From the NCBI GenBank assembly GCA_020444245.1, contig JAHLLI010000002.1, positions 124,001 through 188,000 of the forward strand: a DNA stretch of 64,000 bases, read 5' to 3'. The notes beneath the pieces are model-generated. The model had not been told where the DNA came from. It worked only from the letters and a program-made list of their open reading frames with translations, and did no database searches. The position numbers and the translations under genes were made by a program. Of this stretch, positions 1-64,000 are shown in pieces (position 1 is the stretch's first letter; every line of letters begins with the position of its first letter). The stretch is from Actinomycetales bacterium (GTDB taxonomy: Bacteria > Actinomycetota > Actinomycetes > Actinomycetales > Cellulomonadaceae).

Positions 1-263
1 TCGACCTGGTGCGGCGTCTGGGTCAGGTGCCGTGGTCGGACCTGGAGGGCACCCTCAACCTGGGTGTCGGGATGGTCGCCGTGCTGCCTCAGGACGCGGT
101 CGACGACGCGGTGCGGCTGCTCGCCGATGCGGGGATGGCGCCGTGGGTGCTCGGCGAGGTCGCCGAGGATGCGGACGCGGACGGGGACGCCGCAGGCCTG
201 GTCCGCGGCACGAAGGGGGTCGCCGGAGGGGCGGTCCGGCTCACCGGGAGCTACCGGGCCTGA
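1..263 (+). CDS. purM: Phosphoribosylformylglycinamidine cyclo-ligase, C-terminal end (partial)
   Basis: This is the last ~86 codons of an open frame that enters from the left edge. The segment around GTLNLGVGMVAVLP matches the conserved FNMGVGM stretch near the C-terminus of PurM (AIR synthetase), which makes aminoimidazole ribotide from FGAM with ATP in purine synthesis in the cytoplasm. The following DUF3073 and bldC genes are the usual downstream neighbours of purM in actinobacteria, which strengthens the call. The C-terminus carries an acidic Ala/Asp/Gly-rich stretch. The ATP-binding N-terminal half is outside the window. Confidence 0.85.
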   Translation, partial: DLVRRLGQVPWSDLEGTLNLGVGMVAVLPQDAVDDAVRLLADAGMAPWVLGEVAEDADADGDAAGLVRGTKGVAGGAVRLTGSYRA

Positions 264-266
264 GGC

Positions 267-452
267 TCACTCGTCCTGGTCGTCGTCCTCGTCGTCGACC
301 CAGTCGCCGTAGCCGTCGGCACCGCTCTCGGCGTCATGGCGCTGCTGGGAGGTCAGCTCCTGCTCGAGAGCCTTGTAGTTGGGCTCATAGATCGAGTACT
401 TGAGCTCGCGAGCGACCTTGGTCTGCTTCGCCTTCTGACGGCCGCGCCCCAT
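267..452 (-). CDS. DUF3073 family small protein
   Basis: A 61-residue protein with a basic N-terminus (MGRGRQKAKQTKVARELKY) and a very acidic C-terminus ending DDEDDDQDE. This is the typical composition of the actinobacterial DUF3073 family, whose function is unknown. The ATG at 452 follows a GAGGGGG ribosome-binding site at about 8 bases. The gene converges on purM, with only 3 bases between the two stop codons. The position between purM and bldC is a conserved actinobacterial arrangement and is the best support for the identity. Confidence 0.85.
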   Translation of the reverse strand: MGRGRQKAKQTKVARELKYSIYEPNYKALEQELTSQQRHDAESGADGYGDWVDDEDDDQDE

Positions 453-724
453 GGCGATCGACCCCCTCATCACATGGCAGCGGGGCGGCACCTCGCAGGT
501 GCGGCCCCGGAGTGCTGGTTCCTGGGCTAACGCTACAGGGTCTCGCACCATTCCTGCGACCGACCCGGCTGACGGGCCTGTCTCGGGTCCGCCAGGGACG
601 TACGGCCCGCAACACCGCCTGCGGAAACGCGTCGGCGACCGGGAGCGGGTACCGTGGTCACGAAGCGGTAACGAAGCCGCGCTTCCCTCCGGATGACGCC
701 GCCACCACGACGAGAGGGGTGGAC

Positions 725-1054
725 ATGGACACACCGTCGCGGGAGCACGAGACCCTCCTGACCCCAGCAGAGGTCGCGGCGCTGTTCCGCGTGGACCCGA
801 AGACGGTGACCCGGTGGGCCCGCTCGGGCAAGCTCTCCGCGATCCGGACGCTCGGCGGGCACCGGCGCTTCTTGGAGTCCGAGGTCCTCGCCCTGATGGG
901 CGTGCCGGGGCCGCGGGCCGGCTCCGAGGCCGACGCGACATCGCACTCGACGGCCTCGCGTCAGGCACGGCCGCACGGCTCGGCCACCTCGCGGGGCACC
1001 GGGACGCGCACGGGGTCGCAGGGCTCCGGACCGCGCCGGGCCGCGGGCGCCTGA
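725..1054 (+). CDS. bldC: BldC-like MerR-type helix-turn-helix DNA-binding protein
   Basis: The protein has 109 residues. Residues ~11-50 (LLTPAEVAALFRVDPKTVTR... through TLGGHRRF) match BldC, a small developmental regulator of Streptomyces with a MerR/excisionase-type winged helix that binds DNA cooperatively on direct repeats. Streptomyces BldC is about 68 residues. This protein adds a ~40-residue Ser/Thr/Arg/Gly-rich tail with no recognisable domain. ATG 725 is preceded by a GAGAGGGG ribosome-binding site. In non-sporulating actinobacteria the role is probably a general transcription regulator; the targets cannot be read from the sequence. Confidence 0.85.
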   Translation: MDTPSREHETLLTPAEVAALFRVDPKTVTRWARSGKLSAIRTLGGHRRFLESEVLALMGVPGPRAGSEADATSHSTASRQARPHGSATSRGTGTRTGSQGSGPRRAAGA

Positions 1055-1067
1055 GGCGTCCTCGCTC

Positions 1068-1871
1068 GTGACCCGCGGCGCGGTGCCGCGCGTCGACCCC
1101 GCGTGGTGGGCGTTCGTCGCGGCCCGCGCGATCCCGGGGGTCGAGGACGCCGCCCTCGGGCAGGTTCGTCGTCCGGTGCCCACCGAGGACGGTTGGGTGA
1201 CCGCGACGGTGTCCCGCGCAGGCGCGGCCGCCGTCCTGGCCGCGCCCGACGGCGCGATGGCGGCGGTGTCCCGGTGGGTGGGGCTCGACGCCGACCACGC
1301 GGCCGCGGGGGCGGCGCTCGCCGACGACCCGACGATCGGGCCCCTGTGGCGTGCGCGACCCGACCTGCGGGTGCCCGGGACCGTCGACCCGGCCGAGCTC
1401 GCCCTGCGCACGGTGCTCGGGCAGCAGGTGAGCGTGGCCGCGGCCCGCACCCTGGGCGGCCGCCTCGCCGCGCTGCTCGGCGAGCCCGGGCCGGACGGGC
1501 TGCGGGTGTTCCCGCGGCCGGCGGCGATCGCGGACGCGGGCGTGGTGCAGGTCCGCGCGATCGGGCTCACCCAGGCGCGGGCGCGGACCGTGGTGGGACT
1601 GGCCGCGGCGCTCGCCGACGGGCTGGACCTGACGCCGGGGGCCGACGTGGCGGCGGCGCGGCGGGCACTGCTGGCCCTGCCGGGCATCGGACCGTGGACC
1701 GCGGACTACGTGGCGTTGCGCGGCCTGCGAGACCTCGACGCGTTCCCCGCGCACGACCTGGTGCTGCGCCGCCGGCTGGGCGGCCTGGACCCGGCCGCCG
1801 CCTTGCGGGCGGCCGAGCGCTGGCGGCCGTGGCGCGGCTACGCCGCGCAACACCTGTGGACGGCGGGCTGA
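1068..1871 (+). CDS. DNA-3-methyladenine glycosylase II (AlkA-like, HhH-GPD)
   Basis: A 267-residue base-excision repair enzyme. The helix-hairpin-helix is at residues ~204-214 (LPGIGPWTADY), followed by the catalytic Asp at ~230 in DAFPAHDLVLRR, as in the HhH-GPD superfamily. An upstream LGQQVSVAAAR segment is typical of AlkA. It should remove alkylated purines such as 3-methyladenine from DNA. The GTG start at 1068 lies 13 bases after the bldC stop, so co-transcription with bldC is plausible. It lacks the N-terminal Ada/AraC methyl-sensor domains found in some actinobacterial AlkA fusions. Confidence 0.85.
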   Translation: MTRGAVPRVDPAWWAFVAARAIPGVEDAALGQVRRPVPTEDGWVTATVSRAGAAAVLAAPDGAMAAVSRWVGLDADHAAAGAALADDPTIGPLWRARPDLRVPGTVDPAELALRTVLGQQVSVAAARTLGGRLAALLGEPGPDGLRVFPRPAAIADAGVVQVRAIGLTQARARTVVGLAAALADGLDLTPGADVAAARRALLALPGIGPWTADYVALRGLRDLDAFPAHDLVLRRRLGGLDPAAALRAAERWRPWRGYAAQHLWTAG

Positions 1872-2147
1872 CTACAGCTTGCGCGCGACGCCGGCGACGA
1901 TCGCCGCCGCGGCGGCCGCGCCGGCGCCCAGCACGACCCAGCCGGTGGTGGTGGGCTCGGGATCGTCCGGACCGCGCTCCTCGCGGGTGACCCGGCGGCG
2001 GACGTCGTCCATCGCGACCTTGGCCTCGTCCAGCGCGCGCAGCACGTTCGCCTTGGGGTTGAGCCGGTCGGAGAGCTCGTCGACCGCGGCCTGGAGCTCG
2101 GCGCGGGTGCGGACGATGTCGGCCTGGATGTCCTCAGCTGCGCTCAT
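1872..2147 (-). CDS. DUF3618 family membrane protein
   Basis: A 91-residue protein. The N-terminal half is a predicted amphipathic helix (AEDIQADIVRTRAELQAAVDEL), the hallmark of DUF3618. It is followed by a charged linker and one C-terminal transmembrane helix (WVVLGAGAAAAAAIVAGVA). The start overlaps the end of the upstream holin-like gene by 14 bases, implying translational coupling. The two form a membrane-protein pair common in actinobacteria and often linked to envelope stress. The exact function is unknown. It converges on the AlkA-like gene with no gap. Confidence 0.8.
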   Translation of the reverse strand: MSAAEDIQADIVRTRAELQAAVDELSDRLNPKANVLRALDEAKVAMDDVRRRVTREERGPDDPEPTTTGWVVLGAGAAAAAAIVAGVARKL

Positions 2148-2538
2148 GACCCAGTCCCTCCTTCACGGCGGCGACGTCCGCCTTGATGCTCTCGGCTGCC
2201 TGCACGGGGCCGGACGCCCCGTCGAGCATCTTCTTGCCGACGGCGCCGAGCACGCCGGCGATCAGCAGCAGCACGACGGCGACGATCAGTGCGGCGAGCC
2301 AGGCCGGCACGGCGTTGGCCAGCCCCAGCACGGCGCAGGCGATGAGCGTCGCCAGCGCGAAGAACGCGAAGAGCCCGGCGCCGACGAACATGCCGACCCC
2401 GGCCCCGGCGTGCTTGGCCTTGTCGGCCATCTCGGCCTTGGCCAGCCGGATCTCGTCCTTGACCAGCTGGGAGGTCTTCTCCGACAGGAGGGAGACCAGC
2501 TCGCCGATCGACGGCTTGGTCTCGGAACGGCCGTTCAC
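2134..2538 (-). CDS. Phage-holin-family / DUF1469-like membrane protein
   Basis: A 134-residue protein. Its N-terminal amphipathic segment (IGELVSLLSEKTSQLVKDEI RLAKAE) is followed by two transmembrane helices (~48-75 and ~80-105) and a cytoplasmic C-terminal helix. This is the layout of the actinobacterial Holin-X (DUF1469) family. Despite the name there is no phage context here. The family usually sits, as here, just before a DUF3618 gene and a tRNA or housekeeping locus. Its biochemical role is unknown; a membrane-associated structural function is inferred. Confidence 0.8.
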   Translation of the reverse strand: MNGRSETKPSIGELVSLLSEKTSQLVKDEIRLAKAEMADKAKHAGAGVGMFVGAGLFAFFALATLIACAVLGLANAVPAWLAALIVAVVLLLIAGVLGAVGKKMLDGASGPVQAAESIKADVAAVKEGLGHERS

Positions 2539-2718
2539 GTCACCACGTCCTTCCGCAGCCCTACGGGTGCGTCCTGGGCAGCCGCCGACGACGACGGGCC
2601 AGCGCGCCGGTTCTGATCATTGTCCACGGACCGGGGCCCGGACGCATGCCCTTCGTCCGATGCGCCCTCGGCCTCGGCGCCGCGGCGGCGTACGGGCGCA
2701 CCCGGCCCGGAACCACGA

Positions 2719-2748
2719 CGCCCCGCTCCGCGAGCCGCGGGCGGGGCG
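2719..2748 (-). terminator. Hairpin terminator downstream of the tRNA cluster
   Basis: Read on the minus strand, CGCCCCGC pairs with GCGGGGCG, and inner CCGCG pairs with CGCGG around a 3-base loop, with one bulged A. The hairpin begins 5 bases after the encoded CCA of tRNA-Phe, as expected for a factor-independent stop or processing boundary of the Glu-Asp-Phe tRNA transcript. There is no long U-tract, which is usual in high-G+C genomes. Confidence 0.6.
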
Positions 2749-2752
2749 ATGG

Positions 2753-2828
2753 TGGTGGCCACTGGCAGGGTCGAACTGCCGACCTTTCGATTTTCAGTCG
2801 AACGCTCTACCAACTGAGCTAAGTGGCC
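2753..2828 (-). tRNA. tRNA-Phe (anticodon GAA)
   Basis: The cloverleaf is complete on the minus strand: acceptor GGCCACU pairs with AGUGGCC, the D arm is AGCUCAGUUGGUAGAGC, the anticodon loop CUGAAAA carries GAA, and the T arm holds GUUCGAC. A 3' CCA is encoded (positions 2753-2755). It is the last gene of a three-tRNA cluster. Confidence 0.95.
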
Positions 2829-2862
2829 GAGCCACGGTCCGGCTCGTGACCGGACCGACGAG

Positions 2863-2936
2863 CGACCCCGACGGGACTTGAACCCGCGACCTCCGCCGTG
2901 ACAGGGCGGCGCGCTAACCAACTGCGCTACGGGGCC
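2863..2936 (-). tRNA. tRNA-Asp (anticodon GTC)
   Basis: Acceptor GGCCCCG pairs with CGGGGUC (one G-U pair), the anticodon loop CUGUCAC carries GUC, and the T loop is UUCAAGU. The discriminator base is G, as expected for tRNA-Asp. CCA is not encoded. It is the middle gene of the Glu-Asp-Phe cluster. Confidence 0.95.
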
Positions 2937-2963
2937 TTGTGTGGACAAGGTCCAGGTAGTTCG

Positions 2964-3036
2964 TACCCCCAACGGGATTCGAACCCGTGCTACCGCCGTG
3001 AAAGGGCGGGGTCCTAGGCCGCTAGACGATGGGGGC
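2964..3036 (-). tRNA. tRNA-Glu (anticodon TTC)
   Basis: Acceptor GCCCCCA pairs with UGGGGGU (G-U at the first pair), the anticodon loop CUUUCAC carries UUC, and the T loop is UUCGAAU. CCA is not encoded. It is the first gene in the transcription order of the cluster. Confidence 0.93.
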
Positions 3037-3186
3037 CGGGTAGGGCGCCCGGGACGTCGACACGCCCAGAACCTCGGGAATCATACGGGCTAGGTGCACG
3101 ATCTCCAAAGGCGGGTCCGTCCGGGCGGCGCCGGGGCGACTCGGAAGCCGCTCGGGATGCCACTCGGGAGCCCCGCTGGAGGCAGG

Positions 3187-3552
3187 ATGGGGGCCGTGGT
3201 CGAGATGTCCCGGTCGGCGTTCGAGGACGCGGTGCGCGACGCCCTCGACCTGCTGCCCGACGACCTCGTCGCCATGATGGACAACGTCGTCGTGCTGGTC
3301 GAGGACCTCCCGCCCGACGGGGAGGAGCAGGACCTGCTCGGGTTGTACGAGGGCGTCGCCCTCACCGAGCGGGACGCCTGGTGGGCGGCGGGCTCCCTGC
3401 CCGATCGCATCACGGTCTTCCGCCTGCCGACCCTGGCGATCTGCGACAGTGTCGAGGACGTCGTCGAGGAGGTCGCGGTCACCGTCCTGCACGAGGTCGC
3501 CCACCACTTCGGGATCGACGACGAACGCCTGCACGAGCTCGGCTGGGACTGA
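3187..3552 (+). CDS. Zincin-type metallopeptidase family protein
   Basis: A 121-residue protein ending in HEVAHHFGIDDERLHELG. This is the HExxH...H-type motif of the small actinobacterial putative zinc peptidases (Zincin_1-like family, PF06262-type), with a further acidic/His segment as third ligand. ATG 3187 sits just after a GGAGGCAGG stretch; an in-frame ATG at 3205 is the alternative start. There is no signal peptide, so the protein is cytoplasmic. Family members are conserved, but their substrates are not established. The next gene starts 17 bases downstream and may share the transcript. Confidence 0.8.
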   Translation: MGAVVEMSRSAFEDAVRDALDLLPDDLVAMMDNVVVLVEDLPPDGEEQDLLGLYEGVALTERDAWWAAGSLPDRITVFRLPTLAICDSVEDVVEEVAVTVLHEVAHHFGIDDERLHELGWD

Positions 3553-3569
3553 ACGCGAGAGGGAGCCGG

Positions 3570-4487
3570 ATGCGGATCGGGATCGTGCTGCTGCCGGAGG
3601 ACCGGTGGTCGGCCGCGGAGCGTCGCTGGCGCGCGGCCGAGGAGTGGGGGTTCGACCACGCGTGGACCTACGACCACCTGGCCTGGCGCTCCCTCGCCGA
3701 CGGGCCGTGGCTGGCCACCGTGCCGCTGCTGACCGCGGCGGCCGTGGTCACCGAGCGCATCCGGCTGGGCACCTGGGTCGCCTCGCCGAACTTCCGCCAC
3801 CCGGTGCCGTTCGCCAAGGACGTGATGGGCCTGGACGACGTCAGCGGCGGGCGGCTGCTGCTGGGCCTGGGCGCCGGCGGGACCGGGTTCGACGCGGACG
3901 TGCTCGGCACGTCCGTCACCGCGGGCGAGCGGGCGGACCGGTTCGCGGAGTTCTGCCATCTCATGGACCGGCTGCTCAGCCAGCCGGTCACGGACCACGA
4001 GGGCGAGTGGTACCGGGCCAGGGGCGCGCGCATGCTGCCGGGCTGCGTGCAGCAGCCCCGGGTGCCGTTCGTGGTCGCCGCGAACGGCCCGCGGGCGATG
4101 CGCGTCGCGGCGAGGTACGGGCAGGGCTGGGGCACGTACGGGCCCGCGCTCGCGGGGCTGGGCGAGGGTGGGGCGGCCGCGGACCAGGAGCGCTGGTGGG
4201 CCGGGCTCGCCGGGCTCGTCGAGCGGTTCGACCGCGCGGCGCGCGAGGCCGGCAGGTCGCCGGGGGACGTGGACCGCTACCTCAGCATCGACGGTGCGCC
4301 GGTGTTCTCCCTGGCGTCGGTGGACGTGCTGGTCGAGGGCGTCGAGCGCGCGGCGGCGCTCGGGTTCACCGACGTGGTGCTGCACTGGCCGCGGCCGTCC
4401 GGCGTGTACGCGGGCAGCGAGCGCGTCCTCGAGCAGGCCGCCGGTCGGCTCGCCGATCTGCAGCGGGTCGCGCCGGTGACGCGGTAG
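3570..4487 (+). CDS. LLM-class F420/FMN-dependent oxidoreductase
   Basis: A 305-residue TIM-barrel protein of the luciferase-like monooxygenase family. Supporting segments are MRIGIVLLPED at the N-terminus, the strand TERIRLGTWVASPNFRHPVPFAKDV compatible with cofactor binding, GGRLLLGLGAGG, and the FVVAANGPRAMRVAARY stretch common in F420-dependent members. Actinobacterial members often use F420, but which flavin is used cannot be decided here. The substrate is unknown. ATG 3570 has a GAGAGGGAG ribosome-binding site. The gene converges on galE. Confidence 0.8.
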   Translation: MRIGIVLLPEDRWSAAERRWRAAEEWGFDHAWTYDHLAWRSLADGPWLATVPLLTAAAVVTERIRLGTWVASPNFRHPVPFAKDVMGLDDVSGGRLLLGLGAGGTGFDADVLGTSVTAGERADRFAEFCHLMDRLLSQPVTDHEGEWYRARGARMLPGCVQQPRVPFVVAANGPRAMRVAARYGQGWGTYGPALAGLGEGGAAADQERWWAGLAGLVERFDRAAREAGRSPGDVDRYLSIDGAPVFSLASVDVLVEGVERAAALGFTDVVLHWPRPSGVYAGSERVLEQAAGRLADLQRVAPVTR

Positions 4488-4496
4488 GCGCGGGTC

Positions 4497-5495
4497 TCAG
4501 CGCTCGGGGCGCAGCAACCCCTCGGCGACCTGCCTCGCGTGCCAGGCGCTGGCGACCATGTCGGTGAGGTCGCGGGTCATGGTCCATCCCAGGTCGGCCG
4601 CGGCGAGATCGCCGGACGCGACGATCCGCGCCGGGTCGCCAGGGCGGCGCGGCGCGATCTCGGGGCTGAACGCGATGCCCGTGCCGTCGGCCATCGCGGT
4701 CATGATCTCCAGCACGGAGGAGCCCGTGCCGCTGCCGAGGTTGTACACCGGGGCCAGGTCGCGGCCGGCCGCGAGAGCGCGGGCCGCTGCCACGTGGGTC
4801 GCGGCCAGGTCCGCCACGTGGACGTAGTCCCGCACGCACGACCCGTCCGGCGTGGGGTAGTCGGTGCCGAACACCTTCGGTGTCCGACCCGCGACGAGCG
4901 CGTCGAGCACCAAGGGGAACAGGTTGTGGGGGCTCGAGTCGTACAGGTGCTCCGGGCCGGACCCGACGACGTTGAAGTAGCGCAACGAGGTGTGTCGCAG
5001 TGGCACGGGGCCGCTCGCCGTCGCGCGCGCCTGGTCGCGGATCATCCACTCGCACACCAGCTTCGACTCGCCGTACGGCGACTCGGGGGCGGTCGGGGTG
5101 TCCTCGGTCACCAGGTCGACGTCAGGGGTGCCGTAGACCGCGGCGGAGGAGGAGAAGACGATGTTGGCGACGTCCGCCTCGGCCATCGCCCGAAGCAGCG
5201 CCAGGGTGCCCGAGACGTTCTCGGCGTAGGTGTGCAGGGGGCGCTGGACGCTGACCCCGGCGTACTTGAACCCGGCCAGGTGCACCACGCCCTCGCAGGC
5301 GTGCTCGCGCAGTGTCGCGGTGAGCAGCGCCTCGTCCAGCACGGTGCCCTTGGCGAACGGCACCTGTGCGGGGACGAACTCGGGGTGCCCGCTCGACAGG
5401 TCGTCGACCACGACCACGTCGATCCCCGCGTCGAGGAAGGCGTGCACCACGTGGGAACCGATGTAGCCGGCACCGCCGGTGACCATCCATGTCAT
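4497..5495 (-). CDS. galE: UDP-glucose 4-epimerase
   Basis: A 332-residue extended SDR enzyme interconverting UDP-glucose and UDP-galactose with bound NAD. The Rossmann motif GGAGYIG is at 7-13, the catalytic YxxxK is Y141/K145 (SPYGESK), and the nearby FSSSAAVYG and SLRYFNVVG segments are typical of GalE. Length matches the family. The supply of UDP-galactose for cell-surface polysaccharides or galactose catabolism is the known role. A strong promoter match ends ~7 bases from the start codon with no ribosome-binding site, so translation is probably leaderless (separate promoter entry). Confidence 0.93.
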   Translation of the reverse strand: MTWMVTGGAGYIGSHVVHAFLDAGIDVVVVDDLSSGHPEFVPAQVPFAKGTVLDEALLTATLREHACEGVVHLAGFKYAGVSVQRPLHTYAENVSGTLALLRAMAEADVANIVFSSSAAVYGTPDVDLVTEDTPTAPESPYGESKLVCEWMIRDQARATASGPVPLRHTSLRYFNVVGSGPEHLYDSSPHNLFPLVLDALVAGRTPKVFGTDYPTPDGSCVRDYVHVADLAATHVAAARALAAGRDLAPVYNLGSGTGSSVLEIMTAMADGTGIAFSPEIAPRRPGDPARIVASGDLAAADLGWTMTRDLTDMVASAWHARQVAEGLLRPER

Positions 5496-5501
5496 GCCGC
5501 G

Positions 5502-5531
5502 ATCCTACTCGACAGAATCCAGCATGTTCAA
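5502..5531 (-). promoter_or_regulatory. Probable leaderless promoter of galE
   Basis: On the minus strand, TTGAAC (5526-5531) and TAGGAT (5502-5507) are separated by 18 bases, a good vegetative sigma match. The start site would fall at about 5495, the A of the galE ATG. That implies a leaderless mRNA, a common mode in actinobacteria. Confidence 0.5.
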
Positions 5532-5546
5532 ACATTTTCCAACATG
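5523..5546. promoter_or_regulatory. Inverted repeat over the galE -35 element
   Basis: CATGTT (5523-5528) and AACATG (5541-5546) form a 6-bp inverted repeat with a 12-base spacer in an unusually A+T-rich patch between galE and the divergent MscS gene. It overlaps the proposed galE -35 box, so it could be an operator for an unidentified regulator. No cognate regulator is nearby. Confidence 0.3.
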
Positions 5547-5615
5547 AGCGCGCGCGGTGGGGCCATCGGGCGGCACAGCACTGCCGGTTCTGCGGGTCGG
5601 GCCTAGCCTGGGGCG

Positions 5616-7007
5616 GTGCTACACCTTGCAGCCGACGTCCCCCAGGCCGTGACCAGCGGCGTCGCGGTCGTCCTGGGCGTGGCCATCGCCCTCATCGTCG
5701 CCCTCGTGCTCGCAGAGGTGCTCGCCGCGGTCACCAGGGCCGCCGGGCGCCGCACCTGGCTCGCCGACAACCTCGCGCGGCGGGCGCGGCGTCCGCTGCG
5801 CACCGTGCTGGTCGTGGTGCTGCTGTGGGTCGCGCTGCTCGTGGCGACGCCGGACAACCCCAGACCCGGGTGGATGACGTGGGTCCAGCACGGCCTCCAG
5901 ATCGCCCTCATCCTCGCCGGGGCGTGGCTGATCGGGGCGCTGGCGTTCGTCGGCGAGGACGCCGCGCTGGCCCGCTACCGGGTCGAGGGCAGCGACGACC
6001 GCCACGCCCGCCGGGTGCGCACCCAGATCAGCGTCGCGCGCCGGCTGACCGTCCTGATCCTGGTGGTCGCAGCGATCGCCGGGGCGCTGATGACGTTCAA
6101 GGAGGCGCGCACGGTGGGCGCCGGGCTGCTGGCCTCGGCCGGCCTGATCTCGGTGATCGCCGGGCTGGCGGCGCAGACGTCGCTGTCCAACGTGTTCGCG
6201 GGCATGCAGCTGGCCTTCACCGACGCGATCCGGCTCGACGACGTCGTGGTGGTGGACGGTGTCTGGGGCCGGATCGAGGAGATCACCATGACCTACGTCG
6301 TGGTGCACGTGTGGGACGACCGCCGTCTCATCCTGCCGTCGACGTACTTCGCCACGACCCCGTTCGAGAACTGGACCCGACGCGCGGCCGACCTGCTGGG
6401 AACCGTCGAGCTGGACGTGGACTGGACCGTGCCGGTGGGCCGGATGCGCGCCGAGCTGATGCGTCTGCTCCAGGCCAGCGAGCTGTGGGACCACCGGGTG
6501 GGCGTGCTCCAGGTGACCGACGCCGTCGACGGTCGGGTGAGGGTGCGCGCGCTCGCGTCGGCGGCCGACGCGCCCACCCTGTGGGACCTGCGTTGCGCGG
6601 TGCGCGAGGGACTGGTCGCGTGGCTGCAGCGCGAGCACCCCGAGGCGCTGCCGCGCACCCGGTGGGAGTCCTCGCCGCCCGCGTCGCCGGAAGGCCGCGA
6701 GCCGGCGGCCCCGGCGGGGGACGAGGTCGGCGCCCTGCCCCCGACCGCTGACCTGCCGGCCACCAGGCGTCGGCGGCCCACCGGCGAGGAGACCGTGCTC
6801 GTGGACGGCGGGCGGGACACCGGGCTGTTCACCGGGAGCCTGTCCGCGATCGAGCGGTCCAGGGCGTTCACCGGCCCCGGCGAGGCGGTGATCGCCGAGC
6901 GCGAGCTCCACGCCGAGGGCCTGCGCCCACCGGAGGAGCGCCGCCAGTCCGAGGAGGGGCGGCCACCCGGGGAGCGGCGTCCGCCCGAGGACGGACGCAC
7001 GCCCTAG
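5616..7007 (+). CDS. MscS-family mechanosensitive ion channel
   Basis: A 463-residue membrane protein. Transmembrane helices lie at ~15-38, ~62-80, ~90-110 and ~145-162. The pore-lining MscS helix region GLLASAGLISVIAGLAAQTS leads into LSNVFAGMQLAFTDAIRLDD and a beta domain (VVDGVWGRIEEITMTYVVV), both hallmarks of MscS. It should act as an osmotic safety valve. The last ~100 residues are a Pro/Glu/Arg-rich cytoplasmic tail with repeated RRPPE/GERRPPE units, absent from E. coli MscS. The GTG start at 5616 has only a weak ribosome-binding site. Confidence 0.88.
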   Translation: MLHLAADVPQAVTSGVAVVLGVAIALIVALVLAEVLAAVTRAAGRRTWLADNLARRARRPLRTVLVVVLLWVALLVATPDNPRPGWMTWVQHGLQIALILAGAWLIGALAFVGEDAALARYRVEGSDDRHARRVRTQISVARRLTVLILVVAAIAGALMTFKEARTVGAGLLASAGLISVIAGLAAQTSLSNVFAGMQLAFTDAIRLDDVVVVDGVWGRIEEITMTYVVVHVWDDRRLILPSTYFATTPFENWTRRAADLLGTVELDVDWTVPVGRMRAELMRLLQASELWDHRVGVLQVTDAVDGRVRVRALASAADAPTLWDLRCAVREGLVAWLQREHPEALPRTRWESSPPASPEGREPAAPAGDEVGALPPTADLPATRRRRPTGEETVLVDGGRDTGLFTGSLSAIERSRAFTGPGEAVIAERELHAEGLRPPEERRQSEEGRPPGERRPPEDGRTP

Positions 7008-7239
7008 CCACGCCGGTCCCACCACGCCGACGCTCCGAGGGGCAAACGCGTCCCGATCGGTGACACGGACCTGGTCCGCTGGGCGGACGGTCGCGACCGT
7101 GCGGTTGTCCTCCCAGCGCTCCCGGGTGACCGTGGTGGGACAGCGAGGCACGCCGCGCGTGCCGATCAGGTGCGCCGCACGGAGCGCGCCGCACGGTGAC
7201 GCCGGACCGGGCGCGCCGTCCCCAAGCCAAGGAGAGACC

Positions 7240-7518
7240 ATGCTCACCCTCACCGACAACGCCCGACACGCGGTCCACGACCTCGCCGAGCGTGCCGGCC
7301 TGCCAGCCGCGGGCGGGATGCGGATCGCCGAGTCGAGCCAGCAGGGCACGTTCGACCTGTCGCTCGTCACCGAGCCGGTGGACGGCGACCAGCTCATCGA
7401 GGCCGACGGCGCGCGGGTCTTCGTCGAACCGACCACCGCGTCGCTCCTCGCCGACCAGCAGCTCGACGCCGCTCCGGCCGAGGGCGGCACCGGGTTCGTG
7501 CTCTCGCCGCAGGGCTGA
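7240..7518 (+). CDS. HesB/IscA-like protein lacking all cysteines
   Basis: A 92-residue protein with the start MLTLTDNARHAVHDLAERAG, GGMRI, and a VFVEPTTASLL segment. These match the fold of A-type Fe-S carriers (HesB/IscA). The three conserved cluster-binding cysteines are absent and the protein has no Cys at all. It therefore cannot bind clusters in the known way. Such Cys-less relatives are widespread in actinobacteria and their function is unknown. ATG 7240 has a strong AAGGAGAG ribosome-binding site. It stands alone between MscS and a convergent phosphotransferase-like gene. Confidence 0.75.
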   Translation: MLTLTDNARHAVHDLAERAGLPAAGGMRIAESSQQGTFDLSLVTEPVDGDQLIEADGARVFVEPTTASLLADQQLDAAPAEGGTGFVLSPQG

Positions 7519-7540
7519 CGCGTCCACGCCGACCGGCTGA

Positions 7541-8476
7541 TCAGGTCGGGTCGTCGCAGGCGCGCTCGACCCCGCCCAGCGCCTCGGCGAGAACGAGCTG
7601 CTGGCCGTCGGCCGCGGCCTGGGAGGCGAGTGCCGCGCACACGTGCAGCGCGGTGACGCGGGCCCGCAGCCGTCGGTCGGCACCCGCGGGGCCGTAGGCC
7701 GACCAGAACACCTCGCGTTCGGCCGGGCCGAAGGCCGCCCAGGCAGCCATCAGGTCGACCGCCGGGTCGGCGATCGCCGTGTCGCCCCAGTCGATCACCC
7801 CGGACGGCCGCGCGCCGTCCACCAGGACGTGCCGGGCGTGCAGGTCGCCGTGCACGAGCACGCGTCCCTCACCGGGACCCAGCCGGGCCGCGGCCCGGCG
7901 CAGGGGACCGGACCGCGCGAGCAGCTCGGCCGCACGGTCGCGGACGCCGTCCGGCCCCTCCGCCGCCATCGTCGCCAGGCGCAGCTCGGCCCGGGTGGCC
8001 TGGCGCGCGGGGTCGCCCCGGCCGAGCGGGTCGACGGGAAGCTCACCGAGCCCGCCGAGCCGGGCAGGGTCGTGCAGCGCACGGAGGAACCCGCCCAGCT
8101 CCGCAGCGACGGTCCCGCGGTGCTCGACCGGCAGGCCGGACTCGGCGAGGCCGACGCCCGGCAGCAGCTCCGCCCCCCAGAAGGGCAACGGCACGTCGTG
8201 GGACGGTCGGCCGACGAACCTGGGTCGGGGCACCGGGAGCGGTAGCTCGCCCGCCGAGCCGAGCACCGCGAGCTCGCGACGCGAGCCGTCGACGGCGATC
8301 TCGCGGTGGACGAAGCGGAAGAGCCATCGGTCGCCCACGGCCAGCACCGCGTTGTCCCAGCCGGAGTCGAAAGGGCGGACCGGCAGGCCTGCGAGCTCGG
8401 GGAACTGGCGGGCGATCTCCGCCGACGCGAGCTCCGGGGTGATCCGGCGCTGTGGCGTCCACTCCGGGGTGCTCAC
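7541..8476 (-). CDS. Aminoglycoside phosphotransferase-family kinase
   Basis: A 311-residue protein-kinase-like fold enzyme. The catalytic loop is HGDLHARHVLVD (Brenner motif, Asp base) and the metal-binding segment is IDWGDTAIADPAVDL. The N-lobe contains FDSGWDNAVLAVGDRWLFRF. The family phosphorylates aminoglycosides or other small molecules such as homoserine, choline or macrolides. The sequence does not fix the substrate, and a resistance role should not be assumed. GTG start at 8476. It converges on the HesB-like gene. Confidence 0.85.
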   Translation of the reverse strand: MSTPEWTPQRRITPELASAEIARQFPELAGLPVRPFDSGWDNAVLAVGDRWLFRFVHREIAVDGSRRELAVLGSAGELPLPVPRPRFVGRPSHDVPLPFWGAELLPGVGLAESGLPVEHRGTVAAELGGFLRALHDPARLGGLGELPVDPLGRGDPARQATRAELRLATMAAEGPDGVRDRAAELLARSGPLRRAAARLGPGEGRVLVHGDLHARHVLVDGARPSGVIDWGDTAIADPAVDLMAAWAAFGPAEREVFWSAYGPAGADRRLRARVTALHVCAALASQAAADGQQLVLAEALGGVERACDDPT

Positions 8477-8573
8477 CCGAGGAGGCTACGGCAGCCGCCC
8501 GAGCTCGGGCGTGCTCCGCGGCCCGAGTCCAACGGTGGCTCGGCCCGAGTCCGATCGTGCCCGTCGACCCCGC

Positions 8574-9791
8574 TCAGCCCCGTCGGCCCGCGCGTCCGCC
8601 GCCGTCGCCACGCGCGATCGCCATCGAGATCTCGGGGACGGGGAGCGCCGAGGGCCGCCCGATGAGGAACCCCTGGGCTGCGTGGGCACCGAGCGAGGTC
8701 CAGATGGCGAGGTCCTCTGCGTCCTCGATGCCCTCGACCAGCAGCTGGGCGCCGGTCTGCTCCGCGAACTCGATCAACGAGCCGGCGAGGGCGCGGCGCA
8801 GGGGGCTGGTCGCGACGCCCTGGACCAGCGAGATGTCGAGCTTGATGATGTGCGGGGCGAGCTGGACGATGTGCTGGAGGCTCGCGACCCCCGCGCCGGC
8901 GTCGTCCACCGCGATCCGCGCGCCCATGCTGCGCAGCGCCTCGATCCGCCGGCCGAGCGCCTCGTAGTCCTCGATCCCGGTGTGCTCGGTGATCTCGACG
9001 ACGATCGGGCGTCCGGCCCGGGAGAGGATCTCGAGCAGCCGTGGGTCCGCCAGCGTCGCGGGGGAGGCGTTCACGGCGAGCTCGACACCGTAGGGGAGGA
9101 TGCTCGCGGTCTCGATGGCGGTGCGCACCGCGGCGATCTCCAGGTCGACGCCGCGTCCGATCTCGCGCGCAGCGGCGAACCACTGGTCCGGGGACCGGTA
9201 GGGCGCGACGTCCACCCGCGTCAGGGCCTCCACCCCGAGCAGCAGGCCGGTGCTGAGCGCGTAGATCGGCTGGAAGACCGTGTGGAACCGGCCGGTCTCG
9301 AGCACCGTCTCGACGTGCGGGACCAGCGCACTGTCCACCGGTCGGAGGTTCACCGCCCCGAGGGTCTCGCGCACGTCACGGGCGAGCTGGCGCTCGGCGG
9401 CGCGTTGGCGAGCCTCGAGGGTGAAGGTGACCAGGGTGCCGACCGCGAAGAACATCACCGCGCGGGTGAGCCAGCCGGCGGGGTCCTGGAGCTCACGGGA
9501 AGCGGTGTCGAGCGGCATGAGCGGTCCGGCAAGCGCCGCGGCGCTGAGGCTGGTCAGGAGCGTCCCGCGGAGCCCGAACCGCACGGCGGCGAACACGATC
9601 GGCACGTAGAACGTGTGGGTGAAGGCCCGCTGCGAACCGCCGGTGACCCAGACCAGCGCCCAGCACGCGGCCAGGCCCGCCGCGGTCGCCACCCCGGCGA
9701 GCCACGGATGCAGCGTGACCGTCCGAGCGAGCGCACGGTCGCGCAGGGTCTTGGGCGGCGTCGGAGACGTCAGCCAGCTGGTGCGTCGCAT
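8574..9791 (-). CDS. Membrane-anchored EAL-domain c-di-GMP phosphodiesterase
   Basis: A 405-residue protein. Three hydrophobic helices in the first ~130 residues include an FYVPIVFAAVRFG...GPLMPLD segment shared with the EAL gene at 11954. A C-terminal EAL domain follows. The expected catalytic residues are visible: E188-A-L190, N241, E266 (VEITE), D296-D297, K317, E353 and Q373. The loop usually read as DDFGTG is DDAGAG, a variant common in actinobacteria, so activity is likely but not certain. It should hydrolyse c-di-GMP to pGpG at the membrane. The start was chosen by alignment with the paralogue; longer GTG starts are possible. Confidence 0.85.
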   Translation of the reverse strand: MRRTSWLTSPTPPKTLRDRALARTVTLHPWLAGVATAAGLAACWALVWVTGGSQRAFTHTFYVPIVFAAVRFGLRGTLLTSLSAAALAGPLMPLDTASRELQDPAGWLTRAVMFFAVGTLVTFTLEARQRAAERQLARDVRETLGAVNLRPVDSALVPHVETVLETGRFHTVFQPIYALSTGLLLGVEALTRVDVAPYRSPDQWFAAAREIGRGVDLEIAAVRTAIETASILPYGVELAVNASPATLADPRLLEILSRAGRPIVVEITEHTGIEDYEALGRRIEALRSMGARIAVDDAGAGVASLQHIVQLAPHIIKLDISLVQGVATSPLRRALAGSLIEFAEQTGAQLLVEGIEDAEDLAIWTSLGAHAAQGFLIGRPSALPVPEISMAIARGDGGGRAGRRG

Positions 9792-10037
9792 CGCCCCTCG
9801 GTGGGTCGTGGTCCGCCGAGCGCACGGGCTCCGGGTGCGGTGCCCGCGACTCTCCCCTTCCGGCGGCCGGGTGTCCGGTCGTCGCCAACTATGGCCCTCG
9901 ACGCGGCCGACGACCAGGAACAACGCGCGGGTGGCAACGCTGTTCACACGGACGTGGTCGGGGCGCGAAGGTCCTGCGGGGTATCGGTCGACGACGTACG
10001 GTCGTAGGTGATCAGTCACCTGTTCGAGGAGGACGAC

Positions 10038-10505
10038 GTGGAGATCACAGGAACCCTGGGCGAGGGCGAGCAGCGGATCACGGGAGCGGCGCTCCAGGCG
10101 GTGCTGACCGACCTGGTCGACCTGTCCCTGGTGGCCAAGCAGGCGCACTGGAACGTGACCGGCCCGCGCTTCCGCAGCGTGCACCTCCAGCTCGACGAGG
10201 TGGTGACGGCGGCCCGCGACTTCTCGGACACCGTTGCCGAGCGGGCAGCGGCGATCGGGGTCCCCCCGGACGGCAGGGCCGTGACGGTCGCCGAGGAGTC
10301 GGTGATCGCCGAGCACCCGGTGGGCTGGGTGTCCGACGACGACGTGATCTCGTGGTTCGTCGCGCAGCTCAGCGCCGTCATCGCCCGGTTGCGCCAGCAG
10401 ATCGACGAGACCGAGAAGGCCGACCCGGTCACGCAGGACCTGCTCATCGGGATCGTCGCGGAGCTCGAGAAGCAGCGCTGGATGTTCCAGGCCGAGAACG
10501 GCTGA
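10038..10505 (+). CDS. dps: Dps-family ferritin-like DNA-protection protein
   Basis: A 155-residue four-helix protein. The ferroxidase-site signature [20 protein letters not shown] with DE immediately following holds the His, His, Asp and Glu ligands of Dps. Dps oxidises Fe(II) with hydrogen peroxide, stores iron in a dodecamer and can coat DNA. GTG 10038 was chosen because GAGGAGGACGAC lies ideally upstream; a GTG at 10008 would add ten residues. It is divergent from the EAL gene across a 246-base gap. Stress-induced expression is typical of the family, but no operator is evident. Confidence 0.9.
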
Positions 10506-10578
10506 GCGGCCAGGGCGCCGCCGACCCCCACCCGCTACAGTCGATGGGCCAGGTCCGGTCGAGACCCGAGGACGTGCG

Positions 10579-11817
10579 ATGGGCGAGCTGCCCGGTGTCC
10601 ACTCCGAGGTCGGGCAGCTGCGCACCGTGCTGGTCTGCGCGCCCGGCCGGTCGCACGAGCGCTTGACGCCCACCAACTGCAACGACCTGCTCTTCGACGA
10701 CGTCATGTGGGTGGAGAACGCCAAGCGGGACCACGCCGACTTCGTGGCCACGATGCGCGACCGCGGCGTCGAGGTGCTCGAGATGCACGACCTGCTCACC
10801 GAGACGGTCGCGGTGCCAGAGGCGAAGGCGTGGATCCTGGACCACCAGGTGGTGCCGAACCGCGTCGGCGTGGGACTGGTGGACGAGGTCCGTGGCTACC
10901 TCGACGACCTGCCGGACCGGGAGCTCGCCGAGACCCTGATCGGGGGCCTGTCCACCGACGAGTTCCCCGAGCAGCTGGGCGGCGACATGCTCCGCCTGGT
11001 CACCGACGCCACCGGGACCAACGAGTACCTGCTCCCTCCGCTGCCCAACACGCTCTACACCCGCGACACCACCTGCTGGATCCACGACGGCGTCAGCCTG
11101 AACCCGCTGTACTGGCCGGCGCGACGCGAGGAGACGATCCTCACGACGTCGATCTACCGGTACCACCCCCGGTTCGCCGGGAAGGTCACCGAGTGGTGGG
11201 GTGACCCGACCCACGACTGGGGTCTGGCCACCCTCGAGGGCGGCGACGTGATGCCGATCGGCCACCGGACGCTGCTGGTGGGGATGGGCGAGCGGACCTC
11301 GCGCCAGGGCATCGGGCAGCTCGCCAAGGCGCTGTTCGACAACGACGTCGTGGATCGGGTGATCGTCGCGGCGCTGCCCAAGATGCGCGCCACCATGCAC
11401 CTGGACACCGTGCTCACGTTCGCCGACCGGGACCTCGTGCTGCTGTACCCCGACATCGTGCACGGCATCGAGGCGTTCTCGTACTACCCCTCGGACCGGC
11501 CCGGCGGCGTGGAGCTGCGCAAGGACTCCGGGACGTTCCTCGACACGGTGGCCGGGGCGTTGGGACTCGACCGGCTCCGGGTGGTCGAGACCGGCGGCAA
11601 CGTCTACGTGCGCGAGCGCACCCAGTGGGACTCGGGAGCCAACCTCCTGGCCCTGTCGCCCGGCGTGGTGATGGCCTACGACCGCAACGTGCACACCAAC
11701 ACCCTGCTGCGGCAGGCGGGTGTCGAGGTGCTGCCCATCGTGGGAGCCGAGCTCGGCCGCGGCCGCGGCGGCGGGCACTGCATGACCTGCCCGATCGTCC
11801 GCGACCCCGTGGACTGA
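10579..11817 (+). CDS. arcA: Arginine deiminase
   Basis: A 412-residue guanidino-modifying enzyme converting arginine to citrulline and ammonia. Conserved segments are [22 protein letters not shown] at the N-terminus (read as two adjoining motifs), FTRDT-like [27 protein letters not shown] and the nucleophile C401 in [10 protein letters not shown]. No ornithine carbamoyltransferase, carbamate kinase or arginine/ornithine antiporter is nearby, so the deiminase is not part of a complete arc operon here. ATG 10579 follows GAGGAC. It may serve acid or stress adaptation next to dps, but this is inference. Confidence 0.93.
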
Positions 11818-11953
11818 GGCCTGGATCCGCGGTGTGCGACCCGCGCGCGGCGTCCGGCTCGCGCGGCCCGTGCCCGCGGACGCCTTCGAGACCACCGCGC
11901 CCTGCCGATGAGGACGATGCCCACGAGGCACGACCGACCACGGGAGCCGCACC

Positions 11954-13183
11954 ATGCCACCGACCATCGCGCCGCCGGTCGCGCGATCGCGGCCGACCGC
12001 CGGCGGGTTCGCGACCGGCGCGTGGCCGACGGTGCTCGGCGTCGCCCTGATCGCGCTGCTCATCACCGCCCTGGTCTGGCGGACGGGGACCGACGGGTCA
12101 CCCACCGGGCTGGTGCACCTGTACTACCTGCCGATCGTCTACCTGGCCGCGTTCGTGGGTCGGGGTGCGGCGGCGACGCTGGCCGTGCTGGCAGGGCTCG
12201 CGGCGGGGCCGCTGATGCCGGTGGCGGGGGTGATCGACCTCGCGCGCCTCGGCGGCCAGCCGGTGGGCGAGTGGGCGGTCCGGATGACGCTGCTCGTCGT
12301 CGTCGGGGTGGTCGTGGCGTGGTTCGCCCGCCAGCAGCCGCGATCGCCGGAGCTGGTCCTGCGTGACCGAAGGTTCGCCCGGGCCCTGCGCGGTGCCGTG
12401 GCGTCCGGGCGTGTGACCGCGCACTTCCAGCCGGTCATCGACCTCGCGGACGGGCGCGTGGTGGGCGTGGAGGCGCTGTGCCGGTGGACCGACGCCGCCG
12501 GCCGCTCGATCCCGCCGAGCGAGTTCATCCCCCTCGCGGAGCGCACGGGCGTCATCGGCGTGGTGGGCGCCCGTGTGCTGGACCTCGCGGTCCGGGAGGC
12601 GGAGCGGTGGGCGACCGGACGTGACGCCGCGCCCAGCGTGGCCATCAACGTGTCCGCCGCCCAGCTGAGCGACCCGGGCTTCCCGGCCGAGCTCGCCGCG
12701 GTGGTGGCGGCCTCGTCCCTGGACCCGCGCAGCCTCTGCCTCGAGATCACCGAGACCGCGATCATCGCGGACCCGCAGGCCGCGCTCGCGACGGTCGAGG
12801 CCGCCCGCGGGATGGGTCTGAGCATCGCCCTGGACGACTTCGGCACCGGGCAGTCCTCGCTGGCGTACCTCGCTGAGTTCCCGATCGACATCGTCAAGAT
12901 CGACAAGTCGTTCGTCGACGAGGTCGACCGGGACGAGCGGACCCGGGGCCTCGTCCGGGCGATCGTGGACATGGCCGAGGCGATCGGCGCGACGACGATC
13001 GCCGAGGGGATCGAGCGGCCCGCGCAGCTCGCCGCGCTGCGCGCGTTGAGCTGCCGGTTCGGCCAGGGCTACCTCCTCGGACGGCCCTGCGTGGCGGACG
13101 AGGTCGACCTGTCGCCCCGGCGCTTCGCCCAGCAGGTCCCCGCACAGCGTGGCGCCGCGGCGCGGGCGCTCGACCCGCGCTAG
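11954..13183 (+). CDS. Membrane-anchored EAL-domain c-di-GMP phosphodiesterase
   Basis: A 409-residue paralogue of the gene at 8574. Membrane helices occupy ~25-45, ~55-90 and ~108-125, including HLYYLPIVYLAAFVG and GPLMPV. The EAL domain has a full set of canonical motifs: E173-A-L175, N232, E264, D294-D295 in DDFGTG, K315, E351 and Q371. It should hydrolyse c-di-GMP to pGpG. The shared N-terminal membrane module suggests the two EAL proteins sense related membrane or small-molecule cues. It converges on the diguanylate cyclase gene, with which it shares a terminator hairpin. Confidence 0.9.
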   Translation: MPPTIAPPVARSRPTAGGFATGAWPTVLGVALIALLITALVWRTGTDGSPTGLVHLYYLPIVYLAAFVGRGAAATLAVLAGLAAGPLMPVAGVIDLARLGGQPVGEWAVRMTLLVVVGVVVAWFARQQPRSPELVLRDRRFARALRGAVASGRVTAHFQPVIDLADGRVVGVEALCRWTDAAGRSIPPSEFIPLAERTGVIGVVGARVLDLAVREAERWATGRDAAPSVAINVSAAQLSDPGFPAELAAVVAASSLDPRSLCLEITETAIIADPQAALATVEAARGMGLSIALDDFGTGQSSLAYLAEFPIDIVKIDKSFVDEVDRDERTRGLVRAIVDMAEAIGATTIAEGIERPAQLAALRALSCRFGQGYLLGRPCVADEVDLSPRRFAQQVPAQRGAAARALDPR

Positions 13184-13221
13184 CCGCCCGCCGAACCCGG
13201 CGCGAGCCGTTCGGCTAGCGC
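13177..13221. terminator. Bidirectional hairpin overlapping both stop codons
   Basis: GCGCTAGCCG (13177-13186) and CGGCTAGCGC (13212-13221) form a 10-bp stem with a 25-base loop. The TAG stop of the EAL gene (13181-13183) and the stop of the convergent GGDEF gene (13215-13217) both lie inside the arms. The symmetrical position suggests one hairpin ending transcription from both sides. Confidence 0.5.
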
Positions 13222-14342
13222 CCCGACCTCGTCCCCGCCGGCTGGTCGACGCAGACGCGGTCCCGGCCGTCGGCCTTGGCCCGGTACATGAGCGTGTCGA
13301 CCCGGCGCAGGACGGCAGCGGGGTCCTCGCCCGCCCGAAGCTCGGTCACGCCGAAGCTTGCGGTGACCGAGGCTCCCACCGTCACGGAGAGCTCGACCGG
13401 CAGGGCCTCGCGCAGCCGCTCGGCGAGCTGGACCGCGCGCCTGCGATCGGTGTCCGGCGTGACCACCACGAACTCCTCACCGCCCAGCCGGGCCAGCAGG
13501 TCGCCGTCGCGGACCAGTCGATCGGCGACCTCGGCGACCTGCCGCAGCACCTGGTCGCCGAGCTCGTGCCCGCGGGTGTCGTTGAGCTGCTTGAAGCGGT
13601 CGAGGTCGAAGTAGACGACCGAGACCGGGCGTTCAGCGGTCACGAGGCCCGACTGGTGGCCCAGCTCCTCCATCAGCCGGCGCCGGTTGGCGATCCCGGT
13701 GAGCTCGTCCAGGTAGGCCATGTCGCGCATCCGCGAGGCGGTCGCGTCGGCCCTGGCGGCGTCGGCCAGCGCTGCGGCGACCCGCTCCTTGGCGAGCGAG
13801 AGCACCAGGAGCAGCATGAGGACCACGGCGAGGTAGACGCTGTACCGCAGCACCGTACCGATGTAGGCCTCTCCACCCGGGACCCGCGCCAGCGCCGAGA
13901 CGAGCGTCACGGTCACCGCCACCGCGTAGGCGCCGCCGTGGGCCAGTGCGGTGCGGGTGCGCTGGAACAGGAAGCCGACGACCAGGCACACCACCACGTC
14001 CAGGAGCGGTGTCGGGGCCAGCGAGCTCCAGGCGCTCACGGCATCGGGCGCCGCCGCCGTCCGGCCGACGATCAGTGCGAGCCACCACACCTCGAGCGCC
14101 ACGAGCGTGACGATCGCGGCGCGACCCGCCCACCGCGGCCGCCGCAGCAGCACCCACGCGAAGACGACGAGCGCGACGCTCAGGGGCGGGTATCCCCACC
14201 GGATCCAGGGGTCCTGGCCTCGACCGGCCAGCCAGATCACCAGGAGCACCGGGGCGCAGAAGGCGATTCCGACGGCCACGGCCTTGCGGGCGAGGACGGC
14301 AAGGTCGTCCCGGTGTCTGCCGGGGCCGGTGAGTCGGTCCAC
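13215..14342 (-). CDS. Membrane diguanylate cyclase (GGDEF)
   Basis: A 375-residue protein. Six or so hydrophobic helices span residues ~20-185, followed by a short coiled linker and a GGDEF domain (~205-370). The active-site motif is intact, GGEEF at 287-291. An allosteric I-site RxxD (R278-D281) lies five residues before it, so product inhibition by c-di-GMP is expected. It makes c-di-GMP from two GTP. The GTG start at 14342 is preceded by GAGGTGAC. The convergent EAL phosphodiesterase next door gives an opposing enzyme pair. Confidence 0.92.
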   Translation of the reverse strand: MDRLTGPGRHRDDLAVLARKAVAVGIAFCAPVLLVIWLAGRGQDPWIRWGYPPLSVALVVFAWVLLRRPRWAGRAAIVTLVALEVWWLALIVGRTAAAPDAVSAWSSLAPTPLLDVVVCLVVGFLFQRTRTALAHGGAYAVAVTVTLVSALARVPGGEAYIGTVLRYSVYLAVVLMLLLVLSLAKERVAAALADAARADATASRMRDMAYLDELTGIANRRRLMEELGHQSGLVTAERPVSVVYFDLDRFKQLNDTRGHELGDQVLRQVAEVADRLVRDGDLLARLGGEEFVVVTPDTDRRRAVQLAERLREALPVELSVTVGASVTASFGVTELRAGEDPAAVLRRVDTLMYRAKADGRDRVCVDQPAGTRSGR

Positions 14343-14616
14343 GTCACCTCGTTCCGTTGGGCAGGCTCGCCGCAGCGCCCGCGTCGCCCGCGTCGTGGGG
14401 GGGTGGGGGCGACCTGGACAGTCTGGCCGGGCCTGCGGCCGGGATGCCAGACGGGTGCGCGGATTTCACCCGGCCCGGGCGGGCGCCGCAGGGCCCGTGG
14501 TGTGGGCCGGACGTGTGGTCCGAGCCGGCCACCGCGTGTCGTGACCGGCGGACCCCTCAAGCACGGGTGTAGCGCGGTCGATCTCATGGGTAGCAGCCGA
14601 GGAGAGAGGGGGGATC

Positions 14617-15099
14617 GTGGCCCAGACCGCCCACCCCACCGTCGCCCTCGGCGCGCCCGTCGCGGGCGTCCCTTCGCCGCGCGCCCCGGAGCGCCGCCCG
14701 CCGACGAGCTCCGGCGAGGTCCGCGTGCATCGCGTGCACCGCGCCCGGCGCCACCTGGTGGCCACGACGGCGCTGACCGGTGTCCTGGCGGCCGGCGTGG
14801 TCGGTGTCGACCTGTGGCAGTCGGGCCTCTCCCCGGCGCCTTCGACGTCCGCGCAGGAGATCAGCGAGGCGCTCGGGGCCGCGGGCGCCGCCCAGGAGGC
14901 CTTCCACGACCTGCACGGCGGGTTCACGGTCGACCCCGGGGCCCTGGTGCGGTCCGGCTGGCAGCCCGATGCCGGCGTGGACGTGACCCTCGTCTCGGCC
15001 AGCACGGAGACCTTCTGCCTCGCGGCAGGTCGCTCGGGCGAGCCGCCCTCGGTGTGGCTCGACCAGAGCTGGCAGCCGCTGGACCGGGCCTGCGAGTAG
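14617..15099 (+). CDS. Hypothetical single-pass membrane or secreted protein
   Basis: A 160-residue protein of unrecognised family. It has a basic, Pro/Arg-rich N-terminus (~50 residues), one transmembrane helix (~50-68, HLVATTALTGVLAAGVVGVD) and a small extracytoplasmic domain. The latter contains FHDLHGGFTVDPGALVRSGW and a Cys pair (FCLAAG...RACE) that could form a disulfide. The domain recalls the globular part of minor pilin-like proteins, but there is no prepilin peptidase site or pilus gene nearby, so that is only a hint. GTG 14617 has a GGAGAGAGGGG ribosome-binding site. Confidence 0.6.
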   Translation: MAQTAHPTVALGAPVAGVPSPRAPERRPPTSSGEVRVHRVHRARRHLVATTALTGVLAAGVVGVDLWQSGLSPAPSTSAQEISEALGAAGAAQEAFHDLHGGFTVDPGALVRSGWQPDAGVDVTLVSASTETFCLAAGRSGEPPSVWLDQSWQPLDRACE

Positions 15100-15219
15100 C
15101 GTCCGGCGGAACGTCCGCGTGCGGCCCGTCGTCGGGCCACTTCGCCGCAGGCGGCCTAGCGGCGCGCCTCGCCGTGTCGCAGCCTGGTCGGGTTGGCACC
15201 TGGCCCGAGGAGGCTCGAC

Positions 15220-15654
15220 ATGACCACGCTCCCGATCGCTCGCCGGCCCGAGGAGGTCGCGACCCGCACGTTCGACTGGGGCACCATCAAGTGGCTCGTG
15301 ACCCCGCACCTCGACGCGGGTGCCGACCTGACCACCGGTGAGGTGATCGTCTACCCGGGCAAGGGGCACGCCCCCCACGTGCACCCCCACGAGCAGGAGG
15401 TCATCTACGTGATCTCCGGCGAGGGCGTGCAGACCGTCGGCGAGGACGGCGAGCCGTTCCCGATCGTCGAGGGCGACGCCGTCTACATCCCGGCGAACAC
15501 CTTGCACTCGACGTACAACACGATCTGGCGGCCGCTGCGGCTGGTGGTCGTGTACACGCCGGGCGGCGCCGAGACCGGGCTCGACGAGCTGCCGGACGCG
15601 CGCATCCTGGAGCCCGGCGTCGCGCCGCTGTGGGCGCAGGCGAACGAGGGGTAG
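15220..15654 (+). CDS. Cupin-domain protein
   Basis: A 144-residue single-cupin protein. The first cupin motif is HVHPHEQEVIYVISGEG, giving two His and a Glu as metal ligands, and the second is GDAVYIPANTLHSTYN, giving the third His. The metal and substrate are not determined; small cupins of this type are often sugar isomerases, dioxygenases or regulators. ATG 15220 is preceded by GAGGAGG. A strong terminator follows 17 bases after the stop, so it is a single-gene unit. Confidence 0.8.
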   Translation: MTTLPIARRPEEVATRTFDWGTIKWLVTPHLDAGADLTTGEVIVYPGKGHAPHVHPHEQEVIYVISGEGVQTVGEDGEPFPIVEGDAVYIPANTLHSTYNTIWRPLRLVVVYTPGGAETGLDELPDARILEPGVAPLWAQANEG

Positions 15655-15670
15655 GCCAGGCGGATCGAGC

Positions 15671-15703
15671 GATGCCGGGGCCGGGGTCGCCGGCCCCGGC
15701 ATC
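15671..15703 (+). terminator. Factor-independent-type hairpin after the cupin gene
   Basis: GATGCCGGGGCC (15671-15682) pairs perfectly with GGCCCCGGCATC (15692-15703) across a 9-base loop. The 12-bp perfect stem lies directly downstream of the cupin stop. No U-tract follows. Confidence 0.65.
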
Positions 15704-15822
15704 GCGGCATGCCCGCGACCTCCCGTCGGCTATTTCCCACGGTAGAGGCCGGTGATAACTTCAGCGGCACAGGGGGCAAGGCCCACACCCCGGGCCGCGG
15801 CTCTCCTCACCTGGAGCGATCA

Positions 15823-16902
15823 ATGAAGATCTCCGCCTTCGCCGCTGCTACTGCTCTCCTGGTCCTGGCCCCCGTCGGGGCCGCCGTCGCTGCCCCGCCG
15901 CCCGCCGAACCCACCGTCCTGGCGAGCGGGCTCGTCGGCCCGCTCCACCTCTCGGTCGGTCCGGGCAAGGCGGTGACCGTGTCCGAGGAGTTCGCCGGCG
16001 TGCTGTCCGTGGTCGGGCGCGACACCACCCAGCTCTACGCCAACCCCGGCTGGGACGTCGCCGGCACCGACCACCAGGGCTCGACCACCTACCTGCTCGA
16101 GAGCCAGGGCGCCGGCCCCGAGGACCCCCGCCCGCTCGCCGGGTCGCTCAAGGCGATCGACAGCCGCGGGCGCGTGACCACCATCACCGACCAGCTCGGT
16201 GCGTACGAGACGACCATGAACCCCGACGGCGGGTCGCACTACGGGCTCTCGGCTGCCGACGCCGCGGCGAACCCGGCCTGCGTCGCCGAGCTCGGCGCGC
16301 TCGGCGCGCCGGCGTCCTACACCGGCGAGCTGGACTCCCACCCGTACGCGGTCGCAGTGCGCGGGACCACGGCGTACGTCGCCGACGCCGGCGCGAACGC
16401 GGTGCTGACCGTGGACCTGAAGACGGGGCACATCGCCACCCTCGCGGTGCTCCCGCCGCGTCCGCTCCAGCTGTCCGCCGAGCAGGCGGGCGCGATCGGC
16501 GTGCCGTCCTGCGCCGGGCTGACCTACGCGTTCGAGCCGGTGCCGACGGACGTGGCGATCGGTCCGGACGGCGCCGTGTACGTCTCCTCGCTGCCGGGCG
16601 GGCCGGAGAGCCCGGTGCTCGGCGCGCGGGGCGCGGTCTTCCGGGTCGACCCCGCGAGCGGCGCCGCCGCGCCGTGGGTCGAGGGGCTGCTGACGCCCAC
16701 CGGGATCGCCTTCGACGGCTCGGGCAACCTGTACGTCGCGTCGCTCTTCGGCGACGGGGTGCTCGAGGTCCCGGCCGGGTCCCACACCGCGACCCTGTTC
16801 ATGCCGGCCGCGGCCGCGGCCGACGTCGACGTGAGCGGATCGACGCTCTACGCCACCACGGACGTGTTCGGCAACGGCACCCTCGTGGCGGTCGGGCTGT
16901 AG
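15823..16902 (+). CDS. Secreted ScyD/ScyE-family beta-propeller-like protein
   Basis: A 359-residue exported protein. The signal peptide is MKISAFAAATALLVLAPVGA followed by AVAAPPP, cleaved near residue 24-26. The rest shows repeated propeller-like blades (VLASGLVGPLHLSVGPGK, DVAIGPDGAVYVSSLPGG, TGIAFDGSGNLYVASLFGDG). This matches the ScyD/ScyE family, named after cyanobacterial scytonemin genes but common and uncharacterised in actinobacteria. There are no other scytonemin genes here, so no pigment role is implied. ATG 15823 has a CTGGAG ribosome-binding site. Confidence 0.75.
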   Translation: MKISAFAAATALLVLAPVGAAVAAPPPAEPTVLASGLVGPLHLSVGPGKAVTVSEEFAGVLSVVGRDTTQLYANPGWDVAGTDHQGSTTYLLESQGAGPEDPRPLAGSLKAIDSRGRVTTITDQLGAYETTMNPDGGSHYGLSAADAAANPACVAELGALGAPASYTGELDSHPYAVAVRGTTAYVADAGANAVLTVDLKTGHIATLAVLPPRPLQLSAEQAGAIGVPSCAGLTYAFEPVPTDVAIGPDGAVYVSSLPGGPESPVLGARGAVFRVDPASGAAAPWVEGLLTPTGIAFDGSGNLYVASLFGDGVLEVPAGSHTATLFMPAAAAADVDVSGSTLYATTDVFGNGTLVAVGL

Positions 16903-16932
16903 CCGACCGCGCAGGCTGCATCCAGACGGCGC

Positions 16933-16967
16933 GGGCGCCTGGACCCACCCCTGGGGTCCGGGCGCCC
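16933..16967. terminator. Hairpin between convergent ScyD-like and amidohydrolase genes
   Basis: GGGCGCC and GGACCC (16933-16946) pair with GGGTCC and GGCGCCC (16954-16967) with one internal mismatch and a 7-base loop. It lies between two convergent stop codons and can serve both strands. Confidence 0.6.
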
Positions 16968-16978
16968 GTCGCCCTCTC

Positions 16979-18226
16979 TCAGGCCGCAGGCGCCTTGACC
17001 GGGCTCCCGGCCTTCCAGACGTGGGTGACCCGATCCGGGTTCGCAAGGATCGTGACGTCCAGGGTCGGGTCGCCGTCGACCGCGATGACGTCGGCGTCGT
17101 ACCCGGCGACCAGCCGCCCCGACCGGGGCGCCTGCGGTCCGAGGGTGGCGGGGGCGCTCGCGGTGGCCGCCTCGATCGCCTCCAGCGGGGTGTAGCCGAC
17201 GTCGACCAGGTGGCCCAGCTCCTCGCCGTCCAGCCCGAGCGGGACGAGCGTGCCGGGGCCGACGGTGGCGAAGTCCGTCCCGGCCGCGATCGTCACGCCC
17301 GCCTCGCGCGCGACGTGCATCGACTCGGCGTGCCGGTCGACGATCGCCCGGATCTTGGTCGCGGCGAACGGCGGCACCTTGTCGACCATCAGGGTCATCC
17401 GCGCCACGATCGCCCGCGTCGAGACCAGGATCGCGCCGGCCTCCCGCATCGCGGTCGCGGCCTCCTCGTCGAGGTAGGTGCCGTGCTCGATGGTGCGGCA
17501 GCCGGCCTCCAGGGCGGCCATGATGCCCGGCTTGCCGTGGCAGTGCGCCGCGACGACGCGCTCGGCGCGGCCGGCCTCCTCGACGATCGCGCGCAGCTCC
17601 TCGCCCGAGAACTGCTGGTGGATCGGGTGGTCCACCTCGCTGAGCACGCCGCCTGAGGCGCAGATCTTGATGACCCGGGCGTTCTTGCGCAGCTGGAGGC
17701 GGACTGCCTTCAGGCAGTCCGGCACCCCGTCGCACAGCTGGGTGGCGCCCTCGTGGGCGCTGTAGTCCATCACCGTCGCGAGCGAGTGCCCGTGGAAGTC
17801 GGCGTGGCCGCCGGTCGGGCTCAGGATGGAGCCGGCCGCGTAGATCGTCGGCCCGGTCAGGGTGCCCTCGTCGATCGCGCGGGCCAGGAAGACGCCGTGC
17901 CCGCCCAGCTCCCGCACGCTGGTGAACCCGGCCTGGATCACGTCGGCGGCCGAGCGCACGGCCCGCGCCACGGACACCGAGTGCGGCTCGGTCAGGAGCT
18001 TGCCGAGGTCGAGGTCGCGCACCCCCATGAAGTGCGCGTGGGTGTCCCACAGGCCCGGCATCACGGTGGGCACCCTGGTGACCGGCCCGTCGTGCGGCGG
18101 TGCGTCGGCGGCAGGTCCGGCATAGGCGATGCGCGCGCCGTCCAGCACCACGACGCCGTCGGTGACGGGTGCGCCTCGACCGGGCACCAGCAGGTCGGCC
18201 TCGATCCTGACGGCTGAGGGGGTCAT
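16979..18226 (-). CDS. Metal-dependent amidohydrolase (prolidase/imidazolonepropionase-like)
   Basis: A 415-residue cytoplasmic TIM-barrel hydrolase. The likely metal ligands are visible: HAHFMG after the first strand, Lys in VIKICASGG, His in AAHCHGKPG, His in TIEHGTYL and Asp in AAGTDFA. This ordering fits the subgroup annotated as Xaa-Pro dipeptidase-like or Met-dependent hydrolase A. Substrates in the family are acyl-amino acids and dipeptides; the one here is unknown. ATG 18226 was chosen; a GTG one codon upstream is equally possible. No signal peptide. Confidence 0.85.
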   Translation of the reverse strand: MTPSAVRIEADLLVPGRGAPVTDGVVVLDGARIAYAGPAADAPPHDGPVTRVPTVMPGLWDTHAHFMGVRDLDLGKLLTEPHSVSVARAVRSAADVIQAGFTSVRELGGHGVFLARAIDEGTLTGPTIYAAGSILSPTGGHADFHGHSLATVMDYSAHEGATQLCDGVPDCLKAVRLQLRKNARVIKICASGGVLSEVDHPIHQQFSGEELRAIVEEAGRAERVVAAHCHGKPGIMAALEAGCRTIEHGTYLDEEAATAMREAGAILVSTRAIVARMTLMVDKVPPFAATKIRAIVDRHAESMHVAREAGVTIAAGTDFATVGPGTLVPLGLDGEELGHLVDVGYTPLEAIEAATASAPATLGPQAPRSGRLVAGYDADVIAVDGDPTLDVTILANPDRVTHVWKAGSPVKAPAA

Positions 18227-18290
18227 CACGGCGTCCTTCGCGTCGGTGCTGGGGCGCCTCGCAGTCAAGCACAGCCGGCCGGCCGCGGGC

Positions 18291-19529
18291 TCACGCCCTG
18301 GCGAGCGTCCCGGTGGCCCAGGCGATCGCCTGGACGTGCGCCTCGGCCATCCGGCGGGACAGCTCGTCGCCACAGCCGTGCGAGCCTTCGAGGTAGTCCT
18401 CGACGAGGCCGAGCAGGGCCCCCAGCGGGCCCGAGCGGGCCACCAGCGCCTCGCGCAGCTCCCCGGAGAGCCCGAGCCTCTCCAGCACGACGTCGAACGG
18501 GATCCCCAGCACCACGTCGAGCCGGCTCACGAGGCCGGCGGTGAACGCCACGTCCGGCCTCAGGTCGTCGACCGCCGCGAGGAGCTCGCAGGTCCTGGCG
18601 CGGATCACGGCGTCGGTGAGCCGGGCCGCGTCGGATCCGCCGGCGTTCGCGGCGACCATGAGCATCACCCACGACTTCAGCCGCTGGGTGCCGAGCATGA
18701 CCAGGGCCTCGCGCACCGAGGAGAACCGGCGCCGGGCCCCCGAGGCCGCCGCGTTCGCGGCCTGGAGCACCCGGATCGTGAGCGCTGCGTCACGGTAGAC
18801 GACCTGCTCGAGCTCCTCGATGGACAGGTCGGGGTCGACGAGCAGGGCGAGCACCTCGAGCGCGGCGACCGTGCTCGGATCCAGCGCCGTCGTGCTCACC
18901 GTCTCGGGCCGCAGGAGGTGGTAGCCCTGGAACAGCTCGAAGCCCAGGTCGGTGCACCGGCGCAGGTCCTCGGCGGTCTCGACGCGTTCGGCGACGAGCA
19001 GCACGTCGTGGTGCCGCAGCCGCGCGACGGTGTCGGCCAGCCCGTCCCCGCACAGCTGGGAGATGTTGATCTTGACGTAGGTGGCGTCGTCGAGCAGGCG
19101 GATCCGGTCGGACTGGTCCCACAGGAAGTCGTCCAGCGCGACCGTGAACCCAGCCTCGCGCAGCCGCCGGACACCCGCGGCGACCTCGTCGTCGACCGGG
19201 AAGGTCTCCAGCACCTCCAGGACCGTGCCCTCGGGTGCGAACGGGACGGCTTCGTCGTCGACGAAGAACGGCCGGGTGAGGTTCACGAACCCGAGCCCCC
19301 CGCCCACCAGCTGACGGAGTCCGAAGGCGGTGAACGTCGCCAGGATGACGGCGGTGGTGGCCGCGTCGCCCGGGTCGACGCCGGTCTCGGCGCCCGACGT
19401 CGTGGCCTCGGCGTGGCCGCGGAAGAGCAGCTCGTAGCCCACGGTCGAGCGTGCGGCGTCGACGATCGGCTGGCGGCCCACGTGCACCCGGCGGAGCCCG
19501 GGCAGGCCTGCGATGACGTCGGATCCCAC
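18291..19529 (-). CDS. Degenerate EAL plus HDOD-domain signalling protein
   Basis: A 412-residue protein of the YuxH type. The N-terminal EAL-like domain (~14-205) has YELLFRG at 32-38 where active enzymes have EAL-R. The substitutions suggest no phosphodiesterase activity, although LDDFLWDQSD, VKINIS and ERVETAEDL keep the fold. The C-terminal HDOD domain (~210-395) is a non-catalytic HD-like output domain. Such proteins act by binding partners, sometimes controlling motility or c-di-GMP turnover. GTG start at 19529. It is one of five c-di-GMP-related genes in this region. Confidence 0.85.
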   Translation of the reverse strand: MGSDVIAGLPGLRRVHVGRQPIVDAARSTVGYELLFRGHAEATTSGAETGVDPGDAATTAVILATFTAFGLRQLVGGGLGFVNLTRPFFVDDEAVPFAPEGTVLEVLETFPVDDEVAAGVRRLREAGFTVALDDFLWDQSDRIRLLDDATYVKINISQLCGDGLADTVARLRHHDVLLVAERVETAEDLRRCTDLGFELFQGYHLLRPETVSTTALDPSTVAALEVLALLVDPDLSIEELEQVVYRDAALTIRVLQAANAAASGARRRFSSVREALVMLGTQRLKSWVMLMVAANAGGSDAARLTDAVIRARTCELLAAVDDLRPDVAFTAGLVSRLDVVLGIPFDVVLERLGLSGELREALVARSGPLGALLGLVEDYLEGSHGCGDELSRRMAEAHVQAIAWATGTLARA

Positions 19530-19598
19530 GTCCTACCTTCGGCAGACCGGCCCGACTCTGGAGAGGTCCCCGGCGGGCGCCCGGTGTGGCGCGGCGGG

Positions 19599-20162
19599 TC
19601 AGGCGCCCCCGGCGGCGTGCGCGGCGAGGAAATCCTCGACCTCGTCGAGCTGCTCGGGCGTGAGACCGGGGCTGGTGCTCGGCCGCAGCAGGCAGGCGGG
19701 CAGGTCCCGGTGGCGGGCGCGGAGCTCGTCGGCGACCTCGGCGGTGAGGTCGTCGTCGGTGAAGACGTAGGGCCGGGGCTCGTCGTCGAGCCAACGCGAG
19801 ACCGCCTCGACCTTCCACCACGGTGCCGACGACCAACCCGGCAGCGGCGAGCAGCGCAGGTCGTCGGGATAGGGCGCGACCGGCCACGGCGGCAGGTCCA
19901 GCGCGGGCGCGAGGTGCTCGGCGGCGTCCGCGCCCCACGTCGTGCACCAGACGACGGACGCGTGCCCGTTCCGGTGCAGCTCGCCCAGGTGCGCGACCAG
20001 CTGGTCGGCCACGGCGACGGTGAACGCGCCCACGCTCGTGCCGACCCGCGCCGAGCGGTACGTCCAGGCGCCGCCGTCACGCGACCGGACGGTCTCGACG
20101 GGCGGGGGGAAGGCGTTGAGCACCCCGTCCACGTCGAGGAACCACCACGGCGCACCGGCCAC
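19599..20162 (-). CDS. HAD-superfamily phosphatase-like protein
   Basis: A 187-residue protein. The N-terminal motif WWFLDVDGVLNAF contains the nucleophile and acid DxD of HAD hydrolases. SVVWCTTWG is the likely motif II (Thr) and YVFTDDDL near residue 140 a motif IV-like acidic pair. It resembles the short HAD domains described with RNA-repair systems, but no ligase or repair partner is present here. Substrate unknown. The start is GTG 20162. It probably stands alone between the EAL-HDOD gene and the response regulator gene. Confidence 0.7.
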   Translation of the reverse strand: MAGAPWWFLDVDGVLNAFPPPVETVRSRDGGAWTYRSARVGTSVGAFTVAVADQLVAHLGELHRNGHASVVWCTTWGADAAEHLAPALDLPPWPVAPYPDDLRCSPLPGWSSAPWWKVEAVSRWLDDEPRPYVFTDDDLTAEVADELRARHRDLPACLLRPSTSPGLTPEQLDEVEDFLAAHAAGGA

Positions 20163-20196
20163 TCGTCGACGGTAGCGGGTGTCGCGCTCGCGGCTC

Positions 20197-20865
20197 TCAG
20201 CGCGCCCCGGGCACCACCACGCCGCTCTCGTAGGCGAGCACCACCAGCTGCGCGCGGTCCCGGCAGCCCAGCTTCATGAGCAGCGAGCTCACGTGCGTCT
20301 TCACGGTGGCGTAGGAGACCACGAGCTCCGCGGCGATCTCCTGGTTGGACCGCCCGGCGGCCACCGCGCGCCACACCTGGAGCTCGCGCTCCGTCAGCGT
20401 GTCGAGCCCGGCGGCGTCCCGTCGCGGCTCGCGAGGCGAGCGTCGGACGAACTCCTCGACCAGCCGGCGGGTGACCGACGGCGCGAGCAGGGCCTCGCCG
20501 GCGGCCACCACCCGGATCGCGGCGAGCAGGTCCTCGGGCGCGGTGTCCTTGGGCAGGAACCCGCTGGCGCCGGCGCGCAGGGCGGCGAACACGTGCTCGT
20601 CGAGGTCGAACGTGGTGAGCACCAGGACCCGGGTGCCGGCCGTCGCGGGGTCGGCGATCAGGGCGCGGGTGGCCGCGAGCCCGTCGGACCGCGGCATCCG
20701 GATGTCCATCAGCACGACGTCGGGGTGCTCCCGGCGCACCAGTGCCACCGCGTCGAGCCCGTCGGACGCCTCGCCGACGACCTCGAGGTCCGGCTCCGCC
20801 CTGAGCAGCACGCTGAGCCCGCGGCGCACCAGCGCCTCGTCGTCCACCACGGCGACCCGGATCAT
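20197..20865 (-). CDS. NarL/FixJ-family response regulator
   Basis: A 222-residue two-component regulator. The receiver domain (1-120) has the acidic pocket D8-D9, phospho-acceptor D54 (VVLMDIRMP), the Thr of VLVLTTFD and the Lys of FLPKD. A LuxR-type helix-turn-helix follows at ~155-215 (LTERELQVWRAVAAGRSNQE). The ATG overlaps the TGA of the sensor kinase gene (ATGA), so the pair is translationally coupled. It should bind DNA when phosphorylated by the kinase encoded just upstream. The targets are unknown; the divergent gene at 22222 is an obvious candidate. Confidence 0.93.
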   Translation of the reverse strand: MIRVAVVDDEALVRRGLSVLLRAEPDLEVVGEASDGLDAVALVRREHPDVVLMDIRMPRSDGLAATRALIADPATAGTRVLVLTTFDLDEHVFAALRAGASGFLPKDTAPEDLLAAIRVVAAGEALLAPSVTRRLVEEFVRRSPREPRRDAAGLDTLTERELQVWRAVAAGRSNQEIAAELVVSYATVKTHVSSLLMKLGCRDRAQLVVLAYESGVVVPGAR

Positions 20866-22028
20866 GTGCCGCTGCCCAGGGGAAGTCGTGCCGCGACCCG
20901 GTACCCGCCCTCGGCCCGCGGACCGGTGGCGAGCGTGCCGCCCCACACCGCGACGCGCTCGGCCATGCCGAGCTGGCCGTGCCCGACCGCGGGCGGGCCG
21001 GCGTCGCCCCGGGCGCCTCGACCGTCGTCGGTCACCTCGACGAGCAGGGCGCCGTCCTCGCGCCGGAGTGTGACGGTCGCCCGCGCCGGGCCGGCGTGCT
21101 TGAGGACGTTGGTCAGCGACTCCTGGACCACCCGGTAGGCGGTGAGCCCGAGCGCGACCGGGACGGACTCGGCGTCGGTGACCCGCAGCTCGACGGGCAC
21201 CCCGGCCGCCGTGACGTCGGCCGCCAGGTCGCCCAGCGCGTCCAGGCCGGGCGGCGGGGCGTAGCCGCGGGCGTCGTCGGCGCGCAGCCCGGCGAGGATC
21301 CGCCGGATCTCGGCGAGGGCGCCGCGGCTGCGCTCGGAGACCGCGACCAGGCACTGCTTGGCCTCGGCCGGGTCGGCGTCGATCACGCGCGCGCCGACCT
21401 GGGCCTGCACCGCGATCACCCCGAGGGTGTGGCCGATGACGTCGTGCAGCTCCTGGGCGATGTGCAGCCGCTCGTCGGCGACGGCGCGACGGGCTTCCTC
21501 CGCCCTGGCCCGCTCGGCCAGCTCGGCCCGGTCCGCCAGCAGGGCAGCGGTCCGGCGCCGGTCGTTGATCGAACGTCCGAGCCCGAACGCGCCGGCGAAC
21601 AGGGCGACGTTGGTCGCGAGCTCGCCGAAGCCGAGGCCGTCGCGTGGGGCGATCGCCACGGCGCCGAGGACCACCACGGCGTACCCCGCCGCGACCGCCG
21701 TCGCCCGGGCGCTGGACCAGGCGGCCACCGAGTACGCCGCCAGGAACAGACCCGAGCCGATCACGGCGGAGGTGTAGCCGAGCACCAGCAGCGCCACCAC
21801 CGGGACGGAGGCCGCGACCAGCACCGCGAGTGGCGCCCGGCGCCGGGCCACGTAGGGTGCGGCGCTCAGGGCGACCAGGGCCACGTAGCCGGCGTCCGGC
21901 TCCCGGGCCGGGCTGCCCACGACGGCGGACAGCACCGCACCGGTGAACAGCAGGGCGGCGAGCACCGAGTCGAGCAGCCAGGGTCGCTCGGCGTCGAGTG
22001 CGCGCAGCCGTGCCCACCGAGCTCCCAT
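20862..22028 (-). CDS. Sensor histidine kinase (HisKA_3 type)
   Basis: A 388-residue membrane kinase. Five or six transmembrane helices occupy ~18-155 with little extracytoplasmic sequence. The dimerisation/phosphoacceptor helix follows with H195 (LHIAQELHDVIGHTLG), then an ATPase domain with N-box QESLTNVLKH and G-box DDGRGA and GHGQLGMAERV. This is the common actinobacterial DesK/NarX-like layout that senses membrane or envelope state. It forms an overlapping operon with the response regulator. ATG start at 22028. Confidence 0.93.
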   Translation of the reverse strand: MGARWARLRALDAERPWLLDSVLAALLFTGAVLSAVVGSPAREPDAGYVALVALSAAPYVARRRAPLAVLVAASVPVVALLVLGYTSAVIGSGLFLAAYSVAAWSSARATAVAAGYAVVVLGAVAIAPRDGLGFGELATNVALFAGAFGLGRSINDRRRTAALLADRAELAERARAEEARRAVADERLHIAQELHDVIGHTLGVIAVQAQVGARVIDADPAEAKQCLVAVSERSRGALAEIRRILAGLRADDARGYAPPPGLDALGDLAADVTAAGVPVELRVTDAESVPVALGLTAYRVVQESLTNVLKHAGPARATVTLRREDGALLVEVTDDGRGARGDAGPPAVGHGQLGMAERVAVWGGTLATGPRAEGGYRVAARLPLGSGT

Positions 22029-22221
22029 GCGTCGAGGCTAGTCAGCCGATGCCGCACGGCTCATCGGTCCTCGGACCCATCGTCGTCTCCCTCCGCAGAC
22101 GGAGACGCGGCCGGTTCCCCCTGCCCACGGGGGTCGGCAGGTTCGGCCGTGCGCCCGACGACGCGGGACGCGGCGGACGCGAGTCTGGACACGTTCCGTC
22201 CAGCTCGACGAGAGGACCCCC

Positions 22222-22788
22222 ATGTCCACCCCCGGACCGACCCGTCCCACGGCGGGCGCCCGCCGATCCGCCGGCCCGCGGCGGGCCTATCTGCTCGCGG
22301 GCCTCGTCGCGTTTAGCGGGCTGCTCGGCGCCGGCGCCTGGGCGAGCCTCGCGCTCCTGGCCGAGATCGACCGGCCCGCCGGCTTCGAGCGCATCACCAC
22401 GCCGGGGGAGGGACAGGTCCGGCTCGACGAGGACGTGACCAGGGTCGTCTTCGCCGAGCAGGCGGGCCGGCCCGACCCGTCCCAGATCACCGTCACCGGG
22501 CCCGACGGCGAGCCGGTCCCGGTGCGGCCCTACCGCGGCGACCTGCGGTACGACGTGCCCGGGTCCGACGGCGACGTGGCCACCGCGGTGGCCGCGTTCG
22601 TCGCGCCCTCCGCGGGGACCTACCACGTGGGCAGCACGACGTTCGACGGGGTTCTCGCGGTGGGTCCGGACCTCGCGGCCGGGACCGTCCGAGCCGTCAC
22701 CTGGCCGAGCGTCGCCGCCCTGGTGGCCCTTGCCGTCGGGGTCGCCATCGCCGTCCGCGCCACCGCCCGCCACACCCCAGGAGCCTGA
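22222..22788 (+). CDS. Hypothetical membrane protein with two flanking TM helices
   Basis: A 188-residue protein. One transmembrane helix (~22-45) is followed by a ~100-residue beta-rich extracytoplasmic domain (GFERITTPGEGQVRLDEDVT, VAAFVAPSAGTYHVGS) and a second helix (~160-178). I do not recognise the family. It is divergent from the two-component system and one base upstream of the membrane-fused hydrolase gene, so the two are surely co-transcribed. It may be the target or sensor partner of the two-component system; that is inference. ATG 22222 has AGAGGA upstream. Confidence 0.65.
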   Translation: MSTPGPTRPTAGARRSAGPRRAYLLAGLVAFSGLLGAGAWASLALLAEIDRPAGFERITTPGEGQVRLDEDVTRVVFAEQAGRPDPSQITVTGPDGEPVPVRPYRGDLRYDVPGSDGDVATAVAAFVAPSAGTYHVGSTTFDGVLAVGPDLAAGTVRAVTWPSVAALVALAVGVAIAVRATARHTPGA

Positions 22789-22789
22789 G

Positions 22790-24328
22790 ATGACCCGCAC
22801 CGGATCCCTGATGGACCACCCCGTGGCCGACCCCGGGACGACCGTTGCCCGGCGCCCGTGGGCCCGGCGAGCGACCCGCCTCGGGCTCGTCGCCGTGCTC
22901 GCCGCGCTCGCAGCCCTGGCGTTGGCCGTCGTGATGCCGCGCGGCCCGATGACCACCGGGCAGTCCGTGACGGCCCTGCTGGTCGCGGTCACTGCCGGCG
23001 CCGGCGCGGGGGCCTGGACGGCGAGCCGCTGGGCAGCACCCGTCGCGCTGCTCGGCTGGGTCGGGGCGTTCGAGCTGGTGCGGCTCGGCGTCGACGGGCC
23101 GACCGTCGATGCGGTGCGGTTCGACTCGGTGTTCGCGATCGGCGCGATGATCGCCGGGCGCGGGTTCGACACCGTGGTCATGGGCGTGCCGCTGGTCGTC
23201 GCTGCGCTGGGCGGGGCCGCCTGGGCCCGGCGGCGCGGGGGCCGGGTGGCACCGTCGCGTGTGCGCCGCGTGCTGGGCCGGGCAGGCCTGGTCGCCGGCG
23301 TTCTCGTGGTCGCGGTGACCGCCGCCGCGCTGGTCCGTCCGGCGAGCACCGAGGCGATCCTCGGACCCGACGGGCGCCCGCTCGCGGGGAGCGTCGCCGA
23401 GCTGGTCACCGTTCCGATCGGCGGGCACGACCAGTCGCTGATGATCCGCGGGGTGGACGCCGACGCACCCGTGCTGCTCTTCCTCGAGGGCGGGCCTGGC
23501 GGCACGGCCGTCGGGTCGATGCGCTACTCGGGCGAGGCGCTGGAGCAGGACTTCGTGGTGGCGACCTGGGACCAGCGCGGCACCGGCCGCTCGGCCGACC
23601 AGCTCGAGCCCGTCGCCACGCTGACCCTGGACCGGATGGTCGCCGACGGCATCGAGGTCGCCGAGTACCTGTGCGACCGGTTCGACGAGGACGGCGTGTA
23701 CCTGGTCGGCAGCTCGTGGGGCACGACCCTCGGGGTGCTCGTCGCCCAGCAGCGCCCGGATCTGGTCACCGCCTACGTCGGCGCCGGGCAGATGGTCAGC
23801 CAGGCGGAGACCGACCGGCTGATGTACGCCGAGTCGCTCGCGTACGCGACCCGCTCGGGCGACCTCGACTTCGCCGCCGACCTGCTCGCGGTGGGGCCCC
23901 CGCCGTACGACGACGCCCTCGCCTACCCGATCGCGCTGTCCTCGAACCCGGAGTGGAGCGACTTCCGGCCGGGCCCGGACCACGACTGGCGCGCGTCGTA
24001 CCCGGTCAGCCTCTTCGTCGCCGAGTACACGCTCACCGAGCAGCTGCGGTCGGTCGCGGGCCTGTACGAGACGTTCAGCGTGCTGTACCCGCAGCTGCTG
24101 GGCCTGGACTTCCGCCGTGACGTGACCCGGCTCGAGGTGCCCGTGCTGCTGGTGCAGGGTGTGCACGAGGCCCAGGGCCGCGACGTGCTCGCCCGCGAGT
24201 GGTTCGCACAGCTCGACGCGCCGTCCAAGCAGCTGATCACGTTCGACCACTCCGGTCACACCCCGCACCTGGACGAGCCGGGGCGCTTCGCCGCGGCGAT
24301 GGTCGAGCTCCGGGACGCGGTCGCCTGA
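22790..24328 (+). CDS. Membrane-anchored alpha/beta hydrolase, proline-iminopeptidase-like
   Basis: A 512-residue protein. The first ~190 residues hold about five transmembrane helices, followed by an alpha/beta hydrolase domain. The oxyanion segment is EGGPGG, the strand WDQRGTGRS follows, the nucleophile is S309 in GSSWG, and the catalytic His is in DHSGHTPHLDEP. This resembles proline iminopeptidases and related S33 peptidases fused to a membrane region. It should act on a peptide or ester at the outer face of the membrane; the substrate is unknown. It is coupled to the preceding gene with a CAGGAG ribosome-binding site. Confidence 0.8.
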   Translation: MTRTGSLMDHPVADPGTTVARRPWARRATRLGLVAVLAALAALALAVVMPRGPMTTGQSVTALLVAVTAGAGAGAWTASRWAAPVALLGWVGAFELVRLGVDGPTVDAVRFDSVFAIGAMIAGRGFDTVVMGVPLVVAALGGAAWARRRGGRVAPSRVRRVLGRAGLVAGVLVVAVTAAALVRPASTEAILGPDGRPLAGSVAELVTVPIGGHDQSLMIRGVDADAPVLLFLEGGPGGTAVGSMRYSGEALEQDFVVATWDQRGTGRSADQLEPVATLTLDRMVADGIEVAEYLCDRFDEDGVYLVGSSWGTTLGVLVAQQRPDLVTAYVGAGQMVSQAETDRLMYAESLAYATRSGDLDFAADLLAVGPPPYDDALAYPIALSSNPEWSDFRPGPDHDWRASYPVSLFVAEYTLTEQLRSVAGLYETFSVLYPQLLGLDFRRDVTRLEVPVLLVQGVHEAQGRDVLAREWFAQLDAPSKQLITFDHSGHTPHLDEPGRFAAAMVELRDAVA

Positions 24329-24430
24329 AGCTGCCCCGCGACGTGCGTGGCGGTGGTAGACACGAAGGAAGTCGGCCCGTGGGCCCGAGGCTCCGGGCCG
24401 GTGCCCTACCGAGCAGCGAGGAGTCCTGAG

Positions 24431-24823
24431 ATGCAGTTCGAGCGGGCCGTGGACGTCCACCTCCCCTTCGCCGACGCGATGGCGCGCACCAGGGAGGCGC
24501 TGGCCGCCCAGGGCTTCGGCATCCTCACCGAGATCGACATGGAGGCGACCCTGCGCGCCAAGCGGGGGGCGGAGATCGGGCCCTACGTGATCCTGGGCGC
24601 GTGCAACCCCGCACTCGCCGAGGGCGCGCTCGCCGCGGACCCGCGGATCGGCGTGCTGCTGCCGTGCAGCGTCGTGGTCCGGGCGACCGGACCGGACACC
24701 ACCCGGGTGCACGTCTTCGACCCGGACCTGATCGCCGAGCTCACCGGTGTCGAGGGCCTGACCGCGTACGCCGACGACGCCGGCGCTCGCGTCCAGGCCG
24801 CGCTGGACGACCTGGGGTCGTAG
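24431..24823 (+). CDS. DUF302-family protein
   Basis: A 130-residue protein. The segments MARTREALAAQGFGILTEID, YVILGACNPALAEGAL and IGVLLPCSVVVR are characteristic of the DUF302 fold. Function is unknown; some relatives are linked to thiol, sulfur or copper chemistry. Two Cys (AC in GACNP and PCSV) are at the family positions. ATG 24431 follows GAGGAGTCCTGAG, giving a good ribosome-binding site. It is probably a short separate unit after the hydrolase. Confidence 0.85.
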   Translation: MQFERAVDVHLPFADAMARTREALAAQGFGILTEIDMEATLRAKRGAEIGPYVILGACNPALAEGALAADPRIGVLLPCSVVVRATGPDTTRVHVFDPDLIAELTGVEGLTAYADDAGARVQAALDDLGS

Positions 24824-24887
24824 GCGTTCGGGGGATCATCGCGACCAGTTCCTCACATGACCCCGGTCGGGTGTCGATGGTGAGCCC

Positions 24888-27152
24888 GTGGATCGTGATC
24901 ATGGGGGCAGTCTCGGTCTCCCGCCGTCGCTGACGGTCGCGGCCACTCTGTTCGTGGCCGCCGCGTGGGCGGCGACCTGGGGCGGCGTGTGGCTGGTCGG
25001 GGCCGAGGCGGTGGCCCTGGTCCTGGTGACCTGGGCGCACCTGCAGATCGCCTACGTGGCGCGGCGCAGCGGCCGACGGCGCCCCGGTGAGCCCTGGGTG
25101 TGGCTGTCGAGCGCCAACGGCTTCGTCGTGGTCGCGGCCGCCATCGGCTTCCTCACGGATCTCGCTCTCCTGGCCGGGTGGCGGTCCGTCGCCACCGCGC
25201 TCGACCGGCCCTGGGTCGGTGCGGCCATGTGGGTCGCGGCGTCGCTGCTGCTGTGCCGGGGCCTGGCGCGGTGGGGCCGGCACGACGGCGCCGGGTCGGC
25301 CCGGGCCGACTGGCTCAACACGGTCGGGGTGGTGCTCGTCGTGGTCGCCGTCCTGGGCTCCGGGGCGATGCCGTGGGGTGGGCCCGCCGATCTCGCGCAG
25401 GCGGCCGCGGGGATCACCCTCGCGGCGGCCGCGCTCGTGCTCGCCGTGTCGGCCTGGCCGTCGCGGGGGCGCCCGACGTGGTGGCTCGTCGTCCTGTTCG
25501 GCGTCGCGGGTCTCGCCGAGGCGGTCGGCACCGGGCTCGCCTCGGTCCCGGGTGCCCGCGCGATGCCGGCGCTCGCCTGGGCCCTGGCGGCGCACGTCAT
25601 GGCGGCGGACGCCCGGGCGCCGGAGAGCCTGCGGCGCCGACCGACGGGCCTGAGCGCGTACACCCGCGCCGCGGCGAGCATCGCCGTGGTCGGCGTGCTG
25701 CTGCTCGTGCTCGACCGGGTGCGTGCCGCCTGGGCCGATGCGCCCGTCTGGTGGCCCGCGCCCGGCGCGACCTGGCTGTCGCCGGTCGCCGGGCTGGGCG
25801 TGCTCGTCCTCAGCGCCGGCCTCGTCCGAACGGTGGGGGACGTCGCGGCCGCCGCCCGGTTGCGTCGCGAGCTGGTCGTCGACGACCTCACCGGGCTCGC
25901 GAGCCGCCGGGCGCTGACGGCGCAGCTGGGCACGGATGGCGCCGGACGGTGCCTGGTCCTGGTGAACGTCGACGCTCCGACGGCGAGCCTCAACGCGCGC
26001 TTCGGGCACGGCGTCGGCGACGAGGCGCTGCGCGAGGTGGGCAGGACCCTGGTGGCCGCTGCGCCGCCCGGTGCGACGGTCTCGCGGCTGGACGGCGCGG
26101 AGTTCGCCGTGCTGATCCCCGGCGCCGATCGGCCTGCCGTCGACGTGGCCGACGCGCTCACGCGGGCCCTCGCTCAGGGCGTGTGGGCGGGCGGCGGGCT
26201 GGTGCGGGTGCGGGCCCGGTCGGGCGTGGCGGCTGCGGACGCGCAGGTCACGGGCGCGGAGCTGCTGCGGCGCGCCGCGGCCGCGATGCACGGGCGGGCC
26301 GACCGCGTCTCGGTGTACAGCGACGCGCTCGAGCGCCGCCACGTCGAGGACGCGAGCCTGCTGGACCACCTGCGTGCGGCGCTGGGGGGTGCGGCGCTAC
26401 CCGACCCGCTGGTCGTGCACTACCAGCCCCAGGTCTCGCTGGTCACGGGCCAGGTCACCGGCGCCGAGGCGCTGGTGCGGTGGCAGCACCCGAGCCACGG
26501 TCTGCTGCCACCTGCCGGGTTCCTCGGGCTCATCGAGCGGGACGGGCTGATGCCGGACCTCACGGTGCACGTGCTGCGGTCCGCGGCCGGGGCCTTCGCC
26601 CGCCGGGCGTGCGAGGGCCGACGACTGCGGGTCTCGGTGAACCTGTCGACGAGCGTCCTGACCGACCCCGGCCTGCTCCCGGCCCTCGACCAGGTCCTGG
26701 CCGAGACCTCGCTCGACCCCACCCGCCTGGTGCTGGAGATCACCGAGACGACCCTGATGGCGGATGCCGAGCGCGGCCTCGTCGCGGCCCGCGGGATCGC
26801 GGACCGGGGCGTCGGGCTGAGCATCGACGACTACGGCACCGGGTACTCCTCGCTCGCCTATCTCAACGACCTGCCGGCCCAGGAGCTCAAGATCGACCAG
26901 GCCTTCACCCGCCGGCTGGCCGCCGACCCGCGGACCGTCAAGATCATCGCCGCGACCGTCGAGCTCGCCCACAGCCTCGACCTGCGGGTGGTCGCCGAGG
27001 GGGTCGAGGACGCCCGCACGCTCGAGATCCTCGCCTCGCTGGGCTGCGACGAGACCCAGGGGTACCTGCACAGCTCGCCGCTGACGCTTGGCGAGCTGGA
27101 GCGGTGGTTGGTCGCGCGCCGCGAGCACGCCGCGGCGGGCGGCGTGTACTGA
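24888..27152 (+). CDS. Membrane GGDEF-EAL protein, likely phosphodiesterase
   Basis: A 754-residue protein. The N-terminal ~310 residues carry roughly nine transmembrane helices. A GGDEF domain follows with the active-site motif degraded to DGAEF (402-406), so cyclase activity is unlikely, although it may still bind GTP. The C-terminal EAL domain is canonical: E527-A-L529, VNLSTSV, LEITETT, DDYGTGYSSL, ELKID, AEGVED and TQGYL. The net activity expected is c-di-GMP hydrolysis. The GTG at 24888 is the likely start but has a poor ribosome-binding site. It completes the cluster of five c-di-GMP genes. Confidence 0.88.
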   Translation: MDRDHGGSLGLPPSLTVAATLFVAAAWAATWGGVWLVGAEAVALVLVTWAHLQIAYVARRSGRRRPGEPWVWLSSANGFVVVAAAIGFLTDLALLAGWRSVATALDRPWVGAAMWVAASLLLCRGLARWGRHDGAGSARADWLNTVGVVLVVVAVLGSGAMPWGGPADLAQAAAGITLAAAALVLAVSAWPSRGRPTWWLVVLFGVAGLAEAVGTGLASVPGARAMPALAWALAAHVMAADARAPESLRRRPTGLSAYTRAAASIAVVGVLLLVLDRVRAAWADAPVWWPAPGATWLSPVAGLGVLVLSAGLVRTVGDVAAAARLRRELVVDDLTGLASRRALTAQLGTDGAGRCLVLVNVDAPTASLNARFGHGVGDEALREVGRTLVAAAPPGATVSRLDGAEFAVLIPGADRPAVDVADALTRALAQGVWAGGGLVRVRARSGVAAADAQVTGAELLRRAAAAMHGRADRVSVYSDALERRHVEDASLLDHLRAALGGAALPDPLVVHYQPQVSLVTGQVTGAEALVRWQHPSHGLLPPAGFLGLIERDGLMPDLTVHVLRSAAGAFARRACEGRRLRVSVNLSTSVLTDPGLLPALDQVLAETSLDPTRLVLEITETTLMADAERGLVAARGIADRGVGLSIDDYGTGYSSLAYLNDLPAQELKIDQAFTRRLAADPRTVKIIAATVELAHSLDLRVVAEGVEDARTLEILASLGCDETQGYLHSSPLTLGELERWLVARREHAAAGGVY

Positions 27153-27234
27153 TCGCGGTCCGAGAGCGCGGTACATCCACACACCGATCCGGTTGCCCGT
27201 CCGGGTCATGGCGCCCGCCATGGGACCGGGGTGC

Positions 27235-27624
27235 TCAGGCCGAGCCGACGGAGGTCTCGACGTTGAGGATGTTCCCGTCCGGGTCGGTGAACCAGGCGGT
27301 GCGCCCGTCGCCCATGGTCGCGACGCCGTCGTCCCACTCGAGCCCCTCGGCCTCGAACTGGTCGAACGTCACGCCCCGGGCGCGCAGGTCCGCGATCTCG
27401 GCGTCGAAGCGGTCGGCGGGGATGTCGAACGAGATCGCGGTCGAGCGGCTGGTCCCGGCGAAGGCGGAGACGTAGACGAGGAACCGGGTGCCGCCGGCGG
27501 CGTAGATGGCGCCGCCGGGCGAGTCACCTGCGGGCGTGAACCCGAGCGTCCCCTCGTAGTAGGCCCGTGCGGCGTCCAGATCCTTCACGGCCAGAGTCGC
27601 CATGGCGTCGTGATCCGCGAGCAT
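27235..27624 (-). CDS. VOC/glyoxalase-fold family protein
   Basis: A 129-residue protein with the paired beta-alpha-beta-beta-beta modules of the vicinal oxygen chelate superfamily. Supporting segments are MATLAVKDLDAARAYYEGTL with LGF following, the RFLVYVSAF strand, and TAWFTDPDGNILNVE near the C-terminus. Only some of the usual metal ligands can be pointed to, so a binding or resistance role is as likely as lyase or dioxygenase activity. ATG 27624 is preceded by CGAGGAGG. It is divergent from the MFS exporter gene across about 100 bases; a shared regulation is possible. Confidence 0.8.
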   Translation of the reverse strand: MLADHDAMATLAVKDLDAARAYYEGTLGFTPAGDSPGGAIYAAGGTRFLVYVSAFAGTSRSTAISFDIPADRFDAEIADLRARGVTFDQFEAEGLEWDDGVATMGDGRTAWFTDPDGNILNVETSVGSA

Positions 27625-27721
27625 CGCTGCCTCCTCGGCGGGCCGGGCGGGGATCGTCCGGCCGGCTTTGTCACGGTACTCTCCGTGTGATCTGCACCAC
27701 AAGGTTGCAGGGAGGATCGGG

Positions 27722-29143
27722 ATGAGCGAGCTCGCCTACCGGTCCGGGGCCGGCCGGTGGGTGATCGCGATCACCGTCCTGGGCTCCGCGCTGGGGTTCC
27801 TCGACGCGACGGTGGTCAACGTCGCGCTGCCGGCGATCGGGGCGGACCTGGGCGCAGGGAGCGCCGGGCTGCAAGGGGTGCTCACCGGCTACCTGCTGAC
27901 CCTGTCCTCGTTCATCCTCATCGGCGGCGCCTACGCCGATCGCTTCGGGCGGCGCCGGGTCTTCATGATCGGCACCGGATGGTTCACGCTCGCCTCGATC
28001 GCGTGCGCGCTGGCGCCGACCGTCCCGATCCTGATCGCGGCGCGGCTCCTCCAAGGGGTCGGAGCCGCCCTGGTCACGCCGGGCAGCCTTGCGATCATCG
28101 AGGCGACGTTCCGTCCCAGCGACCGCTCGCGCGCCATCGGCGCCTGGGCGGGCCTGTCCGCGGTCGGTGCCGCCGCCGGGCCGCTGCTCGGTGGCCTGCT
28201 GGTCGACGCCGGCTCGTGGCGCGCCGTCTTCGCCCTGAACGTGCCGATCGGCGTGGCTGTCCTGCTCGTCGCGGCGCGGCACGTGCCGGAGTCGCGGGAT
28301 CCCGACGCCGCGCCAGGGTTGGACCTCCCTGGTGCGCTCCTGGCTGTTGTGGGCCTCGGAGGGCTGACCTACGTCCTCATCGACCCAGGGCACGGCGCCG
28401 CGTGGCGCGGGGCGGCGGTCGGGGTCGGGGCCCTCGGCGCGCTCGCCGCCTTCGTGGTGCGTGAGCTGCGGACCCCTGGCCCGATGGTGCCGATGTCGTT
28501 GTTCGCCGTTCGGCGGTTCACCGCGGCGAACCTGGTGACGTTCGCCGTCTACGGCACGCTCGGCGGGGTGATGTTCCTGCTCGTCGTCTACGTGCAGGTC
28601 GTGCTCGGCGAGAGTGCGCTCGTCGCGGGCGCCGCCACCTTGCCGATCACCCTGGCCGTGCTGGTGCTCTCCCCGGTGATGGGCGCGTCGGTCGAACGCT
28701 GGGGGCCGCGCCCGCCGCTCGTCGCCGGCCCGTCGCTGATCGCGGCCGGCGCCCTGCTCCTGTCCCGCCTGGGCCCTGGTAGCTCCGTGCCGGCTGCCGT
28801 GCTCCCGGGGGTCCTGGTGCTGGGGATCGGCCTCGGGGTGGCCGTCGCCCCGGTGACGTCGACCGCGCTGTCGTCGGTCCCCGAGCGGCACTCGGGCGTG
28901 GCGTCGGGCATCAACAACGCGACCGCGCGGCTCGCGACGCTCCTGGTGGTCGCGGGCCTGCCGGGCGCCGCCGGGCTGTCGGGCCACGGTCTGGAGGACC
29001 CCACGTCGCTCGCCCGCGGGTTCGGGGCGGCGATGGTGATGGCCGCGGCGCTCGCGGCGTCGGGCGCGGCGGTGGCGGCCGCCACGATCGGGCGGGGGCC
29101 GCTGCGGCCTGGGGCACTCGTCGCTGGCGTGCGCCCGCGGTGA
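27722..29143 (+). CDS. MFS drug-efflux transporter, DHA2 (14-TM) family
   Basis: A 473-residue membrane protein. The motif LDATVVNVALPAIGADL in TM1 is the DHA2/EmrB-QacA signature. GGAYADRFGRRRVF is the MFS motif A loop, and GAAAGPLLGGLLVD the motif C antiporter signature. About 13-14 helices are visible. It probably exports drugs or metabolites using the proton gradient; the substrate is unknown. ATG 27722 has a GGAGGATCGGG ribosome-binding site. No TetR or MarR regulator is adjacent. Confidence 0.9.
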   Translation: MSELAYRSGAGRWVIAITVLGSALGFLDATVVNVALPAIGADLGAGSAGLQGVLTGYLLTLSSFILIGGAYADRFGRRRVFMIGTGWFTLASIACALAPTVPILIAARLLQGVGAALVTPGSLAIIEATFRPSDRSRAIGAWAGLSAVGAAAGPLLGGLLVDAGSWRAVFALNVPIGVAVLLVAARHVPESRDPDAAPGLDLPGALLAVVGLGGLTYVLIDPGHGAAWRGAAVGVGALGALAAFVVRELRTPGPMVPMSLFAVRRFTAANLVTFAVYGTLGGVMFLLVVYVQVVLGESALVAGAATLPITLAVLVLSPVMGASVERWGPRPPLVAGPSLIAAGALLLSRLGPGSSVPAAVLPGVLVLGIGLGVAVAPVTSTALSSVPERHSGVASGINNATARLATLLVVAGLPGAAGLSGHGLEDPTSLARGFGAAMVMAAALAASGAAVAAATIGRGPLRPGALVAGVRPR

Positions 29144-29234
29144 TCGCCACCGCCACGCCATGAGCATCGACGCCTCGTGTCCACCCAGCGCCTCGCGCCG
29201 TGGGCCCAGGGGCTCCGCGCCGTCGTCGCGCCGG

Positions 29235-29909
29235 CTACTCCCGGCCCTCCTCCAGCGGGATGAGCATCGTCCGGAACGGGCCCGGTGCGGCGTGGATCTC
29301 CCAGATGCGCTGAGCCACGTCGTCGATGCCGTTCTCGAGCCGGAGCTTGGGGATGCCGCCGGGGATCACGAGCTGGACCACCCGGACCCCCTCGTCGGCC
29401 AGCGCGTCGTGGAGCATCTCGCCGTACGCGCTCTCCGCGGGGAACGCGACCGACGTGCCCGCGAAGTCGGGCCGCGACTTCACCGACGTGCCGCCGTTGA
29501 TGAGGATGATCGAGCCGTCGCCGGCCGCGCGCATCGCGGGCAGCACCGCCCGGGCCGCGTGGATGAGCCCCAGTGCCGAGAAGCTCAGCGCCTCCAGCGC
29601 CAGCTCGGGCGTCAGGTCGAGCACCGGCTTGAGGTACTCCCGCGACGGCAGGGGGCTGTACTGCAGCACGGTGATCGGGCCCAGGTCCGCGGCGGCGCGC
29701 GCGAGCGCGGACTCGAGGGACGCGGGGTCGCGGACGTCGGCCGAGTAGCCGCGCGCGGTCAGGCCGCCGGCCCCGAGCTCGGCGGCCAGCCCGTCCAGCT
29801 TCGCCTGGTCCCGGGAGATCAGGGCGATCGAGAAGCCCTCGGCGCCGAACCTGCGCGCGACCGCGGCTCCGAGGCCCGGTCCGGCTCCGACGATCGCGAT
29901 GGTGGGCAT
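29235..29909 (-). CDS. SDR-like protein with disrupted catalytic motif
   Basis: A 224-residue Rossmann-fold protein. The nucleotide-binding loop VGAGPGLGAAVARRF fits short-chain dehydrogenases, and ISRDQAKL suggests NADP(H) preference. The usual NNAG segment is replaced by QYSPLP. The YxxxK motif is reduced to Y162 without the Lys (SAYGEMLH). It is therefore probably a non-classical or inactive SDR. Such proteins occur in actinobacteria with no known substrate. ATG 29909 is preceded by GGGAGGACCCC. Confidence 0.75.
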   Translation of the reverse strand: MPTIAIVGAGPGLGAAVARRFGAEGFSIALISRDQAKLDGLAAELGAGGLTARGYSADVRDPASLESALARAAADLGPITVLQYSPLPSREYLKPVLDLTPELALEALSFSALGLIHAARAVLPAMRAAGDGSIILINGGTSVKSRPDFAGTSVAFPAESAYGEMLHDALADEGVRVVQLVIPGGIPKLRLENGIDDVAQRIWEIHAAPGPFRTMLIPLEEGRE

Positions 29910-29977
29910 GGGGTCCTCCCGGTCGAGTGGGTGTGTGGTTCGACCGTAGCGCGCGGCCCTCGGCGCTCGCCCTCCGA

Positions 29978-30748
29978 TCAGAGCTCTCTGCGACGGAACG
30001 CCGTCGCCGCGAGCGCGACGAGCCCGACCGACAGCGCGAGCGAGGTCACCACGGGCCACGCCACCGCGGGGTCCTGCCCGGCGGCGGCCGCGACGGCCTT
30101 CGAGGCCAGCCCGGCCGGCGTGTAGTCCGCGAGCGGCTGCCAGATCGCCGCGATCGAGGCCAGCACGTACACGCCCAGCCCGGCCCCTGCCGCCCCGGCG
30201 GCGGAGCTGATGAGCACCGACAGCAGCGTCATGACGGCGACGAACTGGATGGCGAGCACGAGCCACACCAGGGCGGCGGACCACAGCGCGGCGCCGGGCG
30301 CCGTGTCGAACATGGCGGCCGTCAGCCCCCAGGTCAGCAGTGTCCCCACCAGCAGCAGCGTCGCGACGAACGCGGCGTTGACCACGGCCTTGACCACCAC
30401 GAACGCGCTGCGCGAGACGGGCTTGGTGAGCACCAGGACGGCCGTGCCGCTGCGCCGCTCGGCCGAGACGAGGCCGCCGTAGATGATGATCAGCGCGAAC
30501 AGTGCGATCTGGGTGAGGTTCTGCGCCCACTGCCCGTAGGCGTCGAGGTAGGTCGGCGTCGGGATCTCCAGGCCGCTGAGCTGGTCGCCCGCGACGGCCT
30601 GCACGATCTGCGGTGTGTACCGCGCGAGCGGCGGACCGGTCACCGCGAAGAACACGAGGATCCCGGGCAGCACCCACCGGCGCCAGGTGCGCCAGATCTC
30701 CTGGGCCTCCTTGCGGGCGAACACGGTGAACCCGCTGGACCGGCTCAT
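29978..30748 (-). CDS. ABC transporter permease (ABC-2 type)
   Basis: A 256-residue protein with six transmembrane helices and a cytoplasmic N-terminus beginning FTVFARKEAQEIWRTWRRWV. The segment LVSAERRSGTAVLVLTKPVS is the hallmark of ABC-2/ABC-transporter-5 type permeases. It should form the membrane channel of an exporter with the ATPase encoded upstream. The start overlaps the end of that gene by 4 bases. It is the last gene of a five-gene PadR-controlled operon. Confidence 0.88.
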   Translation of the reverse strand: MSRSSGFTVFARKEAQEIWRTWRRWVLPGILVFFAVTGPPLARYTPQIVQAVAGDQLSGLEIPTPTYLDAYGQWAQNLTQIALFALIIIYGGLVSAERRSGTAVLVLTKPVSRSAFVVVKAVVNAAFVATLLLVGTLLTWGLTAAMFDTAPGAALWSAALVWLVLAIQFVAVMTLLSVLISSAAGAAGAGLGVYVLASIAAIWQPLADYTPAGLASKAVAAAAGQDPAVAWPVVTSLALSVGLVALAATAFRRREL

Positions 30749-31680
30749 CGGCGCTCACCTCCGACGAGCTCGACGAAGACCTCTTCGAGCCCCATCTCGC
30801 CTGCCTCCAGACGTGCCAGGCCGATCCCCTGCCCGGCGACGATCGCCGGGATGTCGTGCTGGGCCGCAACGGCGTCGGTCACCGTGACCTCGATCGAGCC
30901 GTTGGGCCCGCGGACGACCGACGCGGCCCACGGCCGTGCGGCGAGGAGCGCGGCGAGCTCGTCGGCGCCGTCGGTGACCTCGACGACGACCTTGCGCTCG
31001 CCGTAGGCCGCCGTGAGCTCGGCGATGGGGGCCTGCGCGACGACGCGGCCGTGGTCGAGGATCGCGACGGCGTCGCAGACCCGTTCGACGTCGCCGAGGA
31101 TGTGGGTGGAGAAGAACACCGTCGTGCGTCCCCGCAGCGACGCGATCATCTCGAGCAGGTCCTTGCGACCCATCGGGTCCAGCGCGCTGGTCGGCTCGTC
31201 CAGCAGCAGCAGCCGCGGCGCGTTCACCAGAGCCTGCGCGACACCCAAGCGCTGCTTCATGCCGCGCGAGAACCCCCCGACCCGGGAGGTCACCCCGGTC
31301 AGGCCCGCGAGGTCGAGCAGCATCGCGACCCGCTGGTCCAGCAGCGTGCCGCGCAGCCCGAACAACGAGCCGGCGAAGCGCAGGAAGTCCTCGGCGGTCA
31401 TCCAGTCGTAGAAGCCGGGCACGTCGGGCAGGAAGCCGACCTCGGCGCGCACCAGGTTGCCGGCCTGCGTGACGTCGCGGCCCAGCACCTCCGCCGTGCC
31501 GCTCGTGGGCTGCGCCAGGCCCGTGATCAGGCGCAGCATCGTCGTCTTGCCTGCGCCGTTGGGACCGAGGAAGCCGAAGATCGACCCCTCGGGCACGGTG
31601 AGGTCCACGCCGTCCAGTGCCCGCGTGTCGCCGTAGACCTTGGTCAGCGCGGTGGTGCGGATCGCGGCGGGGGCGCTCAT
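30745..31680 (-). CDS. ABC transporter ATP-binding protein
   Basis: A 311-residue cytoplasmic ATPase. The Walker A motif is GPNGAGKT (39-46), the signature is FSRGMKQRLG (137-146; S-R-G in place of S-G-G), Walker B ends LLLLDEP (D161-E162), and the switch His is in FFSTHILGD. The C-terminal ~80 residues resemble the regulatory tail of CcmA/NatA-type exporter ATPases. It pairs with the permease gene downstream. The start overlaps the PLDN-gene end by 4 bases. Confidence 0.92.
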   Translation of the reverse strand: MSAPAAIRTTALTKVYGDTRALDGVDLTVPEGSIFGFLGPNGAGKTTMLRLITGLAQPTSGTAEVLGRDVTQAGNLVRAEVGFLPDVPGFYDWMTAEDFLRFAGSLFGLRGTLLDQRVAMLLDLAGLTGVTSRVGGFSRGMKQRLGVAQALVNAPRLLLLDEPTSALDPMGRKDLLEMIASLRGRTTVFFSTHILGDVERVCDAVAILDHGRVVAQAPIAELTAAYGERKVVVEVTDGADELAALLAARPWAASVVRGPNGSIEVTVTDAVAAQHDIPAIVAGQGIGLARLEAGEMGLEEVFVELVGGERR

Positions 31681-32021
31681 CGAGGTCCTGCGCTGCGGCC
31701 GTCGGGGTTCTGGCCGTCGTCGCGACGCCCGTAGAGCGAGTCGGCGATGTCCGCGGCGCGGGCCGCCGACGGCGCCGGCGGCTGCGCGGCGTCCTGGACC
31801 GGTGCGGGTTTGCGGCCGACCACGAAGTACAGGATCGCGCCGAGCAGGTTGACCAGCAGGATCACCGCCACCCACACCCACTTGTTGCCGGTCGCGACAC
31901 GGTCGGCGGGGCGTCGGTAGAGGTCGACCAGGGCGGCCACGTCGAGCGCGAGCTGGGCGATGCCCAGGACCACCATGGCCACGACCAGCCCGACGGGGAG
32001 GTCGGACAGCTGCACGTTCAT
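31677..32021 (-). CDS. Small membrane protein with PLD-nuclease N-terminal-type domain
   Basis: A 114-residue protein. Two transmembrane helices (~10-32 and ~46-66) bracket a loop with RVATGNKWVWVAVILLVNLL ending in GAILYFVVGRK, the signature of the PLDc_N membrane module found upstream of cardiolipin synthase-type domains. No catalytic domain follows, only a Pro/Ala-rich tail. In this family such stand-alone modules accompany ABC exporters. It overlaps both neighbours by 4 bases, so tight coupling with the transporter is expected. Confidence 0.8.
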   Translation of the reverse strand: MNVQLSDLPVGLVVAMVVLGIAQLALDVAALVDLYRRPADRVATGNKWVWVAVILLVNLLGAILYFVVGRKPAPVQDAAQPPAPSAARAADIADSLYGRRDDGQNPDGRSAGPR

Positions 32022-32971
32022 CGTGCGGTTCCTTTCGAGGGGGAGGAGGAGAGGTCTCGTCGTTGCTCGGCCGCCCGGCCACGCCGGGACACGGTCACGA
32101 GCAGACCGAAGGGCAGCACCACGAAGGCGGCGACCCCGGCCCAGGTCGGCCAGACGCCCGATCCGCCGCGGACGGTGAACAGGGTCTGGGCGTAGATCGA
32201 CACGGCCAACGCCGTGAGGCCGAGGCTCACGGCGGACGCGGCGACGCGCGCGAACGGATGCCGTCCGCGCAGGTGGACCGCCGCGGCGAGCAGCACCGGG
32301 ACGACGCCGATCACACCCACGGCGATCACGGCCGCGGCCGGGCTGCCGAAGCCGTCGGGGCGGCCGTTCAGGCCCCAGTGCGTGGGCACCGTGGCGGGCA
32401 ACGTCGTCCAGGTGGCGGCGACCAGCGCGCCGAGCGCCACCGCGGCCGCGACCGGAGCCGCGAGCGTCGCGGCGACGACGCGCGATCCGGCCGACGTGAA
32501 GGGGTCGTCCTCGTCGTCGGGCCGGACCAGCCGGGTCCTGACCGCGAGCGCACCGAAGTTGACGGTCCAGCCGAGCCCGAGCACCTTGGGGACCAGGATC
32601 TTCGGGTTGGTCGGGTCCCACACGCGGCGCGCGAGCCGGTCGGAGGTCGGCGGCCGGACGTCGTACGGCATCCCCAGGACCCTTCCGACGAGGCCGTCGG
32701 GGCCCTGCGGGCCGGCGGTCGCGTCGTCGGCGAAGGCCTGGGCGAGCGCTTCCGGTGTGCCGAGCTCGGCGAGGGCGTCGGTCGCGTCCGCTGCGGTGTG
32801 CGCCGTGGCGTGGAGCCGCTCGTCCACGTGGGCGCGCAGCTCCGCGAGGTCGTCGGGAGCGATCGAGGTGCCGTGGCCGGCCGCCGCGGTGCGCAGTCGG
32901 TCGAAGTACTCGTCGATGACGGCGGCGGCGTCGGGGGTGTCGCCGGGCGGGATCGGGGCGCGGTCAGTCAT
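32018..32971 (-). CDS. HAAS-DUF5808-DUF1648-type membrane protein
   Basis: A 317-residue protein. The N-terminal ~90 residues form a cytoplasmic helical domain (VIDEYFDRLRTAAAGHG, VDERLHATAHTAADATDALA) like the HAAS signalling domain coded next to PadR regulators. RVWDPTNPKILVPKVLGLGW matches DUF5808, and VPTHWGLNGRPDGFGS matches DUF1648. Four transmembrane helices follow. Known HAAS/PadR neighbours suggest it senses a membrane state and modulates PadR; that is inference. It overlaps padR by 8 bases and the next gene by 4. Confidence 0.82.
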   Translation of the reverse strand: MTDRAPIPPGDTPDAAAVIDEYFDRLRTAAAGHGTSIAPDDLAELRAHVDERLHATAHTAADATDALAELGTPEALAQAFADDATAGPQGPDGLVGRVLGMPYDVRPPTSDRLARRVWDPTNPKILVPKVLGLGWTVNFGALAVRTRLVRPDDEDDPFTSAGSRVVAATLAAPVAAAVALGALVAATWTTLPATVPTHWGLNGRPDGFGSPAAAVIAVGVIGVVPVLLAAAVHLRGRHPFARVAASAVSLGLTALAVSIYAQTLFTVRGGSGVWPTWAGVAAFVVLPFGLLVTVSRRGRAAEQRRDLSSSPSKGTAR

Positions 32972-33314
32972 GGGGTGCGTCCGTTCCGAGCAGCGTGTCC
33001 ATGTCGTCCTTCATGCCGTTCCAGACCCGGGCCATGTCGACGAAGGTCTGCTCGCCGTCGGGGGAGAGGCGGTAGTACTTGCGCGGGGGCCCGACGGGAG
33101 ACTCCCGCCAGGCCGACGTGATGAGCCCGGACTTCCTGAGCCGGGAGAGCAGCGGGTAGGCGGTGCCGGGGCTGATCGCCAGCCCCGGGTGCTCCGCGAG
33201 CCGGTCGACGATCTCGCCGCCATAGGCCTCGCCCCGGTGCAGGAGCGCGAGGATCGCGAGCTCGACGACACCCTTGCGGAGCTGGGACGACGCCGCCTCG
33301 GTCGCGTTCGTCAT
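32964..33314 (-). CDS. PadR-family transcriptional regulator
   Basis: A 116-residue winged-helix repressor. LRKGVVELAILALLHRGEAY through LAISPGTAYPLLSRLRKSGL is the PadR DNA-binding domain, and GPPRKYYRLSPDGEQTF the wing. A short C-terminal dimerisation helix ends the protein, as in PadR-s1 types. It is the first gene of the coupled exporter operon and most likely represses it. A palindromic site upstream at 33373-33393 is a candidate operator. ATG 33314. Confidence 0.92.
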   Translation of the reverse strand: MTNATEAASSQLRKGVVELAILALLHRGEAYGGEIVDRLAEHPGLAISPGTAYPLLSRLRKSGLITSAWRESPVGPPRKYYRLSPDGEQTFVDMARVWNGMKDDMDTLLGTDAPHD

Positions 33315-33372
33315 GGGGCTCCGTCTCCGCTCGCACGCCGACCGCTAGACGGCGCAGCCGGGTTCCTGGTGA

Positions 33373-33393
33373 TGCACGGTAGACGGTAGTGCA
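33373..33393. promoter_or_regulatory. Candidate PadR operator
   Basis: TGCAC (33373-33377) and GTGCA (33389-33393) are inverted arms around an 11-base spacer that itself repeats ACGGTAG. It lies ~60 bases upstream of the padR ATG, where PadR autorepression sites usually sit. The assignment is from position and symmetry only. Confidence 0.35.
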
Positions 33394-33510
33394 AGGTACC
33401 GAGGGTTCGCAAGCCGGGCGTCGGCGGGCTCGGCGTCGTGCCGGTGCGCAGGGTCCTGCCCCCTCGCGGCGGTCCGGACGGCGAGGGGGCGAGGACTCGT
33501 GCGACCGTCG

Positions 33511-34362
33511 CTACGTCGTCGGCAGGGCGTACTCGAAGACGATCGCGGGCATCCCGAAGCCGCCCACGGGGCCGACGTTGTCGGTGTACCACGCGGGGTT
33601 CGGGGTGCCGGTGGCCGGGTCGCCGTCGAACACCCGCATGGTGATCGGGTTCCCGTCCCCCGTGATCCAGTAGCTGTAGTGGTGGGTCGCCGAGTACGGG
33701 CCCCAGTCGACGAACCGGTCGTTGATCTGCGTCTCGAGGTTCAGCGGGTTGAAGGCGGGGCCGTCGGCCCAGGTCGCCCAGCCGTCGTCGGAGATGTAGC
33801 CGGCGTCGGCCTGCCGCACCGGCCCGTTGTCCCAGGCGCCCTGCACCTGGATCCAGTAGATGTGACCGGGCTGGGTCACGAACGGCACGGTGTTGCCGGA
33901 AGCGAGGCTGAGCAGGTCCGTCCCGGCGGGGTCGTCCACCGCGTACCAGGCGTTGCTGACCGGGAAGTCCTGGCCGTGGCACACCGTGCGGAGGAACTCC
34001 CCGAGCGGGATGCCGAGCTGGGCGGCGTAGGTGGGCCCGGTCTCGGCGAAGTCCGCGAGGGCGCCGGGCAGGCAGTGCTCGCGCACGATCGTGTGCTGCA
34101 CCCAGGCGATGCACTGGCCCTGGTTGCGGAAGTCGATCCCGGTGAAGTCGGCCCAGCCGCCGTGCCGGCAGTCGGCCCTGGTGGTCGGGAAGCTCGAGGT
34201 GGCGGCGGCGCTCACGGGCGCCGCGCTCGCAGGCCCGGCGAGGCCGAGCCCGAGGGCGAGGCTCCCGAGCATCAGCCCGATCGCCGTGAGTGCTGTGGTC
34301 GTCCTGGCCCCGAGGCTCCGTCGCCGTCCGGCCGGGGCTTCGTGGTCGCGCATGAGTCTCAT
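33511..34362 (-). CDS. Secreted protein of unknown function
   Basis: A 283-residue exported protein. A long signal peptide with twin arginines (RRRSLGARTTTALTAIGLML) ends near LAGPASAA, so Tat export is possible. The mature N-terminus has CRHGGWADFTGIDFRNQGQC, a Cys-bounded motif seen in many actinobacterial secreted proteins. The ~150-residue rest is rich in Trp, Gly and Asp and probably beta-structured (FVDWGPYSATHHYSYWITG). No enzyme family is recognised. ATG 34362 has AAAGGGG upstream. Confidence 0.65.
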   Translation of the reverse strand: MRLMRDHEAPAGRRRSLGARTTTALTAIGLMLGSLALGLGLAGPASAAPVSAAATSSFPTTRADCRHGGWADFTGIDFRNQGQCIAWVQHTIVREHCLPGALADFAETGPTYAAQLGIPLGEFLRTVCHGQDFPVSNAWYAVDDPAGTDLLSLASGNTVPFVTQPGHIYWIQVQGAWDNGPVRQADAGYISDDGWATWADGPAFNPLNLETQINDRFVDWGPYSATHHYSYWITGDGNPITMRVFDGDPATGTPNPAWYTDNVGPVGGFGMPAIVFEYALPTT

Positions 34363-34452
34363 GACGCACCCCTTTCGACCCTTGCCAACGTACTCCGGGG
34401 TTCGGGGTCGGCCACGGGCGCCGAGGCTGCGACGGCTACGGCCGCGGCGCCC

Positions 34453-35211
34453 CTAACGCGCCGTGAAGGCCCCGTCGACCACCATGGCGTGCCCGTTGAC
34501 GAACGAGGCGCGGTCCGAGCAGAGCCAGACGGCGGCCTCGGCGATCTCCTCCGGGCGGCCCAGGCGTCCCATCGGCGCACTCGCGAGCAGCTCGGCGACC
34601 GCGGCGGGGTTGGTCTCGAGGAGCCGGTCGATCATCGAGGTCTGGATCGGGCCCGGGCACACCGAGTTCACGCGGATGCCCATCGAGGCGTACTCGAGGG
34701 CCGTGACCTTGGTGATCCCGTTGACCCCGAACTTCGACGCGCTGTACGACGGCAGCCCTTCCACACCGACGACCCCGGCGAACGACGCGGTGTTGACGAT
34801 GGCCCCACCGCCGCGGAAGAGCATGCGCGGGATCTCGTGCTTCATGCACAGCCACGTGCCCTTGAGATTGACGTCGATGAGGCGGTCCCACTCGTCTTCC
34901 TCGTACTCGGCCGTGAGTGCCATCGGGCCCTCGACGCCGGCGTTGTTGTGCGCGCAGTCGAGCCGGCCGAACGCGCTCACCGTCTTGTCCATCGCCGCCT
35001 CGACGTCGGCGGCGTCGGAGACGTCGCACTCGACGAAGACGGCGCTCCCACCGGTCTCCTCGATCATCGCGACGGTCTTCCCACCGCCCTCGGTGTCGTC
35101 GTCGACGACCACCACCCGTGCACCCTCGCGCGCGAACGCCAACGCAGAGGCCCGACCGATCCCTGCGGCAGCACCCGTGACGAGCGCCACCTTGCCTGCC
35201 ACCAGCCCCAT
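34453..35211 (-). CDS. Classical short-chain dehydrogenase/reductase
   Basis: A 252-residue SDR oxidoreductase. The cofactor motif TGAAAGIG starts at residue 12, the NNAG motif is at 89-92, and the catalytic residues are S143, Y156 and K160 (YSASK). The acidic residues VVVVDDDT after the second strand suggest NAD(H). The substrate is unknown; 3-oxoacyl, steroid and sugar-alcohol dehydrogenases share this sequence type. ATG 35211 has GGAGACGGGC upstream. Single gene, divergent from the DUF4389 gene. Confidence 0.88.
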   Translation of the reverse strand: MGLVAGKVALVTGAAAGIGRASALAFAREGARVVVVDDDTEGGGKTVAMIEETGGSAVFVECDVSDAADVEAAMDKTVSAFGRLDCAHNNAGVEGPMALTAEYEEDEWDRLIDVNLKGTWLCMKHEIPRMLFRGGGAIVNTASFAGVVGVEGLPSYSASKFGVNGITKVTALEYASMGIRVNSVCPGPIQTSMIDRLLETNPAAVAELLASAPMGRLGRPEEIAEAAVWLCSDRASFVNGHAMVVDGAFTAR

Positions 35212-35413
35212 GCCCGTCTCCTTCCGGGACTGCGGCCGCGCGATGAGTCGTTCCGGACGTGGGACGAGGCCACGCGGTCGACCGCACTCACGCTACGCCG
35301 AACGCGGCGGATGCGAATGTCGGGCCGAAGGGACCTTGTCCGAGCCCGGCCAGCGCGTTTCGGTGGACGGAACGGGCCGCCGACCCCACATCCTTCCCGT
35401 ATCGGAGACTCCG

Positions 35414-36094
35414 GTGGACACCACGCCCGACACCAACCCTGCCGACCCCCACGCCGACTACCCGGCTCGTCTGACCGTCGACTATCCCGAGACCCTCGAC
35501 CGGGTCAGCTCGTTCTTCCGACTGCTGTGGCTCATCCCGATCGCCGTCGTGTACGGCGCCCTGTCGGCGACAGCGACCTCGACCGCGACGGTGCTGAGCG
35601 ACACGGGTGAGGTGATCTCGCGGGTGTCACGCACCGGCGGTGGCATCGCCGGCGGGCTGTTCGTGGCCACCCTGCTGATGATCCTGTTCCGGCAGCGCTA
35701 CCCGCGCTGGTGGTTCGACTTCGCCCTGGGGTTCCAGCGCTTCGGCGCCCGGATCGGTGCCTACGCGGCGCTGCTCACCGACCGCTACCCGTCCACCGAG
35801 GACGAGCAGTCGGTCCACCTCGAGCTCGACTACCCGGACGTCCGACGGGACCTGCACCCCGCGCTGCCGCTGGTGAAGTGGTTCCTGGTGATCCCGCACG
35901 CCATCGTGCTCGTCTTCCTGGCCGTCGGGGCGGTGTTCGCGGTGATCGTCGCGTGGTTCGCGATCCTGTTCACCGGCCGCTACCCGCGCGGGCTGTTCGA
36001 CTACGTCGTCGGCGTCGGCCGCTGGGGTCTGCGCGTGACCGCGTACGCAACGCTGCTCATCACCGACCGGTACCCGCCGTTCAGCCTGTCCTGA
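35414..36094 (+). CDS. DUF4389-family membrane protein
   Basis: A 226-residue protein. Four transmembrane helices (~35-60, ~75-95, ~145-180) frame repeated RYPRWWFDFALGFQRFG and RYPRGLFDYVVGVGRWG units, the diagnostic repeat of DUF4389. ITDRYPPFSLS ends the protein, as in the family. Its function is unknown. The GTG start at 35414 is supported by reading frame and a nearby GGAGACTCC. An in-frame start further upstream would have little codon support. Confidence 0.85.
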   Translation: MDTTPDTNPADPHADYPARLTVDYPETLDRVSSFFRLLWLIPIAVVYGALSATATSTATVLSDTGEVISRVSRTGGGIAGGLFVATLLMILFRQRYPRWWFDFALGFQRFGARIGAYAALLTDRYPSTEDEQSVHLELDYPDVRRDLHPALPLVKWFLVIPHAIVLVFLAVGAVFAVIVAWFAILFTGRYPRGLFDYVVGVGRWGLRVTAYATLLITDRYPPFSLS

Positions 36095-36155
36095 CTCGGG
36101 CGCCCGGGCGGGGCGGCCTCCGAGCCCGTCCGCGGCGGACGCTCACGAAGGAGTG

Positions 36156-37343
36156 ATGACGACGACCGCGACGGTGGGGCGGCGCCACGCGCGCTCGCGG
36201 AGCCGCATGGCGGCGGTGGCAGCGGCGCTCGCAACGGTGGCGGCCCTCGCGGCGTGCGGCGGTGAGCCGGACCCGACGCCGGAGGAGCTCGCCGCGGTCG
36301 AGTACGCACCCGGCGACGACGTGGAGGGCTGGCAGGTCTCCACCCCCGAGGCCCAGGGCCTGGACCCCGACCTGGTCGCGGAGGTCTATTGGCGCGCCGC
36401 GCACCTGGAGTCGATCTACAGCCTCCTGGTGATCAAGAACGGCTATCTCGTCGCGGAGAAGTACTTCCACGTCGGCGGCCCGTACCAGAAGACGAACGTC
36501 CAGTCGGTGACCAAGAGCTACACGGGGACGCTGGTCGGCATCGCGCTGGAGGACGGCTGCCTGTCGAGCCTCGACGAGCCGATGATGACCTACTTCCCCG
36601 AGCTCGAGGCGCGCCTGGACGACCCCCGCAAGGACCAGATCACCGTGCGTGACCTGCTCCAGATGCGTGCGGGCTACCCGTGGCTCGAGTCGTCCGCGGA
36701 GGGCAAGGAGCTGCTGTACCACGGGTTCGAGCCGGCCAACCTCGTCGACGTCCCGCTCAAGCGTGACCCGGGGTCGGGCTGGGACTACTCGAACCTGTCC
36801 TCCCACCTGCTCGCGATCATCCTCGCTCGGGCCTGCGCGACCGACGAGGCGTCGCACGACCTGATGGACTTCGCCACCGAGCACCTCTTCGACCCGTTGG
36901 GCACCACCCCCGGTCGTTGGCAGGTCGACTGGGACGGCTACCGGCTCGGCTACACCGAGCTGTTCGTCTCGGCGCGGGACATGGCGCGCCTGGGGCAGAC
37001 GTACCTGGACGGTGGGGTCTACGACGGTCAGCAGGTAGTACCCGCTGCCTGGGTGGACGAGTCCTGGCAGAAGTACACGGAGAGCGCCTGGTACTACAAG
37101 GTCGGGCCCAACTGGCACTCGAACTACGGGTACCAGTGGTGGCTCATCGACGCCGGGCCCTACACCTACGACCTGGCCTGGGGTCACGGCGGGCAGCAGA
37201 TCGCCGTCCTACCCGAGCAGGACCTGGTCGTCGTGGTCACCGCCGACCCGCTCTACGGCCAGTTCGGCGACGGGCCGTGGGCGCTGGAGAAGTCCAACCT
37301 CAACCTGGTCGCCAACTTCATCGCCGGCATCCCGGAGACCTGA
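36156..37343 (+). CDS. Lipoprotein class-C beta-lactamase-like serine hydrolase
   Basis: A 395-residue predicted lipoprotein. The N-terminus RSRMAAVAAALATVAALAACGG carries a lipobox with Cys near residue 36. The active-site SxxK is S117-K120 (SVTKSYTG), the second motif YSN is 211-213 and the third, HGG, is 344-346. This is the serine beta-lactamase/esterase superfamily (class C type). Most environmental members are esterases or peptidases rather than antibiotic-hydrolysing enzymes, so resistance should not be inferred. AAGGAG lies close to ATG 36156, with GTG 36153 an alternative. Confidence 0.85.
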   Translation: MTTTATVGRRHARSRSRMAAVAAALATVAALAACGGEPDPTPEELAAVEYAPGDDVEGWQVSTPEAQGLDPDLVAEVYWRAAHLESIYSLLVIKNGYLVAEKYFHVGGPYQKTNVQSVTKSYTGTLVGIALEDGCLSSLDEPMMTYFPELEARLDDPRKDQITVRDLLQMRAGYPWLESSAEGKELLYHGFEPANLVDVPLKRDPGSGWDYSNLSSHLLAIILARACATDEASHDLMDFATEHLFDPLGTTPGRWQVDWDGYRLGYTELFVSARDMARLGQTYLDGGVYDGQQVVPAAWVDESWQKYTESAWYYKVGPNWHSNYGYQWWLIDAGPYTYDLAWGHGGQQIAVLPEQDLVVVVTADPLYGQFGDGPWALEKSNLNLVANFIAGIPET

Positions 37344-37386
37344 CGAGCCGGCGCGGACACCGTCGTCCACGACCCACGGAGGAGCC

Positions 37387-38129
37387 ATGAGCAGCCGAGC
37401 CGCGACGAGCCGAGAGACGCGAGCCACCTCCCGCCAGGATCGGCCTGGCATCCGTGCGGAGCGCCCGACCGCCGTGGCGGTCGGCGTGCTGTACATCGTC
37501 GCCACGGTCGCCGGCGTCGCCGCGGGGTGTTCGGAGCGCCCACCGAGCCCGTGGCCATGGCGGCCGACCGCGGGTCGGTTCTCGCCAGCGCGCTCGCCGT
37601 GACCGTGATGGCGCTCGCGGTGATCGGCGTCGCGGTGATGCTCTACCCGGTCGTGTTGCGTGACGCCTCGACGACCCTGCGCCGAGGCATGGCCACCGGG
37701 TACCTGGCGTCCCGGGTCGCCGAGGGCACGCTGTTCCTCGTGGGCGTCGTCGTGGTGCTCGCGATGCTCGCGCTCGGCGAGGACGCCGCGTCGGCTCCCG
37801 GCAGCGGGGCCGTCGGGACCGCGCTCCAGGCGGTCGACGAGTACTCGGTGATCCTCGGGCAGACGGCGTTCGGCGTCGGCGCGCTGCTGGTCTACTGGCT
37901 GCTGTACGTCTCCGGCCGGATCCCCGCGTGGTTGGCCCTGTGGGGGCTGATCGCTGCGCCGCTGTTCCTGGTGTCCGGCGCGACACTGCCGTTCACGCAC
38001 GACTCCAGCTCCACCGTCTCCTCCGTGCTCTACGCGCCGCTGGCGGTGCAGGAGATGGTGATGGCGGTGTGGTTGATCGTACGGGGGTTCCGGCCCGATG
38101 CAGAGGCGGTGTCGCCGCGGGCGACGTGA
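37387..38129 (+). pseudogene. DUF4386-family membrane protein, single-base frameshift
   Basis: The frame starting ATG 37387 (…VGVLYIVATVAGVAAG) runs out of family likeness after codon ~48 and stops at 37602. The family sequence resumes in another frame as VFGAPTEPVAMAAD and continues through ~five transmembrane helices to 38129. Adding one G in the GGGG run at ~37525-37528 restores a continuous ~247-residue DUF4386 protein. DUF4386 proteins are polytopic membrane proteins of unknown role. It is either a recent pseudogene or a homopolymer sequencing error; the rest of the reading frame is undamaged. Confidence 0.75.
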
Positions 38130-38186
38130 CGGGCGCGGCGCGGTCGCGCCGTCGTGGGAAGGAAGGTGCTGACCCGTGGGCAGGGG

Positions 38187-38837
38187 TCAGCCGAGTCCGT
38201 CGTCCGGATCGGTCCAGCCCTGGACGAGGGTGTCCCCGGCGGCTCGGGTCTCCTCGACGAGCCGGGCGAGCATGGCGGCGGCGGTGGTCGAGCCGAGCAG
38301 GGCCTGCTGGTCCAGCGGCCCGATCGGCGCGATGCCGGCCAGCTGCCACAGCCGGATGTCCGGGTCCTCGGCGAGCTCGATGTCCGGGGGCCAGCGCGGC
38401 TCGGCGAACTCGATGACCTGGGTGAGGGTCTCGCGAACCACGTGCTCGGCGTCCGCCAGGGCGGCCGGGTCGACGGTCTCCGCGGTCAGGGGCGCGAGCT
38501 CTCGCAGCTGCGCCCGCGGGTACGGGTCGTCGGCGAGCCACTCGACCACCTCGACCCGTGCGCCGCCGCGCGCGACGAGCTGGATCGAGTCCTCCCCGAT
38601 CTGCACGCTCTCGATGGTCGCCACCGTGCCCAGGGGGAAGCGCACGTCGCCACCGCCTACCTCCGACCCGCGCTCGATCAGCACGACGCCGAACTCGCTG
38701 GGGCTCTGGCCCAGCACGGTGGACAGCATCTCGACGTACCGCGGCTCGAACACCCGCAGCGGCAGCGGCATCCCCGGGAACAGCACCGAGCCAAGCGGGA
38801 ACATCGGCAGCTCGCGGGTGGGCGTCGGGGACGGCAT
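38187..38837 (-). CDS. LON-substrate-binding-domain protein
   Basis: A 216-residue protein with PMFPLGSVLFPGMPLPLRVF followed by EPRY, the start signature of the Lon N-terminal substrate-binding domain (PUA-like). No AAA or protease domain follows, so it is one of the stand-alone LON-domain proteins common in bacteria. Its role is unknown; a chaperone- or adaptor-like function is often proposed. The C-terminal half is helical. It is convergent with the DUF4386 gene. ATG 38837. Confidence 0.88.
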   Translation of the reverse strand: MPSPTPTRELPMFPLGSVLFPGMPLPLRVFEPRYVEMLSTVLGQSPSEFGVVLIERGSEVGGGDVRFPLGTVATIESVQIGEDSIQLVARGGARVEVVEWLADDPYPRAQLRELAPLTAETVDPAALADAEHVVRETLTQVIEFAEPRWPPDIELAEDPDIRLWQLAGIAPIGPLDQQALLGSTTAAAMLARLVEETRAAGDTLVQGWTDPDDGLG

Positions 38838-38972
38838 GACGTCATGGTGCCTCAGGGGCGGGTGGGGTGCGCGGGCTGCCGGGCGGGCACGGCACCGTGG
38901 CGGCGGCCCGACCTTGACACCGGATCGCGCCCGAGAGCAGCGTAGGCAGCCTGCTACGGAAGCGGGGCGGCC

Positions 38973-39224
38973 ATGCCGATCACGATCACCGCAGGTCCCG
39001 ACGACTACCCGCCGATCTACAGCGTGCGGGCGACGGGTGACGTCACGGCCGATGAGCTGGGCGACTTCGTCCGCGAGCACACCCCGGACAGCCGGCTGCG
39101 CCTGGTCCTCGACGCGACGGCCGTGACGGAGGCCGAAGCCATCGAGGCGGTCGGCCCGCTGGTGGTCTCGTTGGAGACCGAGGCGCACGGTGGGTACGCG
39201 GGGCCGGCGACGGCGACGACCTAG
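38973..39224 (+). CDS. Small hypothetical protein
   Basis: An 83-residue protein of unknown family. The pattern IYSVRATGDVTADELGDFVR, LRLVLDATAVTEAEAIEAV vaguely resembles a short STAS/SpoIIAA-like alternation of strands and helices, but no motif is decisive. ATG 38973 follows an AGCGGGG stretch. Its stop lies 3 bases before the ATG of the membrane-protein gene, so the pair is probably co-transcribed and coupled. Confidence 0.5.
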   Translation: MPITITAGPDDYPPIYSVRATGDVTADELGDFVREHTPDSRLRLVLDATAVTEAEAIEAVGPLVVSLETEAHGGYAGPATATT

Positions 39225-39227
39225 CGG

Positions 39228-40301
39228 ATGCGGACCCTCGGGCGGGTGCGGCGCACCCTCGTGGCGGCCTGGCGTGCGGGTCTGTCCGCGTGGCGCGGCA
39301 CGCCGGAGAAGGACGCTCCGGACGACGGGCCGGCACAGGACGCCGGCAAGGAGTCGGCGCAGTCGGCCGACAACCCCTTCGCCCACCGCGAGCGTCAGAT
39401 CACCGGTGCCCTGACGTGGCTCGTCGGCGCCCTCGGTGCGGTCGCGTCGGTGATGCTCGCCGGATCCCAGCTGAGCGCTCTCGGTGGACTGAGCCCCGAG
39501 GACGACCCCCGACGCCTCGCCATCGCAGGGGCCTCGGCCACGGCCGCGATCGTGCTCACGCTCGCGGCCGTGGCCATGCTCACCTGGATCAAGATGCCCC
39601 CCGCGCTCGGCAACCTGGACCGGCTCCGGGACATCGGTCGCGAGCCGCACGGCGAGGCGGTGCTGCGAGCCGCGCGCACCGACACCAGCTACAACCGCGG
39701 CACGGGCGGTGTGGTCCAGCTCCTGGACGAGCTCGGGCGCGTCCGGAGCCTCTACTACGGCGCGAAGGCCGAGCTCCTCGCGGCCGAGCTGGACGCGGCT
39801 GCCGGAGGTCGGCCGAAGGACCCCGCGGTCGTGGCGCTGCGGCGCAAGGTCGAGCTGCTGGGCGCGCGCAACGCCGACCTGCGGGTCGGGGCTGTTCTGC
39901 TGGCCCAGCTCGACGCCCAGCTGAGGCTGCGGCGGAGGACGGTGCGCGGCGGCTGGGTGGTGGTGATCCTCGCGCTGCTCGCCGCGCTGGGCCTCGTCGT
40001 CTTCAGCTGGGCGGCGAACCCTCCCGAGCCGCAGGCCGAGACCGACGCCATCACCACCCGGCCGGTCGCCGCACGGCTCCTGCTGGCGTCCGACGACGCG
40101 GTGTGGGCCGACCGGCTCGGCGACGCGTGCGCGGAGCAGGCGCGAGCGGATGGCATCCCCGTGGTCGCCCTCGCCTCGACCGAGGACTCGGTGACCGTCG
40201 TGACGGTGCCGAGCGCGGCGTGCCCGGACCCGGTGCGGGTCGTGGCGCCCGTCGACGAGGCGACGGTCGTGCCTGACGCGGGGGCCCTGGGTGGGGGATG
40301 A
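39228..40301 (+). CDS. Hypothetical membrane protein with cytoplasmic coiled region
   Basis: A 357-residue protein of unrecognised family. Transmembrane helices are at ~58-82, ~98-116 and ~238-258. Between the second and third helices is a ~115-residue charged, helical stretch (QLLDELGRVRSLYYGAKAEL, ALRRKVELLGARNADLRV) likely to form a coiled coil in the cytoplasm. A ~95-residue extracytoplasmic C-terminal domain with two Cys (DACAEQ, AACPDP) follows. The protein may be an envelope sensor or scaffold; no evidence fixes this. Confidence 0.65.
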   Translation: MRTLGRVRRTLVAAWRAGLSAWRGTPEKDAPDDGPAQDAGKESAQSADNPFAHRERQITGALTWLVGALGAVASVMLAGSQLSALGGLSPEDDPRRLAIAGASATAAIVLTLAAVAMLTWIKMPPALGNLDRLRDIGREPHGEAVLRAARTDTSYNRGTGGVVQLLDELGRVRSLYYGAKAELLAAELDAAAGGRPKDPAVVALRRKVELLGARNADLRVGAVLLAQLDAQLRLRRRTVRGGWVVVILALLAALGLVVFSWAANPPEPQAETDAITTRPVAARLLLASDDAVWADRLGDACAEQARADGIPVVALASTEDSVTVVTVPSAACPDPVRVVAPVDEATVVPDAGALGGG

Positions 40302-40448
40302 CATGACGCGGCCGACGGCTGGTTCGCGCGGGGCTCTGGGAGGCTGGTCGTCGTGAGCCGGCGACGAGGCGTGCGCCCTCCCGGGCGAACGTCGGAAGCG
40401 GGCGTCCGGGCGTTCCGGCGACCCGAGCGGACCGACCGGATCGCGTAG

Positions 40449-41600
40449 CTAGCTCTTCTCCTCCGGCCCGAGCACGTGGGCGACCAGCGCCAGCACCGCG
40501 GCGCCGCGGCACCACTCGGAGTCGTCGCCTGACGTGGTGACGAGCTCGATGGGCGTCGCGCGCGGGTTGCGATGCTCGGCGATGCCCGCCTGGATGGCGG
40601 GGCCTGCGACGCTCGCCAGGCGGACGCCCTCGCCGCCGAGGATCACTGCCTGGGGCATGGTCAGGTTCGCGACCGCCGCGACCAGCTGTCCCAGACCGCG
40701 GCCCGCCCCGTCGACCACCGACCTTGCGGACGGTTCGCCGTGCTCGGCGAGGGTCAAGGCCTCGTCGTAGCCGATCTCCCGCCCGAGGGCGCCGCTGAGC
40801 GCTGCGCTCACCCCGGCGCTGGCGAGCACGGTCTGGGCGCAGCCGCGGTGGCCCTCGGCGCACAGCGGCCCGAAGGGGTCGAGGAGCCAGTGACCCACGA
40901 GCCCGAGCCCCGAGTCCTCGCTCTCGACGACCTCCCCGCCGGCGACCAGGCCGTACCCGACCCCGGCGCCCACGGTGATCACCGCGAAGCGGTCCAGGTT
41001 GCGTCCACCGCCGAACCAGCGCTCGTACTCGGTGAACGCGGTCACGTCGTTGGCGACCAGGACGGGCAGTCCCGTCTCGGCCTCGAGGGCCGCGGCGAGA
41101 TCGACGTCCGGCCAGCCGAGGAAGGGAGCGCTGATCACGGTTCCGCCCGACCCGACCAGTCCGCCGATCCCGACACCGACGGCCGTGATCGCGGGCGCGC
41201 TGGCCGCGAGGGTGGTGATGAGGCGCGCGACGGTGGCGATGACCGCGGGCGGTTCGCGGCCGTCGAGGTCGGCGCGTTCGGAGCGAACGACGTTGGCGCG
41301 CAGGTCGGTGATGACGCCCAGGGCGTGGTCACCGGTGAGCTTGATGCCGATGAAGTGCCGCGAGGTGGGCACGACGTCCAGCAGTCGCGACGGCCGGCCG
41401 ACCTGGCCGCTGACCAGCTCGCCGACCTCGACCAGCAGGCCGGTCTCCAGCAGCGGCTGGGTCAGGCGGGTGAGGGTGCCCGCGGACAGGTGGAGGCGCC
41501 GCGCGATGTCCGCGCGTGAGATGGGGCCGTTGATGAGCACCTGGACGGCGACGTCGAGGGCGGTCCCCTCGGACACCCAGCGCGGTGTCGACAGCCTCAT
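40449..41600 (-). CDS. ROK-family transcriptional regulator of the GH15/GH66 operon
   Basis: A 383-residue repressor-type ROK protein. An N-terminal winged helix (LINGPISRADIARRLHLSAG) is followed by a sugar-kinase-like domain with FIGIKLTGDHALGVITDLRA, VGVGIGGLVG and LVANDVTAFTEYERWFGG. The zinc-binding segment is CAEGHRGCAQ, one Cys short of the usual CxCGxxGC motif. It is divergent from the sugar ABC operon and presumably senses its imported sugar. ATG 41600 has GGGAGG upstream. A palindrome just upstream is a candidate operator. Confidence 0.9.
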   Translation of the reverse strand: MRLSTPRWVSEGTALDVAVQVLINGPISRADIARRLHLSAGTLTRLTQPLLETGLLVEVGELVSGQVGRPSRLLDVVPTSRHFIGIKLTGDHALGVITDLRANVVRSERADLDGREPPAVIATVARLITTLAASAPAITAVGVGIGGLVGSGGTVISAPFLGWPDVDLAAALEAETGLPVLVANDVTAFTEYERWFGGGRNLDRFAVITVGAGVGYGLVAGGEVVESEDSGLGLVGHWLLDPFGPLCAEGHRGCAQTVLASAGVSAALSGALGREIGYDEALTLAEHGEPSARSVVDGAGRGLGQLVAAVANLTMPQAVILGGEGVRLASVAGPAIQAGIAEHRNPRATPIELVTTSGDDSEWCRGAAVLALVAHVLGPEEKS

Positions 41601-41616
41601 CGACGTGGCCTCCCGG

Positions 41617-41632
41617 CACGATTTGTTTCGTG
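41617..41632. promoter_or_regulatory. Candidate ROK operator palindrome
   Basis: CACGA (41617-41621) and TCGTG (41628-41632) flank TTTGTT, a 16-bp inverted repeat 16 bases upstream of the ROK start codon. The A+T-rich centre resembles ROK operators. The assignment is by position and symmetry. Confidence 0.4.
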
Positions 41633-41674
41633 ACGGAATCATAGCGGCCTCCAGGGAGGGTTCGCACCCATCCC

Positions 41675-41703
41675 TTGACGGCCTAATACTTTCGCGATAC
41701 AAC
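41675..41703 (+). promoter_or_regulatory. Promoter of the ABC-GH15-GH66 operon
   Basis: TTGACG (41675-41680) and TACAAC (41698-41703) are separated by 17 bases, a good vegetative promoter match. The start site would be near 41710, leaving a ~50-base leader that ends in the AGGAGGAGCT ribosome-binding site of the binding-protein gene. Confidence 0.55.
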
Positions 41704-41758
41704 TAATCCACCCCACCGCGGCGACACGCTCGTCGGACAACGGAGTTCAGGAGGAGCT

Positions 41759-43054
41759 ATGAAGCACTGGAAGGCGGGAACGGCGGCCCTGGCCGTGACG
41801 ATCCCGCTCGCGCTCGCCGGTTGCAGTGGCGCCGGCGGGACGGACGAGAGTCCCGCCGCGTCGTCATCGGACGCGAGCGCCGGTTTGTCGGGCACCGTCA
41901 CGTACTGGCACGCGTACAGCGAGGACTCGCAGGAGGTCGCCACGCTCGAGGACGTGATCATCCCCGCGTTCGAGAAGGCGAACCCCGGTGTCACTGTCGA
42001 TGCGGTCACGGTGCCCTACGACGAGCTGCACCAGAAGCTCATCACCGCTGCGGCCGGCGAGCAGCTCCCGGACCTCGTCCGGGCCGACATCGGCTGGGTG
42101 CCCGAGCTCGCCAACCTCGGCGTCCTCGAGCCGCTCAGCACGTCCATGAGCGACTTCCAGGACTACGCAGAGCAGGTCTACCCCGGCGCGCTCGCGACCA
42201 ACCTGTGGAAGGGCACCTACTACGGCCTCCCGCTCGACACCAACACCCGCGTGATGATGTACAACGCGGACGCCCTCGCCAAGGCCGGCGTCGAGGTGCC
42301 GACCACGATCGACGAGCTCGTCGCGGACGCGCCTACCCTCAAGGCCGCGGGTTCCTACGCCTTCGCCGACAACGGCGCGAGCGGGTGGAACGTCCTGCCG
42401 TGGATCTGGAGCTACGGTGGGTCGATCACCGACGACGACGTCACGGTCGCGTCCGGCCACATCAACTCCGACGCGTCCGTCGCTGCGGTGCAGATGCTGG
42501 TCGACATGTACCAGGCGGGCTACATCCCGAGCATCATCGTGGGCGACTCCGGCGGCCTCGCCACCAGCGACGGACTCGTCTCGGGTGACTACGCGACCAT
42601 CCTCGACGGGCCGTGGATGTTCCCGATCTACCAGAGCCAGTACCCGGACTTCGAGCTGAACACCGCTCAGATGCCGGCCGGCGACGGCGGATCGATCTCG
42701 GTGGTCGGCGGCGAGGACATCGTCATGACGAGCACGTCGCAGAACAAGGAGGCGGCGATGGCCTTCCTGCGGTACCTGCTCAGCGAGGACGCCCAGCTCG
42801 CGATGGCCAAGACCGGCCAGATGCCCGTGCTGAGCTCGCTCACGGACCAGCTCACGGCGATCAACGACTACTTCGGTCCCTTCGTCGAGCAGCTCGCCAC
42901 GGCCAAGCCTCGGCCCGTCACGCCGGCGTGGAACGAGATCAACACGATCCTCCAGGACCAGATCCAGTCAGCGATGCGCGGCGACGTGAGCGTCAAGGAC
43001 GCGCTCGACAGCGTCGCGACCCAGGCCGACGCCCTGCTGGCGCAGTACAGCTGA
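41759..43054 (+). CDS. Sugar ABC transporter solute-binding lipoprotein
   Basis: A 431-residue extracellular solute-binding protein of the carbohydrate uptake (CUT1) type. The lipobox is LALAGCSG with Cys ~22. The mature protein opens with SGTVTYWHAYSEDSQEVATL and has the typical CUT1 segments PDLVRADIGWVPELANLG and YYGLPLDTNTRVMMYNADAL. The GH15 and GH66 genes downstream suggest isomalto-oligosaccharides as ligand; that is inference from context. The ribosome-binding site is very strong (AGGAGG). Confidence 0.92.
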   Translation: MKHWKAGTAALAVTIPLALAGCSGAGGTDESPAASSSDASAGLSGTVTYWHAYSEDSQEVATLEDVIIPAFEKANPGVTVDAVTVPYDELHQKLITAAAGEQLPDLVRADIGWVPELANLGVLEPLSTSMSDFQDYAEQVYPGALATNLWKGTYYGLPLDTNTRVMMYNADALAKAGVEVPTTIDELVADAPTLKAAGSYAFADNGASGWNVLPWIWSYGGSITDDDVTVASGHINSDASVAAVQMLVDMYQAGYIPSIIVGDSGGLATSDGLVSGDYATILDGPWMFPIYQSQYPDFELNTAQMPAGDGGSISVVGGEDIVMTSTSQNKEAAMAFLRYLLSEDAQLAMAKTGQMPVLSSLTDQLTAINDYFGPFVEQLATAKPRPVTPAWNEINTILQDQIQSAMRGDVSVKDALDSVATQADALLAQYS

Positions 43055-43065
43055 GCGGAGCCCTG

Positions 43066-44022
43066 GTGACCGTCACCTCGCAGACCCCCTCGGCGGCCGT
43101 GCGCGCGGCCGCCGAGGGGTGGCGCCGAGCGTCGAGCTCCCGAGCGCGGCGCACCGCGCTCGCCGGATGGCTCTTCGTCCTTCCCGGCTTCGCGGTGTAC
43201 GGGCTGGTCATGCTCTACCCCGCCGTGCAGACGGTGCTCCTCAGCCTCCAGGACTGGACCATCGTGCCCGGCCAGGAGTCGCCGTGGGTCGGCCTGGCCA
43301 ACTACGCCGAGGCGCTGCAGGACCCGGTGTTCCTGCGCTCGCTCGTGAACGCGGCCGCGTACACCGCGTTCACCGTGCCGCTCCAGGTCGTGATCGGGCT
43401 GTTCCTCGCCGTCCTGCTCGACGGGTACCTGCCAGGGCGAGTCCTGTTCCGCGTGCTGTTCTACCTGCCGGTGGTGAGCAGCTGGGTGGTCGTCTCGCTG
43501 CTCTTCCGGTACATCTTCGCCTCCGACGACTCCCTCGCGAACTCGGTGGTCGTCAACCTCCTGCACCTGTCCGGCTCCAACGTGGCGTGGTTCCAGCAAC
43601 GGTGGACGGCGATGCTCGCGATCGCGCTGCTCGGCACCTGGAAGGGCATCGGGTGGTCGATGCTCATCTTCCTCGCCGCCCTCACCGCCGTCCCGGTCGA
43701 GCTCAAGGAGGCCGCCGCCCTGGACGGTGCCGGAGCCGTACGACGCTTCCGCTACGTCTCGCTCCCCGCGATCCGGTCCGCGCTGTCGGTGGTCTTCATC
43801 CTGCTGTTCATAGGTGGGTTCAACGTGTTCATCTCGGTCCAGCTGATGACCGGAGGTGGCCCGTCCAACGCGACCCAGGTGCCCCTGACGTACATGTACC
43901 AGCAGGCCTTCGACTTCCTGGACTTCAGCTACGGCTCCGCCGTCTCGTTCATCCTCACCGGGACCGTCCTCGCGCTGTCCGCGCTCCAGTACTGGTGGAC
44001 CCGGCGCAGGGAGGCGCTCTGA
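43066..44022 (+). CDS. Sugar ABC transporter permease (MalF-like)
   Basis: A 318-residue CUT1 inner-membrane permease with about six helices. The EAA loop EAAALDGAGAVRRFRYVSLP is the ATPase contact. GLANYAEALQDPVFLRSLVN near residue 75-95 is typical of the first of two CUT1 permeases. GTG 43066 begins 11 bases after the binding-protein stop. It pairs with the next permease. No ATPase is coded in the operon. Confidence 0.92.
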   Translation: MTVTSQTPSAAVRAAAEGWRRASSSRARRTALAGWLFVLPGFAVYGLVMLYPAVQTVLLSLQDWTIVPGQESPWVGLANYAEALQDPVFLRSLVNAAAYTAFTVPLQVVIGLFLAVLLDGYLPGRVLFRVLFYLPVVSSWVVVSLLFRYIFASDDSLANSVVVNLLHLSGSNVAWFQQRWTAMLAIALLGTWKGIGWSMLIFLAALTAVPVELKEAAALDGAGAVRRFRYVSLPAIRSALSVVFILLFIGGFNVFISVQLMTGGGPSNATQVPLTYMYQQAFDFLDFSYGSAVSFILTGTVLALSALQYWWTRRREAL

Positions 44023-44023
44023 G

Positions 44024-44863
44024 ATGCGGCGCACCCCACGCGACCGGCTGCTGCTGGCTCTGAGGTACCTGTTCCTCGGCGCCTGCGCCGTGGTGATGGT
44101 CTACCCGTTCGCCTACATGGTCTCCACGTCGCTGAAGTCACGGACCTACGTGCTGTCCGACCCGACACGGCTGTGGCCCGACGAACCGACCCTGGACAAC
44201 TACCGCCAGGTCCTCACCGCGGAGCACTTCCCCCGGTACGCGCTCAACTCGGCTCTCGTCGCCGTCGCCAGCACGATGCTCATCGTGCTGCTGTCCTCGA
44301 TGATGGCCTACGCGTTCTCCCGCCTGCGGTTCCCGGGGCGCAGAGTCCTCTTCGCGCTCATCGTGGTGGGCCTGACGATCCCGACGATGATGCTGATCAT
44401 CCCGCAGTTCCTGCTGGCCAGGGACCTGCACCTGCTCAACTCCCTGCCCGGGCTGGTGCCCTTCTACGTCGGGACCGCGCTCGCCTTCAACACGTTCCTG
44501 CTGTCCGGGTTCTTCGAGCAGATCCCGCGTGAGCTCGACGAGGCGATGATGATCGACGGGGCCGGCGCCTGGCGCCGGTACTGGAACCTGGCGATGCCCC
44601 TGGCCAAGCCCGCCCTCGGCACCGTGGTCATCTTCTCCTTCTTGGGCACCTGGGACGAGTACGCCTGGGCCGTCACGGTGCTCAACGACACGGACAAGCG
44701 CACGCTGCCCATCGCCATCGCGCTCTTCCAGGGCCAGCACTCGACCAGCTGGGGGCTGGTCTTCGCCGCGTCGATCATCGCGCTCGTGCCCGTGATCGCC
44801 ATCTACCTCACCTTCCAGCGCTACTTCGTCGCCGGACTGACCACAGGAGCTGTCAAGAGTTGA
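44024..44863 (+). CDS. Sugar ABC transporter permease (MalG-like)
   Basis: A 279-residue CUT1 permease with six helices. The EAA loop is DEAMMIDGAGAWRRYWNLAM, and YPFAYMVSTSLKS near the N-terminus is the usual MalG-type opening. ATG 44024 begins one base after the preceding stop. With the MalF-like partner and the binding protein it should import an oligosaccharide using a shared MsiK-type ATPase coded elsewhere. Its stop overlaps the TTG start of the GH15 gene. Confidence 0.92.
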   Translation: MRRTPRDRLLLALRYLFLGACAVVMVYPFAYMVSTSLKSRTYVLSDPTRLWPDEPTLDNYRQVLTAEHFPRYALNSALVAVASTMLIVLLSSMMAYAFSRLRFPGRRVLFALIVVGLTIPTMMLIIPQFLLARDLHLLNSLPGLVPFYVGTALAFNTFLLSGFFEQIPRELDEAMMIDGAGAWRRYWNLAMPLAKPALGTVVIFSFLGTWDEYAWAVTVLNDTDKRTLPIAIALFQGQHSTSWGLVFAASIIALVPVIAIYLTFQRYFVAGLTTGAVKS

Positions 44864-45957
44864 CCGACAACGACACGATCGACCTCGCCGTCGGCACCCT
44901 CGCCTCGGACTCGGTCCGGGTGGTCCTCGAGGGCCAGGCCGCTTCCGGCGCCTACGTCGCCAGCCCGACGTTCTCCCAGTACGGCTTCTCCTGGTTGCGG
45001 GACGGGTCGTTCATCGCCCTCGCCATGGACGCCGTCGGCGAACGCGGGTCGGCTGCCAGGTTCCACCGCTGGGTGTGCGAGGCGGTCTGGGGTGTGCGGG
45101 ACCGGGTCGACGAGATCGTCGCGCGGATCGCCACGGGCCGGGGCGTCGAGCCCGACCGCATGCTTCCCACCCGGTACGCGCTCGACGGGACGGTCGAGGC
45201 CGCGGGTGACGAGGCATGGCCCAACTTCCAGCTCGACGGCTACGGCACCTGGCTCTTCGCGCTGGAGAAGCACACCGCGGGCCGGCTGGACAACCACGAG
45301 GCCGAGGTCGCCGACCTCGCCGCGCGCTACCTCGAGGCCACATGGTCGCTCCCGTGCTTCGACTACTGGGAGGAGTTCGGCGACCGCCGCCACACCTCGA
45401 CTCTCGCGGCTGTCGCGGCGGGCCTCGGCGCGGCGGGCCGGATGCTCCGCAGCGACCGGTACACCGCCGCCGCGGCGCGGGTGCTGCGGGAGATCGAGAG
45501 CACGTGCGTGGCCGACGGCGCCTTCGTCAAGGGGCCGGCCGACCGGCGGGTGGACGCGAGCCTGCTGTCGCTGGCCACGCCGTTCGACCTCGTGCCCGTC
45601 GACGACGCCCGGATGGTCGCCACCGTCGATCGCGTCCGTGCCGAGCTCGTGACCCCCACCGGAGGCGTGCGCCGCTACGTCGGCGACTCCTACTACGGCG
45701 GCAGCCCGTGGTTGCTGCTCACGGCGTGGTTCGGGTGGCACGCGCGACGTTGCGGCCGGCCGGACGAGGCGCTCGCGGCGCGGCGATGGGTCGAGGCCAG
45801 GGCGGGCGAGCTCGGCCGGCTGGCCGAGCAGGACGTGTCCGAGCCCCAGGACCCGGCGACCGTGGCCGAGTGGGAGCGCAGGTGGGGTCCGGTCGCCGAC
45901 CCGCTGCTGTGGTCGCACGCGATGTACCTGCTGCTGGTCGCGGAGGACCGGGCGTGA
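44860..45957 (+). CDS. Cytoplasmic GH15-type glucosidase (isomaltose/dextran side)
   Basis: A 365-residue (alpha/alpha)6-barrel enzyme of the GH15 type. W45-L-R-D48 is the substrate-site motif WLRDGS, PNFQLDGYGTWLFAL the conserved QLDGYG segment, and Y169-W170-E171-E172 holds the likely general acid. The C-terminal PLLWSHA is also a GH15 hallmark. No signal peptide and no starch-binding domain, so it is cytoplasmic. The adjacent GH66 gene favours alpha-1,6-linked substrates (isomaltose glucohydrolase-like), but this is inference. The TTG start overlaps the permease stop, with ACAGGAG upstream. Confidence 0.82.
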   Translation: MTDNDTIDLAVGTLASDSVRVVLEGQAASGAYVASPTFSQYGFSWLRDGSFIALAMDAVGERGSAARFHRWVCEAVWGVRDRVDEIVARIATGRGVEPDRMLPTRYALDGTVEAAGDEAWPNFQLDGYGTWLFALEKHTAGRLDNHEAEVADLAARYLEATWSLPCFDYWEEFGDRRHTSTLAAVAAGLGAAGRMLRSDRYTAAAARVLREIESTCVADGAFVKGPADRRVDASLLSLATPFDLVPVDDARMVATVDRVRAELVTPTGGVRRYVGDSYYGGSPWLLLTAWFGWHARRCGRPDEALAARRWVEARAGELGRLAEQDVSEPQDPATVAEWERRWGPVADPLLWSHAMYLLLVAEDRA

Positions 45958-47561
45958 GCATCGTCGTCCCGACACGCGCGGTCCACGCTCCCGGCGAGCC
46001 GGTCGAGGTCGACCTCGAGCCCGCGGCATCGACGGCGTGCGAGGTCATCGTCACGCGCCTGGCCGAGGAGGTCGCGCGGGTCCAGGTGCGTCCGGGCCAG
46101 TCGCGGGTCGAGCTCGGGACGTTCCCCGTCGGCGGGTACGGCGTCGCGGTGGGGCAGGCGACCACGGCGTTCGACGTGCTCGAGGACCGTTGGGCCCGGC
46201 CGCGGTACGGGTTCGTGGCCAGGCTCGACGGATCGATGCCCGTGCGTGACGTGCAGCGCATGTTCCGGCGCTTCCATCTCAACGCGGCCCAGCTCTACGA
46301 CTGGGCCTACCGCCACTCGATGTTGCTCCCCCCGCAGGAGGTCTACCTCGACCCGCTCGGTCAGCAGCGCGACCTGGGGGCGATCTCGGCGCTGGCGCGG
46401 GAGCTGAGCGTCGTCGGGGTCGAACCACTCGGGTACGTCGCGGTCTACGCGATCGGGGCCGACGAGGTACCGGCCTGGTCCGACGCGCTCCTGCTGCGCC
46501 CGGACGGCAACCCCTACCGGCTGGGCGAGGACTTCCTGGTCCTGGTCGACCCCGGGCATGAGCGGTGGCGCGCCCATCTCCTGGACCAGCTCGAGCAGGT
46601 GGTCCAGGACACCGCGATCCGCGGCTTCCACCTGGACCAGTACGGCTGGCCGAAGGTCGCGCGGCGCGGCGACGGCGCCACCGTCGACCTCGCCACCTCC
46701 TTCACAGGGCTCATCGAGTCGGTCCGGTCGCGCCTGCCCGAGGCCCCGTTCATGTTCAACAACGTCAACGACTTCCCGACGCACGCGACGGCGGCGGCGC
46801 CGCAGAGCGCCACGTACATCGAGGTGTGGGACCCGCACACCACGCTGCGCGACCTCGGCGAGCTGGCGAGCCGGGCGCGGCAGCGACGTCCCGAGCACCC
46901 GCCCATCCTGTCGGCGTACCTGAGCTGCTACGCCGTCGCGCCGGAGGAGTCCGCGACCCGGGCAGCGATGCTCGTGCTGGCCACGGCCGCTTCGCACGGG
47001 GCCACCCACCTGCTGCTCGGCGAGGACGGCCACGCCCTGACCGACCCCTACTACCCGCGCAACCACACGCTCGCCCCGGAGTCCGTCGAGGCGCTGGTCG
47101 CGTGGTACGACTTCGTCGTCCGCCACGGCGACCTGCTCTACGACCCGGCGGCCGTCGACGTCACCCGCCACTACACGGGCGGCATCAACGAGGACGTCGT
47201 CGTGCACGCGGACGGGCTGCGCGTGGGCGTGGACCCCGAGGCCGGCGCGCTCTGGACCCGGGTGGTGCGCACTCCGCTGGGCTGGGTGGTTCACCTGATC
47301 AACCTGTGCGACCAACACGACACCGCGTGGGACGCGCCCAAGGCGCCCGTCGAACCCGTGGTCGGCGCCAGGATCCGGCTCTCGTTCGCCGACGACGCGA
47401 CCACGGTCCGCGCTGCGTCGCCCGAGCTGCCCGACCTGGTGCTGCTCGAGCCGCTGGGCCGCGTGCGCGGGCACCAGGACGACGCCCTGTCCGCCGGGCA
47501 GGGCGGGGTGGAGTTCGAGCTGCCGCCGCTCGGACTCTGGACGGTGGTCTGGATCTCCTGA
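45954..47561 (+). CDS. Cytoplasmic GH66-type dextranase-like glycoside hydrolase
   Basis: A 535-residue protein. An N-terminal Ig-like domain (~1-75) leads into a TIM-barrel with RRFHLNAAQLYDWAYRHS, a strong GH66 motif. The likely nucleophile is D228 (GFHLDQYG) and the likely acid E290 (YIEVWDPH). A C-terminal beta domain (~430-535) closes it. GH66 covers endo-dextranases and cycloisomaltooligosaccharide glucanotransferases. There is no signal peptide, unlike most characterised GH66 dextranases. It should therefore shorten imported alpha-1,6-glucan oligosaccharides inside the cell for the GH15 partner. The GTG start overlaps the GH15 stop by 4 bases. Confidence 0.85.
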   Translation: MSIVVPTRAVHAPGEPVEVDLEPAASTACEVIVTRLAEEVARVQVRPGQSRVELGTFPVGGYGVAVGQATTAFDVLEDRWARPRYGFVARLDGSMPVRDVQRMFRRFHLNAAQLYDWAYRHSMLLPPQEVYLDPLGQQRDLGAISALARELSVVGVEPLGYVAVYAIGADEVPAWSDALLLRPDGNPYRLGEDFLVLVDPGHERWRAHLLDQLEQVVQDTAIRGFHLDQYGWPKVARRGDGATVDLATSFTGLIESVRSRLPEAPFMFNNVNDFPTHATAAAPQSATYIEVWDPHTTLRDLGELASRARQRRPEHPPILSAYLSCYAVAPEESATRAAMLVLATAASHGATHLLLGEDGHALTDPYYPRNHTLAPESVEALVAWYDFVVRHGDLLYDPAAVDVTRHYTGGINEDVVVHADGLRVGVDPEAGALWTRVVRTPLGWVVHLINLCDQHDTAWDAPKAPVEPVVGARIRLSFADDATTVRAASPELPDLVLLEPLGRVRGHQDDALSAGQGGVEFELPPLGLWTVVWIS

Positions 47562-47638
47562 TCGCGGGGAGGGTGGAGGAGCGACGCGCGTCGTGATGCG
47601 GTGAGGCGGGTATCGGTACGGACTGAGCGCCGTTGCGG

Positions 47639-47711
47639 TGGGCCCCGTGGGGATCGAACCCACAACCCGCGGATTAAAAGTCCGCTGCTCTGCCGATTGA
47701 GCTAGAGGCCC
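47639..47711 (-). tRNA. tRNA-Lys (anticodon TTT)
   Basis: Acceptor GGGCCUC pairs with GGGGCCC, the D arm is AGCUCAAUCGGCAGAGC, the anticodon loop CUUUUAA carries UUU, and the T loop is UUCGAUC. The discriminator is A; CCA is not encoded. It lies between the GH66 gene and the cold-shock gene on the opposite strand. Confidence 0.94.
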
Positions 47712-47926
47712 GGGTGGTGCGGGGACCAGTCGCGACTCCCCGGATGCAAGGAAAGGAAGAAGCCCGGGACGGTCCTCACGCCGAGGACGAGGCTACGCGG
47801 TCGGTGCCGGTCGGGGTGTGCGGCAGACCGGCCGCCGGGGTGAGTCGGGTGGGCGCCGGGCGCTTGTCGCCGTCCGGTCGGGGACACTGGGTGAACACCG
47901 ACCGTAGCTTCGACAAGGAGTCCGCC

Positions 47927-48871
47927 GTGCCCGAGGGAACCGTCCGCTGGTTCGATGCCGACCGGGGGTTCGGTTTCATCGCCCTCGGGGAGGAGGCGGA
48001 GGACCTGTTCGTGCATGCTTCCGAGATCATCGGCGGCGACGCGACGAAGCTGCTCCGGGAGGGGCAGGTGGTCGAGTTCGAGATCGGGGACGGGGACCGC
48101 GGCCCGCAGGCTCGCCGGGTCCGGGTCACCGGTGACCAGGCCGCCGATGCTCCGGTAGGCGTGCTCGGCACGGTCGCCTGGTACGAGCCTGCCAAGGGGT
48201 ACGGCTTCGTCACGCCCGACGGCGGTGGTGCCGAGATCTTCGTGCACAGCTCGGCCATCGTGGGAGGCGGCGTGGTCTCGGAGGGGCAGCGGGTGGCGTT
48301 CCTCGTCGTCGACGGAGAGAAGGGCCCGCAGGCAGCCCACCTGCTGCCCTTGGGGGCCCAGGCCGCCCAGCAGGCGGTGGCGTCCGACGGAGCGGACGGC
48401 ACGGTCTCCTGGTACGACGGGGACAAGGGCTTCGGGTTCATCGTCCCCGACTCGGGCGGCCCCGACGTGTTCGTCCACGTCCGGGCGCTGGCCGGCGGGC
48501 TCACCGAGCTGCACGAGGGGGACCGGGTGACGTACGACGTCGCCGTGAGCGAGAAGGGCCCGCAGGCTCGCGACGTGCGCGTCGCGCACAGCTCGACACC
48601 TCGGGGCGCGGCCGCGGCGTCGACGACCCGTGGCCGGTCGGCACCCCGGGAGGCATCCGGCGTCCCGGCGCGCGGCGGCGAGGGTGTGGTCGCGCGCTAC
48701 GACGCGGAGCGGGGCTTCGGCTTCGTCACGCCGGACGCCGGGGGCGCGGACCTGTTCGTGCACGTGTCGGTCCTCAGGGGCGCCGAGGCGCTGCACCAGG
48801 GTGATCGGGTCCGGTACCAGGTGCGACAGAGCGATCGAGGGCCACAGGCAGACCGCGTCGAGCGGGTGTGA
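47927..48871 (+). CDS. Protein with four tandem cold-shock domains
   Basis: A 314-residue protein made of four cold-shock domains at ~1-67, ~78-140, ~157-220 and ~252-312. Each has an RNP1-like core (RGFGFIAL, KGYGFVTP, KGFGFIVP, RGFGFVTP) and an RNP2-like core (DLFVH, EIFVH, DVFVH, DLFVH). The fourth has RY instead of the aromatic W at the WF/WY position. A ~30-residue Ser/Arg/Ala linker separates domains 3 and 4. Most bacterial Csp proteins have one domain, so a multivalent RNA or single-stranded-DNA binder or chaperone is expected. GTG 47927 has an ideal AAGGAG. Confidence 0.92.
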   Translation: MPEGTVRWFDADRGFGFIALGEEAEDLFVHASEIIGGDATKLLREGQVVEFEIGDGDRGPQARRVRVTGDQAADAPVGVLGTVAWYEPAKGYGFVTPDGGGAEIFVHSSAIVGGGVVSEGQRVAFLVVDGEKGPQAAHLLPLGAQAAQQAVASDGADGTVSWYDGDKGFGFIVPDSGGPDVFVHVRALAGGLTELHEGDRVTYDVAVSEKGPQARDVRVAHSSTPRGAAAASTTRGRSAPREASGVPARGGEGVVARYDAERGFGFVTPDAGGADLFVHVSVLRGAEALHQGDRVRYQVRQSDRGPQADRVERV

Positions 48872-48988
48872 GCGGGACGGCGGTCCGCCCACTGCACGGC
48901 GTACGCCACCGCGCACGAATCGGGCTGGTTGGCGGCCGACCGCATCGCGGATGGGCTCAGGGTGCCGGCGGCGCCTCGGCGGTGACCG

Positions 48989-51127
48989 TCAGCCCGCGCC
49001 CTCGGCGGCGAGGGTGTCCGTGAGCAGCCCGACCAGTGCCTCCAGCTGCACGTCCGTCGACGACGAGCCGTCCTGCTCCCCGGCGCCGTCCAGCGCCCGG
49101 GCGGCGAGCCCGGACTTGGCGTCGATCAGCTCGGCGATCTTCGCGTCGATGGTCTGCGCGGCGATGATCCGCCAGGCGGTGACGGGCTCGGCCTGGCCGA
49201 TCCGGTGGATCCGGTCGATGGCCTGGGTCTGCTCGGCGTCGGTCCAGGACAGCTCGGCCAGGACCATGTTCGAGGCGACCTGCAGGTTCAGCCCCACCCC
49301 CGCGGCCAGCAAGGAGCACACGGCGATCGACACGTCGGGGTCGTCGGTGAACGCGGCGATGTTCTTCTCGCGCGCCTTGGGCGTCTGGTCGCCGCGGATC
49401 GAGGCGTAGCGGAACCCGCGGTCGGCGAAGATCCGCTCGGCCTCGTCCATGACGTCGACGTGCTTGGCGAAGAACACCACCTTGCCGACGTTGCGGGCCA
49501 GCTGCGCGGCGTAGTCGGCAGCCAGACCCGCCTTGGCCTGGCCGATCCGGCGGACCATCGTGAACACGTTCTCGCCGCCGGCCTTCGAGCTCGAGTCCTT
49601 GAGCTCGGCCGCCGCCACGCGGCGCGCGAGCGCGAGGTCGATCCCGTCCACGACCCCGCCGTCGGCGCGCGCCTCCAGGGCGGCTCGATAGCGGCCGACC
49701 AGCCGTCGCGCGAGCGCGGCCTCGGCGGCGCGGATCGACCGACCGGCCGCACCGTCGAGCTCGACCGGCAGGTCCGCGACCCGGCGGGCGGGGATGTCGG
49801 CGACCACGTCGGACTTGCGGCGGCGCACGATGCCCATGTCGATCACGCTGGTCCGGGCGGCGGCGTAGAACCCCGGGTCGGCCGGGGTGAGGCCGGTGTC
49901 CTCGAGAGCGGTCATCAGCCGGCCCAGCGGCTTGGTGTCGTCGATCCACCCGAGGAACTGCCAGATCGCCCGGAAGTCCTCGATGTCGTTGATCAGCGGG
50001 GTGCCGGTGAGCGCCATCAGCAGCGGCCGGGCGGTGCGGGCCCGGATCTGCTCGGAGAGGGCGAGCACGTGCTGGGACCGCTGGGAGCGCTTGTTCTTGA
50101 TGAAGTGCGCCTCGTCGACGACCATGCCGCGGAAGCCGAGGCCGCCCAGCCAGCCGACGTGCCGGTCGAGCAGCTCGTAGTTCACGATCACGACGTCCGC
50201 GAACGCGTCGACCCGCTCGCCGTCGCCGTGGACCACCGTGGGCCGGCGCTGCGGCGTCCACATCCCGACCTCGTGCGCCCAGTTCGCCTTGACCACGTTG
50301 GGCACCACGACCAGCAGCGGGTAGGCGCCGGCCACCTGCGCGGCGAGCAGCGCCTGGGCGGTCTTGCCGAGCCCGGGCTCGTCGGCCAGCAGGAACGTGC
50401 GATGGCCGTGGGCCGTGGCCTCGACGACCCGGGCCTGGTGCGGCATCAGCTCCAGACCGTGCGGGGCCGACACGGGGCGTGGCTCGGGCAGCGCCATGCA
50501 GGAGGGCGCGCCGGCGTCGGCGTACTCGAACGACCGGAACAGCGGTTCGAGAAGCTCCCAGGCCGCCAGCCGCCGGGGCCGTGCCGCGACCCGCTCGGCC
50601 GCGGCCTCGAAGTCCGGGGCGAGGAACGGGTTCGCCAGCTGGCGTGAGATGACGGACCGGGGCACCACCTGCTTCTCGGCGCCCGGCGCCGGTGCGGCCG
50701 GTCCGGGCTCCTCGGGCGGCTCCAGGCCACCCGCGCGCATCACGGTCGCCTTGAAGTCGCGCGCCGCGTCGGAGACCCGGGCGTCCTCCGCGAGCAGCTC
50801 GAGCAGCGAGGTGTCCCGGGCAGCGATCTTGGCCAGCAGCGTCGCCACGCCGTCGAGTCGTTTGAGCTCCTGCGCCCGCTGCGCCTCGGTCAGGGCGCCA
50901 TCGGCCCTCACCCTGGCCCGCTCCTCGCGCACGAGCAGCGCCACGACCTGGAACTTCGTCCGTACCGCCGGACGCGTCGGAGGTCGCCGCACGGCGCTGT
51001 CGACCTCACGGGCGACCCCCGCGAGCACCGGGATCATCCCCTCCTCGTCGGGGCGCGGGGCGCGGCGACGCTGGGAGGAGGCGCCGCGGCGGGCGCCGCC
51101 CGACGGGCGTCGGACTGGTCGTGCCAC
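48989..51127 (-). CDS. SNF2-family DEAD/DEAH-type helicase/translocase
   Basis: A 712-residue SF2 protein. Motif I is DEPGLGKT (249-256), motif II VVDEAH (338-341), motif III LTGTPLIND, and the C-terminal RecA domain carries SDVVADIPARR, KVVFFAKHVDVMD, LLAAGVGLNLQ and DRIHRIGQAE. The order matches bacterial SNF2 (SMARCAL1/HepA-like) translocases. The N-terminal ~220 residues are basic and unmatched. It may remodel protein-DNA complexes or act in replication-fork repair; no nuclease or methylase gene is adjacent, so a defence-system role is not supported. GTG 51127 has AAGGAGGAGAT upstream. Confidence 0.9.
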   Translation of the reverse strand: MARPVRRPSGGARRGASSQRRRAPRPDEEGMIPVLAGVAREVDSAVRRPPTRPAVRTKFQVVALLVREERARVRADGALTEAQRAQELKRLDGVATLLAKIAARDTSLLELLAEDARVSDAARDFKATVMRAGGLEPPEEPGPAAPAPGAEKQVVPRSVISRQLANPFLAPDFEAAAERVAARPRRLAAWELLEPLFRSFEYADAGAPSCMALPEPRPVSAPHGLELMPHQARVVEATAHGHRTFLLADEPGLGKTAQALLAAQVAGAYPLLVVVPNVVKANWAHEVGMWTPQRRPTVVHGDGERVDAFADVVIVNYELLDRHVGWLGGLGFRGMVVDEAHFIKNKRSQRSQHVLALSEQIRARTARPLLMALTGTPLINDIEDFRAIWQFLGWIDDTKPLGRLMTALEDTGLTPADPGFYAAARTSVIDMGIVRRRKSDVVADIPARRVADLPVELDGAAGRSIRAAEAALARRLVGRYRAALEARADGGVVDGIDLALARRVAAAELKDSSSKAGGENVFTMVRRIGQAKAGLAADYAAQLARNVGKVVFFAKHVDVMDEAERIFADRGFRYASIRGDQTPKAREKNIAAFTDDPDVSIAVCSLLAAGVGLNLQVASNMVLAELSWTDAEQTQAIDRIHRIGQAEPVTAWRIIAAQTIDAKIAELIDAKSGLAARALDGAGEQDGSSSTDVQLEALVGLLTDTLAAEGAG

Positions 51128-51474
51128 ATCTCCTCCTTCGCGCGAGCCGCGCAGCGGCTCTGCCTGCGGCGCCCGCCCGCCCGCGCTCACGCCGATGGTG
51201 GCACGTCGCCGGGCATCTTGGTGAATCGCCGAGGGGGGCGACCGCACGACGGGGCCGGCGCCGCGGGGCTGCGAAGGTCACGGTCTCGCAACGAGGGTTG
51301 ACGCGGCCCGCACGCACGAGAGAGCGTTCTCTCACTCCCGAGAGAACGCTCTCTCGGCTCGGTCCGAGCGTCGCCCGATGGCGCGCTCGGCCGCGTACAG
51401 ACGCCCTCGAGAGAACCCTCGAGAAGGCGAACAGGTCGGGCGGACGTGCCGCCTGGATGACGAAGGAGTCAGAC
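51128..51474. other. 347-base control region upstream of the beta-glucan ABC operon
   Basis: This gap between the SNF2 gene and the sugar ABC operon has no credible gene. It holds the two inverted LacI-type operator sites (51317-51356) and a direct repeat of CCCTCGAGA with a 12-base period (51404-51424). No -35/-10 pair is clear. The ribosome-binding site AAGGAG of the binding-protein gene is at 51463-51468. Confidence 0.6.
51317..51356. promoter_or_regulatory. Double LacI-type operator upstream of the beta-glucan ABC operon
   Basis: Two palindromes, cores GAGAGCGTTCTC (51320-51331) and GAGAACGCTCTC (51342-51353), are reverse complements of each other with centres 22 bases apart. Together they make a perfect 17-bp inverted repeat with a 6-base loop. 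The core matches the sites at 56047, 59628 and 59649 and has the central CG typical of LacI-family operators. The repressor is probably the one coded at 54829. Confidence 0.75.
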
Positions 51475-52791
51475 GTGGGCAGAAGGAACAGGTCGTGGCT
51501 GGCGGTCGGCGTCGGCACCTTGGGCCTCGCGCTGGTCGCGAGCGGCTGCAGCAGCAGCAGCTCCGACGCCGGCGCGGGTGACGGGACGAGCAGCGAAGGC
51601 GGCGGCAGCGGCGAGAAGATCACGCTCACCGTCGCGACGTTCAACGAGTTCGGGTACGAGGGGCTGATCGACGAGTACATGCAGCTCAACCCGAACATCA
51701 CCGTCGAGCAGAAGAAGGCCGCGACCTCCAACGAGGCCCGCGACAACCTGAACACGCGTCTGGCCGCCGGTTCCGGTCTGTCGGACATCGAGGCGATCGA
51801 GGTCGACTGGCTGCCCGAGCTCATGCAGTACTCGGACAAGTTCGTGGACCTGAGCTCCCCCGACGTCGAGGGCCGCTGGCTCGACTGGAAGACGGCGCAG
51901 GCCACCACGCCCGACGGCATGCTGATGGGCTACGGCACCGACATCGGCCCGGAGGCCGTGTGCTACCGGTCCGACCTGTTCGCCGCCGCCGGCCTGCCGA
52001 CCGACCGCGACGAGGTCGCGACGATGCTCGGCGACACCTGGGACTCCTACTTCGCCGCGGGCAAGGAGTTCATGGCGAAGTCCGACGTGCCGTGGTTCGA
52101 CTCGCCCGGTGCGATCTACCAGGCCATGATCAACCAGGTCCAGAACGCCTACGAGAACAACGACGGCACCCCGATCCCGCTGGCCGACAACACCGAGGCG
52201 CGCAAGGTCTACGACAGCGTGCTGCAGGCGTCGGTGACCGACGGGCTCTCCGCGCCGCTGTCGCAGTGGAGCGAGGACTGGACCAACGCCTTCCAGAACG
52301 ACGGCTTCGCGACGATGCTCTGCCCGGGCTGGATGCTCGGTGTCATCGAGGGCAACGCCGCCGGCGTCACCGGCTGGGACATCGCTGACGTCTTCCCCGG
52401 CGGCGGCGGCAACTGGGGCGGCTCCTTCCTGACCGTCCCGACCCAGTCCGCGCACCCCGACGAGGCCAAGGCGCTCGCCGCCTGGCTGACCGCGCCCGAG
52501 CAGCAGATCAAGGCGTTCAAGGACAAGGGCACGTTCCCGAGCCAGGTCGACGCGCTGTCCAGCCCCGACCTGCTGAGCGTGACCAACCCGTTCTTCAACG
52601 ACGCCCCGACCGGCCAGATCCTGGCCAACCGCGCCGCCGCCGTCACGGTGGCGCCGTTCAAGGGCCCGAACTACTTCGCGATCAACACCCTGGTCCAGGA
52701 CGCCATCACCCGCGTCGCGGTGGACCAGACCGACGACGCGAACAGCTCGTGGGACAAGGCCCTGACCGGCTTCCAGGAGCTCGGTCTGTGA
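51475..52791 (+). CDS. Sugar ABC transporter solute-binding lipoprotein (beta-glucan locus)
   Basis: A 438-residue CUT1 binding protein. The lipobox is LVASGCSS followed by a Ser/Gly-rich linker. Core segments are KITLTVATFNEFGYEGLIDE, DIEAIEVDWLPELMQYSDKF and YGTDIGPEAVCYRSDLF, similar to cellobiose/cello-oligosaccharide and beta-glucoside binding proteins of actinobacteria. Its ligand is inferred from the GH16 and phosphorylase genes of the same regulon as a beta-1,3-gluco-oligosaccharide. GTG 51475 is six bases after AAGGAG; ATG 51457 is the alternative. A stable hairpin follows the gene. Confidence 0.92.
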   Translation: MGRRNRSWLAVGVGTLGLALVASGCSSSSSDAGAGDGTSSEGGGSGEKITLTVATFNEFGYEGLIDEYMQLNPNITVEQKKAATSNEARDNLNTRLAAGSGLSDIEAIEVDWLPELMQYSDKFVDLSSPDVEGRWLDWKTAQATTPDGMLMGYGTDIGPEAVCYRSDLFAAAGLPTDRDEVATMLGDTWDSYFAAGKEFMAKSDVPWFDSPGAIYQAMINQVQNAYENNDGTPIPLADNTEARKVYDSVLQASVTDGLSAPLSQWSEDWTNAFQNDGFATMLCPGWMLGVIEGNAAGVTGWDIADVFPGGGGNWGGSFLTVPTQSAHPDEAKALAAWLTAPEQQIKAFKDKGTFPSQVDALSSPDLLSVTNPFFNDAPTGQILANRAAAVTVAPFKGPNYFAINTLVQDAITRVAVDQTDDANSSWDKALTGFQELGL

Positions 52792-52805
52792 TCTGAGGTC
52801 GACGT

Positions 52806-52837
52806 GAGGGGCCGGGGGCGAGAGCTCCCGGCCCCTC
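52806..52837 (+). terminator. Intra-operon hairpin after the binding-protein gene
   Basis: GAGGGGCCGGG (52806-52816) pairs perfectly with CCCGGCCCCTC (52827-52837) with a 10-base loop. It lies between the binding-protein and permease genes. Such hairpins commonly stabilise the binding-protein mRNA and partly terminate, so that the binding protein is made in excess. Confidence 0.65.
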
Positions 52838-52867
52838 CGGACCGCGGCACTGTCGCAAAGGAGCGTC

Positions 52868-53869
52868 ATGGCAACCAGCGCATCGACCCAGCACGTGGCC
52901 CGTGGCGCCTCGGGGGCCGGAGCCCCCGTGGGCGGGGGGCGGCGACAGCCGCGTCCGAGGGCCGGCAAGCTCGACATGAAGCTGTCGCCCTACCTGTTCA
53001 TCTCCCCGTTCTTCATCCTCTTCTTCATCGTGGGCCTGTTCCCGCTGGCCTACACCGCGTTCGTCTCCCTGCACGACTGGGGCCTGATCGCGGGACAGGG
53101 CGACTTCGTCGGTCTGCAGAACTACCTCGACGTGCTGACCCAGCCGCGGTTCCTCACCGCGCTGCGCAACACGTTCAGCATCTTCCTGCTGTCCTCGGTC
53201 CCGCAGGTGATCGCCGCGATCGCGATCGCAGCGGTGCTGGACCAGAACATCCGGGCCAAGACCTTCTGGCGGATGGGTGTGCTGCTGCCCTACGTGGTCG
53301 CGCCGGTCGCGGTCTCGCTGATCTTCTCCAAGATCTTCGCCGACCAGTCCGGGCTGATCAACGAGCTGCTCGGCAACATCGGGATCGAGCCGATCCGCTG
53401 GCACGCCGACCCGCTGTCCAGCCACGTCGCGATCGCCACGATGGTCAACTTCCGCTGGACGGGCTACAACACCCTGATCTTCCTGGCCGCGATGCAGGCC
53501 ATCCCGCGCGACGTCTACGAGGCCGCGATCATCGACGGTGCCGGCCGCGCCCGGACCTTCTTCTCCGTGACGATCCCCATGCTGCGGCCCACGGTCATCT
53601 TCGTCATCGTCACCTCGACCATCGGCGGCCTGCAGATCTTCGACGAGCCCCGGCTGTTCGACCAGCTGGGCCAGGGCGGCGCCGACCGACAATGGATGAC
53701 CTTGACGATGTACCTCTACGAGCTGGGATGGGGGCCGCAGAAGAGCTTCGGCCGGGCCTCGGCGGTCGCCTGGATCCTCTTCCTGATCATCGTGATCGTC
53801 GGCGTCATCAACTTCAGCATCACGCGGCGCATCGCAGCGGCCGGGCCGACCAAGGGTGGGAAGCGCTGA
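52868..53869 (+). CDS. Sugar ABC transporter permease (MalF-like, beta-glucan locus)
   Basis: A 333-residue CUT1 permease with about six helices after a ~35-residue basic cytoplasmic N-terminus. SPYLFISPFFILFFIVGLFP opens the first helix. VYEAAIIDGAGRARTFFSVT is the EAA loop and ATMVNFRWTGYNTLIFLAAM precedes it. It pairs with the next gene, whose ATG overlaps its stop by one base. ATG 52868 has AAAGGAG upstream. As in the first locus, no ATPase is coded, so an MsiK-type ATPase from elsewhere is needed. Confidence 0.92.
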   Translation: MATSASTQHVARGASGAGAPVGGGRRQPRPRAGKLDMKLSPYLFISPFFILFFIVGLFPLAYTAFVSLHDWGLIAGQGDFVGLQNYLDVLTQPRFLTALRNTFSIFLLSSVPQVIAAIAIAAVLDQNIRAKTFWRMGVLLPYVVAPVAVSLIFSKIFADQSGLINELLGNIGIEPIRWHADPLSSHVAIATMVNFRWTGYNTLIFLAAMQAIPRDVYEAAIIDGAGRARTFFSVTIPMLRPTVIFVIVTSTIGGLQIFDEPRLFDQLGQGGADRQWMTLTMYLYELGWGPQKSFGRASAVAWILFLIIVIVGVINFSITRRIAAAGPTKGGKR

Positions 53870-54798
53870 TGAGCACCGTCAAGAAGCAGACCTCCCTTCC
53901 GGCGATCCAGCAGACGGCGGGCCGTGGAGCCGCCCGGTCGGCTGCCCGCCGGCGTGGCAGCGCGGGATACGGAGCCGAGCGACGTCCCCGTTGGGTCACC
54001 TACACGATCCTCGGCCTGGTCCTGGCGGTGTCGGCGTACCCGATCTACTTCGCTGTGCTGCTCGCGTCCTCGGACGCCGTGACCATCGCTCAGAACCCCA
54101 TCCCGTCGCTGATCCCCGGGCCCGACCTGTTCGCCAACCTCAACCGGGTGCTGAACTCGGACATCCAGTTCTGGACGGCGTTCGCCAACTCCCTGATCAT
54201 CGCGACGATCACGGCCCTGTCCGTGGTGGTGTTCTCGACCCTGGCCGGGTTCTCGTTCTCCAAGCTCAACTTCCGCGGCCGGGGCCCGCTGCTGGTCTTC
54301 GTCATCGCGACGATGGCGGTTCCCACCCAGCTCGGTGTGGTGCCGCTGTTCATCCTGATGTCCCGGCTCGGTTGGGTGGGCCAGCTCCAGGCGGTCATCG
54401 TCCCGGGCATGGTCACGGCCTTCGGGGTGTTCTGGATGACCCAGTACCTGGAGAGCGCCCTGCCGTTCGAGCTCGTCGAGGCTGCCCGCATCGACGGCTG
54501 CTCGCTGATCCGCGCGTTCTGGCACGTCGCGCTGCCGGCGGCGCGCCCCGCCGCGACCATGCTCGGCCTGTTCACCTTCGTGGCCTCGTGGACGAACTTC
54601 TTCTGGCCGTTCATCGTCCTGGGGTCCAGCAACCCGACGCTCCCGGTGGCCGTCCAGCTGCTGCAGGCGTCGTACTTCAAGGACTACTCGCTGATCATGG
54701 CCGGCGTCGTGGCCGCCACCATCCCGCTCGTCGTCCTGTTCGTGTTCGCCGGCCGCCAGCTGGTCTCCGGGATCATGCAGGGCGCGGTGAAGGGCTAG
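53869..54798 (+). CDS. Sugar ABC transporter permease (MalG-like, beta-glucan locus)
   Basis: A 309-residue CUT1 permease with six helices. The N-terminus is a ~40-residue basic, Gly/Arg/Ala-rich tail. VSAYPIYFAVLLASSDAVTI is the usual opening and VEAARIDGCSLIRAFWHVAL is the EAA loop. The closing QLVSGIMQGAVKG is typical of MalG-type subunits. It completes the operon; its end is 30 bases from the convergent LacI repressor gene. Confidence 0.92.
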   Translation: MSTVKKQTSLPAIQQTAGRGAARSAARRRGSAGYGAERRPRWVTYTILGLVLAVSAYPIYFAVLLASSDAVTIAQNPIPSLIPGPDLFANLNRVLNSDIQFWTAFANSLIIATITALSVVVFSTLAGFSFSKLNFRGRGPLLVFVIATMAVPTQLGVVPLFILMSRLGWVGQLQAVIVPGMVTAFGVFWMTQYLESALPFELVEAARIDGCSLIRAFWHVALPAARPAATMLGLFTFVASWTNFFWPFIVLGSSNPTLPVAVQLLQASYFKDYSLIMAGVVAATIPLVVLFVFAGRQLVSGIMQGAVKG

Positions 54799-54828
54799 GT
54801 GTCCTCCGGCGCGGCCTGCGACCCCGCC

Positions 54829-55884
54829 TCAGGCCGACTCGCGCACGACGAGCTCGACCGGCAGCACGAGGTGGGGGTCGGAGGCCGGCCCGGGCAGCCC
54901 CGGCAGGGGCGGCAGCTCCAGGTCGGGCCTGGCGCGTGCCATGAGGAGGCGCACCATGGCCCGGCCCTGGAGCACGGTCTGCTGGCGGACGGTGGTCAAG
55001 GGCGGGAAGGCCGACGCGGCGACCTGGATGTCGTCGAACCCGACGACGGCGACGTCCTCCGGGACCCGGCGCCCGGCCTGGTGGAGCGCCTGGAACGCGC
55101 CGAGGGCCATGAGGTCCGAGGCCGCGAACAGGCCGTCGACGTCCGGTGCGTCGGCCAGGAGCCGCCGCGCGGCCTCCATGCCGGACTGCTGGGTGAACTC
55201 GCCGTGCACCACGAGATCCGGGCGGAAGGCCTCGCCGAGCTCGGACCTGAAGCCCTCGAGCCGGTCGATGCCCGCGGACATGTCCTGGGGGCCGGTGATC
55301 GTGCCGATCCGTCGGCGGCCGATCTCGACCAGCCGGCGCGCCGCCAGGCGGCCTCCGGTCACGTTGTCGTTGTCCACGTAGGCGACGCCGAGGCTCTCGT
55401 CGAACGGGCGACCGCCGATCACGACAGGGATGCCTGCCTGGATCAGGGCGCCCGGCAGCGGGTCGTAGGTCTCGTGCTGGGAGATCAGCAGGACGCCGTC
55501 GACGGCCCCGGAGCGCACGTACCGCTCGGCCCGGTCGAGCTCGTCCGGGTCCTGCGGCATGAAGAGCACCAGCTGCATCCCGGCAGCGCTCGCCTCCAGC
55601 GTCGACCCGCGGACGATGCGGCTGAAGAACGGATCGCCGAACACCCGCGCGTCGGACTCCGAGGCGACCAGGGCCAGCGTGTCGGTGCGCTTGCTCACCA
55701 GGGCTCGCGCGCTGAGGTTCGGCTGGTACCCGAGCTCGCGAACCGCCTGGTCGACGCGGGCCGCGATGGCCGCGTCGACCGTGGGCGTGCCGTTGACCAC
55801 GCGCGACACCGTGGCCCGCGACACGCCCGCACGTGCGGCGACGTCCTCCAGGCTGGGGCGCTTGGGACGTGCCGACGCGGGCAT
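54829..55884 (-). CDS. LacI-family repressor of the beta-glucan regulon
   Basis: A 351-residue LacI/GalR regulator. The helix-turn-helix SLEDVAARAGVSRATVSRVV with NGTPTVD starts near residue 11 and the hinge NLSARALVSK follows. The sugar-binding domain shows TDTLALVASESDARVFGDPF, DGLFAASDLMALGAFQALHQ and VAVVGFDDI. It lies between the permease operon and the divergent phosphorylase gene, with operator copies near all three. Induction by an imported glucan oligosaccharide is inferred from family behaviour. ATG 55884 follows AGAGAGG. Confidence 0.93.
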   Translation of the reverse strand: MPASARPKRPSLEDVAARAGVSRATVSRVVNGTPTVDAAIAARVDQAVRELGYQPNLSARALVSKRTDTLALVASESDARVFGDPFFSRIVRGSTLEASAAGMQLVLFMPQDPDELDRAERYVRSGAVDGVLLISQHETYDPLPGALIQAGIPVVIGGRPFDESLGVAYVDNDNVTGGRLAARRLVEIGRRRIGTITGPQDMSAGIDRLEGFRSELGEAFRPDLVVHGEFTQQSGMEAARRLLADAPDVDGLFAASDLMALGAFQALHQAGRRVPEDVAVVGFDDIQVAASAFPPLTTVRQQTVLQGRAMVRLLMARARPDLELPPLPGLPGPASDPHLVLPVELVVRESA

Positions 55885-56042
55885 GACGGACCTCTCTGGG
55901 CGGCTGGGCCGTGCAGCCCGGCGCCCATGCTAGATCACTCGACCCGGCGGCCTCGGGCGCAGGGGCCCGGGCATCCGGGCGATCTGCGGCGGCGGCGCGC
56001 TGCGGTGTGCGTCGTTGCCCAGCCGGTCTGGGCCGTGCCAGG

Positions 56043-56062
56043 ATGAGAGAGCGCTCTCTCAT
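56043..56062. promoter_or_regulatory. Perfect LacI-type operator between the repressor and phosphorylase genes
   Basis: ATGAGAGAGCGCTCTCTCAT is a perfect 20-bp palindrome with core GAGAGCGCTCTC (56047-56058). It lies 76 bases upstream of the phosphorylase gene and 159 bases upstream of the divergent lacI-type gene, so one repressor dimer could control both. It is the best match to the consensus of the five sites. Confidence 0.8.
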
Positions 56063-56137
56063 GTCTCCCGACCCGCGCCGGGCCGCAGGCCGTGCCAGGG
56101 CGCACCGTCGCGCCGATGACGCCCGAGGAGAACGCCC

Positions 56138-59100
56138 ATGATCTCGCCGACCGCTGCTCCTTCACGGGCCGTCGAACACACCGTCGTCGACGGCACGACG
56201 CTGGGCCTCGACGACCGGCGCTACTACGCGATCCCGGCCTACGACCGCCTGCCGCCCTTCCTCATGACACTCGTCGGAGCCAGCGACCTCTGGCTGTTCG
56301 TCTCGAGCACCGGCGGGCTCACGGCCGGCCGCCGGGACGCCGACCGCGCGGTGTTCCCCTACTACACCGAGGACAAGGTCGCCGAGGGTGCGGGGCGCAC
56401 CGGTGGGCTCACCGAGCTGCGCGTGCACCGGCCGGACGGCACCTCGATCTGGTGGCGGCCGTTCGCGGAGGTGCGCCCGGGCGACGCCCCGGTCGCCCGC
56501 ACCCTCTACAAGGACCTCCTGGGCACCGCGCTCGTGTTCGAGGAGACACGCGCCGACCTCGGGCTGCGCTTCCGCGTGGCCTGGCAGACCAGCGCCCGCT
56601 ACGGCGTGGTGCGCACCTGCCAGCTCGGCTCCACCGTCGAGCACCCGACGGTCGTCCGGCTGCTGGACGGGTTCCGCAACCTCCTGCCCGCCGGAGCGAC
56701 CGCTCAGGTCCAGAACGAGCTCAGCATCCTGCTGGACGCGTACAAGCGAGCCGAGGTCGACGCGCGCACGGGCCTGGGCCTGTACTACCTGAGCTCGACC
56801 CTGACCGACCTGGCCGAGGCGAGCGAGTCGCTGCAAACGTCGGTCGCATGGCAGGTCGGGCTGACCGGGGTCCGCCACCTGGTGTCGGACCGTCAGCTCA
56901 CCGCCGTCAGGTCGGGCGAGCAGGCGCGTCCCGAGGTGCACGTGCGCGGGGAACGAGGTTCCTACCTCGTCGAGACCGAGCTGACGCTCGAGGCGCGCGA
57001 GTCCCGCAGCTGGCGCACGGTGGCCGATGTGGGGCTCTCCGCGGCGGACGTCGTGGCGCTGCGCGGGGAGCTCGAAGCGCCGGGCATCCTCGCCGCCCGG
57101 CTGGACGACGACATCGAGTCGACCCGGCGCGGCCTCGAGGTGCTGATCGGCGCGGCCGACGCCGCCCAGCTCACCGGCGACGAGCTCGCCGCGGCGCACC
57201 ACGGTGCGAACGTCCTGTTCAACTCGATGCGGGGCGGCGTCCCAGTCGACGGCTACCGGCTCCGGGCCGACGACATCCGGTCGTTCGTGCGCACGCGGAG
57301 CCCGCGCACCTCGCAGCGGTGCGCCGAGCAGCTCGCGGCGCTGCCTGCGGACCTGACCCACGAGGACCTGATGGCCGCCGCCGAGTCCGCGGGGGACGAC
57401 GACCTGTGGCGGCTGTGCCGGGAGTACCTGCCGTTGACCTTCAGCCGCCGGCACGGCGACCCGAGCCGGCCCTGGAACGCCTTCCGGATCGCGCTGCGCG
57501 ACGCCGACGGCCGGCCGAGCCTGGACTACCAGGGCAACTGGCGCGACATCTTCCAGAACTGGGAGGCGCTGGCCTGGTCCTTCCCCGAGTACGTCGAGTC
57601 GATGGTCGCGGTGTTCGTCGACGCCACGACCGCCGACGGCTACAACCCGTACCGGATCTCGCGTGACGGGGTGGACTGGGAGGTCCCGGAGCCGGAGAAC
57701 CCGTGGGCCAACATCGGCTACTGGAGCGACCACCAGCTGGTCTACCTCGCCAAGCTGCTGGAGACGTCCGAGCGGTTCCACCCCGGTCGGCTGAACCGAC
57801 TGACGAACCGCACCGCGTTCACGCACGCCGACGTGCCGTACCGGATCGCGTCCTACGCCCGGACCGTCGAGGACCCGTCCTCGACGATCACGTTCGACGA
57901 GGAGGCCGCGGCGGCGATCGCGCGCCGCGTCGCGGACGAGGGCTCGGACGGCAAGCTGGTGCACGGCCCGGACGGCGACCTCGTGCGGGTCACGCTCGGC
58001 GAGAAGCTCCTCGTGCTGATGCTCGCGAAGGTCGTGAACCTCGTCCCCGAGGGCGGCATCTGGATGAACACCCAGCGCCCCGAGTGGAACGACGCCAACA
58101 ACGCGCTGGTCGGGCGCGGGCTCTCCGTCGTCACGCTGGCGTACCTGCGCCGGTACCTCGGCGTCGTGCGCCCGTTGCTCGACCAGGACGTGGAGGTCGG
58201 TGTCGAGGTCGCCCGTCTCCTCACCCAGGTCGCCGACATCCTCGAACGGCACGCCGCGGGCACCGTCGACGGCTTCGACGACGTCGAGCGGCGGCGCGTG
58301 GTGGACGCACTCGGTGCAGCCGGGACCGCCTACCGCGGCGACGTCTACCGCGGTGTCACCGGTGAGTGCGTCACGGTCGCGCGCGAGGAGATCCGCCGGG
58401 CCATCGACGTGGTGCTGACGTACGTCGAGTCGGGTCTGCGCGCCAACCGTCGGGCGGACGGGCTCTACCACTCCTACAACGTCCTGCAGCTCGGCGAGGG
58501 GCGTCTGACGATCCGGCGGCTGCAGGAGATGCTCGAGGGGCAGGTCGCCGTGCTCTCCTCCGGGCTGCTCACGCCCGCCGAGTCGCTGGGCGTCCTGAGG
58601 GCGCTGCGGGGCAGTGCCCTGTACCGGGCGGACCAGAACAGCTACATGCTCTACCCGGACCGTGACCTGCCGGGATTCCTCGAGAAGAACGTGCTCAGTC
58701 CCGAGCAGGTGGCGCGGTGCCCCCTGATCGACGCCCTCGTGCGGGAGGGGGACCGGTCGGTCGTCGTGCGCGACGTCGCCGGTGGCCACCACTTCGCTCC
58801 CTCGATCCACAACGCCCGCGACGTCGTCGGCGCGCTGGAGCGACGGCAGCGCAGGGCGCAGGCCGAGGGTGAGGGCGCCGTGGCGACGCTCGTCGAGGCC
58901 GGCCGGGACTCGCTCCTGGAGGTCTTCGAGGAGGTGTTCCGGCACTCGGAGTTCACCGGGCGGTCGGGCTCGTTCTTCGCCTACGAGGGCCTGGGCAGCA
59001 TCTACTGGCACATGGTCTCCAAGCTCCTGCTCGCCGCGCAGGAGGCGCTGGAGCTGGCGATCGCCGAGGGCGTCGACGCCGGCGCGGTCGACGCGCTGCG

Positions 59101-59599
59101 CGACGCCTACGAGGACGTGCGCCAGGGGCTGGGCTACTGCAAGACGCCGGAGGTCTACGGGGCGTTCCCCGTCGATCCCTACTCGCACACGCCCGGCGGG
59201 AAGGGTGCGCGCCAGCCGGGCATGACGGGACAGGTCAAGGAGGAGGTCCTCACGCGCGCCGGGGAGCTCGGGCTGCGGGTGGAGGACGGCGCGATCTGCT
59301 TCCGGCCGGTCCTGCTGCGCGCGCAGGAGTGGACCTCGGCCCCGGCGGTGTTCCGTTTCGTCGACGTCGCCGGGCGTGACCGCGGCCTCGACCTCCCGGC
59401 GGGGAGTCTGGCCTTCACGTTCTGCCAGGTGCCCGTCGTCTACGAGCGCGGGGACCGGGCGGCGGTCAGGGTGCGGATGGCCGACGGCTCGCAGACCGGG
59501 TACGACGGTGCCGCGCTCCCGGTCGAGGTGAGCGCCGAGGTGTTCCGTCGTTCCGGTCGGGTGGCCGAGATCCACGTCACGGTGACGCCCTCGGAGTAG
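56138..59599 (+). CDS. Putative beta-1,3-oligoglucan phosphorylase related to clan GH-Q (GH94/GH149/GH161)
   Basis: A 1153-residue cytoplasmic enzyme with no signal peptide. An N-terminal beta-sandwich (~1-290) is followed by a helical domain containing GNWRDIFQNWEALAWSFPEY (~470-490), TTADGYNPYRISRDGVDWEV, GYWSDHQLVYLAKLLE and the motif E649-W-N-D652-A-N-N. A C-terminal domain has NSYMLYPDRDLPGFL, EGLGSIYWHMVSKLL and KTPEVYGAFPVDPYSHTPG. The length and the WND region resemble large GH94-related phosphorylases (GH149, GH161). The secreted GH16 laminarinase-type gene next door supports beta-1,3-glucan phosphorolysis. The exact family is an inference. ATG 56138 has GAGGAGAA. Confidence 0.7.
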   Translation: MISPTAAPSRAVEHTVVDGTTLGLDDRRYYAIPAYDRLPPFLMTLVGASDLWLFVSSTGGLTAGRRDADRAVFPYYTEDKVAEGAGRTGGLTELRVHRPDGTSIWWRPFAEVRPGDAPVARTLYKDLLGTALVFEETRADLGLRFRVAWQTSARYGVVRTCQLGSTVEHPTVVRLLDGFRNLLPAGATAQVQNELSILLDAYKRAEVDARTGLGLYYLSSTLTDLAEASESLQTSVAWQVGLTGVRHLVSDRQLTAVRSGEQARPEVHVRGERGSYLVETELTLEARESRSWRTVADVGLSAADVVALRGELEAPGILAARLDDDIESTRRGLEVLIGAADAAQLTGDELAAAHHGANVLFNSMRGGVPVDGYRLRADDIRSFVRTRSPRTSQRCAEQLAALPADLTHEDLMAAAESAGDDDLWRLCREYLPLTFSRRHGDPSRPWNAFRIALRDADGRPSLDYQGNWRDIFQNWEALAWSFPEYVESMVAVFVDATTADGYNPYRISRDGVDWEVPEPENPWANIGYWSDHQLVYLAKLLETSERFHPGRLNRLTNRTAFTHADVPYRIASYARTVEDPSSTITFDEEAAAAIARRVADEGSDGKLVHGPDGDLVRVTLGEKLLVLMLAKVVNLVPEGGIWMNTQRPEWNDANNALVGRGLSVVTLAYLRRYLGVVRPLLDQDVEVGVEVARLLTQVADILERHAAGTVDGFDDVERRRVVDALGAAGTAYRGDVYRGVTGECVTVAREEIRRAIDVVLTYVESGLRANRRADGLYHSYNVLQLGEGRLTIRRLQEMLEGQVAVLSSGLLTPAESLGVLRALRGSALYRADQNSYMLYPDRDLPGFLEKNVLSPEQVARCPLIDALVREGDRSVVVRDVAGGHHFAPSIHNARDVVGALERRQRRAQAEGEGAVATLVEAGRDSLLEVFEEVFRHSEFTGRSGSFFAYEGLGSIYWHMVSKLLLAAQEALELAIAEGVDAGAVDALRDAYEDVRQGLGYCKTPEVYGAFPVDPYSHTPGGKGARQPGMTGQVKEEVLTRAGELGLRVEDGAICFRPVLLRAQEWTSAPAVFRFVDVAGRDRGLDLPAGSLAFTFCQVPVVYERGDRAAVRVRMADGSQTGYDGAALPVEVSAEVFRRSGRVAEIHVTVTPSE

Positions 59600-59622
59600 G
59601 CCCCCGAGGCCGGGTGTCCACG

Positions 59623-59665
59623 CACAAGAGAGCGCTATCTCACAATGAGAGAGCGCTCTCTTGTG
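59623..59665. promoter_or_regulatory. Double LacI-type operator / hairpin upstream of the GH16 gene
   Basis: Two sites, cores GAGAGCGCTATC (59628-59639) and GAGAGCGCTCTC (59649-59660), have centres 21 bases apart. Together they form a 43-bp dyad with 20-bp arms, one mismatch and a CAA loop, starting 24 bases after the phosphorylase stop and followed by TTGTGTGTTT. It can be a tandem operator for the GH16 gene and also an RNA hairpin ending the phosphorylase transcript. Confidence 0.7.
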
Positions 59666-59721
59666 TGTTTCCCGACCGGGTGGTTGGCTGTGCGCACCAC
59701 TCAACGTCGAGAGGGAAGCTC

Positions 59722-62700
59722 ATGCGCTCCTACCGCCCCCGGAACGCAGCCCGCGTGGTGGCTGCAGCGGCGACCGCGATGGCCACCGCCGCCCTCGCGC
59801 TCGTCGGGACGGCCCCGGCCGTCGCCGCTCCGGCACCGCCGGTGCTCGTCGTCGACGACTTCGAGTACGCGTCCGGCCTGCCCAGCGGCGCCGACGCGAA
59901 CGGGATCCCGATCGGCTTCTACACGTTCGCCGGCGGCGGCGCGACCATCTCCCTGGACAACCCCGGAACGCCGCCGACCCCGCCGCTCGCGGCGAACCCG
60001 GCGCCCAACAAGGCCCTCCAGATCGACATCGACTCGCCGTCCTACGCGGGCGTCATCCACGCCTTCGAGAACGACACCGCTGACACCTGGGTCACCCAGG
60101 ACTGGAGCGAGTACGCGGGCTTCACGATGTGGCTCTACGGCCAGGGGACGAACAGCAACCTCTTCATCGACCTGCTGGAGAACCGGAAGCCGGGTTCGAC
60201 CACGGACGACGCCCAGCGCTGGACCGTCACCTTCACCGACGACTTCACCGGCTGGAAGCAGCTCGAGTTCCCCTTCGCCGACTTCACCCAGAAGTCCGTC
60301 GGCAACAACGCGCCGACCGACGGGTTCGAGCGCTACGAGATGCACGGCTGGGCCTTCGGCGCGGTGGACACCGGTGGCCCGCAGACGTACTACGTCGACG
60401 ACGTCGGTGTGTACGGCGTCGCGCCGGTGGCCCCGCTGGCGGTCACCTTCACCAGCGCGAGCTACGACGTCGCCGAGGGCACGACCGGTGACATCACCGT
60501 CAAGCTGAACCGTCCGCTGCGCGACGAGGACCCGGACGAGGTCTCCGTCGCCTACGCGACCCAGCCCGGCACCGCGGTCGCCGGGCGGGAGTACACACCC
60601 ACCTCCGGCACCCTCACCTTCGCCAAGGGCGGGCCGCGCGAGCTGTCCTTCCCGCTCCGGACGTTCGACGACACGAAGTACGAGGGTGACGAGCACGTCG
60701 TCCTCCAGCTGTCCGACCCGGCCCCGAGCGGGGGACTGAACCCGGGCTTCACGATGCGGGCGGCCGCCACGATCAAGGACGACGACCCGTACGACCCGCT
60801 CCTGCTGGACGACTTCGAGTCCGCGCCCGCGCTGTGGCACGCCGGGAGCGGCGTCACGCTCAGCAACCCGGAGATCGCCGCCGGCAGCCCGGACGCCGTC
60901 CCCGGCCAGGGCGCCTACGAGCACGTGCTCCGGGCGGACACGCCGGTCCTCGTGACCATCGACGTCAAGGGCCGGGTGTGCAACAAGGGCAACGGCGTGA
61001 TCCCGGTCGTGCTGCTCAGCACCCCGGACTTCGACGCCACCACCGTGGACCCCGCCACCGTCATGTTCGGCGACGCCCACGAGGCCCACACGGTCAAGGG
61101 CGTCGCCGCCAAGCACGTGGCCGACGTGAACCACGACGGCCGCAAGGACCTGGTGTTCCACTTCCGGTTCAAGGACACCGGGTTCGCGTGTGGCGCGACG
61201 GTCACCCCGTTCACCGGTGAGACCTACGACGGGACCGCGATCACGAACGGCGGTCCCGCGGCGAGCTTCGGGCGGGACTTCGCCCTCGGTCAGGACTGGA
61301 CGGGCAAGGACGCCTTGAGCTTCTGGTACTTCGGCCAGGGCACCGGCGAGACGGTCGACGTCGACCTGCTCGACAACCGTGCGCCCGACCCCGGCCCGGA
61401 CGGTTGGGACCTGGCCTGGTCCGACGAGTTCGACACCCCTGCCGGCACCGCGCCCGACCCCACCAAGTGGGGCTACGAGCTGGGCGACGGCACGGCGAAC
61501 GGGAACCCGGGGTGGGGCAACAGCGAGCTGCAGTACTACACCGACAGCACGGACAACGCCGCCACCGACGGCGACGGCAACCTGGTGATCACCACCCGGC
61601 CCGCCGACGGCTCCCTCCAGTGCTACTACGGCCCGTGCGAGTACACCTCGGCGCGGCTGCTCTCGGCGAGCAAGGCCGAGTTCGCCTACGGGCGCATCGA
61701 GTCCCGCATCCAGCTCCCCGCCGGCGAGGACGGCCTCTGGCCGGCGTTCTGGAGCCTGGGGACCGACATCAACCGGGTCGGATGGCCGCAGACCGGCGAG
61801 ATCGACGTCATGGAGTACGTCAGCCGGATCCCGGACAGGGTCTTCGGCACCATCCACGGCCCGGGCTACTCCGGCGGTGAGTCGTTCGGGGACATCCTCG
61901 ACGTGCCCGACTTGACGGCCGGGTACCACACCTACGCGATCGAGTGGGAGCCCGACCTGATCACCTGGTACGTCGACGACGTCCCGTACTTCACGGCGAA
62001 CCCGGCCGACGTGGCGCCGAACGCGTGGGTGTTCAACGACCCGGTGTTCCTGCTGCTCAACATGGCGATCGGCGGCAACTTCGGCGGGGCGGTCAGCGAC
62101 CAGCTCACCTTCCCGCAGTCGATGAAGGTCGACTACGTCCGCGTCTACCAGGGCCCGGACACCGCGGAGCGCTTCCAGGCCCCGTTCGTCGACGACTTCA
62201 CCGGCTGGAAGAAGATCACCGTCCCGTTCTCCGACTTCACCCGCAGCGCGACGCAGCCGGCCGGCGCGCCCGATGACGGGCTGGGTCTCGACCAGGTCTG
62301 GGGCTACGGCTTCACCCTGCCGGCCGGTGGCTCCACGACCGGTGCCGTCCTGCTCGACCAGGTGCGCCTGGTCGACACCACGGCGCCGACCGTGACCATC
62401 ACGGACGACGTGGACGGCGACGTGGCGACCGGTGACGTCACGTTCACCTTCGCCTTCAGCGAGGACGTCGGCACGAGCTTCACCAAGGACGACGTCGCCC
62501 TGACCGGTGGCACCAAGGGCGCGTTCACCCGGGTCGACGCGACGCACGCCACGCTCGTGGCCAAGCCGCCGGCCGACGCGACGGGGACCCTCGAGGTCAG
62601 CGTCGCCGCCGGGGCCTTCACGGATCTCGCCGGCAACCCGAGCACGTCCGCGGCCACCGCGCAGCAGGCCTACGACACGCCGCCGCTGCCGGGTGGCGGG

Positions 62701-63672
62701 TTCGTCATCTCGTTCGACGAGGCGACGGCGCCGGTGCTGACGGGGTTCGGTGGGGCGGAGGACTCGCAGGTGGTGGTCGACCCGACCGACGCGGCGAACA
62801 AGGTCGCCAGGGTGGTCAAGGCCGACGGTGCGCAGGTCTGGGCGGGTACCACGGTGTCGACCGAGCCGGGTCTGACGGTCCCGGCGATCCCGTTCGCGGC
62901 CGGTGCCACGGTCATGACGGCGCGGGTGTGGTCGCCGGACGCGGGCATCCCGGTCCGGCTGAAGGTCGAGAACTCGGCGGTCGGGTCGACGTCGGTGGAG
63001 ACCGAGGCCACCACGACGGTCGCCGGGGGGTGGGAGACGTTGACCTTCGACTTCGCCGACCAGGTCGCCGGCACCCCGGCGCTGGACCTGGCCGCGACCT
63101 ACGACAGGGTCTCGATCTTCTTCGACTTCGGCACGGCCGGCAGCGGGAAGACCTACTACCTCGACGACCTCACCTGGCCGGCGCCCACCTTCGCGATCTC
63201 GTTCGACGAGGCGACGGCGCCGGTGCTGACGGGGTTCGGTGGGGCGGAGGACTCGCAGGTGGTGGTCGACCCGACCGACGCGGCGAACAAGGTCGCCAGG
63301 GTGGTCAAGGCCGACGGTGCGCAGGTCTGGGCGGGTACCACGGTGTCGACCGAGCCGGGTCTGACGGTCCCGGCGATCCCGTTCGCGGCCGGTGCCACGG
63401 TCATGACGGCGCGGGTGTGGTCGCCGGACGCGGGCATCCCGGTCCGGCTGAAGGTCGAGAACTCGGCGGTCGGGTCGACGTCGGTGGAGACCGAGGCCAC
63501 CACGACGGTCGCCGGGGGGTGGGAGACGTTGACCTTCGACTTCGCCGACCAGGTCGCCGGCACCCCGGCGCTGGACCTGGCCGCGACCTACGACAGGGTC
63601 TCGATCTTCTTCGACTTCGGCACGGCCGGCAGCGGGAAGACCTACTACCTCGACGACCTCACCTGGCCGTAG
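59722..63672 (+). CDS. Secreted multidomain GH16 laminarinase-type endo-beta-1,3-glucanase
   Basis: A 1316-residue secreted protein. The signal peptide is cleaved near AVAA (~36). The order is: a CIA30/CBM-like beta-sandwich (~40-234), a Calx-beta domain (~239-356), and a second copy of that sandwich (~357-883) interrupted twice. The first interruption is a DVNHDGRKDL-containing module (~411-510), the second the GH16 catalytic domain (~560-811). Then come a bacterial Ig-like domain (~884-985) and two identical C-terminal beta-sandwich modules (996-1153 and 1159-1316). The catalytic motif GEIDVMEY gives E693 as nucleophile and E698 as acid/base, the laminarinase type. ATG 59722 follows GAGAGGGAAGC. 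Confidence 0.9.
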   Translation: MRSYRPRNAARVVAAAATAMATAALALVGTAPAVAAPAPPVLVVDDFEYASGLPSGADANGIPIGFYTFAGGGATISLDNPGTPPTPPLAANPAPNKALQIDIDSPSYAGVIHAFENDTADTWVTQDWSEYAGFTMWLYGQGTNSNLFIDLLENRKPGSTTDDAQRWTVTFTDDFTGWKQLEFPFADFTQKSVGNNAPTDGFERYEMHGWAFGAVDTGGPQTYYVDDVGVYGVAPVAPLAVTFTSASYDVAEGTTGDITVKLNRPLRDEDPDEVSVAYATQPGTAVAGREYTPTSGTLTFAKGGPRELSFPLRTFDDTKYEGDEHVVLQLSDPAPSGGLNPGFTMRAAATIKDDDPYDPLLLDDFESAPALWHAGSGVTLSNPEIAAGSPDAVPGQGAYEHVLRADTPVLVTIDVKGRVCNKGNGVIPVVLLSTPDFDATTVDPATVMFGDAHEAHTVKGVAAKHVADVNHDGRKDLVFHFRFKDTGFACGATVTPFTGETYDGTAITNGGPAASFGRDFALGQDWTGKDALSFWYFGQGTGETVDVDLLDNRAPDPGPDGWDLAWSDEFDTPAGTAPDPTKWGYELGDGTANGNPGWGNSELQYYTDSTDNAATDGDGNLVITTRPADGSLQCYYGPCEYTSARLLSASKAEFAYGRIESRIQLPAGEDGLWPAFWSLGTDINRVGWPQTGEIDVMEYVSRIPDRVFGTIHGPGYSGGESFGDILDVPDLTAGYHTYAIEWEPDLITWYVDDVPYFTANPADVAPNAWVFNDPVFLLLNMAIGGNFGGAVSDQLTFPQSMKVDYVRVYQGPDTAERFQAPFVDDFTGWKKITVPFSDFTRSATQPAGAPDDGLGLDQVWGYGFTLPAGGSTTGAVLLDQVRLVDTTAPTVTITDDVDGDVATGDVTFTFAFSEDVGTSFTKDDVALTGGTKGAFTRVDATHATLVAKPPADATGTLEVSVAAGAFTDLAGNPSTSAATAQQAYDTPPLPGGGFVISFDEATAPVLTGFGGAEDSQVVVDPTDAANKVARVVKADGAQVWAGTTVSTEPGLTVPAIPFAAGATVMTARVWSPDAGIPVRLKVENSAVGSTSVETEATTTVAGGWETLTFDFADQVAGTPALDLAATYDRVSIFFDFGTAGSGKTYYLDDLTWPAPTFAISFDEATAPVLTGFGGAEDSQVVVDPTDAANKVARVVKADGAQVWAGTTVSTEPGLTVPAIPFAAGATVMTARVWSPDAGIPVRLKVENSAVGSTSVETEATTTVAGGWETLTFDFADQVAGTPALDLAATYDRVSIFFDFGTAGSGKTYYLDDLTWP
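62707..63180 (+). repeat. First copy of a 474-bp perfect tandem repeat in the GH16 gene
   Basis: The copy matches 63196-63669 with no difference that I can see by reading. The period is 489 bases (163 codons), in frame, with a 15-base linker. Each copy codes a 158-residue module opening ISFDEATAPVLTGFGGAEDS and ending YYLDDLTWP. Confidence 0.9.
63196..63669 (+). repeat. Second copy of the 474-bp perfect tandem repeat
   Basis: It is an exact in-frame duplicate of 62707-63180, ending at the stop codon. The lack of silent differences indicates a recent duplication or ongoing gene conversion. Confidence 0.9.
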
Positions 63673-63774
63673 GAGCTGCCGGGGGCGGACGGCGCAGGGC
63701 CGGCGGCACGGTCTCTCATGCGGCGCACATGACTGCCACAGGGGCCGGCCAGGCCGTGTGACGACGGTGGCCCC

Positions 63775-64000
63775 ATGGCCACGACCCTCGCCCCGGACGC
63801 CGTCGCCCCCGCGGCAGCCCCAGCTGCCGCACGACCGCGCCGGGTCCCCTGGTCGCTCGCGGCGCTGCTGGTCGGCACCGCGGCGCTGTACCTGTGGGGT
63901 CTGAGCGCCTCGGGCTGGGCCAACGACTTCTACGCCGCCGCCGTCCAGGCGGGCGCCACCGACTGGAAGGCGTTCTTCTTCGGGTCGCTGGACGCCGGGA
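63775..64000 (+). CDS. GT39/ArnT-like membrane glycosyltransferase, N-terminal part (partial)
   Basis: The first 75 codons of a gene that runs off the right edge. After a Pro/Ala-rich cytoplasmic start comes the helix SLAALLVGTAALYLWGLSAS, then GWANDFYAAAVQAGATDWKA followed by FFFGSLDAG. This is the conserved first extracellular loop of actinobacterial GT39/ArnT-like polyprenyl-phosphate-sugar glycosyltransferases, including the DxxA-type acidic residues. It should transfer a sugar at the outer face of the membrane; the substrate cannot be told. ATG 63775. It is unlikely to belong to the GH16 regulon, as no operator is nearby. Confidence 0.75.
   Translation, partial: MATTLAPDAVAPAAAPAAARPRRVPWSLAALLVGTAALYLWGLSASGWANDFYAAAVQAGATDWKAFFFGSLDAG

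Follow-up and report, generated by a model that had tools for sequence, protein, structure and literature searches.

Can a whole catalytic domain sit in a loop of a carbohydrate-binding module (CBM), and is such an arrangement an accident of one gene or a conserved architecture? The question is raised by a gene in the window, that is, the whole stretch of 64,000 nucleotides from an Actinomycetales bacterium (Cellulomonadaceae) that was analysed. The gene (59722..63672, + strand) reads as the earlier note had quoted it and encodes a secreted multi-module protein of 1316 aa; a GTG codon in frame, 108 bases upstream of 59722, is a possible alternative start. We propose, with a probability of about 80%, that the GH16 domain of a secreted multi-module endo-beta-1,3-glucanase is nested in a loop of a CBM11-like host module (site B), that host and enzyme form one body, that another loop of the host (site A) is an optional port, and that the oligosaccharides pass through an ABC transporter to a GH149 phosphorylase.

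The split CBM11-like module

The protein starts with a probable Sec signal peptide, judged by eye from the sequence (residues 1-35, ...APAVAA; 59722..59826, +). It is followed by an intact CBM11-like module (residues 40-234; 59839..60423, +) with a Pfam CBM_11 match and an AlphaFold2 model of pTM 0.84. The closest solved fold of this model is CBM11 (1v0a/6r31, TM 0.66-0.76); its fold matches also include the CIA30/NDUFAF1 type (7zkq/7zkp), and there is a Pfam CIA30 match as well. After a Calx-beta domain (residues 240-355; 60439..60786, +; Pfam 2.9e-13) comes the second, nested copy. It consists of an N arm (residues 357-405; 60790..60936, +), a DxNxDGxxD module without a Pfam family at site A (residues 406-511; 60937..61254, +), a mid arm (residues 512-558; 61255..61395, +), the GH16 domain at site B (residues 560-810; 61399..62151, +) and a C arm (residues 811-884; 62152..62373, +). 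The protein ends with a bacterial Ig-like domain Big_12 (residues 885-980; 62374..62661, +; Pfam 9.4e-10) and two near-identical modules starting at residues 994 and 1157 (62701..63669, +), of a type that many laminarinase-like proteins combine with GH16. At the DNA level (62701-63678) the pair shares 300 nt at 99% identity with a spacing of 489 bases, and the encoded proteins are about 99% identical; the two appear to stem from a recent tandem duplication.

The GH16 domain (Pfam 3.7e-21) is nearest to solved beta-1,3-glucanases (2hyk, E 1.6e-69), and its jelly-roll fold matches 2hyk with a TMt of 0.91. The catalytic E, D and E of the ExDxxE motif are invariant in 36 rows; in the window they are E693, D695 and E698 of GEIDVMEYV (residues 692-700; 61795..61821, +). 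The protein is predicted from its sequence to be a secreted endo-beta-1,3-glucanase of the laminarinase type, its substrate being a storage and wall sugar of algae or fungi.

The earlier note had claimed that this GH16 domain splits the second CBM copy and that a module with DVNHDGRKDL is inserted earlier in the same copy. The quoted junctions match: the intact module reads FIDLLENR-KPGSTTDD-AQRWTVTFTDDFTGWKQLEF, and the second copy reads DVDLLDNR-APDPGPDGW, then the GH16 domain, then VYQGPDT-AERFQAPFVDDFTGWKKITV. We aligned the intact module (residues 40-234) with the spliced arms (357-410, 511-558 and 811-883), as had been suggested. The local alignment score was 209, and 500 shuffles gave 36.6 +/- 6.3 with a maximum of 63. 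Of the single arms, the mid arm scored 87, the C arm 119 and the N arm, a weak match by itself, 39 (shuffled mean 27.5); the order and register of the N arm are right in all relatives. Identical residues occupied 65 of the 166 aligned positions (39%), and strand or non-strand states agreed at 141 of them (85%), the predicted strands corresponding one for one. Pfam CBM_11 was found in two stretches (4.1e-31, above the cut-off), and the second, a partial match to profile positions 107-180 in the C arm, begins right after GH16. It is confirmed that residues 357-405, 512-558 and 811-884 make up one CBM11-like beta-sandwich, interrupted twice, and the segment boundaries first proposed were right to within a few residues. 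In the numbering of the intact module (1 = residue 40), GH16 occupies the loop between strands 107-114 and 126-133, and at site A the insert stands in place of the hairpin that joins strands 60-64 and 70-75. The DVNHDGRKDL module does separate the N arm from the mid arm; a related protein, L032, has no such module at this place.

The structure prediction that the earlier note had called for agrees with the alignment. The AlphaFold2 model of residues 357-884 has a pTM of 0.69, and its host arms are confident (block means of pLDDT 73-84 for the N arm, 81-95 for the mid arm and about 88-95 for the C arm); the folding alignment drew on the window and related loci, with five rows behind the arms. 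The site A module, which had no homologues in that alignment, reached a pLDDT of mostly 34-49. Intact modules were left out of the folding alignment; in a joint alignment with the nested proteins they aligned to GH16. The contact between the arms and the orientation of the domains are inferred. A fold search with the whole nested model found mainly GH16, as expected because the host is discontinuous. Independently, the profile of the nested family matches residues 111-167 of CtCBM11 through the C arm (E 1.7e-5).

Distribution and ancestry of the nested GH16 domain

The search covered about 85,000 species' genomes plus relatives, a sample rather than an exhaustive set. It turned out that 19 proteins, including that of the window, are nested, and they come from Actinomycetota and Chloroflexota. 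The order N arm, mid arm, GH16, C arm is found in an Actinomycetota MAG (L032, the closest relative, 67% identical to the window's protein in the nested region), in three Chloroflexota proteins (L033, L034 and L037) and in five of 18 congeners (L003-L007). A further family of the phylum, f32, contributes five genomes with nesting (L155-L159). Sampling of the phylum of the L033 lineage added four nested proteins (L249-L252), which brings the genomes sampled with the Anaerolineae/Oscillochloris lineage that have a nested protein to seven. One of the four, L252, has little but a signal peptide apart from the nested unit, and it carries no other CBM. In all 19 nested proteins, site B holds GH16. 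A CBM_11 survey of the phylum, in which only 10 of 387 genomes had CBM_11, revealed no other catalytic domain split into a CBM11-like module.

To describe the host in these relatives we used a profile of 187 positions built from 23 intact modules. In all of the 15 nested proteins tested first, the arms cover it in order (N about 20-60, mid about 79-113, the latter also in the window, and C 117-185), and the spliced sequences score 52-104 bits. A single continuous profile match spans the N and mid arms of L249 (33-112) and of L250 (23-108), and the remaining profile (115-180 and 117-170, respectively) resumes about 260-275 residues downstream. The nesting is conserved. With the inserts spliced out, the host sequence lacks no part and keeps its order. 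The double insertion had been presented in the earlier note as unusual: both insertions are real and the nesting of GH16 is no oddity of a single gene, with the second insert confined to four of the 19 nested proteins.

In a tree with 35 free GH16 domains, the GH16 domains nested in the first 15 proteins lie on one side of a branch. The support for this branch is modest (77/62; 78% of bootstrap trees), and since it parts all of these nested domains from the free ones, a single origin of the nested GH16 is likely. Within the tree, the window's gene groups with genes of another family of the phylum and of Chloroflexota (97/87) and not with those of its five congeners. The GH149 gene beside it encodes a protein 67-83% identical to the GH149 of the congeners. 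This discrepancy makes a transfer or replacement of the window's nested gene likely.

Role of the host module and of site A

The linkers that join GH16 to the host are short and near constant: 15-18 residues separate the host strand from the GH16 DEF motif, and about five follow GH16. In the nested proteins the latter linker is mostly VYQ/VEQ-(A/G)PDTAERF. Such linkers favour a stiff unit and fit a rigid coupling of GH16 to the host, in which, as the earlier note had supposed, a binding face might be kept beside the active site. The termini of a GH16 jelly roll are close together, which would let it fit a host loop on two short linkers, and enzyme and accessory domain would then move as one body. 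This could keep the cleft aligned with a bound glucan chain, or the catalytic domain may simply be braced by the host.

Both inserted loops are, as we assume, near the CtCBM11 binding cleft (D51/Y53 and D99), and the enzyme would therefore sit at the cleft end of the host. In a by-eye alignment, the C arm lacks R126, D128, Y129, D146, S147, H149 and Y152, which we take to be ligand contacts of CtCBM11. Since most of these presumed contacts are not kept, the host may bind a different glucan or be a mere brace; its sugar binding is uncertain. One tyrosine (Y151 in the numbering of that paper) lies in the CtCBM11 cleft (PMC5686792). The missing contacts of the C arm, together with the non-binding CIA30/NDUFAF1 type among the nearest folds, speak for a host that binds no sugar at all and serves as a structural chassis that stabilises GH16 and spaces it from neighbouring modules, the binding being left to the intact and C-terminal modules. 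However, L252 would then have no binder. The invariant residues of the host look core-like and fit either view. We give this explanation a substantial chance, somewhat short of even.

According to the proposed reading, site A, another loop between strands of the host sandwich, may act as an optional port. In 15 of the 19 nested proteins this loop is empty or short; in three it contains the DxNxDGxxD module and in one, three SLH repeats. The module of the window is also found at site A in L155 (57% identical) and L157 (34%). It belongs to a widespread family of about 100 aa with an invariant D-G-x-x-D core, which no Pfam model covers, and its DxNxDGxxD motif appears to be of the calcium type. 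The consensus of the family is VIPVxxLSxxxFDATTVDPxTV...DxNxDGxxDLxxxF (window 60937-61254; L126, L202-L214), and a GH13-like protein (L124/L126; GH13 assigned by sequence) also ends in such a module.

The three SLH repeats (Pfam 3.9e-31) are in L156 (G437:C494). L156 and its sister protein L155 share 42 of 52 residues in the N arm and 329 of 382 (about 86%) in everything after site A, and their inserts are unrelated. The source genomes of the two are fragmented assemblies, 84-92% complete, and the SLH occupant was seen in one protein. The position of the SLH triplet, inside a CBM11-like sandwich beside a nested GH16, makes it an internal rather than a terminal putative cell-wall anchor. SLH repeats are known to act as anchors, and by their family the triplet of L156 would tether the enzyme to the cell wall.

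It is quite conceivable, though we lean to the other side, that the site A inserts are neutral passengers in a tolerant loop, with no role. The loop is vacant or short in most of the proteins, even in the closest relative, L032; against this, related modules occupy the same place in three proteins, a sister protein has SLH repeats there, and anchoring is an established role of such repeats. A further-reaching idea, which we regard as rather doubtful, is a chassis with two ports, of which one always holds the enzyme and the other swaps among close relatives between nothing, a calcium-type module and an SLH anchor. If this were true, evolution would retarget or anchor the enzyme and leave both protein ends untouched. 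It is very improbable that the flanking arms are two separate, truncated half-modules which a duplication left behind and which do not form a common fold, as the partial Pfam match after GH16 might suggest, because the arms give every strand once and in order, the model is confident on both sides of GH16, and 19 proteins of two phyla, including the near-minimal L252, retain the arrangement.

The locus and comparison with known systems

The gene directly upstream encodes a GH149 beta-1,3-oligoglucan phosphorylase (56138..59599, +; 6hq6, E 1e-296), which goes unmatched by Pfam up to an E of 0.01, though it is similar over its full length to the solved 6hq6. A LacI-type regulator of the locus, assigned by Pfam, lies at 54829..55884 on the - strand, and an ABC permease sequence is found near the nested gene, upstream of GH149. 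In two distantly related genomes from another family of the phylum (G428 and G419), GH149 and a similar permease also adjoin the nested gene. Within the genus, the nested gene is present in five of six genomes with GH149 and in one of 13 without it (Fisher p 0.003, not corrected for relatedness). This neighbourhood and co-occurrence indicate the use of beta-1,3-glucan, and the nested enzyme likely takes part by depolymerising it. Judging from the families, the chain would run from secreted endo-cleavage through import to phosphorolysis: oligosaccharides would enter via the neighbouring ABC transporter and then be split by the GH149 phosphorylase.

Of the known systems, BoPDA of Bacteroides ovatus, in which a CE4 domain is inserted in a CBM beta-sandwich (PMC11713874), is alike in that a carbohydrate-active catalytic domain splits a CBM sandwich in sequence. 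As in that protein, stretches of the host sandwich flank the inserted domain, here GH16, on either side. BoPDA differs in its catalytic family and host, has one insertion only and is a capsule biosynthesis lipoprotein unique to Bacteroides. In BcWH2_GH26, with its internal CBM112, a CBM and a catalytic domain are likewise nested and not serial, but the topology is opposite, the CBM lying inside the catalytic domain; internal CBMs also occur in GH10, GH13 and GH148, and deletion of the internal CBM of GH26 left the kinetics unchanged (PMC13357471).

CtCBM11 of Lic26A-Cel5E from C. thermocellum (1v0a, 6r31), the solved structure closest in fold to the intact module and matched by the nested C arm at the profile level, is uninterrupted, and its presumed ligand residues are mostly absent in the nested host. 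The GH16 laminarinases 2hyk, 3atg and 3azx are 45-50% identical to the catalytic domain in fold alignment, but their solved chains are lone catalytic domains. Among the best 60 of 71 PDB matches to the nested profile, no chain matched both its GH16 and its CBM11 parts. Secreted GH3-like proteins from the family and genus of the window (L117-L121; GH3 assigned by sequence) have similar kinds of accessory modules, but their two CBM11-like modules are intact and in tandem. A full-text search of mostly open-access literature found neither GH16 inside CBM11 nor one CBM sandwich with two ports.

With site A empty, holding a module or holding an SLH triplet, a natural series is on hand, and the question why nature nests CBMs and enzymes becomes directly testable. 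Nature also supplies here a pattern by which enzymes and anchors could be plugged into a single scaffold. The usual picture of CBMs is that of beads strung alongside the enzyme; in contrast, the accessory domain described here carries the enzyme within its own fold, and this nesting has persisted across two phyla.
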